A stretch of DNA of 64,000 nucleotides, from contig WLRQ01000005.1 in assembly GCA_009697815.1 (NCBI GenBank), positions 1 through 64,000 of the forward strand. The letters are read 5' to 3'. Position 1 is the stretch's first letter. Each line of letters starts with the position of its first letter. Position numbers and translations under genes: made by a program. The notes beneath the pieces were generated by a model. It was not told the origin of the DNA, made no database searches, and was given only the letters and a program-made list of their open reading frames with translations. This document shows positions 1 through 64,000 of this stretch, one piece after another. The stretch comes from Actinomycetota bacterium. Its GTDB lineage: Bacteria; Actinomycetota; Actinomycetes; S36-B12; CAIYMF01.

Positions 1-420
1 GAAACACCACTCACCCGTGCATCACAGCACGATCTCGATCAGTCGGGGTGCTTGCACGCGACCATGGACTTATACAAATGGTCGGCGAAATTCGTCGCGC
101 TTGTGGGTAGCGACCTCGTCGCCGACGCATTCTCACTGGCCCGCGAGGTACGACAGCTCGATATGGAGGCCGCGCCCTACGACCTGAGCGCCTTGGGTTA
201 CCGAACAGTCGCGATCGAGACCTCGGACGGTCGGGCGGAGTACGTGGGACGCCAGCGCGATTTCAGCGAACGAGGTGCGCCCCTTCGCCACCGGCTCCTC
301 GCCTCCCTCGGCTCCGCGCTCGCGCAGATCGATCAGCTAGAGGGCCGCAATCAGTCCTCGCCCAATCCGCCCATGTCCGTGGGGGAGAGCCGACCAACTC
401 CCGCGCGGGCCACGGCCTGA
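1..420 (+). CDS. 3-methyladenine DNA glycosylase-like protein, C-terminal part (5' end outside window)
   Basis: Frame is open to base 1 (ETPLTRASQHDLDQSGCLHATMDLYKWSAKFVALVGSDLVADAFSLAREVRQLDMEAAPYDLSALGY...AEYVGRQRDFSERGAPLRHRLL); resembles the C-terminus of the actinobacterial 3-methyladenine glycosylase family. Confidence 0.65.
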   Translation, partial: ETPLTRASQHDLDQSGCLHATMDLYKWSAKFVALVGSDLVADAFSLAREVRQLDMEAAPYDLSALGYRTVAIETSDGRAEYVGRQRDFSERGAPLRHRLLASLGSALAQIDQLEGRNQSSPNPPMSVGESRPTPARATA

Positions 421-439
421 CACCCTGTCGCCATGACGA

Positions 440-848
440 CGCCAGCGCGCGCCTCGGGGCCGCGACCACCGGCATCCCGCAGAGCGCACTGGGCAATCTC
501 CCCGAACTCTTCGTCATCGCTTTCAGCCTCAAGGCGGGCCTGTTCGACGTCGTGAAGGCGACGATCGTCGGATCGATCCTGGCGAACGTCCTACTGATCC
601 TAGGCATGGCCTTCGTCGTCGGCGGCTACAAGCACGGCAAGCAGACGTTCTCCGCCGAGCACGGCCGAAACCTGAGCCTCATGCTCACCCTCGCCGTGTT
701 CGTGCTGGCGATCACGACTCTCGGGATCTCTCAGGCATTCGCTGGTCTGGTCGTCTTGCAGTCACCCGTACAGGTCGCACTGACGATCGCACCGATTGTG
801 ACTCTGATCGCCCCCCTTCATGGCGCCGCCGCGTTCTGGCGGGGCTGA
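440..848 (+). pseudogene. Ca2+/H+ antiporter (CAX family) remnant, N-terminally truncated and internally deleted
   Basis: Frame reads ARLGAATTGIPQSALGNLPELFVIAFSLKAGLFDVVKATIVGSILANVLLILGMAF (CAX alpha-1 region), then jumps to pieces resembling the second half (SQAFAGLVV / SPVQVALTIAPIV). Much shorter than an intact CAX protein. Confidence 0.7.
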
Positions 849-1066
849 TGAGCTCCCTCGAGCCGGTTCGGGGCTGCTTTCTCCTCGTCTGACTGGGATC
901 TTTACCAGAGTGAGAGTGCGGTGTCTCGGCGAGAAACAAGATCGATTTGTGATCTATCCCGCATCGATTCTCGCGGTGGAGCTGTCCGTTGAGCGCGCAT
1001 CCACCACCCCCACAGGAGGAGTGTCCGGATTGAGGGCGCGCCGGGCCGCGTCCCTGAGGAGGAATC

Positions 1067-1225
1067 GTGGACACCTTGGGTGTGGCGCTGGATTCACCAG
1101 CGCAGTACTGGCAAATCTGGGAATGGGTACAGGTCTCCATCCCTAATCTGATCTGGATCGTGGTCATGCTGCTGCTGTTCGTCGGCGCGCTGGTCATTCC
1201 CTTCCCGAAGAGCGCCGCCAAGTGA
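1067..1225 (+). CDS. Small single-pass membrane protein (52 aa) preceding cytochrome b
   Basis: GTG start after AGGAGGAA; VDTLGVALDSPAQYWQIWEWVQVSIPNLIWIVVMLLLFVGALVIPFPKSAAK*; stop overlaps the ATG of the cytochrome b gene (TGATG). Absent from the ORF track because of its length. Confidence 0.75.
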   Translation: MDTLGVALDSPAQYWQIWEWVQVSIPNLIWIVVMLLLFVGALVIPFPKSAAK

Positions 1226-1944
1226 TGTCCGCCGACTCGAGCGCAACAGGCACCGATTCCATGACGGTCTCTGGCTCGGTCTCCACCGCCGGCTCGATCT
1301 CGGTCATGACCGAGGACGCACCGACGACGTGGACTGGCTCACTGCGCCACAAGTGGATGCGCACGCTACCTCCGGACAAGATGCTCCCCGAGCGTCAGCC
1401 GGCCTACGTGACGTCCTGGATCTACGTCTTCGGCATGGCCACCATCGTCTCGCTGATCCTGGTGCTGGGCTCGGGCGCGATCCTCACCCTGGGCGGCGTG
1501 GAGTGGTTCCACACCTCGTCACTGGGCAGGTTCGTGAACAGCCTTCACTTCTGGAGCGTCCAACTGTTCTTCCTGTTCATGATCGTGCACCTGTGGGGCA
1601 AGTTCTGGATGGCCGCTTGGCGCGGTAAGCGGGCGATGACATGGATGACGGGCGCGGTCGCGTTCCTCGCCTCTGTCGGAACTGCCTTCACCGGTTACGT
1701 GATCACGACGAACTTCAACGCCCAGTGGATCGCATTCGAATCCAAGGACGTCATGAACGCCGTGGGCCTCGGCGCCATCTTCAATGTCGCTGATCTCGGC
1801 CAGATGATCCTGCTGCACGTATGCCTGCTCCCTGCTGGCCTCGGCCTGATCGTGATCATGCACGTACTGCTGGTGCGCAAGCACGGCGTCGTGCCACCAC
1901 TGGAGGCACTAGATCCCGACGCGCAGAAGGCACAGGTGGCGTGA
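1225..1944 (+). CDS. Cytochrome b N-terminal (b6-like) protein
   Basis: Two His pairs: LHFWSVQLFFLFMIVH (14 apart) and LHVCLLPAGLGLIVIMH (15 apart); four predicted TM helices. Confidence 0.85.
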   Translation: MSADSSATGTDSMTVSGSVSTAGSISVMTEDAPTTWTGSLRHKWMRTLPPDKMLPERQPAYVTSWIYVFGMATIVSLILVLGSGAILTLGGVEWFHTSSLGRFVNSLHFWSVQLFFLFMIVHLWGKFWMAAWRGKRAMTWMTGAVAFLASVGTAFTGYVITTNFNAQWIAFESKDVMNAVGLGAIFNVADLGQMILLHVCLLPAGLGLIVIMHVLLVRKHGVVPPLEALDPDAQKAQVA

Positions 1945-2909
1945 TGAGCACCAAGCACGAAGCCAAGGCTGATCTTGACACCCGCCCCTGGACGGGCCCG
2001 ACAAGGCACTACGACATCCTCAAGGAAGGAGCGATCGCCCTGGTGATCGTCACCGTCCTGACGGTGGGGCTCGCGGCACTGTTCAGTTCTCCCGACGATG
2101 CCCAGCTCACGTTCAAGGGATGGGCCCAGAGTTCGCCGGACACCATGTACACCGCCGCCGTCAGCGAACTCGCCGGAAGCAGCGAGTCGGCCGGATACGG
2201 CCCGCCCTACAACAACAACAGCGACGGGCTAAGCGTCGGGCCGATCGCACTTCAGAAGTGGGCGGGAGTCACCCACCCGTTCGATGCCGCTCAAGATCTG
2301 GTGATCGCGCCACTGGAGAGCCAGCAACAGCCGGCTGACGTGGCGGCGGCTCTGGCAACCTGGAAGGCCGCGACTGCCGACCAGCAGGCAGCCTGGGCCG
2401 AGGCCTACGACACCGCTCTCGCGGACGCGGAGGGCGATGCCGCCAAGGCAGCAGAGGGCGATTACGGACCCGTCCCGGCACTGGCCACGGGCCTGGTAGC
2501 GATGGGGGCATCGGGCGCCTACGACGGAGCGATCCTCAGTCGCGGCTCCTTCTTCACCACCGACTACACCAAGCAACTGTTGTTCATGGGTGACGGCGGC
2601 TACATGGAGGACAAGGCAGTCGCTGCCAACCTGGGCGGCGACACCTGGGGAATGATGAACGAGGCCGGTAGTTGGCCTGGGCAGAGTTGGCTGGCGTTCG
2701 CGTCGGTCTGGTACCAGTTGCCGATGTTCAACACCGAAGGAAATGTTCTCACCGACAACGCCGATGCGATCATCTTCTTCATCCTCGTCGTGCTTTGCTT
2801 GATCATGATCCTGGTGCCGTTCATCCCCGGGCTGCGTTCGCTGCCCCGATGGATCCCGCTTCACCGGCTCGTGTGGAAGCAGTACTACAAGGAGAACGGG
2901 CGCGCCTAG
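1944..2909 (+). CDS. Membrane protein of the cytochrome b cassette, unknown function
   Basis: Start overlaps upstream stop (GTGATG). N-terminal TM (GAIALVIVTVLTVGLAAL), long extracytoplasmic domain, C-terminal TM (AIIFFILVVLCLIMILVPFIPGL). Confidence 0.75.
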   Translation: MSTKHEAKADLDTRPWTGPTRHYDILKEGAIALVIVTVLTVGLAALFSSPDDAQLTFKGWAQSSPDTMYTAAVSELAGSSESAGYGPPYNNNSDGLSVGPIALQKWAGVTHPFDAAQDLVIAPLESQQQPADVAAALATWKAATADQQAAWAEAYDTALADAEGDAAKAAEGDYGPVPALATGLVAMGASGAYDGAILSRGSFFTTDYTKQLLFMGDGGYMEDKAVAANLGGDTWGMMNEAGSWPGQSWLAFASVWYQLPMFNTEGNVLTDNADAIIFFILVVLCLIMILVPFIPGLRSLPRWIPLHRLVWKQYYKENGRA

Positions 2910-2911
2910 AA

Positions 2912-2951
2912 ACCGACCATGCGGCCGGCGAAAGCCAGCCGCATGGTCGGT
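2912..2951 (+). terminator. Hairpin terminator after cytochrome b cassette
   Basis: accgaccatgcggc ... gccgcatggtcggt, 14-bp perfect arms directly after the stop. Confidence 0.7.
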
Positions 2952-2995
2952 CGACCCACCGCCACGGGGATCGACACCGCAGGAGGGTGGATGAC

Positions 2996-3640
2996 GTGGC
3001 TTTCGTGACACTGCGAGACAGGGCATCCCTTCCCGTGGTGGCGTTGGCATTGTCGGCCGTTGCGGCCGTAGCAGCGTGTGGCCAAAGCCCAGAAGGGGAA
3101 TCGGGTTCGAGTAGTTCGGTGTCTTCCTCGGCAAGTGCACCAGCATCCTCGACTCCAACTGCTTCGACGCCTAGCGCATCCCTGAGCGGGGCCGCGCTGT
3201 CGGCCATATCTAGGCCTCCGTCAGGTGGTGGGATCGGCTTGCTGCGAGCCGCTCGACTCGCCAGCCAGTCGGGCTACGACAGGTTCGTCCTGGAGTTCTC
3301 CGGGGCCCTGCCCGGCTACGACGTTCGGTACGTCGACGGCCCGATCCGCGCCGACCCGTCCGATCAGGTGCTCGCCGTGGACGGCAGTGCCTACCTCCTC
3401 ATCAGACTCGAGCCGGCGTCCGGGGTCGATCTGATGGCTGACGGGGCACCGACTACCTACACCGGACCAGGTGTCATTCGCGGTGACACGGTCGTGGTTC
3501 GTGAGGCGGTGGCGGCGGGTGATTTTGAGGCAGTGATGTCCTGGGTGCTCGGCGTCGATGGACGTCAGGCCTTCCGGGTCACCGAACTTACTGGGCCACC
3601 AAGGCTCGTGATCGACGTGTCCACGAATGCCTCCTTCTAG
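2996..3640 (+). CDS. Lipoprotein with AMIN-like domain
   Basis: Signal plus lipobox (AVAAVAACGQSPEG), Ser/Thr/Pro linker, then YDRFVLEFSGALPGYDVRYVDGP...RLVIDV typical of actinobacterial AMIN-like proteins. Confidence 0.7.
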   Translation: MAFVTLRDRASLPVVALALSAVAAVAACGQSPEGESGSSSSVSSSASAPASSTPTASTPSASLSGAALSAISRPPSGGGIGLLRAARLASQSGYDRFVLEFSGALPGYDVRYVDGPIRADPSDQVLAVDGSAYLLIRLEPASGVDLMADGAPTTYTGPGVIRGDTVVVREAVAAGDFEAVMSWVLGVDGRQAFRVTELTGPPRLVIDVSTNASF

Positions 3641-3685
3641 TTCGCGAAGGCCTTGCCGCACAGGACCTCTCGCCACTTGCTCCCC

Positions 3686-4375
3686 TCATGTGCCCAGCAG
3701 CGGCACGAAGATCACCGGGCCGAGCGTGCGAAGCCAGTAGGTGCCGCCGCGTGAATCCTTCGACAGAACCACGCACTCCTCGCGCCCCACCGGGCCGAGC
3801 GGCATCACGAGCCGGCCACCCACCACGAGCTGCTCCATGAGCGCGGGCGGGATATCGGCGGATTGGGCCGCGATCACGATGGCGTCGTAGGGAGCATGGG
3901 CGGGAAGTCCGAGTCGGCCATCACCCGTGACCACGTGCACGTGATCTGCTCCGAAGTCAGCGAGGTTCTGGGCGGCCACCTCGGCCAGGCCGGGCCACCA
4001 TTCGACCGACCACACCTCCGCAACGAGTCGCGAGAGCACTGCTGCCTCGTAGCCGTGGCCCGTGCCGATCTCGAGGACACGCGAGGCGGGAGTGAGGTCG
4101 AGTGCCTCGAGCATCCGCGCGATGGTCGAGGGCTGACTCGTCGTCTGCCCGAAGGGAATCGGGACGGGGGTGTCGACGTCAACGAGCGCATCGATGTCCT
4201 GCGGCGCGAACAGGCGGCGCGGCACCTCGGCAATCGCGCGCAGCACTCTGGGGTCTCGAACGCCGGCCGCTCGAGCGGCCTGGGCGAAGGACTCAGCAAC
4301 GTCGATGGCTGAACCTCCCTGGCCGGCCGAGTGACATTCCAGGGTATGCGGTCCGTATGAGTCCTCCGACATCAC
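3686..4375 (-). CDS. pcm: Protein-L-isoaspartate O-methyltransferase
   Basis: PIPFGQTTSQPSTIARMLEALDL...RVLEIGTGHGYEAAVLSRL...GDGRLGLPAHAPYDAIVIAA. True start may lie a little downstream. Confidence 0.88.
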   Translation of the reverse strand: MMSEDSYGPHTLECHSAGQGGSAIDVAESFAQAARAAGVRDPRVLRAIAEVPRRLFAPQDIDALVDVDTPVPIPFGQTTSQPSTIARMLEALDLTPASRVLEIGTGHGYEAAVLSRLVAEVWSVEWWPGLAEVAAQNLADFGADHVHVVTGDGRLGLPAHAPYDAIVIAAQSADIPPALMEQLVVGGRLVMPLGPVGREECVVLSKDSRGGTYWLRTLGPVIFVPLLGT

Positions 4376-4562
4376 GTGCCCACGCCGACGGGCTCAGGGG
4401 CGTGATGCCAACCGGAATGGAGGAGGTGGGCCAAGATCCCCGCCGCGGATCTCGTATCAGCCCGTTCGCGCCTGATAGCGTCACGGAATCCGGACCACGG
4501 ACACCCGAGATTCACCATGACCTCGTTGGTGTGCTCCGCCTAACCGAAGTGAGGCGAGTTCC

Positions 4563-5126
4563 GTGCAAGAGATCTCCCACCTCGAGATCCTTCGCTCAGG
4601 AACCGACATCTGGAATCAGTGGGTCGCCCAGAAGCCAGCCGGATTCTCGATAGACCTACGCGGTGCGGACCTCGCTCACGCCAAGCTCAGCGACGCGAAC
4701 CTCGCCGGAGCCGACTTGTCCAAGGCCCGTCTCTTCCAGGCCGCAATCACCTCGGCCGACCTCAGCGGCGCGAACCTGTCCGAGGCGAACCTCGCAGCGA
4801 CCGATATGCGAGGTGCGAATCTTGCTGGCGCCAACCTGTCGGGCGCCAACCTGTCGGCCTCAGATCTCACCGGTGCCAACCTCAGCAACGCAGACCTGTC
4901 GGGCGCCGACCTCTCGGAAGCCCAGGTCGTTCTGGCTAACTGCCGAGGAGCCATCATGACCGAGATGATGGGCTATGGATTGAACCTCTCGGGAACCGAT
5001 CTCTCGGGCGCCGACCTCACGGGAACCAAGTTGCCCATGGCAATCCTGGCCGACTGCGTCGTCGACATCGCCACGATCTGGCCCGTGAGGCACACCCCAC
5101 CCGCGGGCGAAGCCCCTGTCACCTAA
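4563..5126 (+). CDS. Pentapeptide repeat protein
   Basis: Runs of A(D/N)LSGAN/ADL repeats. Confidence 0.92.
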   Translation: MQEISHLEILRSGTDIWNQWVAQKPAGFSIDLRGADLAHAKLSDANLAGADLSKARLFQAAITSADLSGANLSEANLAATDMRGANLAGANLSGANLSASDLTGANLSNADLSGADLSEAQVVLANCRGAIMTEMMGYGLNLSGTDLSGADLTGTKLPMAILADCVVDIATIWPVRHTPPAGEAPVT

Positions 5127-5229
5127 GACATGAGCCTGGGCCCTCCTGCGGCCGGAGCGAGTTTCTAGAGCGACTGCAGCACTCGGTAGACTCGCGCGAC
5201 ACTGACACTCCCTTGAGAGGATCTTCACC

Positions 5230-5895
5230 ATGAACCACGTTCGCGTTGCCACCTACGACGTGCGGCAGGGCCTCGTGGCCCAGGTCGCCGAACTCGTTCA
5301 GAGCCCCGGTGGCATGGTGGAGGAATTCCGCGCCCAGCCTGGATTCCGCGCCTACTCGATGCTCGAGATCGACCCGGTCACCTACATCTCCCTGTCCATC
5401 TGGGAGACCCACGAGGAAGCTGAGAATGCGGTCGGCGCCGCGGCCACATGGGCCGCCACGCACCTGGGAAGCCGCATCCACCGCACCGAGAACCTCGTCG
5501 GTGACGCACTCTTCTGGGACGGTGCCGCTGCCGATTCCGACACCGCCACCTCCTCCAGCGACGCGGGCTCCGCGAAGGTCAACCACGTCCGCTACGCCAC
5601 CTTCGAGGTCACCGACGGTGTCGTCGCCCAGGTCGCCGAGGCCGTGAGCACCCCCGGTGGGATGCGCGAGATCTGGCGCAACCAGCCTGGATTCCGCGCC
5701 TACTCGCTGATCGAGGTCGACCCGATCACCTTCATCTCACTGTCGGTGTGGGACAGCCATGACGCTGCCGAGCTGGCCGTGCGCCAGGGAGCCGAGTGGG
5801 TGGCCACCCACCTGAACGACCGCATCCACCGCACCTCGAACTTCGTCGGAGATGCACTGTTCTGGGAAGGCGTCGGGGCGGCCTCGGCGTCCTGA
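5230..5895 (+). CDS. Tandem-duplicated ABM-like (dimeric alpha/beta barrel) protein
   Basis: Two about 100-aa copies: NHVRVATYDV..GLVAQVAELVQSPGGM..QPGFRAYSMLEIDPVTYISLSIW and NHVRYATFEV..GVVAQVAEAVSTPGGM..QPGFRAYSLIEVDPITFISLSVW. Confidence 0.7.
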   Translation: MNHVRVATYDVRQGLVAQVAELVQSPGGMVEEFRAQPGFRAYSMLEIDPVTYISLSIWETHEEAENAVGAAATWAATHLGSRIHRTENLVGDALFWDGAAADSDTATSSSDAGSAKVNHVRYATFEVTDGVVAQVAEAVSTPGGMREIWRNQPGFRAYSLIEVDPITFISLSVWDSHDAAELAVRQGAEWVATHLNDRIHRTSNFVGDALFWEGVGAASAS

Positions 5896-5943
5896 TGTCA
5901 CAGGACCGACTGAACGCTGGTCGAGACTGACGCACCACGAGTA

Positions 5944-5980
5944 CGAAAGGCCCGGCCCCCAACGGGGGCCGGGCCTTTCG
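5944..5980. terminator. Strong bidirectional-type hairpin
   Basis: cgaaaggcccggccccc-aac-gggggccgggcctttcg, 17-bp perfect arms between convergent genes. Confidence 0.8.
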
Positions 5981-5998
5981 CTGTGACACGTGGGCACA

Positions 5999-6754
5999 TC
6001 AGCGCGCGGTGTAGCCGCCATCTGCCAGGTGCAGTGACCCCGTCACGAACGATGCGGCAGGCGATGCCAGGAACAGCACCATCGCGGCGATCTCCTCCGG
6101 GCGGCCGATGCGCGCGATTGGGTGTCGCGACCCGATTTCAGCGCGCTGCTCCTCATTGCGACGAGCGAGCATCGGGGTGTCGACGTAGCCGGGGCCGACG
6201 GCATTGACTCGGATTCCGTCGGCGGCGTGATCGATCGCGGCGGCCTTGGTCAGGCCCACTACGGCGTGCTTGGCGGCGACGTACGCCCCCGCGCCCTCAG
6301 TGGCCACCGTGCCCATGACCGACGCGATATTGACGATGCTCCCGCCCCGGCCCGTGCGGATCATGGCCGGGATTTGAGCCTTCATGGAGAGGAAGACCCC
6401 GTCGATATTCACCGAGAACATCCGGCGCCACTCCGCGTAGCTGATGTCGGCAATGTGCGAGGCGTCGGGGTTTCCGACTCCCGCACAGTTGACCCCGATA
6501 TCGAGGCCACCGAACGCGAGCACGGCCTGTTCGACCATTCGCTCACAGCTGGCCTGGTCGGCAACATCGACCTCGACCGCGATCGCGGAGTCCCCGAGTT
6601 CCTGGGCGAGGGCCGTCGCGGCCTCGACGAGACGATCTGCGATCGCGACGCGGGCACCCGCGTCCACGAGCGCGCGAACACATGCCTCGCCGATGCCTGA
6701 TCCGCCGCCCGTGACGACCGCGACGAGCCCGTCGAGCGCACCTGAGGACGTCAC
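5999..6754 (-). CDS. SDR-family oxidoreductase
   Basis: [33 protein letters not shown]; complete short-chain dehydrogenase layout. Confidence 0.9.
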
Positions 6755-6782
6755 GCGCCTACCTCGTTCCTCTGTGTCAGCG

Positions 6783-7607
6783 TCACGGCGCGAGCGTCGC
6801 GAGGTACTCGGCGGACACCTCGTCGATAAACGTGCGGCACGCGGAGTTCACGATGTCGACGTGGGTGAGGTTGCAGACGTGCGGCCCATTCTCGACGAGC
6901 GTGAGCCCGCGGCAGTCCGGGGCGCGCTCCGAGACCAGGATCGCGCGCTCGAGCGGGGTCGAGACGTCGACGAGACCGTGGATCACGATGAGCGGGGCCG
7001 TGACCTCGCCCAGGCGGTCCTCGACGCTCTTGGCGTCGTAGAGGGCGTAAGTCGCGTCGTTGATCTGCTGGGGCGTGAGGGTTGACCAGTAGTCGCGCCA
7101 GAACTTGGAGTCGGCGCCGGGGCCGAGGATGAGCCAATCGAGGAAGTCGAGCTTCTCGGGGGTGGGGCCGAGCTCAGTCCATTCGGCGATGATCGCGCGG
7201 AAGGCCTGCTCCTCCTCGCCGGCCAGGCCACCGGCCTGGGTGGAGAGCTGGACCATGCCGATGAAGCGGGTGGGGTCGAGCATGGCGGCCCGAAGGGCGA
7301 GCAGACCGCCCTGACTGAATCCGACATGGATGAACCGGTCAATGCCGAGGTGGTCGGCGAGAGCGAACAGGTCGCGGGCTGAATCCCAGTAGGTGAAGTC
7401 GCCCTCCCACACAGTGTCGCCGTGGGCGCGCTCGTCCCACACGATGCAGCGGTGGTCGCGGGAGAACTCCTCGAGCTGCGGCCCGAACATGTGCCGGCTC
7501 ATGAACAGCCCGTGGCTGAAGATGATCGGGACGCGGCTGGGGTCGCCGTTGTCGCCGGTGTCCTCGTATGAGATTACGGGGCCGTCAGGGATCGAGAACG
7601 TGGGCAT
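6783..7607 (-). CDS. Alpha/beta hydrolase
   Basis: [20 protein letters not shown] nucleophile elbow; late His in [11 protein letters not shown]. Confidence 0.88.
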
Positions 7608-7834
7608 CGCTCATCCATTCCGTCGTCCGTCCGCCCGCACAGAAGCGAACGAACGATTGGTTGGGTTGATGGATGCTACGCAAGGCCGGCGAGGAGAGTC
7701 AACGGCTGGAGATGTCACCTACCAAACGCTTGACCGGTGAGTGACCCGGCGTCAGGCCGCCGACTGTGGTTGGGTAACGTGCCAGTCGGTCACGTGCGAC
7801 TCGGCGCAGCCACCACCTAGCTGACAGGGACGAC

Positions 7835-9010
7835 ATGAAGTTCTTCGGTGACACCACGCCCATGCGCTTTGGCCTCTTCATGGGTCCGTACCACAGGCCA
7901 CACCTGAACCCCTCGATCGCGTTCGAGTACGACATGCAGACGATCATGGAACTCGACCGTCTCGGCTTCCACGAGGTCTGGATCGGCGAACACCACTCCG
8001 GTGGCGTCGAGACCATCGGAAACCCCGAGTTGATGATCGCCGCGGCCGCGCAGGTCACGAAGCACATCAAGCTCGGCACCGGCGTCAACTCGCTTCCATA
8101 CCACAACCCCTTCATGGCGGCTGACCGCATCGCGCAGTTGAGCCACATGACCCGCGGTCGCGCCATGCTCGGTGTCGGCCCCGGCCAGCTTCTGCAGGAC
8201 TGCGAGATGATCGGGCTCGACCCACTCAACAACCGCGAGCGTCTCGACGACGCCCTCGGCATCGTGATCCGGCTCCTCAAGGGTGAGACCGTCACCCAGA
8301 AGTCCGACTGGTACGACCTGCGCGAGGCTCGCCTGCAGATGCTCCCCTATGACGACTTCGCCGTCGCAGTTGTGAGCGCCATCTCGCCCTCGGGCGCGAT
8401 GACCGCCGGCAAGCACGGCGCAGGCCTCATCTCGGTCGCGGCAACCCACCCTCTCGGCATCGAGAAGCTCAACGAACACTGGGGAATCGTCGAGGAGCTC
8501 GCCGGCAAGAACGGTAAGTCGGTCGACCGCTCCGAGTGGCGTCTGATGGGCCCGATGCACATCGCCGAGACGGCTGCTCAGGCCAAGAAGGACGTCGAGT
8601 ACGGCCTGTCCGAGCTCGAGGACTACCGCGCCCACATCAACCCCGGTGGCGACGGCGCCGTGGACTACTTTGCCGACGACATCGTCGACATGTTCAACGA
8701 GTCAGGGGCTGCCGTCATCGGCACACCGGAGATGGCGATCGCCCAGATCCAGCGCCTTCTCGACAAGACCGGCGGCTTTGGCACCTACATGCTCATGGGT
8801 GTCGACTGGGCGCCGCAGCCGGCCCAGTTGCGCAGCCTCCAGCTGTTCGCCGAGGAGGTCATGCCGCACTTCAACGGGCAGGGCAAGGTCATGCGCAAGT
8901 CGTTCGACGACGTCATGGGCACTGGCTTCGTCGGTGCGCAGACCACAGCGCGTGGCCAGGCCGAGGCGCGTCAGCGCTACCTCGACCAGCGCGACAAGCC
9001 CGCCGTCTGA
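7835..9010 (+). CDS. LLM-class flavin-dependent oxidoreductase
   Basis: RFGLFMGPYHRP...GFHEVWIGEHHSGG...LGTGVNSLPYHNPFMAADRIAQL; luciferase-like monooxygenase. Confidence 0.9.
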   Translation: MKFFGDTTPMRFGLFMGPYHRPHLNPSIAFEYDMQTIMELDRLGFHEVWIGEHHSGGVETIGNPELMIAAAAQVTKHIKLGTGVNSLPYHNPFMAADRIAQLSHMTRGRAMLGVGPGQLLQDCEMIGLDPLNNRERLDDALGIVIRLLKGETVTQKSDWYDLREARLQMLPYDDFAVAVVSAISPSGAMTAGKHGAGLISVAATHPLGIEKLNEHWGIVEELAGKNGKSVDRSEWRLMGPMHIAETAAQAKKDVEYGLSELEDYRAHINPGGDGAVDYFADDIVDMFNESGAAVIGTPEMAIAQIQRLLDKTGGFGTYMLMGVDWAPQPAQLRSLQLFAEEVMPHFNGQGKVMRKSFDDVMGTGFVGAQTTARGQAEARQRYLDQRDKPAV

Positions 9011-9314
9011 ACCGATGCTCGGGTTAACGCCCGAGAGTCAGCACGCGGCGCGACGGAAGATCTGAAGACCCGAAGGCCAGCTCCTGCACAGGTACCGCGC
9101 TCCGATCAGGCGGTGTGCAGTGAGCTGGCCTTTGGGCTGAGGTGCCACCTGGGAAACGTCGGGGTCGTCGCTGATCATGCGGGACAACTGCACCGATTGC
9201 CTCATCGTGGACCGCATCGGCACCACGATCGAGTAGGTCGCGAATATCGTCAATGGCTTGGGCGTCCGGCGACGGCGGGTTACAAATGCCTCCTCGCCGC
9301 CACCTGGCGCAACG

Positions 9315-9353
9315 GACAAAGCCCCCCGACCCACGCGGCCGGGGGGCTTTGTC
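9315..9353. terminator. Hairpin terminator
   Basis: gacaaagccccccg ... cggggggctttgtc, 14-bp perfect arms just downstream of the fasciclin gene. Confidence 0.75.
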
Positions 9354-9364
9354 GCGCTCGCGTG

Positions 9365-9913
9365 TCAGAGCTTGGTGACGTCGACGTCCGCGGGCACGAG
9401 CACCTTGTCAATGACGTGGATGACGCCATTGCTCGCGGCGATGTCGGTCTTGACGACCTTCGCGTCGTTGACCTTGACTCCGCCCATCGTGTCAATGGTG
9501 ATGGTGCCCCCTTCGACGGTCGCGACGTCGCCGTCCTTGACGTCGGCGGCCATGACCTTCGACGCGAGCACGTGGTAGGTCAGGATTTTCGCGAGAACGG
9601 CCTTGTTCTCCGGCTTGAGCAACTTGTCGACGAGACCGGCAGGCAGTGCTGCAAACGCCTCGTTGGTGGGCGCGAAGACGGTGAACGGGCCAGGTCCGCT
9701 CAGCGTGCCGGCCAGATCGGCGGCCTTGATGGCTGCCACGAGCGTCGTGAAGTCAGGGTTCGCCGCGGCGACGTCCACCACGGTGCCGGCTGTGGCTGGA
9801 GCTGAGGATGCGGGAGCGCTGGTGTCGGCCGGCGTGCTCGAGCTGCCGCACGCGCCCAGGGTCAGTGCTGCGAATGCTGCCACGGCAGCGATGGCGATCT
9901 TGGGGTGGCGCAT
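9365..9913 (-). CDS. Fasciclin (FAS1) domain lipoprotein
   Basis: Lipobox [39 protein letters not shown]. Confidence 0.92.
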
Positions 9914-10213
9914 GTGTAGTCTCCTCGATCTGCGTCGCCCCGGTTGGGCGCGTCGATGGTTCTTCTTGGCCCGCCTGCATCGCGGATGCACCACAGGTGG
10001 ATGAGTCCTGTGAGCCCCCTCACACCCAAAAGGCACGAAAATCAACGACATCGGCGGCGCCTGCGCAAGCCATGGCGGCGGCCTCTGAGCCACACCCGAG
10101 CGACAGGGTGACCAATCCGCCGCGCCGAGGTCGCCCCAAGTTCGACAATGGTGCAGAGGGACAGAGCCCACCCCAGCAGCGGGGAACTGGGGAAACACCG
10201 TCGGCGTGGGTTG

Positions 10214-10286
10214 TGCCCTCGGCGCGAATCGAACGCGCGACACACGGTTTAGGAAACCGATGCTCTATCCCCTGAGCTACGAGGGC
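10214..10286 (-). tRNA. tRNA-Arg (anticodon CCT)
   Basis: Reverse complement GCCCTCGTAGCTCAGGGGATAGAGCATCGGTTTCCTAAACCGTGTGTCGCGCGTTCGATTCGCGCCGAGGGCA folds as a cloverleaf; anticodon loop TTCCTAA. Confidence 0.95.
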
Positions 10287-10492
10287 GGGAGGTGAGTGAA
10301 TCCTGCGGCACACCCTCGATGGGCTCGCCTAGGAGTTGCATCCAGCCTGGCGCCGAGTCTAGACGGTCGCCTCGAAGGCATCTCGCGCCCAGTCGCTCGC
10401 GAGGACATGTCCTGAACCGCGGGGAATGCGGGGCTCGAAGTGCGCCCGCTACGATCGCCCTCGACCCCACCCGACCTGCGACAGGGACGTCC

Positions 10493-10873
10493 ATGGAGCG
10501 AGCGACCGACCTGCAACGCGCACAAGAGGCGCTCGCCGCAGGCCAGCACAAATCAGCGTTGCGCGAAGGCTGGCGCGCGGTGGGCGTGGGGCTGCGACAG
10601 CGCGACTCCGCCACCATCAACGCCACCCTTGAGATTGCACTCATGGTCGCGGCAGCCTCAGAGGGCAAAGTACACGGCGACGCCGAGATGCTCGCGATCT
10701 ACTGCCGGAACTGCCTCGACAGCACCGGCCGAGTGATCGAGAGCCAGTCGATCCTTGATCGCCTCTCCTTTCGGCGCAAGAGTTCTCGCCGCCAATGCCC
10801 CGACTGCGCGGAAGAGATCGCTGCGGAGGCACGGCTGTGCCGCTTCTGCGGCTATCGGTTCGACTCCGTGTGA
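10493..10873 (+). CDS. Zinc-ribbon protein of unknown function
   Basis: C-terminal CPDCAEEIAAEARLCRFCGYRF (CxxC...CxxC). Confidence 0.7.
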   Translation: MERATDLQRAQEALAAGQHKSALREGWRAVGVGLRQRDSATINATLEIALMVAAASEGKVHGDAEMLAIYCRNCLDSTGRVIESQSILDRLSFRRKSSRRQCPDCAEEIAAEARLCRFCGYRFDSV

Positions 10874-10931
10874 TGATCGAGGTGGCGCCCGATCGGCTTC
10901 GCTCCCCGCTCTCGGACACGACGAGGTCACG

Positions 10932-11681
10932 ATGACGGTGGGCGTGGTGCGACGTGGTCCGGTCGCCATCCTCACGATCGACCGACCCGAGCGACGCAAT
11001 GCGTTCGACGGGGCCACCACACTCGCCCTCGACACAGCACTCAATGAGTTCGAGGACGACATCACCGCCCACGTCGCCGTTCTCACCGGGGGCCCACTCG
11101 TGTTCTCGGCGGGAACCGATGTTGTCGCATGGGCCGGGCCGCCGACCGAGCGTGGGGGGCCCTACGGCATCGCGGGGCGACGCCAACGCAAGCCAGTGAT
11201 CGCGGCTGTCGAAGGAGTCGCCGCGGGGGGTGGCTTCGAGATCGCCCTTGCCGCAACCCTGATCGTGGCCTCGAGCAGCGCGTCGTTCTCGCTCCCCGAG
11301 GTGTCGCTTGGTCTCATCGCCGAATGTGGCGGGCTCTTCCGCACCCCGCGCGCGCTACCTCTGAACGTGGCCCGCGAGATGCTCCTCACCGGGGCGCCGC
11401 TCACCGCCCAACGCGGATACGACCTTGGGCTGGTGAACCAGATCACCGAGCCCGGCGGGGCCCTGGCCGCCGCGATGACCATCGCCGAACGAATCGCATC
11501 TCTCGCGCCCCTCGCCGTTCGGGAGTCGCTGGCCGTCCTCGAGGCGATCTACGACAGCGCCGATACTCACGGCTGGGCGGCCACCTCCGCCGCGAGCGCA
11601 GTAGTTCGCGGGTCCCAGGACGCCGTCGAAGGCGTGGCGGCATTCAAGGAGAAGCGTCCGGCAACGTGGCGCGGCCGATAG
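10932..11681 (+). CDS. Enoyl-CoA hydratase/isomerase family protein
   Basis: RPERRNAFD; VFSAGTDVVAWA; AAVEGVAAGGGFEIALA; SLPEVSLGLIAECGG. Confidence 0.88.
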   Translation: MTVGVVRRGPVAILTIDRPERRNAFDGATTLALDTALNEFEDDITAHVAVLTGGPLVFSAGTDVVAWAGPPTERGGPYGIAGRRQRKPVIAAVEGVAAGGGFEIALAATLIVASSSASFSLPEVSLGLIAECGGLFRTPRALPLNVAREMLLTGAPLTAQRGYDLGLVNQITEPGGALAAAMTIAERIASLAPLAVRESLAVLEAIYDSADTHGWAATSAASAVVRGSQDAVEGVAAFKEKRPATWRGR

Positions 11682-11817
11682 CACTGCAGACGAGATCATC
11701 CACATCAGGCGTACTTTCTGAACCCGCTGACAGAGCGCGTCTCCGTCGATACGGACAATTCATCGTCATCCGCCGATCCGCGCATCACCACCACGACCGC
11801 GTGACACCCTGAAACAC

Positions 11818-13401
11818 ATGGACCCGTGGGCATCGACGAGCCAGGGCCGCCGGTTCGGCACGTGGCGGCCCACCTCGGTGTCGGCCCCGATCGTGCTCGG
11901 CGCAATCCTTCTCGTCCTCGTGGCTTCGGTGACGTTCGTCGAGAGCCTCACAACGCGGCGGCTCCTCGCCGACCACTGGCTAGAGGTGACTGCCCTAGTG
12001 GCGTTCGGCAGCGTCGCCGTCGCACTCGCCTGGCAGTCGCAGCGCCACCTCGAGGAGCTCCTCTCGTCCGAGGCTCGCTATCGCCTCCTGGCCGAGAATT
12101 CCTCGGACTTCGTGTCGATGTCCGACGAGGAAGCGGTCGTGACCTGGATCTCCCCCACCGTCACCTCCGCCACGGGATGGCCCACCGAGACCCTCCTCGG
12201 GCACAGCCTTATGGACTTCATTCACCCTGGCGACAAGGAGGTTCTGCGCGACAGCTTCGGGCCACACGCAGAAGACGAAGTGGTCCACACCCGGGTCAGA
12301 TTCCGTCTTCCTGACGGCACCTTTCGGTGGCTAGCCCGCAGCGCACGCGACATCGTGGCCGACGACGGTTCGGTGCGCCGCCGAGTCTCGGGATGGCGTG
12401 ACATCGACGACGTGGTCACAGCCGAGCGCGCGGTCATGGCATCCGAAGCCCGCTACCGGCTCATCGCGGAACACTCCTCCGACATCGTCCTGTCATGGGA
12501 CCGGAACGGCCGCATCGACTGGGTATCGCCCTCCATTTCCTCGATCCTGGGGTGGCCCGCGCACGAGGTAATCGGCAGGACTCCCGCGTCACTGGTTCAC
12601 CCCGACGACCTCGTGAGCATGCCCGCGAGCCAGAGGGACGCCTACGCCCGCGGGGCCCGCGACGGCCGAGGTGAGGCCCGCTACGCCACGGCCGACGGCA
12701 ACTGGCGATGGATGACACGTGCTGGAACGCCGCTCGTAAGTGACCGCGGAGAACCGCTGGGGGGCGTGCTCGCCCTCCACGATTTCGAGAGCGAGCACCA
12801 AGCGCTTGAGTTGTTGCGCTTCCAGGCGACCCATGACGGACTCACCGAGCTGACGAATCGCCATGAGTTCCTCGCCCGGCTCACCACAATGCTCGGGTCG
12901 AATCGACGGAGCGAGGACAGGATGGCGGTGATGTTCATCGACATCGACGGACTCAAGGATCTCAACGACACCTACGGCCACGGCGCTGGTGACAAGGCAA
13001 TCGTGCATGTCGCCCAGCAGATTGCGGGACAGGTTCGCGCGGGCGACCTCGCCGCACGTCTAGGCGGCGACGAGTTCGTTGCGGCGCTGCGCGACTTGCG
13101 CGAAGTCAGTGACGCGGAGTCCGTCGCCCTCGCGATCCTCGACTCGATCACCGAGCCACTCACCCTCGAGGAAGAGGGGGTCACGCTGACCCTGAGTCTC
13201 AGCCTGAGCATCGGCCTCACCGTGGCCAAGCCGGGTGAAGATCCCGACACAGTTCTTCGGCGCGCAGACCGTGCCCTCTACCGTGCCAAGCGGGAAGGCG
13301 GCGCGCAGTTGATCACCTATGACGCGGCCCACGACGACGGCCTTCCATCGGTCGACGTCAGGGACATCGAGAGGCGGGCTCGAGCACGGCACGTGACATG
13401 A
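11818..13401 (+). CDS. PAS-PAS-GGDEF diguanylate cyclase
   Basis: N-terminal TM helices, two PAS repeats (YRLLAENSSDFVSM / YRLIAEHSSDIVLS), RLGGDEFV active site. Confidence 0.9.
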   Translation: MDPWASTSQGRRFGTWRPTSVSAPIVLGAILLVLVASVTFVESLTTRRLLADHWLEVTALVAFGSVAVALAWQSQRHLEELLSSEARYRLLAENSSDFVSMSDEEAVVTWISPTVTSATGWPTETLLGHSLMDFIHPGDKEVLRDSFGPHAEDEVVHTRVRFRLPDGTFRWLARSARDIVADDGSVRRRVSGWRDIDDVVTAERAVMASEARYRLIAEHSSDIVLSWDRNGRIDWVSPSISSILGWPAHEVIGRTPASLVHPDDLVSMPASQRDAYARGARDGRGEARYATADGNWRWMTRAGTPLVSDRGEPLGGVLALHDFESEHQALELLRFQATHDGLTELTNRHEFLARLTTMLGSNRRSEDRMAVMFIDIDGLKDLNDTYGHGAGDKAIVHVAQQIAGQVRAGDLAARLGGDEFVAALRDLREVSDAESVALAILDSITEPLTLEEEGVTLTLSLSLSIGLTVAKPGEDPDTVLRRADRALYRAKREGGAQLITYDAAHDDGLPSVDVRDIERRARARHVT

Positions 13402-13571
13402 CGTTGGTGGATCGCCCAGATCGCGGTGCTCTCCATTCCCGACCGGAGCGCGCCCGCTTGGTCTATCTGCAGGGTGTCCCGGCCCGATACGGTACGAGCC
13501 ATGCTGGCTAGGGATCCCATCGATGGCACCGCCTCCCGCACCTGGATGTCTGTGCGCCCGGTGGCGCGGAC

Positions 13572-14708
13572 ATGAGCAGCAGCACGCGCGACGCGGCCGC
13601 GCAGATGACCGACGCAGCCATATCACTGCTCGAATCCCTAGATCCCGACCAGCGCGCAATCGCACTCTGGCCGTTCGAGGACCAGGCCGAGCGCGAGCGG
13701 TGGTTCTACACCCCCACCGATCACGGAGGCCTCACCCTCTCGGCGATGACGCCAACGCAGCAACGTCTGGCCCATCGACTACTCGCGAGCGGGCTCTCCA
13801 GGGCGGGCTACGTCACGGCCTCGACGATCATCGGACTCGAGAATGTCCTCGACCAGCTCGAAGGGTTCATGAGCGACTGGGGACGTGAGCGAGGCCGCGA
13901 TCCCGGGCTGTTCTACACGCGGATCTTCGGAGACCCCGCCGGTGAAGGCCCATGGTCCTGGCGGTTCGGGGGCCATCACGTGTCGGTCCATCACGTGATC
14001 CTCGACGGCGAGGTCGTGGGTTCGACCCCTCTCTTCCTTGGCGCCGATCCTGCCTCGTCCCCTCTCCTTGGGCCGCATCCGCTGCGGCCTCTCGCGGGGG
14101 TCGAGGATCTTGGCCGCGGCCTTGTCCGGTCCCTCGACGAAGGGCAACGTCGCATGGCGATCGTTGCCGGCGTAGCGCCAGTCGATCTCGTCGGAGCGAA
14201 CCGCAGCCGCTACGGCCAGGCACCGGGCGACCTCCCGCTCGACCTCGCCTCGGTCTGGCGCACCAGGTTCGAGGGCGAGCTCGACGAGCGGCTGCTCAGC
14301 TTCCACGCGCGCGCGGTCGACGAATCCGGGCTCACCTCAGAGCATCTCGAGGCGGTCCGTCTCGATCAGACTCCTCGCGGCCTTGCCGCCAGCGCGATGT
14401 CCGACGATCAGCGCAACATGCTCCGCTCCCTGCTCGACCTTTACGTGGGCCGCCTGCCCGATGATCTCGCCAGCCTGGAGTCGATCAAGTACGCGAGCCA
14501 GGAAGCACTGGGAGGCCTAGCGTTCATGTGGGCCGGGGGGCTCGAGCCCGGCCAGGGCCACTACTACCGCATCCAGGGCATCGACATCTTGTGCGAGTAC
14601 GACAACACTCTCAGTGGTGCCAACCACGTGCACTCGGTGTGGCGCGACCCCCACCGCGACTTCGGCGCCGACCCTCTCGCCGCGCACTACCGGCGGTCTC
14701 ACGCGTAA
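13572..14708 (+). CDS. DUF3500-like protein
   Basis: LDPDQRAIALWPFEDQAERERWFYTP...GLTLSAMTPTQQRLAHRLLASGLSRAGY...WRFGGHHVSVHHVILDG. Confidence 0.72.
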   Translation: MSSSTRDAAAQMTDAAISLLESLDPDQRAIALWPFEDQAERERWFYTPTDHGGLTLSAMTPTQQRLAHRLLASGLSRAGYVTASTIIGLENVLDQLEGFMSDWGRERGRDPGLFYTRIFGDPAGEGPWSWRFGGHHVSVHHVILDGEVVGSTPLFLGADPASSPLLGPHPLRPLAGVEDLGRGLVRSLDEGQRRMAIVAGVAPVDLVGANRSRYGQAPGDLPLDLASVWRTRFEGELDERLLSFHARAVDESGLTSEHLEAVRLDQTPRGLAASAMSDDQRNMLRSLLDLYVGRLPDDLASLESIKYASQEALGGLAFMWAGGLEPGQGHYYRIQGIDILCEYDNTLSGANHVHSVWRDPHRDFGADPLAAHYRRSHA

Positions 14709-14723
14709 CCCCGCGACCACGGA

Positions 14724-15557
14724 TCACGTCCGAAGGCGCAACAGGCCTTCCTGCACCGTGGTGGCGACCAGGCGACCGCCGGTGTCGAAGACCCGACCCC
14801 GCCCCAGCGCGCGTCCGCCCGAGGCCGACGGGGACTCCTGGTCGTGAAGAAGCCAGTCGTCGACCCGCATCGGACGGTGGAACCACATCGCATGGTCGAG
14901 CGACGCCGTCAGCACCTGCGGCTCGTTGACCCGCAGGTCGTGCGGCACCGCCGCCGCTGCGAGGAGTGTCAGATCACTCGCGTATGCGAGGGTCGCTGCA
15001 TGGATGAGGTTGTCGTCAGGGAGACGCTCCGCGGTGCGCAGCCACACCTGAAGGCCCCCGTCATCGTCTGCGGCCGCCTCGACATAGCGCACATCGAGCG
15101 CGGCCCATTCGTTCGGCGACACCGGGCCCGCTGATGCGTTGCCCGCCAACCGTTCACGCATCGTCGGGAGGAGATGGGGGTCCTGGGTCTCGGGCATGAC
15201 GTCCTGGTGCTCGAGCCCTTCCTCGAAGTCCTGAAAGGAAGCCGTCATGTGGAAGATGGCGCGACCGTGCTGCCGAGCGATGACCCTCCGCGTGCTGAAG
15301 GATCGTCCGTCACGCGTGTTCTCCACGACGTAGACGATGGGTGTGGTCGTATCGCCGGGACGAAGGAAGTACCCGTGAAGGGAATGCGGCGACCTCTCGC
15401 GGGCGAGATCGGCACCGGCGGCCATCAGCGCCTGTGCGAGCACCTGTCCACCGAAAACGCGTTGCATCGCCGTCTCGGGCGCGATGCCGCGGTAGATCCC
15501 CTCGTCGATCGGCTCGAGCTCGAGCAGTGCGAGGAGGTCGGCAACGGTCGAAGGCAT
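14724..15557 (-). CDS. tesB: Acyl-CoA thioesterase II
   Basis: VFGGQVLAQALMAAG; HSLHGYFLRPGD; two hot-dog halves. Start chosen at MPSTVADLL. Confidence 0.85.
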   Translation of the reverse strand: MPSTVADLLALLELEPIDEGIYRGIAPETAMQRVFGGQVLAQALMAAGADLARERSPHSLHGYFLRPGDTTTPIVYVVENTRDGRSFSTRRVIARQHGRAIFHMTASFQDFEEGLEHQDVMPETQDPHLLPTMRERLAGNASAGPVSPNEWAALDVRYVEAAADDDGGLQVWLRTAERLPDDNLIHAATLAYASDLTLLAAAAVPHDLRVNEPQVLTASLDHAMWFHRPMRVDDWLLHDQESPSASGGRALGRGRVFDTGGRLVATTVQEGLLRLRT

Positions 15558-15694
15558 CGGGCGGGCTCCTGCCCTCTCGGGCCCGACTCTTCGCGCCCGG
15601 ACCTTGATACCTACCATCGTCGCACCTGCACCGGCGAATGCCCGCACCCTGCCGAGGACGCCTCAGGGTCATCCCGGTGCATGTCAGACACGGA

Positions 15695-17989
15695 CTACGT
15701 GGCGGCGATCTCCACGAGTACGAGCCGCGAAGTGGTCCGTGTGTAGGCAACGTAAAGATCCCGCGTTCCCGAACCCGGGGTCGCGGCGATCGAGCCGGGA
15801 TTGACGACCAGTACGACGTCGAACTCGAGCCCCTTCGCCATCACCGGGGTCATGACCGCGACCTGACTGTCGACGGCGCTGTCGCCCACGCCCACGAGCC
15901 CAGGCAGCGCGGAGGTCAGCGCGTCCGACACCGCCACATGCTCGGTCGCCGCGGAGATGACCGCGACACGTCCTGAACCGATAGCCACGAGTTCGGAGCG
16001 CACCAATCCCCCGATGTCGCCGACACCCGACACCTCGACCCGGTGAGGCTCGTCGCCATCACGCGCTGACGTGACATCCGGCGCCGCGATCCCCGAGGCA
16101 CGCAGGTGAGCGGTCGCCAGGTCCATCACCGGACGGGGCGTGCGGTAGTTCACCGTCAACTCTTCCTTGGCCCAGCGGCCGGGCGCGATGGCGTCGAAGA
16201 GCGTCGCCCAGTCGGTGACCCCGGCCGGGCTGCCCGTCTGATTGATATCGCCCACGACCGTCATCGACCTCGATGGGCAACGTCGGACGACCACGCGCCA
16301 CGCCATGGGAGAGAGCTCCTGCGCCTCGTCGACCACGACGTGGCCGAAGATCCAACTGCGGTCAGAGTGGGCGTCGGCGACCGACGACCTCGAGCCCGCG
16401 CCGGCGTACCGCTCCATAAGTGTGTCGGCACTGACCATTCCTGAGCCGCTTGCCTGAGCCACATCACGGGCGTAGTCGAGTTCGTGAACACGCTCGCGCT
16501 CGGCCGCTGCCGCCGATGCTCGCGATGACTCATCATCGGCGCCGAGCAGTTCTGCGGCCTCGTCCAGGATCGGTACATCCCCCGTCTCCCAGGCGGAACC
16601 AGCAGGTCGCAGGAGCGCAGCCCGGTCTTCGGCAGTGAGCCATGGGGCAGCGGCGGAAAGTCGGGCCTCATCACTGAACAACCTCGCGACCAGTGCCTCG
16701 GCGGTCCACGGCATCCAGCACAGATTGATCTCGCGTCGCACGTCAACGGAATCACGGAGGTCCTCGATGAGACTCTCCTTGTACTCCTTCGGGTCGACGC
16801 TCGTCTTCTGCGCCAGCTGGGTCGCGAGCTTGTCGAGAACGTCGAGGACGAACTCGCGACGGGCCAGGTTGTGAGGCTTGCCCGATCGCCTCGCCCGTTC
16901 GACCGCCGACTCGACCATCCGAGGCGTCAGCACGAGCGCGACCCCGTCGACGCGAACCGTGGTACGGCGGCTTGGCACCCGCTCCAATGCGGCGACCGCG
17001 TTGCGCACCATCCGGGCCATGCGCACATCACCCTTGAGAGCCGCAGACGCACGAGACCGGTCCGGGATGGCGTCGACCCCCGGATAGAGCTGACCCTGCG
17101 TGGCGAGCACCGCACTTGATTCACCAAGCGAGGGAAGGACTTGCTCGATGTAGCGCAGGAACTGGCGGTTGGGCCCCACCACCAGGACACCTGCCTTCGC
17201 GATGCGCTCGCGGTGCGTATAGAGGAGGTACGCCGCGCGGTGAAGCGCCACCACCGTCTTGCCACACCCCGGAGCGCCCTGCACGACCAGGGTGCCCGCG
17301 AGCGGCGAACGGATGATGCGGTCTTGCTCGCCCTGGATCGTGGCAACGATGTCGCGCATTCGCCCGGTGCGGTGGGCACCCAACGCAGCCATGAGCGCGC
17401 CTCCACCCTGCACATCTCCTGCCTCGGGATGGGCCGCGAAGTCGAGGACGTCGTCCTCGAGGTGGGTGACCTCACGATCGGCGAGGGTCAGGTGTCGGCG
17501 CCTCGTCACGCCGAGCGGGTGGGCCGCCGTTGCGCGGTAGAACGGCTCAGCGGCCGGAGACCGCCAGTCGTAGAGGATCTGCTCCTGGTCATCGTCGGAG
17601 AGTCCGATACGGCCGATGTAGCGGGGCTGGTTATCCGCGAGATCCATGCGGCCGAAGACCAGCCGCTCTTGCGCGGCGCGCAGCACGATGAGGCGCTCGA
17701 CGTACATGGAGTCAAAGGCGTCGCGTTCGGAGAGTGCGCCCGGGGTGCCGGCGGTCGGCCCCCGACGCACCTTGTCGAGGCTGTCTTCGGTGCGGCGCAG
17801 AAGTGCGTCGAGCCGGTCATACCTGACAAGGACTTCCTGCTGCTCGGAGGCCAGTTCGTCCCCGCCAGGTGCGGACGGCGTGGCGGCACTCTCCGGTGAC
17901 CCGGGCATCGGAGTCGGGGTCGGAACCTGACGGTCGGTGCTCAGCGTCGTGGTCCTTCCGGTGACATGAAGTGCGGCGTCGTGCGGCAT
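15695..17989 (-). CDS. HelD/HelR-like UvrD-family ATPase
   Basis: YIGRIGLSDDDQEQILYDWRSPAAEPFYRATAAHPLGVTRRRHL...LVVQGAPGCGKTVVALHRAAYLLY...VVDEAQELSPMAWRVV; HelD insertions in a UvrD fold. Start uncertain. Confidence 0.85.
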   Translation of the reverse strand: MPHDAALHVTGRTTTLSTDRQVPTPTPMPGSPESAATPSAPGGDELASEQQEVLVRYDRLDALLRRTEDSLDKVRRGPTAGTPGALSERDAFDSMYVERLIVLRAAQERLVFGRMDLADNQPRYIGRIGLSDDDQEQILYDWRSPAAEPFYRATAAHPLGVTRRRHLTLADREVTHLEDDVLDFAAHPEAGDVQGGGALMAALGAHRTGRMRDIVATIQGEQDRIIRSPLAGTLVVQGAPGCGKTVVALHRAAYLLYTHRERIAKAGVLVVGPNRQFLRYIEQVLPSLGESSAVLATQGQLYPGVDAIPDRSRASAALKGDVRMARMVRNAVAALERVPSRRTTVRVDGVALVLTPRMVESAVERARRSGKPHNLARREFVLDVLDKLATQLAQKTSVDPKEYKESLIEDLRDSVDVRREINLCWMPWTAEALVARLFSDEARLSAAAPWLTAEDRAALLRPAGSAWETGDVPILDEAAELLGADDESSRASAAAAERERVHELDYARDVAQASGSGMVSADTLMERYAGAGSRSSVADAHSDRSWIFGHVVVDEAQELSPMAWRVVVRRCPSRSMTVVGDINQTGSPAGVTDWATLFDAIAPGRWAKEELTVNYRTPRPVMDLATAHLRASGIAAPDVTSARDGDEPHRVEVSGVGDIGGLVRSELVAIGSGRVAVISAATEHVAVSDALTSALPGLVGVGDSAVDSQVAVMTPVMAKGLEFDVVLVVNPGSIAATPGSGTRDLYVAYTRTTSRLVLVEIAAT

Positions 17990-18171
17990 CCCGAGAACGC
18001 CACGGGTGCCTCGCGCAGCCACTGACCGCAGTGCGACATCGACACTAGCGCGGTTCCTCGCCCCTCGGTCACCCCCGAGCGCCAAGGATTCCGAACGACG
18101 CCCTCACCCATTCGGAGCAGGGTGAGGTAGGACACCTCAGGACCAGGATCCTGAGGGCCGAAACCCTTTGT

Positions 18172-18855
18172 GTGACACACCAACGGCACCTCACCCGTAC
18201 AGCGGTCTTCGCAACCGCCAGCATCCTCTTCGCCATCACGGCGACCACCTCGGCAGTCGCCTGGGGCGGGTCCAACGAGGCCGCTCCGGCACCCGCGGTG
18301 ACCGCCAGCGCAACCCCCAGCGCAGCCGTAGTCACGCCGGCCACGCGGCCCGCCGTCGCTCCCGCGCCCAGCGCCACCGCCACCCCGACCGCCACGAGCA
18401 TCCCCACCGCGAAGCCCACCGCGACCCCGGTCGCGAAGCCCGTCGCAAAGCCGGTGGCGAAGCCCGTCGCAAAGCCCATGGCGAAGCCCGTCGCGAAGCC
18501 CACCGCCACCCCCCAGCCGGCACGTGCCACGATCAACAAGGGCATCACGATCTCGAGCTACGTGGACGCACCAAAGTCGCAGAAGGCCATCGACTCGTGC
18601 AAGCTCGTGCTCTGGACGCGCAGTCCGCTCTGGCTCGCGGCGCACAACTGGTGCGGCTACCAGTGGCTCGCGACCGTGCCCACCGGCAAGACCGTCACGG
18701 TCACCACTGGCCCCGCGGCCGGCAAGTACATCGTCACCGGCCACCTGGCCCTGAACCGGCAGTCCGGCACGCTCCCCGCGGTGGACGCTGACCTCGTGCT
18801 CCAGACCTGCGTCGGCTCGGGCACCGGTCTCACCCTGCTGCACCGCGTCGACTAA
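18172..18855 (+). CDS. Secreted sortase-like protein with KPVA/PT repeat linker
   Basis: Signal peptide, Pro/Ala/Lys-rich linker, then WLAAHNWCG ... LVLQTCVGSGTGLTLLHRV: His, Cys and Arg spaced like a sortase catalytic triad (H to C 55, C to R 12). Confidence 0.6.
   Translation: MTHQRHLTRTAVFATASILFAITATTSAVAWGGSNEAAPAPAVTASATPSAAVVTPATRPAVAPAPSATATPTATSIPTAKPTATPVAKPVAKPVAKPVAKPMAKPVAKPTATPQPARATINKGITISSYVDAPKSQKAIDSCKLVLWTRSPLWLAAHNWCGYQWLATVPTGKTVTVTTGPAAGKYIVTGHLALNRQSGTLPAVDADLVLQTCVGSGTGLTLLHRVD
18421..18508 (+). repeat. 12-nt imperfect tandem repeat (gtcgcgaagccc) encoding KPVA units
   Basis: TATPVAKPVAKPVAKPVAKPMAKPVAKPTAT, repeat visible in DNA. Confidence 0.85.
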
Positions 18856-18972
18856 GGGCACACCGGACGCCAGGGTCGACCCCGCACCAAGCCGTTAGGC
18901 CTTGCACGCTCCCCGCCCGGCCCTCGTGTGTCACTGTGAAGGTCATCAGACCCATCAGGACTAGGGGGGGCC

Positions 18973-20676
18973 GTGCGCGGTTTACCCGTCGTACTGCGCG
19001 ACTACACGCGATCCTGGCTTCGACCCGATCTGATCGCTGGCATCACGTTGGCGGCTGTCGCCATCCCTGAGGTGATGGGCTACACCTCCATCTCGCAGAC
19101 CCCAATCGTCACGGGCCTCTACACGTTGATCATCCCGACGGTGGTGTTCGCACTCATCGGATCAAGTCGCCTTCTCGTCGTTGGCGCCGACTCCGCGACA
19201 GCGGCGGTGCTCGCCGCCGGGATCGCAGCACTCGGTATCTCCGGCCTACTTCCCGCCACCGAACAGTGGACTGCCTGGGCAGGACTCGTGGCGCTGACCA
19301 CGGGGGCAATGCTTGTCATCGCGCGGCTGCTTAGGCTGGGGTTCATCGGCGACTTCCTCTCGGCGTCCGTCCTCATCGGATTCCTTACCGGCGTAGGACT
19401 CCAAGTGCTATCGGGCCAGCTCCCCAGCATGCTCGGCATTCCCGAGGGGTCGGGCAGTTGGCTGGAGAAGCAGTGGCACCTGTTCACCCACCTCGGCAGC
19501 ACGACACCGTGGACTCTCTCCTTTTCAGGCGGCACTCTTGCGATCGTGCTCGCCTGCCGGCGTTGGGCCCCGCGCGTTCCAGGGGCACTGATCGCCGTCG
19601 TCCTGTGCATCCTGATCAGCGCCGCTGCGGACGCGTCCTCGCACGGTGTTCAGGTCATCGGAGAGATGACCGGCGGCTTCCCACCGCTCGGCCTGCCAGA
19701 GGGGCTGTCATGGGGTGACGTACCGAAGGTCGTCAGCATCTCGTTGTCGTGCGTCGTCCTCATCCTCGCCCAGAGCACGGCCACCGCCCGCGGCTTCGCC
19801 CAAAAGATGGGCCAACGGGTGGACGTAAATCGCGACATCGCGGGCCTCGCGGCCGCCAACGTCGCTGCCGGTCTCAGCGGAACGTTCGTGGTGAACGCAA
19901 GCCCCACCAAGACGCAGATCCTCGACGAGCAGGGCGGGAAGAGCCAAATCGCGAATATCGCGATGGCAGCAGTGGCGTTGATCGTCACGATGTTCGCAAC
20001 CGCCGCGCTTGCCCCCATGCCCAAGGCCGTACTGGGCGCGATCGTCTTCCTCATCGGCTGGGGGCTCGTCGATCTCCTCGGCCTGGGCAGAATCCGCGTG
20101 CGTGCCCCACTCGAATTCGCGATCGCGCTCGTGACTGCCGTGGTCGTCTGTGCCATCGGGGTTGAGGAGGGAATCATCCTCGCGGCTGTCCTGTCGATCC
20201 TCCAGCTCGTGAGCAGGCAGTACCGCCCCTCGAACTTCGTGGTAGGCGTCGACGCGAAGGGCCAGCCGACCTACCGCAAGGCGGAGCCCGGCCTGCAGAG
20301 TCAGCCGGGGTTGATCGTCTTTCGCTACGACGCCGAGTTGTTCTACGCCAATGCAAACAGGTTCACCGACGACGTCGCCGGGCTCGTGGAATCGGCGCCT
20401 GACCCCGTCCGCTGGCTCGTTCTCGACTGCTCAGCGATCGAGGATGTCGACTACTCCGCCGGGATTGCCCTGAATCATCTGGTGGACTACGTGCACGCCA
20501 AAGGTGCGCACTTCGCCGTCGCCCGCGCCGACGCCGAATTGCTGAGCACCCTGGAGATCATGGGCACTCTCGACAAGTTCGGCCGGGACCACGTGTTCGG
20601 CAACCTGACCGATGCGTTCGACGCCTACCGCCTCGACCCCTCACCACGCTCCGGTACCCCCGGGCCCAGCGGATGA
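18973..20676 (+). CDS. SulP-family anion transporter with STAS domain
   Basis: RPDLIAGITLAAVAIPEVMGYTSISQTP; C-terminal STAS (LIVFRYDAELFYANANRF...LVLDCSAIEDVDYSAGIAL). Confidence 0.92.
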   Translation: MRGLPVVLRDYTRSWLRPDLIAGITLAAVAIPEVMGYTSISQTPIVTGLYTLIIPTVVFALIGSSRLLVVGADSATAAVLAAGIAALGISGLLPATEQWTAWAGLVALTTGAMLVIARLLRLGFIGDFLSASVLIGFLTGVGLQVLSGQLPSMLGIPEGSGSWLEKQWHLFTHLGSTTPWTLSFSGGTLAIVLACRRWAPRVPGALIAVVLCILISAAADASSHGVQVIGEMTGGFPPLGLPEGLSWGDVPKVVSISLSCVVLILAQSTATARGFAQKMGQRVDVNRDIAGLAAANVAAGLSGTFVVNASPTKTQILDEQGGKSQIANIAMAAVALIVTMFATAALAPMPKAVLGAIVFLIGWGLVDLLGLGRIRVRAPLEFAIALVTAVVVCAIGVEEGIILAAVLSILQLVSRQYRPSNFVVGVDAKGQPTYRKAEPGLQSQPGLIVFRYDAELFYANANRFTDDVAGLVESAPDPVRWLVLDCSAIEDVDYSAGIALNHLVDYVHAKGAHFAVARADAELLSTLEIMGTLDKFGRDHVFGNLTDAFDAYRLDPSPRSGTPGPSG

Positions 20677-20743
20677 CACCCGTCACGCGCCGGTGCGGGC
20701 GCAAATCTCGCGATAGTGCACCGACACTGGCTAACGTCTGTCC

Positions 20744-22144
20744 ATGCCCCGCGCCAGTCTCGCCTCCCCGCCGACGTACGTGTCGTATGCGAACGCCGTT
20801 GACACACTGAAGGCCGGCTACGCCGCAATCCCGGCCGGCTCACCCGTGCGCCTGGCCAAACGCACCTCGAACCTGTTCCGCGGCCGCACACCCACCGAGA
20901 CGCCAGGGCTGGACGTCTCAGCTTTCAGCGGGGTACTCGAGGTCGACACTGACGCGCGCACCGCCGACGTCCTGGGGATGACCACTTACGAGGACCTCGT
21001 CGCCGCCACTTTGCCGCATGGTCTGGTGCCGCTGTGCGTGCCGCAGCTGCGGACGATCACCCTGGGCGGCGCCGTCACGGGGCTGGGGATTGAGAGTGCC
21101 AGCTGGCGCAACGGCTGCCCCCATGAGTCGGTCATCGAGCTCGACATCCTCACGGGCGATGGTCGCGTCGTCACCGCCACGGCCACTAATGAACATTCCG
21201 ATCTCTTCGCCGGATTCCCCAACTCCTACGGCTCCCTGGGATACGCCCTTCGCCTGAAGATCGAGCTCGAGCCCGTGACGAAGTACATGGCATTGCGTCA
21301 CGTGCCGTGCGGCGACGCCGAAAGCCTTGCGTCAGCCATCGCCGAGGTGACCCGCGACGGTTTCTACGCAGGCGAGCGCGTCGACTACATCGACGGCACA
21401 GTCTTCTCCGACTCGGAGTCCTACCTCACGCTGGCGTCCTACACGGACGACCCCAACCAGGCACCGAGCGATTACACCGGCAACCAGATCTACTACCGAT
21501 CGATCCGGTCGCGACACAGCGACGTGCTGTCGATGCTCGACTACCTGTGGCGCTGGGACACCGACTGGTTCTGGTGCTCGCGTGCGTTCGGTGCACAGCG
21601 CCCGTTGATCCGCCGGCTCTGGCCCAAGCACCTGCTTCGTTCGGACGTCTACTGGAAGCTCGTCGCCCTCGACAGGCGCACCTCGTTCTCTGCCCGACTC
21701 GGCGCGGCACGTCGTCAGCCTCCGCGCGAACAGGTGGTACAGGACATCGAGGTGCCGGTGGAGGCACTCCCTGAGTTCCTCGAGTTCTTCCACCGCGAGG
21801 TGGGGATCGAGCCAGTGTGGGTATGTCCGCTGCGCCAGCGCGACAGTTCCGCGCGCTGGCCGCTCTACGAGCTCGACCCGGCCACCACGTATGTCAACGT
21901 CGGCTTCTGGTCGACGGTGGCCGTTCCGCCCGGCGTCGACCCGGCCGAGGGGCGGGTGAACAGACGGATCGAAGAGGTCGTCACAGCACTTGGAGGCCGC
22001 AAGTCGCTGTACTCCACCGCTTTCTATGATCGCGAGGAGTTCGCTCGGCTCTACGGTGGCGACACCTACAATCATCTGCGCTCGACGTACGACCCCGAGG
22101 GCAGGCTCTCGGACATGTGGACCAAGACAGTGCGCAGCGGCTGA
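20744..22144 (+). CDS. FAD-binding oxidoreductase, TmsA/BfaA-like candidate
   Basis: FAD_binding_4 signatures (FSGVLEVDTDARTADVLGMTTYEDLVAATLPHGLVPLCVPQLRTITLGGAVTGLGIESAS); adjacent to a CFA-like methyltransferase. Confidence 0.8.
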   Translation: MPRASLASPPTYVSYANAVDTLKAGYAAIPAGSPVRLAKRTSNLFRGRTPTETPGLDVSAFSGVLEVDTDARTADVLGMTTYEDLVAATLPHGLVPLCVPQLRTITLGGAVTGLGIESASWRNGCPHESVIELDILTGDGRVVTATATNEHSDLFAGFPNSYGSLGYALRLKIELEPVTKYMALRHVPCGDAESLASAIAEVTRDGFYAGERVDYIDGTVFSDSESYLTLASYTDDPNQAPSDYTGNQIYYRSIRSRHSDVLSMLDYLWRWDTDWFWCSRAFGAQRPLIRRLWPKHLLRSDVYWKLVALDRRTSFSARLGAARRQPPREQVVQDIEVPVEALPEFLEFFHREVGIEPVWVCPLRQRDSSARWPLYELDPATTYVNVGFWSTVAVPPGVDPAEGRVNRRIEEVVTALGGRKSLYSTAFYDREEFARLYGGDTYNHLRSTYDPEGRLSDMWTKTVRSG

Positions 22145-22166
22145 CCGCCACTGCCGAAATCAGGGG

Positions 22167-23417
22167 ATGACGACTTTGAAGATCGCAGACGTTCTCGCAC
22201 TCGTGCTCGGTCCCGAGTGCGCGGTTGAGATCACGGCATACGACGGCAGCCAGCACGGTGAGCCCGGTTCCGACGTTCGCCTCGACATCCGATCCCCGCG
22301 CGCGATGTCGATGCTCGTCTCCGCGCCCGGACAGCTGGGCCTGGCACGGGCCTATGTCGCCGGTGAGATTGAGGCACACGGGGATCTCTACACCGTCATG
22401 GATCGCCTCGCCGGCGCGGGCCTTCCCGAGCTCTCGGTCGCCGAGCGGGCACGGCTCTACCGCACCATGGCGCCCTTCGTTATTCGCCGCGTGCCCCCTC
22501 CCCCGGAAGAGGTTCGGCTCGGCGGGTCACGACACTCCAAGCGTCGCGACGCCGATGCGATCTCCCACCACTACGACGTCAGCAACACGTTCTACCGCTG
22601 GGTGCTCGGCCCGTCGATGGCCTACACCTGCGCGGTGTTCCCCGAGGCGGACGCCACCCTCGAGGAAGCCCAGGCCGAGAAGTTCGACCTCGTGTGCCGC
22701 AAGCTCGGATTGCAGGCAGGGCAGCGACTCCTCGACATCGGCTGCGGCTGGGGTGGCCTCGTCGTGCACGCAAGCAAGCACTACGGCGTCCGCGCAATCG
22801 GCGTCACCCTCTCGGAGCGTCAAGCATCCTGGGGCCGCGCGGCCATCGAACGCGAGGGGCTCAGCGCACTTGCCGAGGTGCGCCATCAGGACTACCGCGA
22901 CGTCCTCGAATCCGGCTTCGACGCCATCTCCTCTATCGGGCTCACCGAGCACATCGGGCTTGCCAACTACCCCAGCTACTTCGGGTTCATCAAGTCCCGG
23001 CTCAAGCCCACCGGTCGCCTTCTCAACCACTGCATCACGCGCACCGACACCAGTTCGCGCACGATGTACAAGAACGGCTTCATCAACCGCTACGTGTTCC
23101 CCGACGGCGAGCTCGTGCCCGCGGGACGCATCGTGTCCGCGATCGAGGATCAAGGGCTCGAGGTCCGCCACGAGGAGAACCTGCGCGAGCACTACGCCCT
23201 CACGCTCGCGGCATGGTCGCGCAACCTCGACGAGCACTGGGACGAAGCCGTCGCCGAGGTCGGCATGGGCAGGGCCCGTGTGTGGCGTCTATACCTCGCA
23301 GCCTCACGTATGGGCTTCGCCCGCAACATGATCCAGCTTCACCAGGTTCTCGCGGTGTCACCCGACGAGAACGGCTTCTCCGGCGTACCTCTGCGTCTCA
23401 AGTTCGACACCGCCTGA
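22167..23417 (+). CDS. Cyclopropane-fatty-acyl-phospholipid synthase-like methyltransferase, TmsB/UfaA1-like candidate
   Basis: DADAISHHYDVSNTFYRWVLGPSMAYTCAVF; LLDIGCGWGGLVVHASKHYGVRAIGVTLS. Confidence 0.88.
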   Translation: MTTLKIADVLALVLGPECAVEITAYDGSQHGEPGSDVRLDIRSPRAMSMLVSAPGQLGLARAYVAGEIEAHGDLYTVMDRLAGAGLPELSVAERARLYRTMAPFVIRRVPPPPEEVRLGGSRHSKRRDADAISHHYDVSNTFYRWVLGPSMAYTCAVFPEADATLEEAQAEKFDLVCRKLGLQAGQRLLDIGCGWGGLVVHASKHYGVRAIGVTLSERQASWGRAAIEREGLSALAEVRHQDYRDVLESGFDAISSIGLTEHIGLANYPSYFGFIKSRLKPTGRLLNHCITRTDTSSRTMYKNGFINRYVFPDGELVPAGRIVSAIEDQGLEVRHEENLREHYALTLAAWSRNLDEHWDEAVAEVGMGRARVWRLYLAASRMGFARNMIQLHQVLAVSPDENGFSGVPLRLKFDTA

Positions 23418-23443
23418 CCACACGCACCGGCCCAACGAAAGTG

Positions 23444-24094
23444 TCAGACGCGAAGGCGGGCGACGTAGATGCTCGAGGACCAGATCCGCTCGAGCTTCAC
23501 GCGCTGCCCCGGGTAGGGCGCATGCCACACGCGGTTGCCGCCTGCGTAGATGCCCACATGGTAGACGTGGCCGTTCTTGGAGTGGAAGTAGACGAGGTCA
23601 CCGGGCAAGGCCTGTGATCGGGAGATCTTGATCATCGAGCCGTACTGGCCACTCGAGACGCGGGGCAGGTGCACGCCGATCATGGAGAAGACGTAACGCG
23701 TGTAGCCCGAGCAATCGAAGCCCCTACCCGGGGTGGAGCCACCGGCGACGTAGCGGACACCGCGGTACCGCGACGCGATCGCCACGATGACCTTCCCGCG
23801 GATGAGCGCGCTGCGCATCACCGAGCGAGACAGCGCCACACGTCCGGATCGAGACACCGCCGGAACAGCGAGGCCTGCGACCCGTGTCGGGGCAACCCTC
23901 ACGGGCACCGCCGAAGGTCGGGCACCGCCAGTGGATGCCAACGGCTCGGGGGCCGCGGCAGGGGCGAACGACTCGAGGACAAAGGCAGGTGCGCTCAACG
24001 GCAGGGTCGCCGCCTCCGACGTTGATGTCGGGACGAGGAAAGCCATCAGAGCAAAGGCCACAAGCACGCCGAAGCGCGCGCGAACAGACGTCAC
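23444..24094 (-). CDS. NlpC/P60 (C40) cell-wall peptidase
   Basis: GGSTPGRGFDCSGYTRYVFSMIGVHLPRVSSGQYGS...PGDLVYFHSKNGHVYHVGIYAGGN. GTG start 8-10 nt after GGAGGA. Confidence 0.9.
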   Translation of the reverse strand: MTSVRARFGVLVAFALMAFLVPTSTSEAATLPLSAPAFVLESFAPAAAPEPLASTGGARPSAVPVRVAPTRVAGLAVPAVSRSGRVALSRSVMRSALIRGKVIVAIASRYRGVRYVAGGSTPGRGFDCSGYTRYVFSMIGVHLPRVSSGQYGSMIKISRSQALPGDLVYFHSKNGHVYHVGIYAGGNRVWHAPYPGQRVKLERIWSSSIYVARLRV

Positions 24095-24099
24095 AGATC

Positions 24100-24275
24100 C
24101 TCCACGACGCCTGCGAGGTGAGCTGTCGGGTTCGGACCGGGAGTTGGCCCGGCCGGTCGTGAGACCGGCTTCACCCCGAGGACTCGCCTTGTCGGCGGGC
24201 CCGGTAATGGGTCCCCCGCTCCTGCCAATGGATAACATTTTCACCAGGGGTGGCAGGACTCGGCGTCCACCGGTG
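24100..24275 (-). promoter_or_regulatory. c-di-AMP (ydaO-yuaA type) riboswitch
   Basis: Minus strand contains CGCCGAGTCCTGCCACCCC...GGCAGGAGCGGGGGACCCA...GGGGTGAAGCCGG...CCGGTCCGAACCCGACAGCTCACCTCGCAGGCG, matching conserved ydaO blocks, directly upstream of the NlpC/P60 gene. Confidence 0.88.
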
Positions 24276-24377
24276 ACCCCCACCAGGACGGCAGGATGTT
24301 CTCCACGCTATGGCATGGAGCGTCCCGATGTCACAAATCCAGAAGAGTCAATCAGACATATGTCGGTATTTGTGTGG

Positions 24378-25061
24378 TCAGCCCTTGCTCACGAAGACAT
24401 GGGAGGCCGTCACGGAGTCGAGCTCGGCGTACTCACCAGCACTACCCACAAGAACGCCGCCCGGCGACGCGAACACCGTGACCGTCGCGCCCGGCAGCGC
24501 TCCGGCGCGGCGCATCGAACGCATGAGCGCTGCATCATTCTGAATCGGCTCGCCGATGCGCACGACGGTGACGCGAGTGGACGCCTCGCCCACCACCTTG
24601 TCGAGCGTGGTCAGCCCGGTGAGGTCGGAGAACGTGGCGGCTTCGTCGAGCTCGGCCAGGCCCGGAATCGGGTTTCCGTAGGGCGACACCGTGGGGTGGC
24701 CAAGGATCTCGAGAATCCGGCGCTCGACGTTTTCGCTCATCACGTGCTCCCAGCGGCAGGCTTCCGCGTGCACGTCCTCCCAGGGCAGCCCAATCACCTC
24801 GACGAGCAAGCACTCGGCGAGGCGGTGCTTACGCATCACCCTCGTGGCCATGGTGCGTCCGTCAGCACTGAGCTCGAGATGGCGATCTCCCTCAACCGCC
24901 ACAAGACCATCGCGCTCCATGCGCGCGACAGTCTGCGACACGGTTGGGCCTGACTGTCCGAGCCGCTCTGCGATACGGGCCCGGAGCGGGACTATGCCTT
25001 CCTCCTCGAGCTCGAAGATCGTGCGGAGGTACATCTCCGTGGTGTCGATGAGATCAGTCAC
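24378..25061 (-). CDS. DtxR/IdeR/MntR-family metal-dependent transcriptional regulator
   Basis: [54 protein letters not shown]...[31 protein letters not shown]. Confidence 0.92.
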
Positions 25062-25232
25062 GAACGTGTTGTCCTTGTCACCGAGAGTGGACGGGGCGTG
25101 CCCATCCTCTCGCAACGGCGCCCAATGCAGAAGCGCCCCGAGCCGGGAATCGGATCTTGTCAGCTGCCGACGCGGCCCACGCGGGGCCGTGGTCAGGCGG
25201 CGGGCTCCCGCGTTCGGGCCTACTCTCTCGCT

Positions 25233-26606
25233 GTGCCTAGCGTTCTGTGGTTCCGTCGAGACTTGCGCCTCGTTGACAACCCCGCGCTGCTCGCGGCACG
25301 TGATGCCGCAGGCGACGATGAGGTGGTCGCACTCTTCGTCCTCGACCCCCGCCTCTGGACCCCTGCCGGTGATGTGCGGCGGGCATGGCTCTCGCGGTCG
25401 CTGCACCGACTCGACGCCGCGCTCGAGGGCCGGCTCGTCGTCCGTCACGGCGATCCAGTCGCCGTGGTGCCAGCGGTAGCAGCTGCCGCGCGCGCGTCGA
25501 CCGTCCACATCGCGGCCGACTACGGCCCCTATGGCGCGCAGCGTGATCACGACGTCGAGACCGCACTGCTGGGCGCCGGCCGCGAACTTGTGCGCACCGG
25601 CTCGCCCTACGCCGTGGCCCCAGGGCGCGTGCGCAAGGCGGATGGCACGCCGTACCGCGTCTACACGCCGTTCTACCGCGCGTGGTGTGAGCATGGGTGG
25701 CGCGCACCCGCGGCCGACCCCGAGCGCTGGCCGGACTGGCGGATCGACGATGCCGGGCCCCTCGCATGCGAGGGAATCCCCGACGCGCCCGAACTCGGAA
25801 ATATCGTGCTCGTCGATCGCGACGCGGGTGCGGTACGTCGCCACTGGGATGCCTTCCGCAGCAACGATTTAGCGTCGTATGACGAACAGAGAGACCGGGC
25901 CGACCTCGCGGGCACCTCCGACCTCTCAGCACATCTGCGGTGGGGCGAGATTCATCCACGGACAATCCTCGCGGACCTCGACGACTCACCCGCGCACACC
26001 GTGTTCCGCAAGGAGATCGCATGGCGGGAGTTCTATGCCGACGTGCTCCACCACACACCCTCGTCCGCCCGCACCTGGTTGGCTCCCAGATTCGCCGAGA
26101 TGGAGTATGACAACGGACCGGAAGCCGATCGTCGGTTCGAGGCCTGGTGCCAGGGACGCACCGGCTTCCCCTTCGTTGATGCCGGCATGCGTCAGCTACT
26201 CGCCGAAGGCTGGATGCACAACCGCGTACGCATGGTCACGGCGTCGTTCCTCGTGAAGGACCTGCACCTGCCGTGGCAGCGAGGCGCGCGTTGGTTCATG
26301 CGGAATCTGCGCGACGGCGACATCGCCAGCAACCAGCATGGGTGGCAGTGGGTGGCCGGCAGTGGCACCGACGCCTCTCCTTACTTCCGCATCTTCAACC
26401 CGATCACCCAAGGCCTGCGGTTCGACCCCGAGGGCGACTACGTACGCCGATACGTGCCCGAACTGCGCTCGCTACCGGGGAAGTCCGCACATGAGCCCTG
26501 GAAGAACTCACTTCTCCTCGCTGGGGACTACCCCGAACCCGTGGTCGATCACGCCGAGGAGCGAGTGGAATCGCTCCGCCGCTACTCGGCACTCCCGCCG
26601 CGCTGA
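25233..26606 (+). CDS. phr: Deoxyribodipyrimidine photo-lyase
   Basis: [80 protein letters not shown]. Confidence 0.95.
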
Positions 26607-26700
26607 CACTGGACGTTCCCTATGAGAGCAGCGGCGTGACACCATGCAGGGGCCAGCGATCGGGCGTCGCCGCTGACGCCAGGAAGTGAGGCCTCGCAAC

Positions 26701-27551
26701 GTGGGTCAGAACGCGCATCACCATGTGCCGATGACGTGCGCCGTCGTGGCGCAGAAGGGCGGAGTCGGCAAGACCACCACTCTGCTTGGGCTCGCAGGCG
26801 CAGCCTGGGAGCGCGGCCTGCGCACGCTCGTCGTGGATCTCGACCCTCAGGCCAATGCCACGTCAGCCATGGATCCCGCGAGCACCGCGTACTCGACCAA
26901 TGACGTGCTCGCCGATGCCCGGAGTGGTGTGGCGGCCGACGCCGTCGTCGCCTCGGGCTGGGGCCCCGGAATCGACCTCATTCCCGCTGAGCGTGCACTC
27001 GAGCATCGAGCCGTACCCGAGGGTCGCGACTCGACACTGCGCCTTCGGCTCGCTCTCGAGGGCGTGATCGACAACTACGACGTCGTGCTCGTCGACTGCC
27101 CGCCCAGCTTGGGCGAGCTCACGCGCAATGCACTCGCCGCCGTGCGGCTCGCACTCGTGGTTACCGAACCTTCCTTCTTCGCACTGCCGGGAGCCGCGGC
27201 GGCGCTGGAAGCGATCGAGGTTGTCCGCGGCTCCAACAATCTCGTGCTGCGACCCGCGGGGGTGCTCGTGAACAGGTCTCGGCCGCAGACCAGTGAGCAC
27301 GCGTTCCGCCTCGTCGAGCTCGAGGCCGCCTACCCAAACTTGATCCTTCCGTATGTCGTGCCAGAACGAATCGCCGTGCAGCAGGCACAGGGGGCATGTG
27401 TCCCGGTGCAGGCCTGGCGTTCACCAGGTGCGCGCGAGGTCGCCGATGTCTATGACGACCTTCTCGACATGCTGCTCACCAAAGCCGCCGAGACCGTGGC
27501 CGATCTCGGGGTCTCGTCCACGATGACCTTCTCCACTGGAACGGAGTCCTC

Positions 27552-27555
<4 letters not shown>
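26701..27555 (+). CDS. ParA-family ATPase
   Basis: VVAQKGGVGKTTTLLGLAGAAWERGLRTLVVDLDPQANAT; VLVDCPPSLGELTRNAL. Confidence 0.92.
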
Positions 27556-28082
<527 letters not shown>

Positions 28083-28115
28083 TCCTGGTTCGCATCAACC
28101 CGATGCCCTACCCCG

Positions 28116-29366
28116 CTAGGGCTCGGGATGCCTCGCGTCATAACGCAGGAACGCCGGCACTGCAGCCGCCAGCCCGAGCGTCACGGCGATACATGCGAGA
28201 CCGCCGCTCACCACCGATACCGTTTCGCCGAAGAGCGCTGCGACAGTGCCCGACTCGACATCACCGAGTCGCGGACCCCCCGCCACCACCACCGTGAATA
28301 TCCCCTGCAGCCGGCCGCGGTAGGCATCTGGCGTCGCGGCCTGAAGGATCGTCGACCTGAACACGGCGCTGATGTTGTCGGCCGCCCCGGCGAGTGCCAG
28401 GAACACACATGCCAGCACGAGCGAGCTGACGAGCCCGAAGACAACGATCGAGAGTCCCCAGGCCAGCACCGCGAGCACGACGGCATAGCCCTGGCGACGC
28501 ACGTGTCCGAGTACCCCGGAGAAGACGCCTGATATGACCGCCCCTACTGCCGGCGCCGCCGTGAGCAGGCCAACTGCCGTCGCCGCCATGCGCGGGTCGG
28601 CGGGGTAGAGACCAACGGCGAGCGCAGGGAAGAGAGCGCGCGGCATGCCGAAGACCATCGCGGCCATGTCGACGTAGAACGACATCTGGAGGTTGCGGCG
28701 GCCGCGAAGGAAGGTCAGACCGTCCCTGACCGCTGCCCACCCCACGCGTGTGTGTGGCTCGCCCAGTGGCGGTATCGGACGAAGGCGCCACATCGCATAG
28801 ACCACGCTCGAGAAGGCGACGACATCCACTGCGTAGGCAACCGAAACGCCGCCCGTTGCCGCGATGAGAACGCCGCCGAGCAGCGGGCCGATCGTGAACC
28901 CGACATTCCACGCCAGCATGCCGAGAGCATTGGCAGCTGGCAGCAGCTCGGGGCCGACGAGTCGAGGGATGATCGCTCCGCGGGCCGGGTTGCCGACCGC
29001 GAAGAAGGCCGACTGCACCGCCACCACGCAGTAGAGCAAGGCGACACTGCGAACATCGGCCACGGACTGAGCCACGAGAACCACGGAACACGACATCAGG
29101 CCGACCGCGGCGAGCAGGCCGATCCGGCGGCGGTCGTGCGTGTCGGACATCGCCCCGCCGTAAAGACCGAACCCGATGATCGGCACAAGTTGGAAGAGCC
29201 CCACGAGGCCGACGGCGAACGACGAGTGAGTGATCGAGTACACCTGCACACTCACCGCAACGGCGGCCATCTGCTGGCCCACGTTGCTGATCGACATCGC
29301 CGCCCAGATGCGTCGGAAGTCCCGAGACGCGCGCAGCGGGCTGAGGTCGGCGAACAGGCGTGGCAC
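28116..29366 (-). CDS. MFS transporter
   Basis: Full-length hydrophobic protein; SLGVNE-free MFS pattern GLYGGAMSDTHDRRRIGLLAAVGL (motif A-like loop). Confidence 0.85.
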   Translation of the reverse strand: MPRLFADLSPLRASRDFRRIWAAMSISNVGQQMAAVAVSVQVYSITHSSFAVGLVGLFQLVPIIGFGLYGGAMSDTHDRRRIGLLAAVGLMSCSVVLVAQSVADVRSVALLYCVVAVQSAFFAVGNPARGAIIPRLVGPELLPAANALGMLAWNVGFTIGPLLGGVLIAATGGVSVAYAVDVVAFSSVVYAMWRLRPIPPLGEPHTRVGWAAVRDGLTFLRGRRNLQMSFYVDMAAMVFGMPRALFPALAVGLYPADPRMAATAVGLLTAAPAVGAVISGVFSGVLGHVRRQGYAVVLAVLAWGLSIVVFGLVSSLVLACVFLALAGAADNISAVFRSTILQAATPDAYRGRLQGIFTVVVAGGPRLGDVESGTVAALFGETVSVVSGGLACIAVTLGLAAAVPAFLRYDARHPEP

Positions 29367-29429
29367 AGTTCCGCAGCCTACGGCGGCACAGCCCGATGGG
29401 CCTAGAAGTGCGCGAGAGGACGGTCTCGG

Positions 29430-30128
29430 CTAGGACGAGAGCCGCTCGACCCGCCAAGCCCGCGGGTCGTCGAGGCCCGCAGGATCGCCGTCGGGCCGGT
29501 CGACGCGGACGAAGCGCAGCCGATCGTGCAAGCGCGACGGCCTGCCCTGCCAGAACTCCACGCTGGCGGGCCGGACGAGGAATCCGCCCCACGCGTCGGG
29601 CAACGGCACCTCGTCGGGGCGGCCCGTCTCCGGGAACACTGCCGACAACTCGGCGTAACGCGCCTTGAGCACTTCACGAGAGGCGATCACACTCGATTGC
29701 GCACTGGCCCAGGCCCCGAGCTTGGAGCCGTATGGCCGCGACGAGAAATAGGCGGCTGCCTCCTCGCGCGACACCTGCTCGACCTCGCCGACCACCACGA
29801 CCTGACGCTTCATCGCGAACCACGGGAAAGTCAGGGAGACCCGCGGGTTCGACGCCATCTCGCGGCCCTTGCGCGACTGCAGGTTGGTGAACAATGTGAA
29901 TCCGCGGGCATCGACTGACTTGAGCAGCACCGTGCGCGAGGACGGAGCGCCTTGTGAGTCGGCCGTCGCCAGAACCATCGCGTTCGGCTCAGCCAGGCCC
30001 GCGACGATCGCCTCCGACATCCAGTGGACGAACTGCTCGTGGGGAGTGGCCGCGAGCTCTGACTCGAGCAGTCGGCCCTCGTCATAGGACGTACGCATCG
30101 CCGCGAGATCACTACGTGGGTCCATCAC
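29430..30128 (-). CDS. pdxH: Pyridoxamine 5'-phosphate oxidase
   Basis: [57 protein letters not shown]...[13 protein letters not shown]. Confidence 0.95.
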
Positions 30129-30381
30129 GGCTCTACTCTGTCAGCACCTCTCTCCCGCGCGCCCGTTAACTCTCACGGGGCGGCCGGGGGGGACCGCGTG
30201 CCCGCGCTCAGAATGCATTTGCCAGGATGGAGCCGTCGCCAGCGGCACCTGATCGGGTGCTGGCGTCGTCGAGGAGCCCTCGTACCTCCCCGACCACGGG
30301 AATCGCGTCCTGCGCCCACCGGCGCAACCGCCGTACAGACCGGCACCTCAACCACGTGCCACGAGAAACGGGAGCTCCTAG

Positions 30382-31509
30382 ATGTCGGACTTCGTACCAG
30401 GCCTCGAAGGTGTCATCGCTTTTGAGTCCGAGATCGCAGAACCGGACAAGGAAGGCAGCGCCCTTCGTTACCGCGGGGTCGACATCGAGGACCTCGTCGG
30501 TCGCGTCTCCTATGGAAACGTCTGGGGGCTGCTGGTCGACAACGAGTTCAACCCCGGCCTTCCCCCGGCCGAGCCGTTCCCCATCCCCGTCCACTCGGGC
30601 GACGTCCGGGTCGACGTCCAGTCCGCACTCGCGATGCTTGCGCCGGCATGGGGCCTCGAGCCCCTGCTCGATATCGACGACGAGACCGCGCGCGACGAGC
30701 TCGCCCGCGCCTCGGTGATGGCGATGTCCTTCGTGGCTCAGAGCGCCCGCGGCATCGGGCGGCCGATGATTCCGCAGTCGCGCATCGACGAGGCGCAGAC
30801 CGTCGTCGAGCGCATGATGATCCGCTGGCGCGGAGAGCCTGAACCCAAGCACGTGCAGGCCGTCGACGCCTACTTCGTCTCCGCGGCGGAGCACGGCATG
30901 AACGCCTCAACCTTCACCGCACGCGTCATCGCCTCCACCGGCGCCGACGTTGCCGCCGCCCTCTCCGGCGCCGTAGGCGCCCTCTCCGGCCCGCTGCATG
31001 GCGGCGCCCCCTCGCGAGTTCTCGGCATGATCGAGGAGCTCGAGCGCAACGACGACGCCCGCGCCTACGTCAAGGGCCTACTTGACCGGGGCGAGCGCCT
31101 CATGGGCTTCGGCCACCGCGTCTACCGCGCCGAGGACCCGCGCGCGCGCGTCCTGCGTCGCACCGCTCGCGAACTCGATGCCCCTCGCTACGAGGTCGCT
31201 GAGGCCCTCGAGCAGGCGGCACTAGCCGAGCTGCGCGAGCGCCGCCCTGATCGAGTGCTCGAGACCAACGTGGAGTTCTGGGCCGCGATCGTGCTGGACT
31301 TCGCCCAGATCCCGGCGCACATGTTCACCTCGATGTTCGCCTGCGCACGCCTCGCCGGGTGGAGTGCCCACATTCTCGAGCAGAAGCGAACCGGGCGTCT
31401 CGTGCGTCCGTCGGCCCGCTACGTCGGGCCGGCTCCCCGCCGCCCCGAGGACGTCCCGGGCTGGAATGCCGAGATGGTCGCCCCCAGCGGCTACACCCCC
31501 ACAGACTGA
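30382..31509 (+). CDS. Citrate synthase 2-like
   Basis: FVPGLEGVIAFESEIAEPDKEGSALRYRGVDIEDLV; GPLHGGAPSRVL; GFGHRVYRAEDPRARVLR. Confidence 0.92.
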   Translation: MSDFVPGLEGVIAFESEIAEPDKEGSALRYRGVDIEDLVGRVSYGNVWGLLVDNEFNPGLPPAEPFPIPVHSGDVRVDVQSALAMLAPAWGLEPLLDIDDETARDELARASVMAMSFVAQSARGIGRPMIPQSRIDEAQTVVERMMIRWRGEPEPKHVQAVDAYFVSAAEHGMNASTFTARVIASTGADVAAALSGAVGALSGPLHGGAPSRVLGMIEELERNDDARAYVKGLLDRGERLMGFGHRVYRAEDPRARVLRRTARELDAPRYEVAEALEQAALAELRERRPDRVLETNVEFWAAIVLDFAQIPAHMFTSMFACARLAGWSAHILEQKRTGRLVRPSARYVGPAPRRPEDVPGWNAEMVAPSGYTPTD

Positions 31510-33856
<2,347 letters not shown>

Positions 33857-33860
<4 letters not shown>

Positions 33861-34927
33861 CGGCGCAGTCGCCTCGCTGCGGCGATCGAGACGACGAGCG
33901 CTGCGACCAAAGCGACAACGGCAAGGGCCACACGAGCGCTGCCCGGACCAGGGATCGGCTCACCCTCCGCTTCCGCGTCACCAGAAGCGGCAGCCGAGGG
34001 CACCGACGCCGTCACCGAGGCGCTCGTCACCGATGGACCAGCCGCGCCCGGCAGCGGCACCCACCACAGCGCCGAGTCCCGCTCGGACGCGACGAGCAGC
34101 CCCTGACCGTCCGCGGTGAAGGTGATTGCCTCACCTTGGGGTTCGAGGGGAAGGTCGATACGGATCGGGCTGGCCAGGGACGCTGCCGACACAGGGGTTT
34201 GGAACAGGGAGGCGCTTACGTAGTCGCGGACCACGAACCGCGTGCCGTCGGGCGAGAACGCCGCATCAGTGACGAGGCCTCCGACCCCGCCAATGCGCGT
34301 GGCCTTGGTGGTGGCCGTATTCGCGAGCGCAACCCGCCATATGCCGCCCGCAGCAAGCTGTTTGGTGACCACCCAGATCCGGGCCGAGCCCGGTTCGGCG
34401 AGGATCGACTCGGCATTGTGGGGCATGTCGGCGTAGGTGAAGAGGTACGTGACAGCCTCGATCTGCTGGTCGACAAGGCTCTCGGGCTCGATCACGGCAT
34501 GCAGGCGCACGGACGGCCACGAGTCGCGGTTGTCGCCGATATCGCCCACCCAGAGCACCCCACGGCCACTCGGATCGGTGCCCGTCGCGATGGCCTCGAT
34601 GTCCCGGGCCCCGATGTTTCCGATCCGCACACGCGCGAGGGTTCGGCACGTGCTGCCGTCGACGGCGTAGATGTAGGGGCCCTTGCCCGAATCGTTGTGC
34701 ACCCAGTACACGCCCGGATGGCGGCGCGACCAGGTAATACCGCTGATCTCCGTAAGCCTCGCGTCGCTGAAGCGGCACCGGAGATGGGCGACATCGTCAC
34801 CCGCCGCCAGCGCGGACTTGACCTGCCTGGCCGGCGAAGGCTGCGCCGCATCGGCGACCCCGATGGTCGGCGCGAGAGCCACGACGCCCACCAACAACGT
34901 GAGAAACGGCTTGATCGTCGAGATCAC
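33857..34927 (-). CDS. Secreted/membrane-anchored beta-propeller-like protein
   Basis: Signal peptide; LTEISGITWSRRHPGVYWVHNDSGKGPYIYAVD...DIEAIATGTDPSGRGVLWVGDIGDNR; C-terminal TM with basic tail. Confidence 0.7.
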
Positions 34928-36168
34928 CGCACCCTGGCGGCGGCGATCTCGGCCGCGAGCATCGTCTCGAGCACCGGATGCAATCCCCACTGGCGCAAGA
35001 GTTCGTCATGCTCGGCGAGGTCGCTCACCGACGCAGGTGCACCTGTGTGCACGGCTCGCAGCAAGAGGTTTCGAGGAGTGTGTTCATCACTCACGAACTC
35101 GATGGCGTCGACCCGGTACCCGACGATGCGAAGAGTCGACGCGCGCAGCGCATCAGTGAGGACGTCAACGAGTCGCTCGCGCAGTAGTCCGTGTCGCGTG
35201 ACGAGGCCGTACGGCGACGGGGACTCGGTACGCGCGAGCTGTCCCTGGAGATCGTGGTGACAGCAGGGTGCGGCGAGGACGACGGGCGACGACCAGCGAA
35301 CAGCACGTGCGATGGCGTCGTCCGTTGCCGTGTCACATGCGTGAAGTGCCATGACGATGTGGGGAATCGGATCGTCAACGGCATCCGAGATCGTGGCAGC
35401 TTCGAAGGTGAGATCGTCGGCCCAGCCAAGTTGGGCAGCGAGGGCCGCATTGCGTGCACGTGACGCTTCGCGCACGTCGACCCCCCGCACCTGCACGGCC
35501 AGACCCCGGACGCGCGCGAGCCAGACGTAGGCGCCGATGGTCAGGTAGGCATGGCCGCAGCCCAGATCGGCCAACTTCCACGGGTTTTCAGCCGTCGGCT
35601 CCGGTAGCGAGCCAGCGACGATCGCATCGTTCACTGCCGAGTCGAGAAGCCGTACGAACTCCTCGACCTGGCGGTACTTGTCCTGACGCGAGGGCTTGAT
35701 CCGGCCCTCAGTGTCGGCGACGCCCACGGCGATCAGGAATGCCCTGACATCGGGGTGTGCGACGTCGAACAGTCTCGTCTTCACTCGGTCGTGCGCGACC
35801 GGGGCTCGTTCGATGTCCACCGAACGCGGCGCGCGGTGCACGAGGGCATCGCCCTTCTTCGTGATGCGCACCTGGATGACTTCGGTGAGGGTCTCCACGT
35901 GCCAGTTTCCGAATCCCTGTTCGAGAAGTTCGTCGACCGCTGCAATGGCCGTGACGTAGTCGTGGTTGGCAGCGTGGGCCTGCCGGTCGTCATATCTCGT
36001 CACCTGAAGGCGGATGCCGCCCTTGAGCTGCACCGGACGCAGCTCGGCACGTCGCCAGGTCGAGGCACCACCGCGACGACGGCCCGCACCAACAGCTCGG
36101 ACGAGAGTTGCCGTGTCAAGAAGTTGCGCTCGGATCTCCACTCGCGCCTCGAGCCAGGTCTGGCCCAC
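34924..36168 (-). CDS. Class I SAM-dependent methyltransferase (Methyltransf_32-like)
   Basis: WKLADLGCGHAYLTIGAYVWLARVRG...VMALHACDTATDDAIARAVRW...LAAPCCHHDLQGQL. Confidence 0.8.
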   Translation of the reverse strand: MGQTWLEARVEIRAQLLDTATLVRAVGAGRRRGGASTWRRAELRPVQLKGGIRLQVTRYDDRQAHAANHDYVTAIAAVDELLEQGFGNWHVETLTEVIQVRITKKGDALVHRAPRSVDIERAPVAHDRVKTRLFDVAHPDVRAFLIAVGVADTEGRIKPSRQDKYRQVEEFVRLLDSAVNDAIVAGSLPEPTAENPWKLADLGCGHAYLTIGAYVWLARVRGLAVQVRGVDVREASRARNAALAAQLGWADDLTFEAATISDAVDDPIPHIVMALHACDTATDDAIARAVRWSSPVVLAAPCCHHDLQGQLARTESPSPYGLVTRHGLLRERLVDVLTDALRASTLRIVGYRVDAIEFVSDEHTPRNLLLRAVHTGAPASVSDLAEHDELLRQWGLHPVLETMLAAEIAAARVR

Positions 36169-36935
36169 TAGAAGCCCCGGGCCGCGATGTGCTCGCGCAG
36201 CAAACGCAATGCGACGGGATCTCCCATCGTGGCGACGCCGTGCTCACCCGGACGGCCCCACATCTCCAGCAGCAGACCCGATGGCTCGGCCGCCATCAGA
36301 GCGCCGGCGTCACCACTGCCGCCGACCACCTCAACCGACATGGGGTTCAGGATGATCCGCCAGGAATGCTCCCCGGCCGACATCAGCACGGTCTGACCAG
36401 TAGCGCCGGCCTGCGGATACTCGGGATGTGAGGTCACGAGCCAACCGAGCAGCTCATCGATCCCGTCTGACGCCAGCACGGGATCGATCGGGTCGGCGCC
36501 CTCGATCCCGCGCGACGCCGATTGCGCGTCCCATCGGTGCACGGAGATCTCGTGGGCGAGCCTCCGGTGCCAGAACCCGACGGTCTGCTCCTCCGGGCGG
36601 AACGACCAGGTCTTCTCATTCTGATCGCGCGACCTGAGACGCACACACACATCGCCGTAGACCTCACGAAGCACATCCCGCACGTCCATACCCTCGGCGA
36701 TCTCTCCCCAGCCGCGGCCTTCGGGCGCCGCGTCGAGGTCGAGTGAGACGACCCGGCGACGCAACACGCTCACCAGGTGGCTCAGCAGGTCGGCGATTGT
36801 CCAGCCCGGACATCCAGGCACGTCCAGTCCAAGATCGCCGGACGCCTCGAGCAGCGCCTCGAAGTCCAGGTCGAGCAGGTCGAGGTACTCGGTGGCCTCG
36901 AGGCGGGTGCCGTCGATGCTCGGGTGCAAGGTCAT
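36168..36935 (-). CDS. Maleylpyruvate isomerase/DinB-like family (mycothiol-type) protein
   Basis: VPGCPGWTIADLLSHLVSVLRRR...WHRRLAHEISVHRWDAQ. Confidence 0.85.
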   Translation of the reverse strand: MTLHPSIDGTRLEATEYLDLLDLDFEALLEASGDLGLDVPGCPGWTIADLLSHLVSVLRRRVVSLDLDAAPEGRGWGEIAEGMDVRDVLREVYGDVCVRLRSRDQNEKTWSFRPEEQTVGFWHRRLAHEISVHRWDAQSASRGIEGADPIDPVLASDGIDELLGWLVTSHPEYPQAGATGQTVLMSAGEHSWRIILNPMSVEVVGGSGDAGALMAAEPSGLLLEMWGRPGEHGVATMGDPVALRLLREHIAARGF

Positions 36936-37003
36936 GGCACCGATCCTCCCATCGGCTGACCGCTCCGATGTCCACCGGCGCCGCAAGGATCTAGGGTGGA
37001 GAG

Positions 37004-37612
37004 GTGCTTCCCGACAGTCGCGACACCCGGCGCCCCATGCGTGCTGGCGCCGTCGCAGCAATCGCGGTGTCGATCGCTGCGGTCGTCGGCCTGCTCGGCG
37101 GCGCCATCTGGGCACAAGTGGGCTCGAGACAGGCCACGCCCGGCGCGTCGTCTGCCGCTCCGTCGAGCTACACGGACACACCGGCACCGGGTGCGTCGAC
37201 CGAGACGGGGTCGCCCAGCGAGTCCGCATCGCTCGACTCGCCGCCCGAAAGCAGCCCCTCGTCTACGCCCGCATCCACGAGCACCGATCCGACCTCAGCG
37301 ATCACAACGCCCACGGGGACGATCCCGTCCGCGCCGGCTACCACCAGCACCTCCGCCGACGGATGGCGCCTGGGGTCCTGGAAGATCCTGAACCTGTCGG
37401 GCAAACTCGCGGTCGAGACCACCGCGCGCAACACCACGAGTGGCACCCGAAGCGCGGATCTGGTCGTCTATGTCTACGTCGACGGCCAACCGGTAGCGAC
37501 GACAACCGCCCATGTCAGCGACGTCGCCGCCGGGGCGACCGTCCCGGTGAGCTTCACGGGCACCGATGCCTGGAAGGCCGGGTCAAAGGTCCTGCTGCTC
37601 GTCGCGCCCTGA
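37004..37612 (+). CDS. Membrane-anchored extracytoplasmic protein, unknown function
   Basis: N-terminal TM (AVAAIAVSIAAVVGLLGGAIWA), Ser/Thr/Pro linker, C-terminal beta-rich domain. Confidence 0.6.
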   Translation: MLPDSRDTRRPMRAGAVAAIAVSIAAVVGLLGGAIWAQVGSRQATPGASSAAPSSYTDTPAPGASTETGSPSESASLDSPPESSPSSTPASTSTDPTSAITTPTGTIPSAPATTSTSADGWRLGSWKILNLSGKLAVETTARNTTSGTRSADLVVYVYVDGQPVATTTAHVSDVAAGATVPVSFTGTDAWKAGSKVLLLVAP

Positions 37613-37617
37613 GCGCG

Positions 37618-37707
37618 TCAGCGCCCTTGCCATGCGGCGAGCAGGACCAGCCCGACACTCACCGCGAGCACTCCGAGGGTGACCATGCGACGCGTCCGGG
37701 GATCCAC
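37618..37707 (-). CDS. Putative 29-aa membrane microprotein
   Basis: VDPRTRRMVTLGVLAVSVGLVLLAAWQGR*; basic N-terminus followed by one hydrophobic helix. Not in ORF track. Confidence 0.4.
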   Translation of the reverse strand: MDPRTRRMVTLGVLAVSVGLVLLAAWQGR

Positions 37708-37747
37708 ATGGGTCAGGGTATGCGGACCTCAGCGATAGCCTCGACCC

Positions 37748-38023
37748 ATGTCCGATGAACTGCCCGCCCCCGAGACCGCCAGCGATCGCGCTGAAGCCCC
37801 CACGCTCGCACTACTCGACGTCGACGGGGTCACGACCATCACCTACGGCACCATCGCGTGGCTCGCTGCCCTTGTGCTCTGCCTGGTCGCACGTCAGCCC
37901 CTGGCGGACGCCGGACGGGGCTGGTGGCAGTGGGTGTGCGTCATCGGAGCGGTCCTGGGGCTTGCCGGCCTGGTGTACGTGCGCCGGCGACGGGCCGCCT
38001 ACGCCCGGGCCGCCCACCACTGA
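37748..38023 (+). CDS. DUF2530-like membrane protein
   Basis: Two TM helices; LLDVDGVTTITYGTIAWLAALVLCLVAR...WWQWVCVIGAVLGLAGLVYVRRRRAAY. Confidence 0.75.
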   Translation: MSDELPAPETASDRAEAPTLALLDVDGVTTITYGTIAWLAALVLCLVARQPLADAGRGWWQWVCVIGAVLGLAGLVYVRRRRAAYARAAHH

Positions 38024-38077
38024 TCACGCGCACCCCCGAACGTCAGGGTGTGCGAACTCGCTCCGACTGGACGCGGC

Positions 38078-39118
38078 TCAGCCCAGGATCTCGTCGGGCT
38101 CGATGTCCTCGACGTCGTCAAGGTCTGCGGCGATGAGCACGTCGAGGGGCGCGTCGTCGGACTCGGCCATGTCGAACTCGTGTGAGGCGCCGATCTCGAT
38201 GTCAGCGGCAAGGTCGTCCGCATCGTATGTAGCGTCGCCGTCGCCCTCGGCGACGAGAGCCTCCGGCGCAGATTCGCCGCGGACGTCGACGTGCTCGATA
38301 CCGAACTCGTCGATCGCGATCTCAGTGACCGGAACTCCGGTGCCCTCGATCTCGCGGGCACTCGAGTGCGCCCCGCAACCGAATCTCAGGGCCACGACTC
38401 GACCATCAGCGCCGAAGGGGTTTGCGCACACGCCGAACGCCTGGCCCACCAACCCGCCGATCGCCAACATGAACCCGCAGGATCCGCAGTCGCCGGGCGC
38501 GGCCTTCGCCATCGCGGAGTCCGGGCCATGGTCACCCTCGTACCAGCGCTCGACCGCGAGGTCGCGCCCGTACGCGGACAGCACGCGCTCACGACCAAGC
38601 CCGAGTTCCCACTGCTCGGGGCGAAGAGGGGCAGTGGGACTCGCCGTCTCGTCGCCCTCGTCGAGCGCATCGACTCCGGTGTAGCCCGGCTCGAGGCGGG
38701 GGTCATCGGGGGAGGTGGGGTAGAGGTCGCCGGGGCCAAGGTCGCCGGGGCGAACCCGCTCACTCCACGGCAGCCAGGCTGGCGCCAGCAGGGCGCCAGA
38801 TCCCGGCAGGAGCACGACCTCGGAGATGGTCACGAGGTCAGAGTCCGGAACGCGCACCACGGTGACGGCCCAGCGCCAGCCCTGGTAACCGCCATTGAGG
38901 CAGGTGAACCAGTGGGTGGCCATGAGGTCGGTGTCCGAGGTCACCTCGAGGTGGTCACCGATGTGCTCAGCAGGGGCGATCTCGAGCACCGCCGAGCGGG
39001 CTAGATCGACGGCCGAGACGAGCGCGGCGTCCAACGAGGTGGGGGTCACCCACCCATCCTCGCCCACGGCAGGGTGCCAGCGCCACGCGCCCTCATCGAA
39101 TGTCGGCCGCCAGCCCAT
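38078..39118 (-). CDS. DUF3027 family protein
   Basis: HWFTCLNGGYQGWRWAVTVVRVPDSDLVTISEVVLLPGSGALLAPAWLPWSERVRPGDLGPGDLYPTSPDDPRLEPGY. Confidence 0.85.
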   Translation of the reverse strand: MGWRPTFDEGAWRWHPAVGEDGWVTPTSLDAALVSAVDLARSAVLEIAPAEHIGDHLEVTSDTDLMATHWFTCLNGGYQGWRWAVTVVRVPDSDLVTISEVVLLPGSGALLAPAWLPWSERVRPGDLGPGDLYPTSPDDPRLEPGYTGVDALDEGDETASPTAPLRPEQWELGLGRERVLSAYGRDLAVERWYEGDHGPDSAMAKAAPGDCGSCGFMLAIGGLVGQAFGVCANPFGADGRVVALRFGCGAHSSAREIEGTGVPVTEIAIDEFGIEHVDVRGESAPEALVAEGDGDATYDADDLAADIEIGASHEFDMAESDDAPLDVLIAADLDDVEDIEPDEILG

Positions 39119-39151
39119 CTCGGGCGCCGACGATGACGAACGGGACGAGCC

Positions 39152-39541
39152 TCAGACGTCGATGTCGTCGGCTACCTTGCGCAGCATCGAGGCGATCAGG
39201 TGAGAACTCTTGTCGTCCGGGTAGCGACCGCGCCGGAGGGAGTTCGAGACACCGTCGAGCAACTTGATGAGGTCTTCAAGAATCACGGCGGTGTCCTCGG
39301 CCGGCTTGCGCACGACCTTGGTCTTGGTGATCGTCACCGGGACGTCGAGGACGCGGATCGAGAGTGCCTGAGGGCCGCGCTTGCCGTCGGCGATTCCGAA
39401 CTCGACCCGCGAACCGGGCTTGAGGGCCTCGGTACCTGCCGGGAGTGCGGACGCGTGGACGAACACCTCATCGCCTTCCTCGGTCGCGAGGAAGCCGAAA
39501 CCCTTCTCGACGTCGTACCACTTGACCTTGCCGGTGGGCAC
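39152..39541 (-). CDS. Cold-shock domain protein with C-terminal extension
   Basis: VPTGKVKWYDVEKGFGFLATEEGDEVFVHASAL...; extra helical tail (EDLIKLLDGVSNSLRRGRYPDDKSSHLIASMLRKVADDIDV). Confidence 0.92.
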   Translation of the reverse strand: MPTGKVKWYDVEKGFGFLATEEGDEVFVHASALPAGTEALKPGSRVEFGIADGKRGPQALSIRVLDVPVTITKTKVVRKPAEDTAVILEDLIKLLDGVSNSLRRGRYPDDKSSHLIASMLRKVADDIDV

Positions 39542-39761
39542 CGATCTCACGCGTCCTTCGCTTGTCTCGTCGCCGGGCAGTCGTCGAGGCACGCGCCCCC
39601 TGTAAGTGGGCTCAGATTAGCCCGATCACCCCGTCAGACCCAACAGATGGGGCAGATCCGGCACCCCGAGTCTTCTCGAAAGCCTGGCGAGGTCGACTTA
39701 GGAGAGCGCCCACCACGCTCCGGTTCGCCCCCAGCCCTCCCGCTCGCGTAAATTTGGGCGG

Positions 39762-42170
39762 ATGGCCACCAAGCGAACGACCAAGGCGACCTCGCCACAG
39801 GGGGAGGCCGTGCGCCCCCGGTCACTGGCCGAGGATCTCCGACGCCGCACCGACGACCAGATTGGGGCGCTACTCGAGGCCCGGCCCGACCTCGTGCACC
39901 CCGTCCCGGCCGATCTTGGTTCACTCGCCACGCGAGCGGGCACCGGGCCCTCCACCGCGCGAGCTCTCGACCGCCTCGATCTGTTCGCACTCCAGGTGGT
40001 CACCGCCTTGGGCGCATTACCCGATCCGTCCTCCTATGCCGACGTACTCGCCTCTCTCCACGGAGTGCCGGGCACCGTCCTCAAGCCCGTCATCGCACGT
40101 CTGAAGACGATGGCGCTCCTCTGGGGCGATGACGACGAACTGCACCTGGTGCGCCCCGTCCGCGAAGCTCTCGGCGCCCACCCGGCCGGGCTCGGCCCGC
40201 TCATGGCCCAGTCGCGCCGTGGTGTGGCCCCCTACGCCGAGGACCCCACGGAAGTCGAGCGCGTTCTCTCGTCAGCACCCGACGGGGCTCGCGCCGCCCT
40301 CGAGAAGCTGGTGTGGGGGCCCCCGATTGGTCGCGTCGAGAACGCGGACCGGCCCGTCGACGTCGACTCAGCACGGACCCCGATCGAATGGCTCCTCGCG
40401 CACCACCTGTTGGAGCCGATCGCACCCGACACCGTGATCGTGCCGCGCGAGGTGGCGCTCGTCCTCCGCGCCGGGGTGGTCGTACGCGACCTCGCCCCGC
40501 TTCCGCCTTCGATCGATCACATCGATCGTGCCGTGGATCTCGTCGATCGCACCGCGGGCCAGCAGGCGTTCACTTTCGTACGTCTCGTCGAGAACCTGCT
40601 CGAGACTTGGTCGTTCACACCACCATCAGTGCTGCGAAGCGGCGGTCTGGCGGTGCGAGATCTGACGCGTACCGCGGCAGAACTCGACCTCGATGAGGAG
40701 GGCGCAGCTCTCGTCATCGAAATCGCATACGCGGCAGGGCTTCTCGGCGCCGACGGCGAGGTCGACGAAGTCTGGTGCCCGACGCCCGCGTTTGACTCCT
40801 GGCGTGCGCGCACCGTCGCCGAGAGGTGGGCTTTGCTCGCTCAGGCCTGGCTCCTCATGACGCGTACCCCCGTCCTGGTCTCGGGCCGCGACGAGGCGGG
40901 ATCGCGCGTCAACGCCCTCGCCCGGGACACCGACCGCGCTCTCACCCCTGACGCACGCCGAGCACTTCTCGACGAGCTCGTCGCCCTCGAGGCGGGGCAG
41001 TCGCCCTCCCATACCTCGTTGCTGGCACGGCTACGCTGGCGCCGACCGCGTCGAACCTCGCCCCTGTGGCAGTCGGTCGTCGAGTCGACACCCGAAGAGG
41101 CCGAACGGCTCGGTGTCACCGGACTCGGCGCCCTGTCCACCCACGGTCGGGCGCTGATCGCCTCGACAACAGCCGAGGAGACCTCAGCCGAAGCCCGCGC
41201 GGCCACGCGGATGCCAGGCCGAAGCCCGGCGTCGACGACGGTGGTCGCAGCGCTCACGCCATTACTTCCCGCACCACTCGACCATGTGCTGCTCCAGGCC
41301 GACCTCACCGCGGTAGCGCCGGGGCCTCTCGAGAGCGAGCTTGCCCGCGAGATGTCACTCCTCGCAGACATCGAGTCAACCGGTGGCGCAACTGTGTACC
41401 GCTTCAGCGACGCGTCACTGAGACGCGCACTCGATGCCGGGCGCTCCGCCACCGACATTCTCGCGACCCTGCATTCCCGTTCTCGCACACCACTTCCGCA
41501 GCCCCTCGAGTACCTCGTCACCGACGTCGCGCGCAGGCACGGCGCGATCAGGGTGGGACTAGCCACCGCGTACGTCCGGTGCGACGACCCCACCACCGTG
41601 TCGGAGATCCTCGCCGACAAGCGACTCGCGGTGCTCCGTCTCATGAGACTTGCCGACACCGTCGTCGCGTCACAGGCACCGCTCGACATCGTGCTCGATC
41701 GGCTCCGCGAGGCAGGGTTCAGCCCCAGCGCCGAGAACTCCGAGGGCGCGGTCGTCATCCGCCGGCCTCACGAACGCCGCACGCCGGCGAAGCCACGTCC
41801 ACCGCGGCTCTCGGTCGAGCCCGCTCCACCGAGTGTCGCAATGCTGACGGCCGCCGTCCGCGCGCTGCGTGCCGGGGAGACAGCAGCCGCGAACCGGCCA
41901 ACAAGCCTCCCCGACGGCCTCGGCAGCGGGCGGCTCCCCCGCTCGACGACCAGCGACACCATGGCAGAACTGCGGTCAGCCCTCGACAAGCAGAACGCGG
42001 TGTGGATCGGCTACGCGGATTCCACCGGCACGACCACCGAGCGAGTCGTCGAGCCGTTGCGGATCGATGGCGGCTTCCTCACGGCGTACGACCTACGCAC
42101 CGCCGAAGTTCGCACCTTCACCGTGGCCCGCATCACCGGGGTGTCATCGATCGCCGACCCCGCGCTCTAG
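39762..42170 (+). CDS. Helicase-associated domain protein with C-terminal WYL-like domain
   Basis: 802 aa; LRSALDKQNAVWIGYADSTGTTTERVVEPLRIDGGFLTAYDLRTAEVRTFTVARI is WYL-like; located near XPB as is typical for actinobacteria. Confidence 0.82.
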   Translation: MATKRTTKATSPQGEAVRPRSLAEDLRRRTDDQIGALLEARPDLVHPVPADLGSLATRAGTGPSTARALDRLDLFALQVVTALGALPDPSSYADVLASLHGVPGTVLKPVIARLKTMALLWGDDDELHLVRPVREALGAHPAGLGPLMAQSRRGVAPYAEDPTEVERVLSSAPDGARAALEKLVWGPPIGRVENADRPVDVDSARTPIEWLLAHHLLEPIAPDTVIVPREVALVLRAGVVVRDLAPLPPSIDHIDRAVDLVDRTAGQQAFTFVRLVENLLETWSFTPPSVLRSGGLAVRDLTRTAAELDLDEEGAALVIEIAYAAGLLGADGEVDEVWCPTPAFDSWRARTVAERWALLAQAWLLMTRTPVLVSGRDEAGSRVNALARDTDRALTPDARRALLDELVALEAGQSPSHTSLLARLRWRRPRRTSPLWQSVVESTPEEAERLGVTGLGALSTHGRALIASTTAEETSAEARAATRMPGRSPASTTVVAALTPLLPAPLDHVLLQADLTAVAPGPLESELAREMSLLADIESTGGATVYRFSDASLRRALDAGRSATDILATLHSRSRTPLPQPLEYLVTDVARRHGAIRVGLATAYVRCDDPTTVSEILADKRLAVLRLMRLADTVVASQAPLDIVLDRLREAGFSPSAENSEGAVVIRRPHERRTPAKPRPPRLSVEPAPPSVAMLTAAVRALRAGETAAANRPTSLPDGLGSGRLPRSTTSDTMAELRSALDKQNAVWIGYADSTGTTTERVVEPLRIDGGFLTAYDLRTAEVRTFTVARITGVSSIADPAL

Positions 42171-42220
42171 CACCGACGGCTCCCGCGACACTGGGTCGCT
42201 GGCGTCTCGCGGCTCTCACG

Positions 42221-43327
42221 TCAGGCGAGGTGCGTGCGTGCGACGGTGAGTTCGGCGAGCATCTGCGGGATCGGGGTCACTCCGATCCCGGGCCCTGTCG
42301 GCACGGTGATCCGCCCGTCGTGGAGCACGAATGGCTCGGTGACATCGCGCGCGAAGAACCGGGACGACGCGCTCGTGTCACCCGGCAGCGTGAAGCCCGC
42401 AAGCGAGGCGAGCGCGATGTTCGCCGCGCGCCCGACTCCCGTCTCGAGCATCCCGCCACACCAGACGGGGACCCCGAGACCAAGGCACAGATCGTGAATC
42501 GCCTTGGCCTCGAGGTAGCCACCGACGCGCCCGGCCTTGATGTTGACGATGTCGCAAGCGCCGTAGTCAATCAGGGCCTCGACGTTTGCCGCCGAGAGCA
42601 CCGACTCGTCGAGGCAGACCGGCGTGGCCATCCGCTCGGCGATGAGTCGGTGGCCGAAGAGGTCGTCCTCAGCGAACGGCTGCTCAATCAGGAGCAGTCC
42701 GAAATCATCAAGTTTGGCAAGGTGTTCGAGGTGATGACGGTCATACGCCTGGTTGGCATCAACTTGGAGCGGCATGTCAGGCCATTGTTCGCGGACAGCG
42801 CGCACAGGCGCGACATCCCAGCCCGGCTGAATCTTGAGCTTGATGCGCCGATAGCCCTCGTCAACATAGACCGCAACCTCTGCCATCAGAGTGTCGAGAG
42901 AGTCGTCGTCCGGAATCCCAACGGAGACACCACAATCGACTTCACTGCGAACGGAGCCCAAGTAGGACGCCAGCGACTCACCGGTCGAGCGAAGATAGGC
43001 ATCGAGGATCGCGAGCTCCAGTGCGCCACGTGCCATGGGGTGCCCGCGCACGGGTGCAAGCAGTTGTGCAACGTCTTCGGGACGCAGGTCGATGCCCATG
43101 ACGCGTGGGACAAGGTGATCGCGCAACACAAGCACCACCGCATCGTTGAACTCATAGCTGTAATCGGGTTGAGGCGAGGCCACGCACTCACCCCAGCCCA
43201 CGAAACCGTCAGCTGTCCTGACTTCGATCAGCAGGACGTCCTTGACGTACTCGCTCCCAAACGACGTGCGGAACGGCCTGACAAGAGGCAGGTGACAACG
43301 GTGGACATCAACCCCGACGATCCTCAC
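42221..43327 (-). CDS. Enolase-superfamily enzyme: o-succinylbenzoate synthase / N-acylamino acid racemase type
   Basis: IKLKIQPGWDVAPVRAVREQWPDMPLQVDANQAY; LIEQPFAEDD; CLDESV; NIKAGRVGG; WCGGMLETGVGRAAN. Confidence 0.9.
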   Translation of the reverse strand: MRIVGVDVHRCHLPLVRPFRTSFGSEYVKDVLLIEVRTADGFVGWGECVASPQPDYSYEFNDAVVLVLRDHLVPRVMGIDLRPEDVAQLLAPVRGHPMARGALELAILDAYLRSTGESLASYLGSVRSEVDCGVSVGIPDDDSLDTLMAEVAVYVDEGYRRIKLKIQPGWDVAPVRAVREQWPDMPLQVDANQAYDRHHLEHLAKLDDFGLLLIEQPFAEDDLFGHRLIAERMATPVCLDESVLSAANVEALIDYGACDIVNIKAGRVGGYLEAKAIHDLCLGLGVPVWCGGMLETGVGRAANIALASLAGFTLPGDTSASSRFFARDVTEPFVLHDGRITVPTGPGIGVTPIPQMLAELTVARTHLA

Positions 43328-44196
43328 GTCGCGGACTCCATGACGTAGTCGCCTTCGAGTGTCATCGCAATAACTCTGGCCTCCCCGCGCGCGACGGGCG
43401 CGAGAGCAGCACGCATCTTCATTCGCCACTGCCGGGCGGGCTCACGGCCTTGTGCCCTGATCGCCACGATGTCCATGGGTATGGGCAGAAGGGCCAGTCG
43501 CGCCGTCTTGGGTACCTCGTTGTGGGAGGGCGATGACACGACCGCCCCGAGTGCAGTCCAGTGCCCCCGCGGCAGCGGAACGGCCGCACCAGCGAGGGCG
43601 TCACTCACGCGATCCGAGGCCAGCTCCCAAGACACGAGCATTCGGTCGCTCTCCTCTCCGGAATTGAGCGGGTCGTCCATTCGGCCGTAAAAGTCGATGA
43701 GGTACTCGGCTCCGATCCCTCCGAGTTTGGAGATGTTCAAGCGCGCATTGCGGCGCACAAGCGGATCGAACGTCCACAGGATGCGATCGATATCGCGGGC
43801 CAGTGCCCATGCGCGCTGATGTGCCTTGATTGCGGTACCCACCCCACGATCGGCGGCCGCCGGGATCACGGCCGCGACATGGGAGTGGAGGTGTTCCTTC
43901 CAGCCGTCCACGTCACGACTGCGACCAGGGAACGCCAGGCTCGCGCCGACAAGGCGCCCCTCATCGAAAGCACCCGCGATGTAGCCACCCGCGTGCTCGA
44001 TCGCTCGCATCAAGCTCGACGGCACCTCGGTCGCGCCAGGAATGGTGGGCCAGACGCTGTCCCAGATCTCGCGTGCCGCGTCGAGCTCCTCGTGCTCATG
44101 AAGCGTGCGAACCTCCACCCCCGCACGCTGCGCGAGGTCCTGCGCGGTGTTCGTCGCGGCGGCCACGACGTTGCGGCCAGCGGTCGTGGGAGTCAC
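43324..44196 (-). CDS. GNAT-like acetyltransferase (COG3375-type)
   Basis: EHAGGYIAGAFDEGRLVGASLAFPG...GVGTAIKAHQRAWALARDIDRILWTFDPLVRRNARLNISKLGG; overlaps the racemase/OSBS start (GTGA). Confidence 0.78.
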   Translation of the reverse strand: MTPTTAGRNVVAAATNTAQDLAQRAGVEVRTLHEHEELDAAREIWDSVWPTIPGATEVPSSLMRAIEHAGGYIAGAFDEGRLVGASLAFPGRSRDVDGWKEHLHSHVAAVIPAAADRGVGTAIKAHQRAWALARDIDRILWTFDPLVRRNARLNISKLGGIGAEYLIDFYGRMDDPLNSGEESDRMLVSWELASDRVSDALAGAAVPLPRGHWTALGAVVSSPSHNEVPKTARLALLPIPMDIVAIRAQGREPARQWRMKMRAALAPVARGEARVIAMTLEGDYVMESAT

Positions 44197-44280
44197 AAGG
44201 CCACCGTAGGCCTGCCAGTCCCCCGCCCGCGGCGACTCGCAGTGGTAGCCGCACCCGGCAACAGGTGGGAGACTGATCGG

Positions 44281-45951
44281 ATGACCGACGGCCCTTTGAT
44301 CGTGCAGAGCGACAAGACCCTGCTCCTGGAGATCGATCACCCTCTCAGCGCCGAGTGCCGCCACGCGATCGCCCCGTTCGCAGAACTCGAGCGGGCGCCC
44401 GAGCACATCCACACCTACCGACTCACCCCGCTGGGTTTGTGGAACGCGCGAGCAGCAGGCCAGGACGCCGAGGGCGTCGTCGACGTCCTTCTGCGCTACT
44501 CGCGGTACCCGGTACCCCACGCACTCCTCGTCGATGTTGCCGACACCATGGGCCGCTACGGCAGGCTGCAATTGCAGATGGACCCCGCACACGGGCTGGT
44601 ACTTCACGCGTTCGACAGGGCCGTTCTCGAGGAAGTCCTGCGCAGCAAGAAGGTCGAGCCCCTCGTCGGAGCGCGCATCGATCCCGACACTGTGATCGTT
44701 CACCCCTCCGAGCGCGGTCACATGAAGCAGGTCCTCCTCAAGCTCGGCTGGCCCGCCGAGGATCTCGCCGGCTATGTCGACGGCGAGGCACACGCGATCT
44801 CCCTGCGCGAGGAGGGCTGGGAACTGCGCGGTTACCAGCGCGAAGCGGCCGAGGGGTTCTGGCACGGCGGTTCTGGCGTCGTCGTCCTTCCCTGCGGCGC
44901 TGGAAAGACGATCGTGGGCGCGGCGGCGATGGCCATGGCGGGCGCCACCACTCTGATCCTCGTCACCAACACGGTGTCGGCGCGGCAGTGGCGATCCGAG
45001 CTATTGCGACGCACCACTCTCACCGATGCCGAGATCGGCGAGTACTCCGGCACCATCAAGGACATCCGGCCCGTCACCATCGCGACCTACCAGGTCATGA
45101 CAACCAGACGCAAGGGCCTTTACCAGCACCTCGAACTCTTCGACGCCCGCGACTGGGGGTTGATCCTTTACGACGAGGTCCACCTGCTCCCGGCGCCCAT
45201 CTTCCGTTTCACGGCCGACATTCAGGCGCGGCGGCGTCTCGGCCTGACGGCCACACTCGTTCGTGAGGACGGCCGTGAAGGCGACGTCTTCTCGCTGATC
45301 GGCCCCAAGCGGTATGACGCACCGTGGAAAGACATCGAGGCGCAGGGCTACATCGCGCCCGCGGACTGCGTCGAGGTCCGCGTCACTCTCGATGAACGTG
45401 AGCGCCTCGTCTACGCGACGGCCGAACCAGAGGAGCGCTACCGGCTCGCAGCGTCGACCGACCGCAAGTTCCGCGTCGTGGAGGCACTGATCGCGCGTCA
45501 TCCCGAGGAGCACATCCTCGTGATCGGGCAGTACCTCGACCAGTTGCACGAGATGGGTGAACGACTCGACGCACCGGTGATCACCGGTGAGACTCCGGTG
45601 AAGGAACGCGAGCGGCTCTTCGACGCATTCCGCACCGGCGAGGTGCGCGTCCTCGTCGTCTCGAAGGTCGCCAACTTCTCGATCGACCTGCCCGACGCGG
45701 GGGTCGCGATCCAGATTTCGGGTTCGTTCGGCTCACGACAGGAAGAGGCCCAGCGGCTCGGCCGCGTCCTGCGCCCCAAGGCCGACGGCCGCACCGCCCG
45801 CTTCTACGCCGTCGTCGCCCGCGACACCGTCGACGCCGACTTCGCCGCCCACCGCCAACGCTTCCTCGCCGAACAGGGCTACGCCTACCGCATCATCGAC
45901 GCCAGCGACATCCTCGACGGCACCCCCGACCCCCTCACCCCCACCCCCTAA
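44281..45951 (+). CDS. xpb: DNA repair helicase XPB
   Basis: LRGYQREAAEGFWHGGSGVVVLPCGAGKTIVGAAAMA; LILYDEVHLLPAPIFRFTADIQARRRLGLTATLVREDGREGDVFSLIGPKRYDAPWKDIEAQGYIAPADC; RLGRVLRPK. Confidence 0.95.
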   Translation: MTDGPLIVQSDKTLLLEIDHPLSAECRHAIAPFAELERAPEHIHTYRLTPLGLWNARAAGQDAEGVVDVLLRYSRYPVPHALLVDVADTMGRYGRLQLQMDPAHGLVLHAFDRAVLEEVLRSKKVEPLVGARIDPDTVIVHPSERGHMKQVLLKLGWPAEDLAGYVDGEAHAISLREEGWELRGYQREAAEGFWHGGSGVVVLPCGAGKTIVGAAAMAMAGATTLILVTNTVSARQWRSELLRRTTLTDAEIGEYSGTIKDIRPVTIATYQVMTTRRKGLYQHLELFDARDWGLILYDEVHLLPAPIFRFTADIQARRRLGLTATLVREDGREGDVFSLIGPKRYDAPWKDIEAQGYIAPADCVEVRVTLDERERLVYATAEPEERYRLAASTDRKFRVVEALIARHPEEHILVIGQYLDQLHEMGERLDAPVITGETPVKERERLFDAFRTGEVRVLVVSKVANFSIDLPDAGVAIQISGSFGSRQEEAQRLGRVLRPKADGRTARFYAVVARDTVDADFAAHRQRFLAEQGYAYRIIDASDILDGTPDPLTPTP

Positions 45952-45963
45952 CCCCCTCTTTTT

Positions 45964-46021
45964 TGCGGTGAATGTGCCCTGGGCGGCCCTAGAGGCCGCT
46001 GAAGCTCCCCACTGCGTCGAC
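45964..46021 (+). repeat. Left copy of 58-bp inverted repeat flanking a 1.4 kb segment
   Basis: tgcggtgaatgtgccctgggcggccctagaggccgctgaagctccccactgcgtcgac; 52/58 identical to the reverse complement of 47303..47360. Confidence 0.92.
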
Positions 46022-46190
46022 GGCTACCTCCCCTCGCGAGCCACCCGGCCGTTGCTGGAACTCATCTCCCCTAGCGCCGATCCAGAGCGTCGGCCTTCCC
46101 GACTCCTGTGGCGAGAACCTGACGAAGGCCAGGAGCCTCAGACCCCAGAACTCGTCGAATTTGCTCAACGCCCCGCCACTGTCGTGGCCG

Positions 46191-47054
46191 TCAGACCCGA
46201 GGGAGTAGCGGACGTGTGCGATGCGGGTTGTGACCGGTCGCCGCGAAGAACGCGTCGCGCGCAGCGCCTAGTGATAGCTGGTAGCCCGCGCGGCCCGCAG
46301 ACTCCGCTGCCCGACGCGCGGCCGTCGCTGCGACAACGTCCGCGGCCGTCCTGAAGGCAGCGCGGGCTGCGGCGATGGACGCCTCGAATACCTCCTGGTC
46401 GCCTGTGTCCTTGACGCTCGCCAAATAGATCTCGAGCGCTACATTGATCGCTGCACGCTGGGTGGCGTGTGCCGACGCGGCGCTGATCTTGAAACCGGCG
46501 TTGGCCGCGCGGGTCTGAGCCTTGAACGTCACCTGAGCGGCGCGGACTGACGCTCGGAAAGTGGCCCTCGCTGTCGCCTCGTCAGGCGATGTCGTTGCCG
46601 TGTCGTAAGTGGTGTAGGCCGCGTCGATCGCCATGAGCCAGGCCGCCGTGGCGAGGTCAATCGCGGCTACACGGGCGGCAAGTGGCTCCGCAATAGCCGC
46701 CGCGTAGGCGTCGCCCGCCGCGATGATCAGCGCCGGATCGGTGCTGCTGGCAACCACTGGGGTACGTGCCGCGAGCTCTGAGACGACGATCGGATCATGG
46801 GTGAACGCGAATCGCGCGGCAGCCACCGCAGCGCGGTACCCATCGTTGGCCGCTCGGTAGGCCAGCGCGAACGCAATCCGGGCTGGCTGCTCGGCCGGGT
46901 TGGCGGCAGAGTGCCAGCCTTGGGCGCTCACAAGCGCCAGCCTCGGGGGTTGACCGGTGCGGGCCTGAGATGGCCCCACTGTAGGCAGCGCAATGAGAAG
47001 GGTCAGGCCTGCGGTGGCCCCTGCAACGACCGTCCGACGAATGCTGACGCGCAC
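46191..47054 (-). CDS. Ala-rich secreted helical protein of unknown function
   Basis: Signal peptide (RRTVVAGATAGLTLLIALPTVGPSQA) then about 30% Ala with repeated aromatic/basic helices (ARATFRASVRAAQVTFKAQTRAANAGFKISAASA). Confidence 0.65.
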   Translation of the reverse strand: MRVSIRRTVVAGATAGLTLLIALPTVGPSQARTGQPPRLALVSAQGWHSAANPAEQPARIAFALAYRAANDGYRAAVAAARFAFTHDPIVVSELAARTPVVASSTDPALIIAAGDAYAAAIAEPLAARVAAIDLATAAWLMAIDAAYTTYDTATTSPDEATARATFRASVRAAQVTFKAQTRAANAGFKISAASAHATQRAAINVALEIYLASVKDTGDQEVFEASIAAARAAFRTAADVVAATAARRAAESAGRAGYQLSLGAARDAFFAATGHNPHRTRPLLPRV

Positions 47055-47302
47055 GTGTTCCTCCGAGACTCACAGGCACGACCCCGTGGGCGCGCCATCA
47101 GTCAGGAATCTCGGCGATGCAGGAACCCAACTCACGTCAGAACAAGGAAATCGAACCCATCCGGAGCACCCCCGCGATGAACCTCGGCTATCTCGTGGAC
47201 GAAGTGCCGACGTCGACGCCCCCGGGGTCACCCGCCGTTGGCATGCTCGCCCCGACAGCCATCCACAGTTCCGCACATCACCGCCTCCTGACCCAAGAGC
47301 CT

Positions 47303-47360
47303 GTGGACGCAGAGGGGAAGTTCAGCGGCCTCTAAGGCCGCCCAGGGCACATTGACCGCA
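47303..47360 (-). repeat. Right copy of 58-bp inverted repeat
   Basis: Reverse complement tgcggtcaatgtgccctgggcggccttagaggccgctgaacttcccctctgcgtccac pairs with 45964..46021. Confidence 0.92.
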
Positions 47361-47376
47361 GATGGGGGGGACGACG

Positions 47377-47406
47377 AAGGCCCGGGACCATGTGGTCCCG
47401 GGCCTT
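47377..47406 (-). terminator. groEL terminator
   Basis: aaggcccgggacca-tg-tggtcccgggcctt, 14-bp perfect arms, downstream of groEL. Confidence 0.8.
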
Positions 47407-47459
47407 GGTCGTGACGTGATCAGCGCGCTGTGTGGGTCACACGGCGCTCAGGTGCGCGA

Positions 47460-49241
<1,782 letters not shown>

Positions 49242-49256
49242 TCACTCACCTAGGTC

Positions 49257-49301
49257 GAGTGCTAACGACCATTGTTGGCACTCTCGGGGTCCGAGTGCAA
49301 G
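49257..49301 (-). promoter_or_regulatory. CIRCE (HrcA) operator with an additional half-site
   Basis: Minus strand: CTTGCACTC-N9-GAGTGCCAA-N9-TTAGCACTC. Confidence 0.88.
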
Positions 49302-49383
49302 CCGGGTCACCAGGAAGGTGGCCTTCGGAGGCGCTCTGTCCGACGCCGCGCAACCCTGGCAGGCGCGGGTCCACAATGAAGAC

Positions 49384-49725
49384 ATGAGCACAGATGAGCG
49401 CGACGACGATGGTACGGGCATGGCCCACGAGGCCTATGGGAAGCCCGCGTATCACGGCCGCGGGCAGGCAGGCGACGAGGTTGCCGACGCTCTCACAGCA
49501 GATCTGACCGAGAAATTTGGGTCAGATGACCCAGCAGCCTCCTATGAGCCTCACCGTCGTGGCGTCCGCGAGGGTGTCGTCGGCCGCCTGATCGAGGACC
49601 ACGACGCCCTCGACAGCGAGCACGACGACGTCACCGCCACAGACTCCGGAGATGACGAGGACCTCAGCGCCGAAGAGGCGGCTCTGCACTACGTCGACCC
49701 CGACAACGACCCCATCCCGGAGTAG
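49384..49725 (+). CDS. Acidic hypothetical protein
   Basis: MSTDERDDDGTGMAHEAYGKPAYHGRGQAGDEVADALTADLTEKFG...; Asp/Glu-rich. Confidence 0.6.
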   Translation: MSTDERDDDGTGMAHEAYGKPAYHGRGQAGDEVADALTADLTEKFGSDDPAASYEPHRRGVREGVVGRLIEDHDALDSEHDDVTATDSGDDEDLSAEEAALHYVDPDNDPIPE

Positions 49726-49800
49726 TCCTCGGCACAGGGCGGCCGCCGCGCGGCCGCCTGGAGGAGTCGGCCGCCTGGACGAGCCGGCCGCCGGAGAGAG

Positions 49801-50082
49801 TCAGCCGCCCGCGACGGCGGGGATGATCGAGACGTGGGCACCGGGCTTGACGGGGGTCGCGAGGCCATCGGTGAACCGGACGTCCTCGTCGTCGACGTAG
49901 ATATTGACGAATCTGCGCAACGTGCCGGCATCGTCAAGTACACGGGCCGCAATTCCGGGCGCGGCCAGTTCGAGCGCCGTCAGAACGCCAGCGAGGGTGT
50001 CCTCGCCAGGCTCGATCGTGACCTCGGATGCCCCTCCGGTGTAGGGACGCAGGATCGTCGGAATGCGCACGGACACGCTCAT
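49801..50082 (-). CDS. MoaD/ThiS family sulfur-carrier-like protein
   Basis: MSVSVRIPTILRPYTGGASEVTIEPGEDTLAGVLTALE...VNIYVDDEDVRFTDGLATPVKPGAHVSIIPAVAGG; C-terminal GG. Confidence 0.92.
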   Translation of the reverse strand: MSVSVRIPTILRPYTGGASEVTIEPGEDTLAGVLTALELAAPGIAARVLDDAGTLRRFVNIYVDDEDVRFTDGLATPVKPGAHVSIIPAVAGG

Positions 50083-50109
50083 GTGCTTGCCTCTCAGTGG
50101 CGTGGATCG

Positions 50110-50165
50110 CAGATCAGGTCGGGCAGATCAGGTCGGCAGATCAGGTTGGGCAGATCAGGTCGGGC
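50110..50165. repeat. Four tandem copies of a 13-14 nt unit (cagatcaggtcggg)
   Basis: cagatcaggtcggg cagatcaggtcgg cagatcaggttggg cagatcaggtcggg between thrC and the MoaD/ThiS gene. Confidence 0.9.
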
Positions 50166-50196
50166 AACGCCAGAAGGCCCTGGACGCGGTCGGCCA

Positions 50197-51552
50197 TCAG
50201 GAGCCGGCGCTGGCGGCCGAGGCGGCGCGAGCCGCGAGGATCTCGGTGACCCGGTCGACATCCGGCGGGATCGTCGCCGTGACACCGACAACGTTGCTGA
50301 TGGCGTCGAGCGTCTTGAGGCCGTCTCCGGTGTTGAGGATGACGGTCTCGGCCGCGGGGTCGAGGGCGCCGGAGGCGATCAGCTTGCGCAGTGTCGCGAC
50401 GGTGACACCACCGGCAGTCTCGGCGAAGATGCCTTCAGTCTCAGCGAGGAGTCGGATCCCCTCGACGACCTCAGCATCAGTGACATCCTCGATGGATCCG
50501 CCGGTGCGGCGCACAACATCGAGGGCGTAGGGCCCGTCGGCGGGGTTGCCGATCGCGAGCGACTTCGCAATGGTGTCGGGCCGCACAGGGCGCACGACGT
50601 CTTGTCCGGCGCGGAAGGCCTGCGCAACCGGCGAGCAGCCCGTTGCCTGGGCCCCGAAGACCTTGTACGCGGTGTCCTCGATGAGGCCGAGCGAGATGAA
50701 CTCGCGAAAAGCCTTGTCAACCTTGGTGAGGAGCGACCCGGAGGCAATGGGAGCGACGACCTGCTGTGGCAGACGCCAGCCGAGCTGCTCGGCGATCTCG
50801 TAGCCGACGGTCTTGGATCCCTCGGCGTAGTAGGGCCGCAGATTGACGTTGACGAATCCCCAGTCCTCGGTGAGCGGGTCGCCGACGAGCTCGGAACACA
50901 GGCGGTTGACGTCGTCGTAGTTGCCGTCCACGGCGAGCAGAATGCCGCCGTAAGCCGCGGTCGAGAGGACCTTGCCGGCCTCGAGGTCGCTCGGGATGAC
51001 CACGACGGAGTGCTGGCCCGCCCGCGCCGCGGCCGCCGCGACCGCGTTCGCTAGGTTGCCGGTCGAGGCGCACGCGATCGTCGAGAGACCGAGACGGCGG
51101 GCCGCGCTCTGCGCCACCGCAACCACGCGGTCCTTGAAGGAGTGCGTGGGGTTGCCGCTGTCATCCTTGACCCACAGGGTGCCCGTCATCCCCAGTGCGC
51201 GAGCAAGGTTGTCGGCGCGCACGAGCCTGGTGAAGCCGGGGTTGAGATTGGGCTCATCGCCCGCGTAAGCGGCCACGGGGAGCAGACACGAGTAGCGCCA
51301 GATCGACGGGGGGCCGGCCTCAATGCGTTCGCGCGTGACATCAACGAAGTCATACCCGACCTCAAGGGGGCCGAAACATTCCTCGCACGCATATGCGGCG
51401 CCGAGTGCGTAGGACGATCCGCACTCCCGACAGGTCAATCGTGACGCAGGACCGAAGCCCGGGCTTCCAGCCGCAGACGGGGGCACCACAGGGTCGCCGC
51501 CGGGCGCGCCAGCATCGGGGGTGGAACTGGGGGTGACGTAGGACGTCGACAT
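50197..51552 (-). CDS. thrC: Threonine synthase with N-terminal Cys-rich segment
   Basis: LTCRECGSSYALGAAYACEECFGPLEVGYDF; WVKDDSGNPTHSFKDRVVAVA; CASTGNLANAVAAAAARAG; LNTGDGLKTLDAI. Confidence 0.95.
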   Translation of the reverse strand: MSTSYVTPSSTPDAGAPGGDPVVPPSAAGSPGFGPASRLTCRECGSSYALGAAYACEECFGPLEVGYDFVDVTRERIEAGPPSIWRYSCLLPVAAYAGDEPNLNPGFTRLVRADNLARALGMTGTLWVKDDSGNPTHSFKDRVVAVAQSAARRLGLSTIACASTGNLANAVAAAAARAGQHSVVVIPSDLEAGKVLSTAAYGGILLAVDGNYDDVNRLCSELVGDPLTEDWGFVNVNLRPYYAEGSKTVGYEIAEQLGWRLPQQVVAPIASGSLLTKVDKAFREFISLGLIEDTAYKVFGAQATGCSPVAQAFRAGQDVVRPVRPDTIAKSLAIGNPADGPYALDVVRRTGGSIEDVTDAEVVEGIRLLAETEGIFAETAGGVTVATLRKLIASGALDPAAETVILNTGDGLKTLDAISNVVGVTATIPPDVDRVTEILAARAASAASAGS

Positions 51553-51569
51553 GACGTGAGCCCTTTCTC

Positions 51570-51717
51570 CTCATCTTTCCGAATCGGCCCACTGGCCGTC
51601 GGACGGAGTTGGCACCTTCTCCGGATGTCCTCGAGTGACGGTCGTGCTGTCTCTCGAGAGGTTCCGGATGGTTGCCGGGGCTTCACAGGGCCGTGTCCCT
51701 CTGCCCCTCTGGATGAG
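51570..51717 (-). promoter_or_regulatory. SAM-I (S-box) riboswitch upstream of thrC
   Basis: Minus strand: CTCATCCAGAGGGGCAGAGGGACACGGCCCTGTGAAGCCCCGGCAACC...AAGGTGCCAACTCCGTCCGAC...GGAAAGATGAG; P1 closed by CTCATC/GATGAG. Confidence 0.92.
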
Positions 51718-51890
51718 CGGTATTTAGTTGTGCCAGACCTTGCGGGCCGGACGCGAAGCAGGCCGATTCCTAGTGCTGGGAGGCGGACACCGTTTCGGTG
51801 GGCCAGACTGTACGCGAGTCTCGGCCCGCGGAAACCCGCCAGTCCGGATTCTGAGACGATGAATCCAGCAATCCGAACAAGCCTCAGGGG

Positions 51891-52880
51891 GTGGATCACG
51901 TGCACGAGAGCGCAGCAGCGTGGTTCGAACGGCGCACGACCTCAGCAGAGGACTGGCCCATCGACCTCCTCATGGCGCTGAAGGGCGCCACCCGAGTGAG
52001 TGTCGTGCTTCCGGCGCTGAATGAGGAAGCAACCGTCGGTCGCATCGTGGAGTCGATCAGACTCAGTCTCGGATCGGGAGCCCCGACATCACGCCGCCTC
52101 GTCGACGAGCTGGTGGTTCTCGACTCGGGCTCCAGCGACCGCACCGGCGACGTAGCCCGTCGGGCCGGCGCGACCGTGGTGCACCGCGACGACGTCCTGC
52201 CCCACCTGCCCGCAGTCCGGGGCAAGGGTGAGGCGATGTGGCGCTCTCTGGCAGCCACCACCGGCGAACTCGTGGTGTTCATCGACGCCGATCTCCAGTC
52301 GTTCACACCGAGGTACATCACCGGGTTGCTTGGTCCACTGCTCGCCGACGACGCTGTCCATCTCGTCAAGGCTGTTTACGAACGGCCCCTGATCGAGGGC
52401 TCTACGGTGGTCAGCGCCGGAGGCGGCCGGGTCACCGAGCTCCTCGCCCGTCCGCTGCTTAATGCTCTCTGGCCCGAGCTTGCCGGCGTCGTGCAGCCGC
52501 TCGCGGGCGAATACGCCGCTCGGCGCTCACTGCTCGAGCAGGTGCCGTTCCCCTGCGGGTACGGCGTTGAGATCGCCCTGCTCGTCGACACCTTGGACTT
52601 GCTGGGCCTCGACGCGATCGCCCAAGTAGACCTCGGCGTGCGCGTGCACCGCCATCACGACGAGCTCCGGCTCGGTCGGATGGCCGCGGAGATCCTGCGC
52701 ACCGCGCTGCACCGTCGCGCCCGTCGCGGAGACCTTGTCGAGCTCGGCGCGCTGGGCAGCACGATCACGCAGTTCGATCGCGCGACCACCGGGTTCTCGC
52801 ACCACACCCACGACGTGGCCGGCCTCGAACGGCCCCCCATGTCCACCGTCGCTGAGTACGCCGGCCGGATCTCGCACTAA
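51891..52880 (+). CDS. gpgS: Glucosyl-3-phosphoglycerate synthase
   Basis: RVSVVLPALNEEATVGRIV; ELVVLDSGSSDRTGDVARRAGATV; GELVVFIDADLQSFTPRYITGLLGPLL; QPLAGEYAARRSLLEQVPFPCGYGVEIALL. Confidence 0.93.
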   Translation: MDHVHESAAAWFERRTTSAEDWPIDLLMALKGATRVSVVLPALNEEATVGRIVESIRLSLGSGAPTSRRLVDELVVLDSGSSDRTGDVARRAGATVVHRDDVLPHLPAVRGKGEAMWRSLAATTGELVVFIDADLQSFTPRYITGLLGPLLADDAVHLVKAVYERPLIEGSTVVSAGGGRVTELLARPLLNALWPELAGVVQPLAGEYAARRSLLEQVPFPCGYGVEIALLVDTLDLLGLDAIAQVDLGVRVHRHHDELRLGRMAAEILRTALHRRARRGDLVELGALGSTITQFDRATTGFSHHTHDVAGLERPPMSTVAEYAGRISH

Positions 52881-52914
52881 CCCTGTCTTCGCGGCATCCT
52901 CAGGTCTCACGAGC

Positions 52915-53352
52915 ATGTCCTTCGCACTCCGCGTTCGACAGATCATCAACGCCCTCAACCTCTCGACGGTCCTCGGGCTCATCGTGGCGAAGTCGCTCGG
53001 CGCCAGCCTGCACCGCGGGCCCGACGGGCTGGTGATTGCCACTGGCGCGCGCGGATCATTCCCACGCGCGTCGGCCTTCACGATCGGCAACGTCATCGTG
53101 GCCCGTGGGTCGCTGCCCGGTTCGGATCTGCAGCGACACGAGGCCCGTCACTCATCTCAGTGGGCTTGCTGTGTTGTTGCCTTCCTACCGCTGTACATGA
53201 TGGCCTCGGTGTGGTCGTACTTCCGAGCCGGAAACCACTTCAGCCACAACGTGTTCGAGCGACGGGCCGGCCTGGCGGAGGGGGGCTACCCCGAACCACC
53301 GGGTAGTGGCCCGCGCCGGCGCGGCGGGACAGGTCAGGCAGGCGGCGGGTAG
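52915..53352 (+). CDS. Hypothetical membrane-associated protein
   Basis: Full-length ORF with one clear hydrophobic segment (CCVVAFLPLYMMASVWSYF). Confidence 0.6.
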   Translation: MSFALRVRQIINALNLSTVLGLIVAKSLGASLHRGPDGLVIATGARGSFPRASAFTIGNVIVARGSLPGSDLQRHEARHSSQWACCVVAFLPLYMMASVWSYFRAGNHFSHNVFERRAGLAEGGYPEPPGSGPRRRGGTGQAGGG

Positions 53353-54419
53353 TCGGCGCCGATGACGACAATCAGGTGGCCAGCAGCGAACGTGGCCGGT
53401 GTCGTGCCGGCCACATCGGTCGTGGGCAGGTCCGACTTCATCGTCGTTACGGAGGCCTCGTTGCCCGTGGCAAAGACGGTGGTGGCCGTGACGCCCTCCC
53501 CGGTCCAGTTGCCCACTTTCACGACATCCCAGCCCGCGGCGCGCAAGGTGTCGGCCACCTTCGCCGCCAGGCCCGCACGGGTGGTGGCGTTGTAGACCTC
53601 AACAGGCGTCGAACGGTTCGGCTCCACCGCCGGGGTCGTGGGGCCAACGGAGGGTGACGTGGACACCTCGGGCGTGGGGGTCGGCGTCACTGCCTCCGAG
53701 GTCGACGGAGTCGGTTCCTGTGTATCTGAGGCGCTCGGGCCGGGCGAATTGGTGTTCTCCGCGAAGGGACTGCTCGACACCGTGACTGTCGCGAACGGGT
53801 CGGGCGAGGAACTCTCGCGCAACTTGGTCCATCCCGCGTACAGCGCCACAACGGCGACGAGGGCCAGTGCGAGGGGAACGAGGATGCGGCCGACACCCGA
53901 AGGGGTCCGGGTGGGGCGGGGCCGGCGGGGCCCATCGGATCCACCAGGGGTGCGGTCACGATCGTCGTCGAATGCCCTGACATCGCGGACATCCTGTCGG
54001 TCGGATCCGCGCCGGGGTGCGCCTTCAGGTTCCGGTGCCCAGGAATCCTTCGGGACCGGACGCGGGGTGCGACGAACACCCTCCCGACGGGCGGGCAAGA
54101 CATCATCGCTGCGCAGATCGAGGTATCCGGTGAGGATGTCGTCGAGCTCGTCGCCTGACTCGGCCGGACCGCGCGAGGGCACGGCCGGACCGCGCGAGGG
54201 CACGGCCGGACCGCGCGAGGGCACGGCCGGACCGCGCGAGGGCACGGCCGGACCGCGCGAGAACTCAGGCTCCACGTTCCCACCCATCGACCACTCGCCG
54301 GGGAAGGGACCGGGCGCGGGGGTGTCATTCCCGGCTGCGTCCTCGGGTTCGTACCACGCATCGAAGACAGAGTCGTTGGGCGGAACTGCGTTGCCGTCGT
54401 CGTCGTATCTATTGGCCAT
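53334..54419 (-). CDS. LytR C-terminal domain protein
   Basis: Single TM, then STPVEVYNATTRAGLAAKVADTLRAAGWDVVKVGNW...TTVFATGNEASVTTM (LytR_C). Confidence 0.85.
   Translation of the reverse strand: MANRYDDDGNAVPPNDSVFDAWYEPEDAAGNDTPAPGPFPGEWSMGGNVEPEFSRGPAVPSRGPAVPSRGPAVPSRGPAVPSRGPAESGDELDDILTGYLDLRSDDVLPARREGVRRTPRPVPKDSWAPEPEGAPRRGSDRQDVRDVRAFDDDRDRTPGGSDGPRRPRPTRTPSGVGRILVPLALALVAVVALYAGWTKLRESSSPDPFATVTVSSSPFAENTNSPGPSASDTQEPTPSTSEAVTPTPTPEVSTSPSVGPTTPAVEPNRSTPVEVYNATTRAGLAAKVADTLRAAGWDVVKVGNWTGEGVTATTVFATGNEASVTTMKSDLPTTDVAGTTPATFAAGHLIVVIGADYPPPA
54161..54261 (-). repeat. 21-bp in-frame tandem repeat, 4 full + 1 partial copies
   Basis: cggccggaccgcgcgagggca x4.8, encoding PSRGPAV heptapeptide units in the LytR_C protein. 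Confidence 0.97.
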
Positions 54420-54479
54420 GGCGGTGTCCCAAGGGTGCGGCAGAGGGGGCGCTGCAGAGAGAGGGGGGGCGGAACTAGA

Positions 54480-54743
54480 TCACAGTTCGATGCCGAGGCG
54501 GCGGGCGGAACGTGCGCGCTGGCGCGATGCGCGCAGGCGGCTCAAGCGCTTGACCAGCATCGGGTCGGCCTCGAGAGCAGCGGGATTGTCGAGCAAGGCG
54601 TTGAGTACCTGGTAGTAGCGAGTGGCGCTCATCTCGAAGAGTTCGCGGATCGCCTGCTCCTTGGCACCGGCGTACTTCCACCACTGCCGCTCGAATTCGA
54701 GGATCGCGCGGTCGCGGTCAGAGAGTGCACTACCCGTGGACAT
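54480..54743 (-). CDS. DUF3263 family protein
   Basis: LSDRDRAILEFERQWWKYAGAKEQAIRELFEMSATRYYQVLNALLDNPAALEADPMLVKRLSRLR. Confidence 0.9.
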   Translation of the reverse strand: MSTGSALSDRDRAILEFERQWWKYAGAKEQAIRELFEMSATRYYQVLNALLDNPAALEADPMLVKRLSRLRASRQRARSARRLGIEL

Positions 54744-54908
54744 GGGCTCTATCGAACGTGCGACATCCATCCGGGCGGCCCTCCTTGACATCCCCGTGAC
54801 GAGAACTCTTCGCTGTGCCGCGCGCTCTCGCACACGACACAGGAACCAGCACCGTCAACACCCCCTTTGGGGCGCGTGGGCCCACTCTACGGGCGAATCC
54901 CACCGCTG

Positions 54909-55697
54909 TCATTCACCTCTCGCGGGGAACACGGTCGGGTCGGCATCGGATGCCGAATTGAGTGCGTCGCCCCTGGTCAGGGGGTCCGAGGGGTCCCGTG
55001 CTGGCACACCTGCCAGCGCGGCCTCGATCCGCTCAAGGCGCCGGTCGATCTCTGCGAGCGTCGTCACGGCCTGGGCCTCGCCCGTAACGCCTGCGGGCTC
55101 GGACACGAACCGGGAGGCGATCGTCGCGGTGACCACCGAGATCAGCACCACACCATTGACGAGCATCACCGTGGCGACCATCCGGCCCGCCGCGCTCACC
55201 GGGGCGTAATCGCCGAACCCGACCGTGGTGACCGTGACGCACGCCCACCAGATCGCCTGCCCGTAGGTGTGGATGTTCGAGCCCGTGTAATTGCGCTCGA
55301 GCCCGAGCACGATCGCGGCGCCGAAGGCAACGACGAGGACGGTGAGATAGGCGGCGTAGACCTGAACGCGCCTGCTGAGCCGCTGACGGCCGGTGGCGAG
55401 GCGGAGGAAGACGTACCCGATGAGAAGGATCTTGAAGAAGGGGACGATAACCGCGAGTATCGCGAACCAGTTCCGCCGGGCAAAAGTGCGCGGTCGATCA
55501 TCCAGGACCCACCTGTAGACGAAGTCGACGGCGAACCCAAGCCATCCGATCGCCATGAGGCGCTGCCCGCTGGCGACGTCGTCGCGCGAGATCGCCTCAA
55601 TGAGCCCCACGAGGAATGCCACCCCGAACAGGAACACGGGGAAGGCCGAGCGGCGTTCGTAGATCTCCCGCCGGCGGGAGCGCTCTGCTGCGTCCAT
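54909..55697 (-). CDS. Potassium channel family protein
   Basis: AIWWACVTVTTVGFGDYAPVSAAGRMVATVMLVNGVVLISVVTATIASRFV; TVGFGD selectivity filter. Confidence 0.92.
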   Translation of the reverse strand: MDAAERSRRREIYERRSAFPVFLFGVAFLVGLIEAISRDDVASGQRLMAIGWLGFAVDFVYRWVLDDRPRTFARRNWFAILAVIVPFFKILLIGYVFLRLATGRQRLSRRVQVYAAYLTVLVVAFGAAIVLGLERNYTGSNIHTYGQAIWWACVTVTTVGFGDYAPVSAAGRMVATVMLVNGVVLISVVTATIASRFVSEPAGVTGEAQAVTTLAEIDRRLERIEAALAGVPARDPSDPLTRGDALNSASDADPTVFPARGE

Positions 55698-55871
55698 GGG
55701 CTACATGATCCCCGGCCCAGCATCGCGCTCGCACTGGTTCTGACGCCGCGACACGAATCTGTCCCGGGAGCGGCCCCTCAAGGTGGGGAAGCCCGACGCG
55801 GCGCTCACCTCGCAACCGGACGTCTACCCGCCGTTCACCTTCTCGCAGGGAAACCTTCCTAGGGTTGCTCG

Positions 55872-58151
55872 GTGACCCGCATGCCCAGACCCGTCGGCCC
55901 CCGGCCTTCGGTCGACGCGCAGGCGCTGGCGCAGCCTCGCTCGCCCGCCACACCCCCCGTGCCGCTTATCGCACTCGTCGCCGAACTCGCGGTCGTGCTC
56001 GCCTCATGCCTGGTCGTGCTGCGTGGACTTGCCCCGACATACCTGCTGACGGACAGTTTCCCCATCGGCACGGACTCCACGGGACACGCGGTCGGCATCT
56101 GGATCGACATCGCGAACCCCGCGTCCATCCTTCCGGGCGGTTGGTCTGGTGCGATGTTCGGCGGATACCCGGCCAACCAGCTGTACCCGCCATTGGCCAA
56201 CGCGATCGCCGCACTGCTGGCGTCCGTGGTCCCGTTGGCAGTCGCGCTCAAACTCATCACGGTGTTGCCCGTGGTGCTGCTGCCTTTGGCAGCCTATGCA
56301 GCCGCCCGCCTGGCCTCACTTCGAGGCGCACTTCCCCCTGCCATCGCCGCGGCGATGGTGCCGTTCGTCTACGACACCTCCTGTGGAATCTGCGGAGGAA
56401 ACATCTCGTCGGTGATCCACGGCGAGTACGCGTACTCCTGGGGTCTGCTGTTCGGGTTGCTCACCCTCGGCTGTGTCGATCGCCTGCTGCGCACCGGACG
56501 AGGACCTCTCCTCACCACCCTGCTGGCGGTAGCAGCTGCGTGGAGTCATCCGGTGACAGCCGCCTGGGTGCTGGTCGGGGCACTCGTCCTCACCGCCTTC
56601 CGCCGTCGCGAATGGTGGCCGGTCAACCGACGTTCGGTGGGGCTCTCGGCCCTTGCCGCCACCATGATCTCCGCGCTGTGGTGGCTTCCCTTCCTGTGGC
56701 GCCACGAGTGGATGCCCTTGCTCGGATTCAGCAAGCGCACCGACTATTTCTACTGGCTCCTGCCCGCGTCTCCACTGTGGGAAGTCACAATTCTCGCCTT
56801 GTCAGTGCTCGGTGTCGTCACGGCTGTGCGGCGCCGTCAGATCTTCCTCGTCGCCGTCGCGCTGAGTTCCGCCCTGGCCGGCCTACTGTTCGTCCTCATC
56901 CCGGACGGCTCCCAGTTGTTCAACCTGCGGGTGCTCCCGTTCTGGTACATGGGCCGCTGGATCCTCGCGGCTGTAGGCATATGCCTGCTCGTCGACCTGG
57001 CGCTATCCCGGCTTGCCATCGTGACACTGCGGCCGTGGCGAGCCGTCGCCGCGTCCGTCGTCATTCTCGTCATGAGTGTCCTCATCGTCGGCACCACGTG
57101 GGGCTGGTGGGCCGTCGCCGTGCGCGCCGACTCCACGACGTCCGGACGCTCCTCACTGCTGGGGATCGAGATCCCTCCGCAAACCGTGGGCGCAGACGAG
57201 GTATTCGCCGGCTTCGAATCCCGACCAGACGCACCTGCGCTCGCATCGTTGCGCACACTATTGGTGGACGCCGCGACTGACCTGGGATGTGGACGCCTCG
57301 CATGGGACATCGGCGCAGACAGTGACACCGGCGAGCCCACCTTCGGAGACGAGAACGTGCTGTGGCAGACGCCACTGTGGACGGCGGGGTGCATCGCGCC
57401 CATCACGGGCATCTACGTCGACTCGAGCGCAACCGCACCCAGTGCCTTCGGAGCTGCGTCGCTGGTGTCACCACGTCTCGGCATCGAACTTCCCTCGATC
57501 CCGCAGTACACGTATGACCTCCAGGTGGGGGTGGAACGGCTGCGCACCATGGGCGTTCGCTACTACCTCACCCAGGGAGAGGCCGCGACATCAGAAGCCA
57601 CATCCCTGACCGATCAACTCACGCGGCGGACCTCGACTGGCTCCTGGACGCTGTGGGAGGTCACCGAGAACTCCCTCGTGTCTGAACTCGCCCATGAGCC
57701 TGTGGTCGTGTCGCCCCGAGTGAGCGACGGCGGCTGGGATGACCTCACGATGGAATATGGCCAGTCGAATCTCTACGACTCGGTAGCCCTGGCCCAAGAC
57801 GGCCCCGCGGGATGGGCCCGTGTGGCACCCGGCCTCCAACCTCCGGCGCTGCCGACCTCACCCGCCGGGATTCACGACATCGAGACCACGGACGACACGA
57901 TCTCTTTCTCCGTGGCGGAGGTCGGTCGCCCGGTGCTGGTTCGGGTGTCTGCCTATCCCGGCTGGTCAGTCGAAGGCGCGCCCGCCCTCTACCGCGCGAG
58001 CCCGAACTTCTACCTGGTCGTTCCCGCTCAGGCCCGGGTCACGCTCACACACGGGAAGACTCCGCTGGACGTCGTCGCTATCGCAGCGGGCCTCACCGGG
58101 CTCGCCCTGATGGCAGCTATGGCGCTTACCCGAAGGAAGAGCCACAACTAG
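55872..58151 (+). CDS. Large multi-pass membrane protein (GT-C / PTPS-related membrane domain type)
   Basis: About 760 aa, many TM helices; LTDSFPIGTDSTGHAVGIWIDIANP...GGYPANQLYPPLANAIAALLA. Confidence 0.75.
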   Translation: MTRMPRPVGPRPSVDAQALAQPRSPATPPVPLIALVAELAVVLASCLVVLRGLAPTYLLTDSFPIGTDSTGHAVGIWIDIANPASILPGGWSGAMFGGYPANQLYPPLANAIAALLASVVPLAVALKLITVLPVVLLPLAAYAAARLASLRGALPPAIAAAMVPFVYDTSCGICGGNISSVIHGEYAYSWGLLFGLLTLGCVDRLLRTGRGPLLTTLLAVAAAWSHPVTAAWVLVGALVLTAFRRREWWPVNRRSVGLSALAATMISALWWLPFLWRHEWMPLLGFSKRTDYFYWLLPASPLWEVTILALSVLGVVTAVRRRQIFLVAVALSSALAGLLFVLIPDGSQLFNLRVLPFWYMGRWILAAVGICLLVDLALSRLAIVTLRPWRAVAASVVILVMSVLIVGTTWGWWAVAVRADSTTSGRSSLLGIEIPPQTVGADEVFAGFESRPDAPALASLRTLLVDAATDLGCGRLAWDIGADSDTGEPTFGDENVLWQTPLWTAGCIAPITGIYVDSSATAPSAFGAASLVSPRLGIELPSIPQYTYDLQVGVERLRTMGVRYYLTQGEAATSEATSLTDQLTRRTSTGSWTLWEVTENSLVSELAHEPVVVSPRVSDGGWDDLTMEYGQSNLYDSVALAQDGPAGWARVAPGLQPPALPTSPAGIHDIETTDDTISFSVAEVGRPVLVRVSAYPGWSVEGAPALYRASPNFYLVVPAQARVTLTHGKTPLDVVAIAAGLTGLALMAAMALTRRKSHN

Positions 58152-58219
58152 ACGAGGGAATCTCCCGTGAGGGAGGGGCCCACGTGGGGCGCCTGATCGC
58201 ACCCCCGGGTGCTATCAGG

Positions 58220-58858
58220 TCAGCGGCGCTGGTGCCGACCTGCGAGGGCCCCGAACTCGTGGCGGCCCATGAGCACAGGGATCCCTGCACGCATAAGCAC
58301 GACACCCATGAGCAACGCGGCGACGCCACCGACGGTGAGCGCGAGGGTTGAGCCTCCTGTGTCGGCGAGCCCCCGCTTCGGGTGGGCCGCGGACGAACTC
58401 GTCGCGACGGGCGTGGGGGACGTCGTCGAGCCGACGCTGGTCGCGGGCGTGACCTTGGGGTTCAACGGGTTGAACAAGGTGACGACAAAGGATGCGCTGG
58501 CCAGGTCGCTGGAGGCGGTGAGGACATAGGCATCTGACTTGAGCGCTGGCAACGCCACCGCGGCTGATCCTGATCCGGTGGCGTCAGTGGTCGTCTGAAC
58601 GGCCAGGGCGCCATCGCCAAACTGGTAGAGCACGGTCGCGTCGGCGTTGAATCCCGAGACGTGGACCGTGAGACTCTCGCCGACCCTGACCTGAGTGTTC
58701 TCCGCCACCGCAGCACCTGAGGCCCGCGTGAGCCAGACCTTGGCTGTGTCGGCCGAGGCCGACGTCGAGAACATCCCGACACCGAGAATGGAGATCGCCA
58801 ATCCGGCGAGAACGAGGGCCGCAGATCGTGCTCGGGCGGCGCCATGGGGTCGCGTCAC
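58220..58858 (-). CDS. Secreted surface protein with LADTG sorting-like motif
   Basis: Signal peptide; C-terminus PKRGLADTGGSTLALTVGGVAALLMGVVLMRAGIPVLMGRHEFGALAGRHQRR. Confidence 0.7.
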   Translation of the reverse strand: MTRPHGAARARSAALVLAGLAISILGVGMFSTSASADTAKVWLTRASGAAVAENTQVRVGESLTVHVSGFNADATVLYQFGDGALAVQTTTDATGSGSAAVALPALKSDAYVLTASSDLASASFVVTLFNPLNPKVTPATSVGSTTSPTPVATSSSAAHPKRGLADTGGSTLALTVGGVAALLMGVVLMRAGIPVLMGRHEFGALAGRHQRR

Positions 58859-59117
58859 GCGGGAAGCTCCTTCGAAAGGTCGAGCCAGAGATCCCAGAGT
58901 GTCGAGGGCAGGTGTACGGAACGCACGCCGGTGATGACCAGCAGCCGCACGAAAGATGAACGGGAGGCGACCATCCCGCAGCGCCCGCGGGCCAACGACC
59001 CACTGCCCCTGGTCAATTCCGAGGAATCAAGGGCTCCCGTTCCACCCAGGTACGCCGTTCGTTCATCTCCATGGGCGAACCTGCGATCCACCACCCCGCC
59101 CCCACAAGGAGTCGACG

Positions 59118-59825
59118 ATGCGCGCGACGAGATGGCTTGCTCTCCCCGCTCTGGCACTGGTGCTCTCGGCGTGCTCGACGTCGAGCCAGGGCAACATCGG
59201 GGACGCAACGCCGGCCGAGGACAACGCCATCAGCGCCGCGGCCCCGTCCGAGATCCTCGCTCAGGCCAAGAAGAACGCGATGGCTCAGAGCTCGTTCCAC
59301 ATCAAGGGGGTCGGCCAGTGCCCTGACTCGTCGTTCACCGTCGACATGAAGTTGCGCAGCGACGAGTTCGGGGTTGGCACGGTCCGCCTTGGCTCAGACT
59401 CCCTTGAACTCGTGACGACACCGGACGGCGTCTACGTGAGGGCACCCAAGGCGTTTTGGGCCGCTCAGAAGTCGGGCGCTGTCGCCACCACCATCGGCGA
59501 CCACTGGGTGAAATTCGCCAAGGCCTCCAACCCCTGCTTGACCGCGCTCGGGAGCTTCTCGACCGTGATTGCCAACTACCTCGGCTACACCGAAACACCC
59601 ACCAAGCAGGTCGGCGGGGCAGTGTTCACGGTGCCTGCGGTGCAGCTGCAATTCTCGGCCAGCGCCTCGGTGTGGGTCGCGTCGCGAGGGGTGCCCCTTC
59701 CGGTAGAGGTCGACGACACCTCGATCTCCACCCAGATCTCGCTCGGCGAGTGGGGTGCCGTTGTCGCTGTCACGGCGCCGTTGCCGACCGACGTGATCGA
59801 GGCGTCGACGCTTCCCTCGAAGTAG
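59118..59825 (+). CDS. LppX/LprAFG-like lipoprotein
   Basis: Lipobox LVLSACSTS; SSFHIKGVGQCPDSSFTVDMKLRSDEFGVGTVRLGSDSLELVTTPDGVYVRAPKAFW. Confidence 0.72.
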   Translation: MRATRWLALPALALVLSACSTSSQGNIGDATPAEDNAISAAAPSEILAQAKKNAMAQSSFHIKGVGQCPDSSFTVDMKLRSDEFGVGTVRLGSDSLELVTTPDGVYVRAPKAFWAAQKSGAVATTIGDHWVKFAKASNPCLTALGSFSTVIANYLGYTETPTKQVGGAVFTVPAVQLQFSASASVWVASRGVPLPVEVDDTSISTQISLGEWGAVVAVTAPLPTDVIEASTLPSK

Positions 59826-59835
59826 CGCGGACAGG

Positions 59836-60180
59836 TCAGGGCTGTGGCGCCGGGTTGGTCACATGGATGCCGGGCGCCACAAGGGGTTCCTGAGTGCTGC
59901 GTTCGCCCATGATGACGCAGACTGCGAACGCCACCGCGAACACGTAAACCCACCACGTGGTGAATGTGGTCCGAAGGAGCCCGTTCCGGCGGCGCATCGC
60001 CTCCATCTCCTGACGACGCTCCGCCCGTGACATGACCCGCGGCTCCTGTCCCACGCCGCTGCTCGAGAGCACCTGGGGGACAGGTGTCCGCGCCCTCGTT
60101 GCATGCGCGTGGCGTGCCGTTGCTCGTCGAGAACCGTGCGTTCGTTGGGCCGTTGCCACGGCTCCAATCAGTTCGGCCAT
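59836..60180 (-). CDS. Small single-pass membrane protein
   Basis: RAERRQEMEAMRRRNGLLRTTFTTWWVYVFAVAFAVCVIMG; start uncertain. Confidence 0.55.
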   Translation of the reverse strand: MAELIGAVATAQRTHGSRRATARHAHATRARTPVPQVLSSSGVGQEPRVMSRAERRQEMEAMRRRNGLLRTTFTTWWVYVFAVAFAVCVIMGERSTQEPLVAPGIHVTNPAPQP

Positions 60181-60285
60181 CCGCTACTCGCCCACTTCCG
60201 TGTCGTGTCTCACCGTGATGCCCACCGTTCTCGTCGGTCTGCGAAGGGGACGGTCGGCAGGCACCCGACCCCATCGCCTCGGCCC

Positions 60286-62172
60286 TTAGGCGATCTTGGC
60301 CACCGCGCTGGTCGCCGTCGCCGTGAGATAGCCGGTGCGGAGCGCCGAGACCGACAGGGAAATGAGTAGGCCGCGATAGGCAGCGGTCGGTCGGTAGGTA
60401 GAAGCGCGCGAGACGATCACCGTGCCGACCTTCCACACATACAGATACGAGGTCGGCGTCGGGGTCGTCCAGGTGCCCACACGCGCAGTCAGGAGCGAGC
60501 CCACCGCAGGAGTGCCGATGAAGCTGGGGCGAGCCGTCGCAGTGGAGGCGGCACCGAGCGCAACCGTCGCCGCAGCCGAGTAGGCCGAAGCCTGGCTCGT
60601 CGGGTTCGACGCCGTGACCAGGCACCTCAACTGCCACCCGGCGTAGGTGCTCGCGAGCACCCCACTGCTGCGAGAGGTGGTGAGAGTCGTGAGTGCAGTC
60701 CAGGCGACGGTGGAGGTCTGCCGCTTGAACCACTGGTACTTGAAGGTTCCCGCGTAGGTCCAGGCTCCCGGGTTGCACAGAGCCGCGACGCCAACGCGTG
60801 CCGTGCCAGGCGATGGCGCGATGAAGTTCACCGGAGGAGCAAGAGTGATGGTGTACGTCGTGCTGGCGGCGGTGGTCGAGGAGTTGAAGTTGCCCGAGGG
60901 CGTGTACTCCGCAGTGAGAGCGTGGGTGCCGACGGTGAGCGTCGAGGCAGCAATCGTGACCACCACGTTGCCCGTCGCGGCATTCACCGACGCGGTACCT
61001 ACCGCGCTGCCATCGACCTTGACCGTGATCGATCCAGTCGGGACGGTGGCGGTGTGACCACCTGCAATGTCTGCCACATGTGCCGTCACGGTCACGGCCT
61101 GCGTCGTGATGGCCGTGAGGCTCGGGGAGGTGCTCGAAATCGTGGTCGCCGTGTCGTCCTTAGGAACCGGGGCGGCGCTCACGGTAAAGGACAACGACGC
61201 CGAATTCATCGTGTTGTAGGTGGCCGAGTCGGTCGGCGTGAAGTGCGCCGTGTACGAGTGGCTGCCGTCGGCCGGGGTTGCGTCCGTGAATGTTGCGAGC
61301 CCCGTAACCGTGTCGTATGACGCGGCACCGAGGTCGATGAGTCCGTCGAAGAAGTGCACCGTGCCTGCTGGGTGCGTGGTGGCGTCTCCCACCACGGACA
61401 CCGTCACCGAGAGGTCGACTGACGAGGCGTGGGGCGCCGGTGACACGGGGGACGCGGTCACCGCACTGACTGCCGGATCGGTCTTACTCGGAGGCGCAGG
61501 GTAGTAAACCTTCCAGTGGCCTGGGAGGAGCCCGTCAGTGAGCGCCGAAACCCCATCGTTGTATTCGATGTCCACAGACCAGAAGTAGTTCGGGCTGTTC
61601 ACCCCGCTGGTGGCGCCGGTATACCCGCCGTCCTTCACGCGCACCTGGATGATGTTGGCGTAGCCGGCTGTCGTGTCGGGAGAGGCGACCTGGAGGAAGG
61701 TGCTGAGGTTTCCCTCGTTTACACCCAGGCTGGCGACGGGCACGGTGCTCGCCACGCTCGCCAAGTTCGATGGAGTCAACACGGGGAAGTACTGCGAACC
61801 GGCAGCGGCCCCCGCGGCCCAGGTCAGGGAGCTCGGCTTCGTGTGGTCCGGAAGGGCGAAGATCACGTTGGCGGTGTCTGCGGCCGTGCGGGCAGGTGTG
61901 CCCGTCGTGACGATGAAGTCAGCGATGTGCGTGAGGTCGGACCCACCGGTGATCTCTGTCCCGGACGCGTCGTAGAACGTCAGTCCGCCCTTGGAGTTCG
62001 GATCCAGATTCGGGTAGTTCAGGGCTCCCGGGAAAAGCGTGTTGCCCGTCTCCCACGGCGGGGTCGGGTCGGCCGCACTGGCCGGAACCGCGGCGAGGAT
62101 CGACGTCGTGATCGCCGCAAAGGCAACGGCCCCAGCGACTACCTGTCTGATCTTCACGGGATTTCCTCTCAT
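60286..62172 (-). CDS. Secreted Ig-like repeat protein
   Basis: Signal peptide; Ig-like strands (GTVHFFDGLIDLGAASYDTVTGLATFTDATPADGSHSYTAHFTPTDSATYNTMNSASLSFTV; GSITVKVDGSAVGTASVNAATGNVVVTIAASTLTVGTHALTAEYTPSG). Confidence 0.82.
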   Translation of the reverse strand: MRGNPVKIRQVVAGAVAFAAITTSILAAVPASAADPTPPWETGNTLFPGALNYPNLDPNSKGGLTFYDASGTEITGGSDLTHIADFIVTTGTPARTAADTANVIFALPDHTKPSSLTWAAGAAAGSQYFPVLTPSNLASVASTVPVASLGVNEGNLSTFLQVASPDTTAGYANIIQVRVKDGGYTGATSGVNSPNYFWSVDIEYNDGVSALTDGLLPGHWKVYYPAPPSKTDPAVSAVTASPVSPAPHASSVDLSVTVSVVGDATTHPAGTVHFFDGLIDLGAASYDTVTGLATFTDATPADGSHSYTAHFTPTDSATYNTMNSASLSFTVSAAPVPKDDTATTISSTSPSLTAITTQAVTVTAHVADIAGGHTATVPTGSITVKVDGSAVGTASVNAATGNVVVTIAASTLTVGTHALTAEYTPSGNFNSSTTAASTTYTITLAPPVNFIAPSPGTARVGVAALCNPGAWTYAGTFKYQWFKRQTSTVAWTALTTLTTSRSSGVLASTYAGWQLRCLVTASNPTSQASAYSAAATVALGAASTATARPSFIGTPAVGSLLTARVGTWTTPTPTSYLYVWKVGTVIVSRASTYRPTAAYRGLLISLSVSALRTGYLTATATSAVAKIA

Positions 62173-62223
62173 CTGCGAGCAGTGGGGGTGGGGCGACGAA
62201 CGGGGGCGGCGTGCGAGCGAGGC

Positions 62224-63165
62224 TCAGGGGGTGCGATGTGTTCCGCGTGCGGGCGAGCGTCGGGCGAAGGCGAATCCACCGGCGATACCCGCCATTGGAA
62301 GGACGATCAGTGCGAGAACCAGCCACGGTGACACCCCGAACGACACCGGTGAATTCGACCCAGCAGCGACCGCCTCGACTGACGTCGTGGACGGGTCTGC
62401 CGCCGAATCTGAGGCACCAGGCGAGGGACTCGAACTCTGCTGATCGGGGGCGCTGCCGACCGGCGGCCGGAGGGCGGCCTCAGCCCCTCCACCGAGCGTC
62501 GGCGACTGCGACGGGATGGCCGACGGGATGATCGCCGTGGTGTCGGATGTGGATCCACCGTCAACGCATGAGACCGACCCACTCCCGCTCACGACCGTCC
62601 AGGTATCTCCGCTGACCTTGATCACAGTCGCGGGGTAGGGCTTCCCGCGCACCGGCAGGTTCTCGGCGGTGTAGATCATGCGAAGTTCCAGGAGCCCATC
62701 CCAGAGGGGAGCGATGCTGGTGAGGTTGAGCAGCGGAGGGTCGGCGTTCGTCCCCTGCGCCATGGGATGCGCGGGGTTGGAGTAGGCAGATGAGTTCGTG
62801 AACATCTTCCCGGTCCACTCACCCGGCTGCAGCCCTTCACGAGGCTGGTAGACCGCGAGGAAGGCTCGCCCGCCGCCCTTCTGGAAGTAGTTCGCGGGCG
62901 CTGGCGTCGACGAGACCGCTCGCCACACGAAAGGGATGTCCGTGATCTTCCCGGAGGTGACTTGATGGCCGGATCGATCGCAGAGTCCGATGAATCCGTC
63001 GGCGTTCTTGTCAGTGAAGGGCAGCGGCTGGTCGGCGCTCGCGGGAGATGCGAAGAGCACGACTGCGCAGGCAGCGAGGACGGCCCCTGCCACTGTGGCG
63101 GCAGGCGAGAAGCGCTGACATGGGTTGCTCACGCGCCTAGAGAACCTGCCGAACGTATCCCGCAA
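62224..63165 (-). CDS. Secreted surface protein with C-terminal TM anchor
   Basis: Signal peptide; TM PWLVLALIVLPMAGIAGGFAFARR near C-terminus. Confidence 0.7.
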   Translation of the reverse strand: MRDTFGRFSRRVSNPCQRFSPAATVAGAVLAACAVVLFASPASADQPLPFTDKNADGFIGLCDRSGHQVTSGKITDIPFVWRAVSSTPAPANYFQKGGGRAFLAVYQPREGLQPGEWTGKMFTNSSAYSNPAHPMAQGTNADPPLLNLTSIAPLWDGLLELRMIYTAENLPVRGKPYPATVIKVSGDTWTVVSGSGSVSCVDGGSTSDTTAIIPSAIPSQSPTLGGGAEAALRPPVGSAPDQQSSSPSPGASDSAADPSTTSVEAVAAGSNSPVSFGVSPWLVLALIVLPMAGIAGGFAFARRSPARGTHRTP

Positions 63166-63230
63166 GGGAAGAAGGGATGAACGAGAGATGACGCAAGCAC
63201 GGCATCTCGACCGACCTGCTGGGAGTTGCG

Positions 63231-64000
63231 TCAGCCGACGAGCGAATGGTGACGTCCGCCCGCGTTCGCGATCACGTGGCGCCCCCGACCCGGCCGCGTA
63301 GCGCGCACTCGCCCGAGCCGCGCGCCGACGAGAATCAGCACGGAGGCCATCAGCACGAGTTCGATCGGGTCGCCGCCGGTGTGGCTGAGCTGGGATCCGT
63401 GCGCGCCGGAGGACGCAATCCCACCACCATCCTCAGAGGAGATCTGGGAAGAATCCGGGGAACGCTCTGGCCTCTGCGTCGGCGGAGCAACCACGATGCC
63501 CGACTCGGACACCACCAACACGACGTTGGCCGTGAGTGGGCCGGAACTCACGGTCACGGGGTGCTGACCCCGCGCCAGCGTGCCCGGTAGGACGAGCAAC
63601 TCACTCGCAGAGCCGTCGCTGGCTACTGTGACGACCTCACCGACCTGAGCGCCGTCGATCGTGAAGATCACGAGAGTGCCCGGGAGGAACCCCTCGGCCA
63701 GGGCGCGCACCTGCTGGCCCGCTGTCACAATCGCACCCGGAACGAGGGCAGATCCCGCGCTGGTGCTCAGGGAAAGCCCGGGATTCGATGTCACCACAAA
63801 CGCGCGCTCCGCCGACGTGGATCCGGACATGCCCGTGGCAGGGTCGGGGTCAAACGTGGCTACGGCGGAATGCGTCCCGATGTCAAACAGATTGGTCTTG
63901 AACTCCGCCCGACCATCGACGACCCTGACGAGAGCGGAGCCGCTGCGCATCTGGCGGAAGTCGAACCTGACCACGCCGGTCGCGGTCGCGGGCGAGACGG
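63231..64000 (-). CDS. Ig-like surface protein with LSHTG sorting-like C-terminus (5' end beyond window)
   Basis: Frame open to the window edge (VSPATATGVVRFDFRQMRSGSALVRVVDGRAEFKTNLFDIGTHSAVATFDP); C-terminus GSQLSHTGGDPIELVLMASVLILVGARLGRVRATRPGRGR. Confidence 0.75.
   Translation of the reverse strand, partial: VSPATATGVVRFDFRQMRSGSALVRVVDGRAEFKTNLFDIGTHSAVATFDPDPATGMSGSTSAERAFVVTSNPGLSLSTSAGSALVPGAIVTAGQQVRALAEGFLPGTLVIFTIDGAQVGEVVTVASDGSASELLVLPGTLARGQHPVTVSSGPLTANVVLVVSESGIVVAPPTQRPERSPDSSQISSEDGGGIASSGAHGSQLSHTGGDPIELVLMASVLILVGARLGRVRATRPGRGRHVIANAGGRHHSLVG

Follow-up and report, generated by a model that had tools for sequence, protein, structure and literature searches.

A conserved actinobacterial three-gene unit encoding a b6-like cytochrome b and a probable counterpart of the cytochrome b C-terminal half

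Complexes of the bc type bifurcate the electrons of quinol between a Rieske protein and heme bL, and the E-F loop of their cytochrome b closes the outer quinol site. In the cytochrome b6/b6f core (PF00033, PF13631; PDB 1q90_B, 1q90_D), the N-terminal half of the protein is encoded by a separate four-helix gene, with His pairs spaced 14 and 15 and glycine pairs 14 residues apart, and the next gene encodes the following helices. The three-gene unit described here (the trio) has the separate four-helix gene and both spacings in common with the b6f core, and its next gene would likewise encode the following helices. It also belongs to the same superfamily as the actinobacterial QcrB of the bcc complex (NF050120) and is found in the same genomes; QcrB, however, is a one-piece protein of ~500+ aa with a PDWY/PDFY motif and a Rieske partner, QcrA.

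The trio lies close to one end of the window, by which we mean the whole 64,000-nucleotide stretch of DNA that was analysed, and its features are collected in Table 1. The three ORFs are as the initial annotation had described them, namely a 52-aa transmembrane peptide, a four-helix cytochrome b and a 321-aa protein with transmembrane segments at both ends, and the translational coupling claimed for them is evident from a one-base TGATG overlap at both the gene 1/2 and the gene 2/3 junction. The terminator that had been placed behind the operon stands in part: a very strong hairpin does follow gene 3 (-36.7 kcal/mol, z -7.8) and is the probable end of the transcription unit, but because it has no T-run it is not listed by the consensus terminator scan. 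The gene 1 peptide has a transmembrane helix at residues 28-46, a basic C-terminus and an LPFP-type motif at its end; judged by charge it is oriented N-out/C-in, and no Pfam or NCBIfam family matched it above cut-off. Upstream of the trio, a 98-aa ORF (552-848) matches only positions 81-135 of the 349 in TIGR00378 and looks like the remnant of a calcium/proton exchanger gene.

Table 1. Features of the trio in the window, and predicted parts of the gene 3 protein (in residues)
Feature	Position	Strand	Basis
Shine-Dalgarno-like AGGAGG, 5' of the 52-aa peptide	1057-1062	+	sequence
Three-gene unit (trio)	1067-2909	+	coupled ORFs
Gene 1, 52-aa single-helix peptide, GTG start	1067-1225	+	ORF, hydropathy/charge, homologues
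Gene 2, 239-aa four-helix di-heme cytochrome b, b6-like, ATG start	1225-1944	+	ORF, Pfam, invariant His/Gly
Gene 3, 321-aa third subunit	1944-2909	+	ORF, topology, alignments
17-pair very stable hairpin, 3' of the operon	2912-2951	+	folding energy
Gene 3 protein, first helix	residues 29-47		
Gene 3 protein, acidic extracytoplasmic helical domain	residues ~48-235		
Gene 3 protein, NETG-PGQ-W segment	residues 239-258		
Gene 3 protein, second helix	residues 276-294		
Gene 3 protein, basic cytoplasmic tail			

The HMM search that the initial annotation had proposed as a check places gene 2 above cut-off for both Pfam Cytochrome_B (33.0 bits, cut-off 27.2) and Cytochrom_B_N_2 (44.4 bits, cut-off 27). 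Its His pairs, H108/H122 and H198/H213, have the spacing of 14 and 15 that had been read as the b6 pattern, and like the helix glycines G70/G84 and G143/G157, each pair 14 apart, they are invariant in 37 sequences; together these residues give good support to a predicted core of four helices and two hemes. Gene 2 shares with cytochrome b6 both the His spacing and the split after helix D. It nonetheless scores far under the cut-offs of all curated NCBIfam cytochrome models, among them the two nearest, the b6 model PRK03735 (49.4 bits, cut-off 325) and the ExtP model NF040969 (47.5 bits, cut-off 290). Weak profile matches were obtained with DUF4405 and Ni_hydr_CYTB. The 37 gene 2 sequences contain no conserved Cys, and, read by eye, the position aligned with the heme-c Cys of b6 (Cys35) is Val68.

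A scan of the sequence collection retrieved 306 relatives of gene 2, and the best 80 of these were kept, all or nearly all of them actinobacterial (one, L070, is labelled Acidobacteria). Gene 3 lies directly downstream of the cytochrome b in 78 of these best 80 loci, and in the remaining two just 16 and 62 bp of contig follow the cytochrome b stop; the trio's conservation across actinobacteria, a further check that had been suggested, is thereby seen. The one-helix peptide precedes the cytochrome b in 64 of the 80 loci by BLAST, several of the matches being very weak, and in eight more by its LPFP motif, while the neighbourhoods of the 80 loci hold no further conserved gene. Distances between the cytochrome b proteins correlate with those between the gene 3 proteins (r = 0.83), a value to which shared genome ancestry contributes, and the ORFs are intact and strongly conserved over 33 clusters. 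The trio is a conserved unit, far beyond chance. Systematic sampling covered the Actinomycetota, where 11 of 397 genomes (~3%) in an even sample carry it; within the window's genus it is present in 9 of 11 genomes, the window's own included. A plasmid or mobile origin was considered and rejected, P0003 being without a plasmid match. In an Acidimicrobiaceae locus (L018:3385-5950), and in a few related loci, genes that by eye are glucose-6-phosphate dehydrogenase-like and 6-phosphogluconate dehydrogenase-like lie 3' of the trio.

The initial annotation saw no recognisable family in the third protein, and no Pfam or NCBIfam family indeed scores above cut-off with it; its topology, two natural fusions and several weak signals nevertheless suggest the C-terminal half of a cytochrome b. 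By hydropathy and charge, both ends of the protein lie inside and its acidic domain outside. The extracytoplasmic domain has no invariant Cys or His and so offers no evident set of ligands for heme or metal. A PEWY-type motif was sought in gene 3 and is absent, PGQ-W being invariant in its place. In the fusions, gene 3 continues the reading frame of cytochrome b, in one case into a 516-aa protein (L035, 6001-7548) and in the other into a 598-aa ORF (L094, 1468-3264, minus strand) of the single-contig, 99%-complete genome G081, and in both of them helix D is followed by gene-3 helix 1, which is the order of a one-piece cytochrome b.

In the G081 fusion, the Pfam Cytochrom_B_N_2 match runs into gene-3 helix 1 and rises from 53.8 to 61.5 bits, a gain of 7.7, compared with 57.3 bits and a gain of 3.5 when the helix is reversed; for L035 and the window pair, the Pfam b model reaches position 153-154 of 169. 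A profile of cytochrome b plus gene 3, with the insert removed, aligned from end to end (127.5 to 136.2) with three cytochromes b of non-canonical type, from Deinococcus, Streptomyces and Pseudarthrobacter; PGQ-W there coincides with the position of PEWY and the second gene-3 helix with helix F, and one of 30 local shuffles scored as high. With canonical QcrB, adding gene 3 gave no rise in score, the trio aligning over the N-terminal half only. A Foldseek search with a model of the fusion, parts of which are of low confidence, put full cytochrome b chains at the top (E 0.005, prob 1.0), with b6-only chains behind them (E 0.1), at low TM-scores of about 0.26. Gene 3 on its own found no match in a PDB fold search and no credible one in a PDB sequence search, and its hhalign score against b6f subunit IV lay within local shuffles; a PF00032 search of its own genome at E 10 matched neither gene 3 nor QcrB and so is not informative. 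It is the order of the fusions, the topology and the weak profile signals that lead us to propose gene 3 as a cytochrome b C-terminal half, likely, though unproven, to be a degenerate one in which helices E and F are retained and PGQ-W replaces PEWY. The ~180-aa extracytoplasmic helical insert would correspond to an enlarged EF loop, for which the evidence is suggestive, not proof.

All 22 trio genomes tested with PF13631 encode a strong canonical QcrB besides the trio, and in the window's genome this QcrB (on contig C56) has a PDWY motif and a Rieske gene just upstream. The initial annotation had allowed that a genome without canonical bc1 might hold it here in rearranged form; that identity is ruled out by these genomes. 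Its statement that no Rieske or cytochrome c gene is adjacent also holds: none of the five Rieske matches in the window's genome is on the window's contig, no Rieske gene adjoins the trio in the best 80 loci of the 306 relatives, the three proteins contain no CxxCH motif, and no cytochrome c or f subunit is conserved nearby. The same genome encodes a stand-alone exported Rieske lipoprotein-like protein (G000:C31:4691-5200; L086:1231-1743), relatives of which are common across actinobacterial genomes, trio present or absent alike. Nor is the trio associated with bd oxidase, which occurs in 14 of 22 trio genomes and 14 of 20 genomes without it. One trio-bearing genome, G088, has five bd-oxidase subunit I matches (C1, C2, C8, C21), the one on C8 about 12.5 kb from the trio.

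New here are DevR/DosR/OsdR-type boxes upstream of the trio operon in relatives. The pattern GGGnC-n4-GnCCC fits the OsdR consensus AGGGCCGATCGGCCCT, which according to PMC5069765 agrees with the DevR site of M. tuberculosis. Of 100 loci, 22 have such a box 180-360 bp before the cytochrome b, against an expectation of 0.95 derived from the remainder of these loci, as do 12 of the 33 clusters formed at 80% identity (mean 0.75 and maximum 4 over 500 null draws), odds that are somewhat flattering since the interval was picked after the location of the best sites was known. Matches concentrate between -360 and -180, with no pile-up elsewhere. In Arthrobacter (L010) and Diaminobutyricibacter (L074), the trio has as neighbours genes for universal stress proteins (USP), Pyridox_ox_2, phosphoketolase, zinc alcohol dehydrogenase, a GAF histidine kinase and a LuxR-type regulator. 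To judge from these motifs, the boxes would associate the complex with hypoxia or dormancy in the relatives. The window's own trio promoter has no DevR box, none is conserved in its genus, and its genome shows no excess of boxes (111 versus 154 in a reversed control); the regulatory reading therefore covers the relatives only.

The reading we prefer, and to which we give about an even chance, is that the trio's products assemble into a single membrane complex, a relative of the bc/b6f core that is split, has no Rieske protein, is menaquinol-linked and, in several lineages, DevR-type-induced. Helices A-D, and with them two b hemes lined up across the membrane, would come from gene 2; gene 3 would add counterparts to helices E and F, and gene 1 a one-helix accessory subunit. 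The E-F loop of gene 3 would have grown into a cofactor-free extracytoplasmic domain of ~180 aa, with NETG-(Y/W)PGQ-W where PEWY had been, and would take over from the PEWY loop in closing the outer side. We infer the helix E/F identity and the regulation from the evidence above; menaquinone as substrate, the direction of electron flow and the partner are suggested by analogy with the family. The likely reaction would be menaquinol-linked transmembrane electron transfer via the two hemes, the outer end of the path being gated by the gene-3 domain and the redox partner being either encoded elsewhere or small and soluble. Such a complex would act beside the canonical bcc complex, not in its stead, and in several lineages may be induced under hypoxia or dormancy by a DevR/DosR/OsdR-type regulator.

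The failure of gene 3 alone to find a fold match, and its subunit IV profile match inside the shuffle range, speak for a different arrangement, in which gene 3 would be an unrelated docking or adaptor subunit and the whole an outward quinol dehydrogenase of ExtP-like kind or a b561-like transmembrane reductase; that b6 and ExtP are the nearest NCBIfam models, both far below cut-off, and that DUF4405 and Ni_hydr_CYTB match weakly, also fits. We find this rather unlikely, since the natural fusions follow one-piece cytochrome b order, the match to the Pfam b model runs on into the first gene-3 helix, the alignment with non-canonical cytochromes b is full-length, and neither a cytochrome c gene nor any other redox gene is a conserved neighbour. 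A complete Rieske/cytochrome b complex with its Rieske subunit encoded elsewhere, for instance by the lipoprotein gene on C31, could draw on the presence of that protein in the window's genome and the frequency of its relatives in actinobacteria. It is nonetheless improbable, because this Rieske protein is found alike in genomes that carry the trio and in those that lack it, for which reason it was rejected as a partner encoded in trans, no Rieske gene adjoins any of the 80 loci, and PEWY, the hallmark of a Rieske-type quinol site, is missing from gene 3.

The distant relationship of gene 2 to cytochrome b would also suit a rearranged or decaying piece of a canonical bc complex, a notion left with next to no probability by a second, strong QcrB in every trio genome tested, by the Rieske gene beside it in the window's genome and by ORFs that have stayed intact over 33 clusters. 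The DevR-type boxes, the dormancy-type neighbours and the accessory, patchy distribution of the gene set might point, instead of to an electron-transfer enzyme, to an assembly factor or to a sensor of redox state or oxygen that works through heme; we hold this to be a poor candidate, as both heme pairs and the packing glycines are invariant, as in a transmembrane electron path, and the trio has no kinase, output or signalling domain.

Returning to the Rieske-free membrane complex, we found no description of the trio, nor anything like it, in the open-access, open-licence full texts searched, and with QcrB present in all 22 genomes, which sets the unit apart from canonical bc, this agrees in part with the initial suggestion of an undescribed quinol-linked complex. 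Tentatively, and as a possibility we rate below an even chance, the trio may represent an undescribed class of energy-converting Rieske-free cytochrome b complexes, with an outer-loop domain replacing the Rieske/cytochrome c arm and a role in hypoxia or dormancy beside bcc. A conserved cytochrome b that keeps both hemes but has lost PEWY and its Rieske and cytochrome c partners raises the question of what such a core is able to do by itself. If the dormancy regulation predicted in several relatives is true, a respiratory component would be added to non-growing actinobacteria, an idea that is testable in Arthrobacter strains.

Compared with known systems, the trio resembles the DevR/DosR and OsdR dormancy regulons in the matching upstream palindrome and the USP/Pyridox_ox_2-type neighbours of some relatives; the window lacks the box, and among the OsdR regulon members given in the available text of PMC5069765 there is no such cytochrome b trio. 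ExtP (NF040969), the b-type cytochrome of a selenite/tellurite operon, is likewise a stand-alone b6-like cytochrome in an operon, but multiple c-type cytochromes belong to the ext cluster and none to the trio locus. Relative to the b6f complex, the trio is without the heme-c Cys, PEWY, Rieske and cytochrome f and has a large extracytoplasmic insert, and gene 3 lacks the third C-terminal helix of subunit IV. In profile comparisons, the trio pair matches best with non-canonical 'cytochrome b N-terminal domain-containing' proteins of two actinobacterial plasmids, Streptomyces pFRL4 (L101:6171-7798) and Pseudarthrobacter pA (L102:5205-6825). These belong to a second unusual cytochrome b set, in which the cytochrome b is directly preceded by a ~170-aa one-helix protein of extracytoplasmic type and metal-ATPase genes (pFRL4) or DUF2933 genes (both) lie near. 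Unlike the trio, they are one-piece proteins with a different neighbour and no EF-loop domain; like the trio, they lack PEWY, have no Rieske gene annotated in the surrounding 6-7 kb or so, and adjoin an extracytoplasmic one-helix protein.
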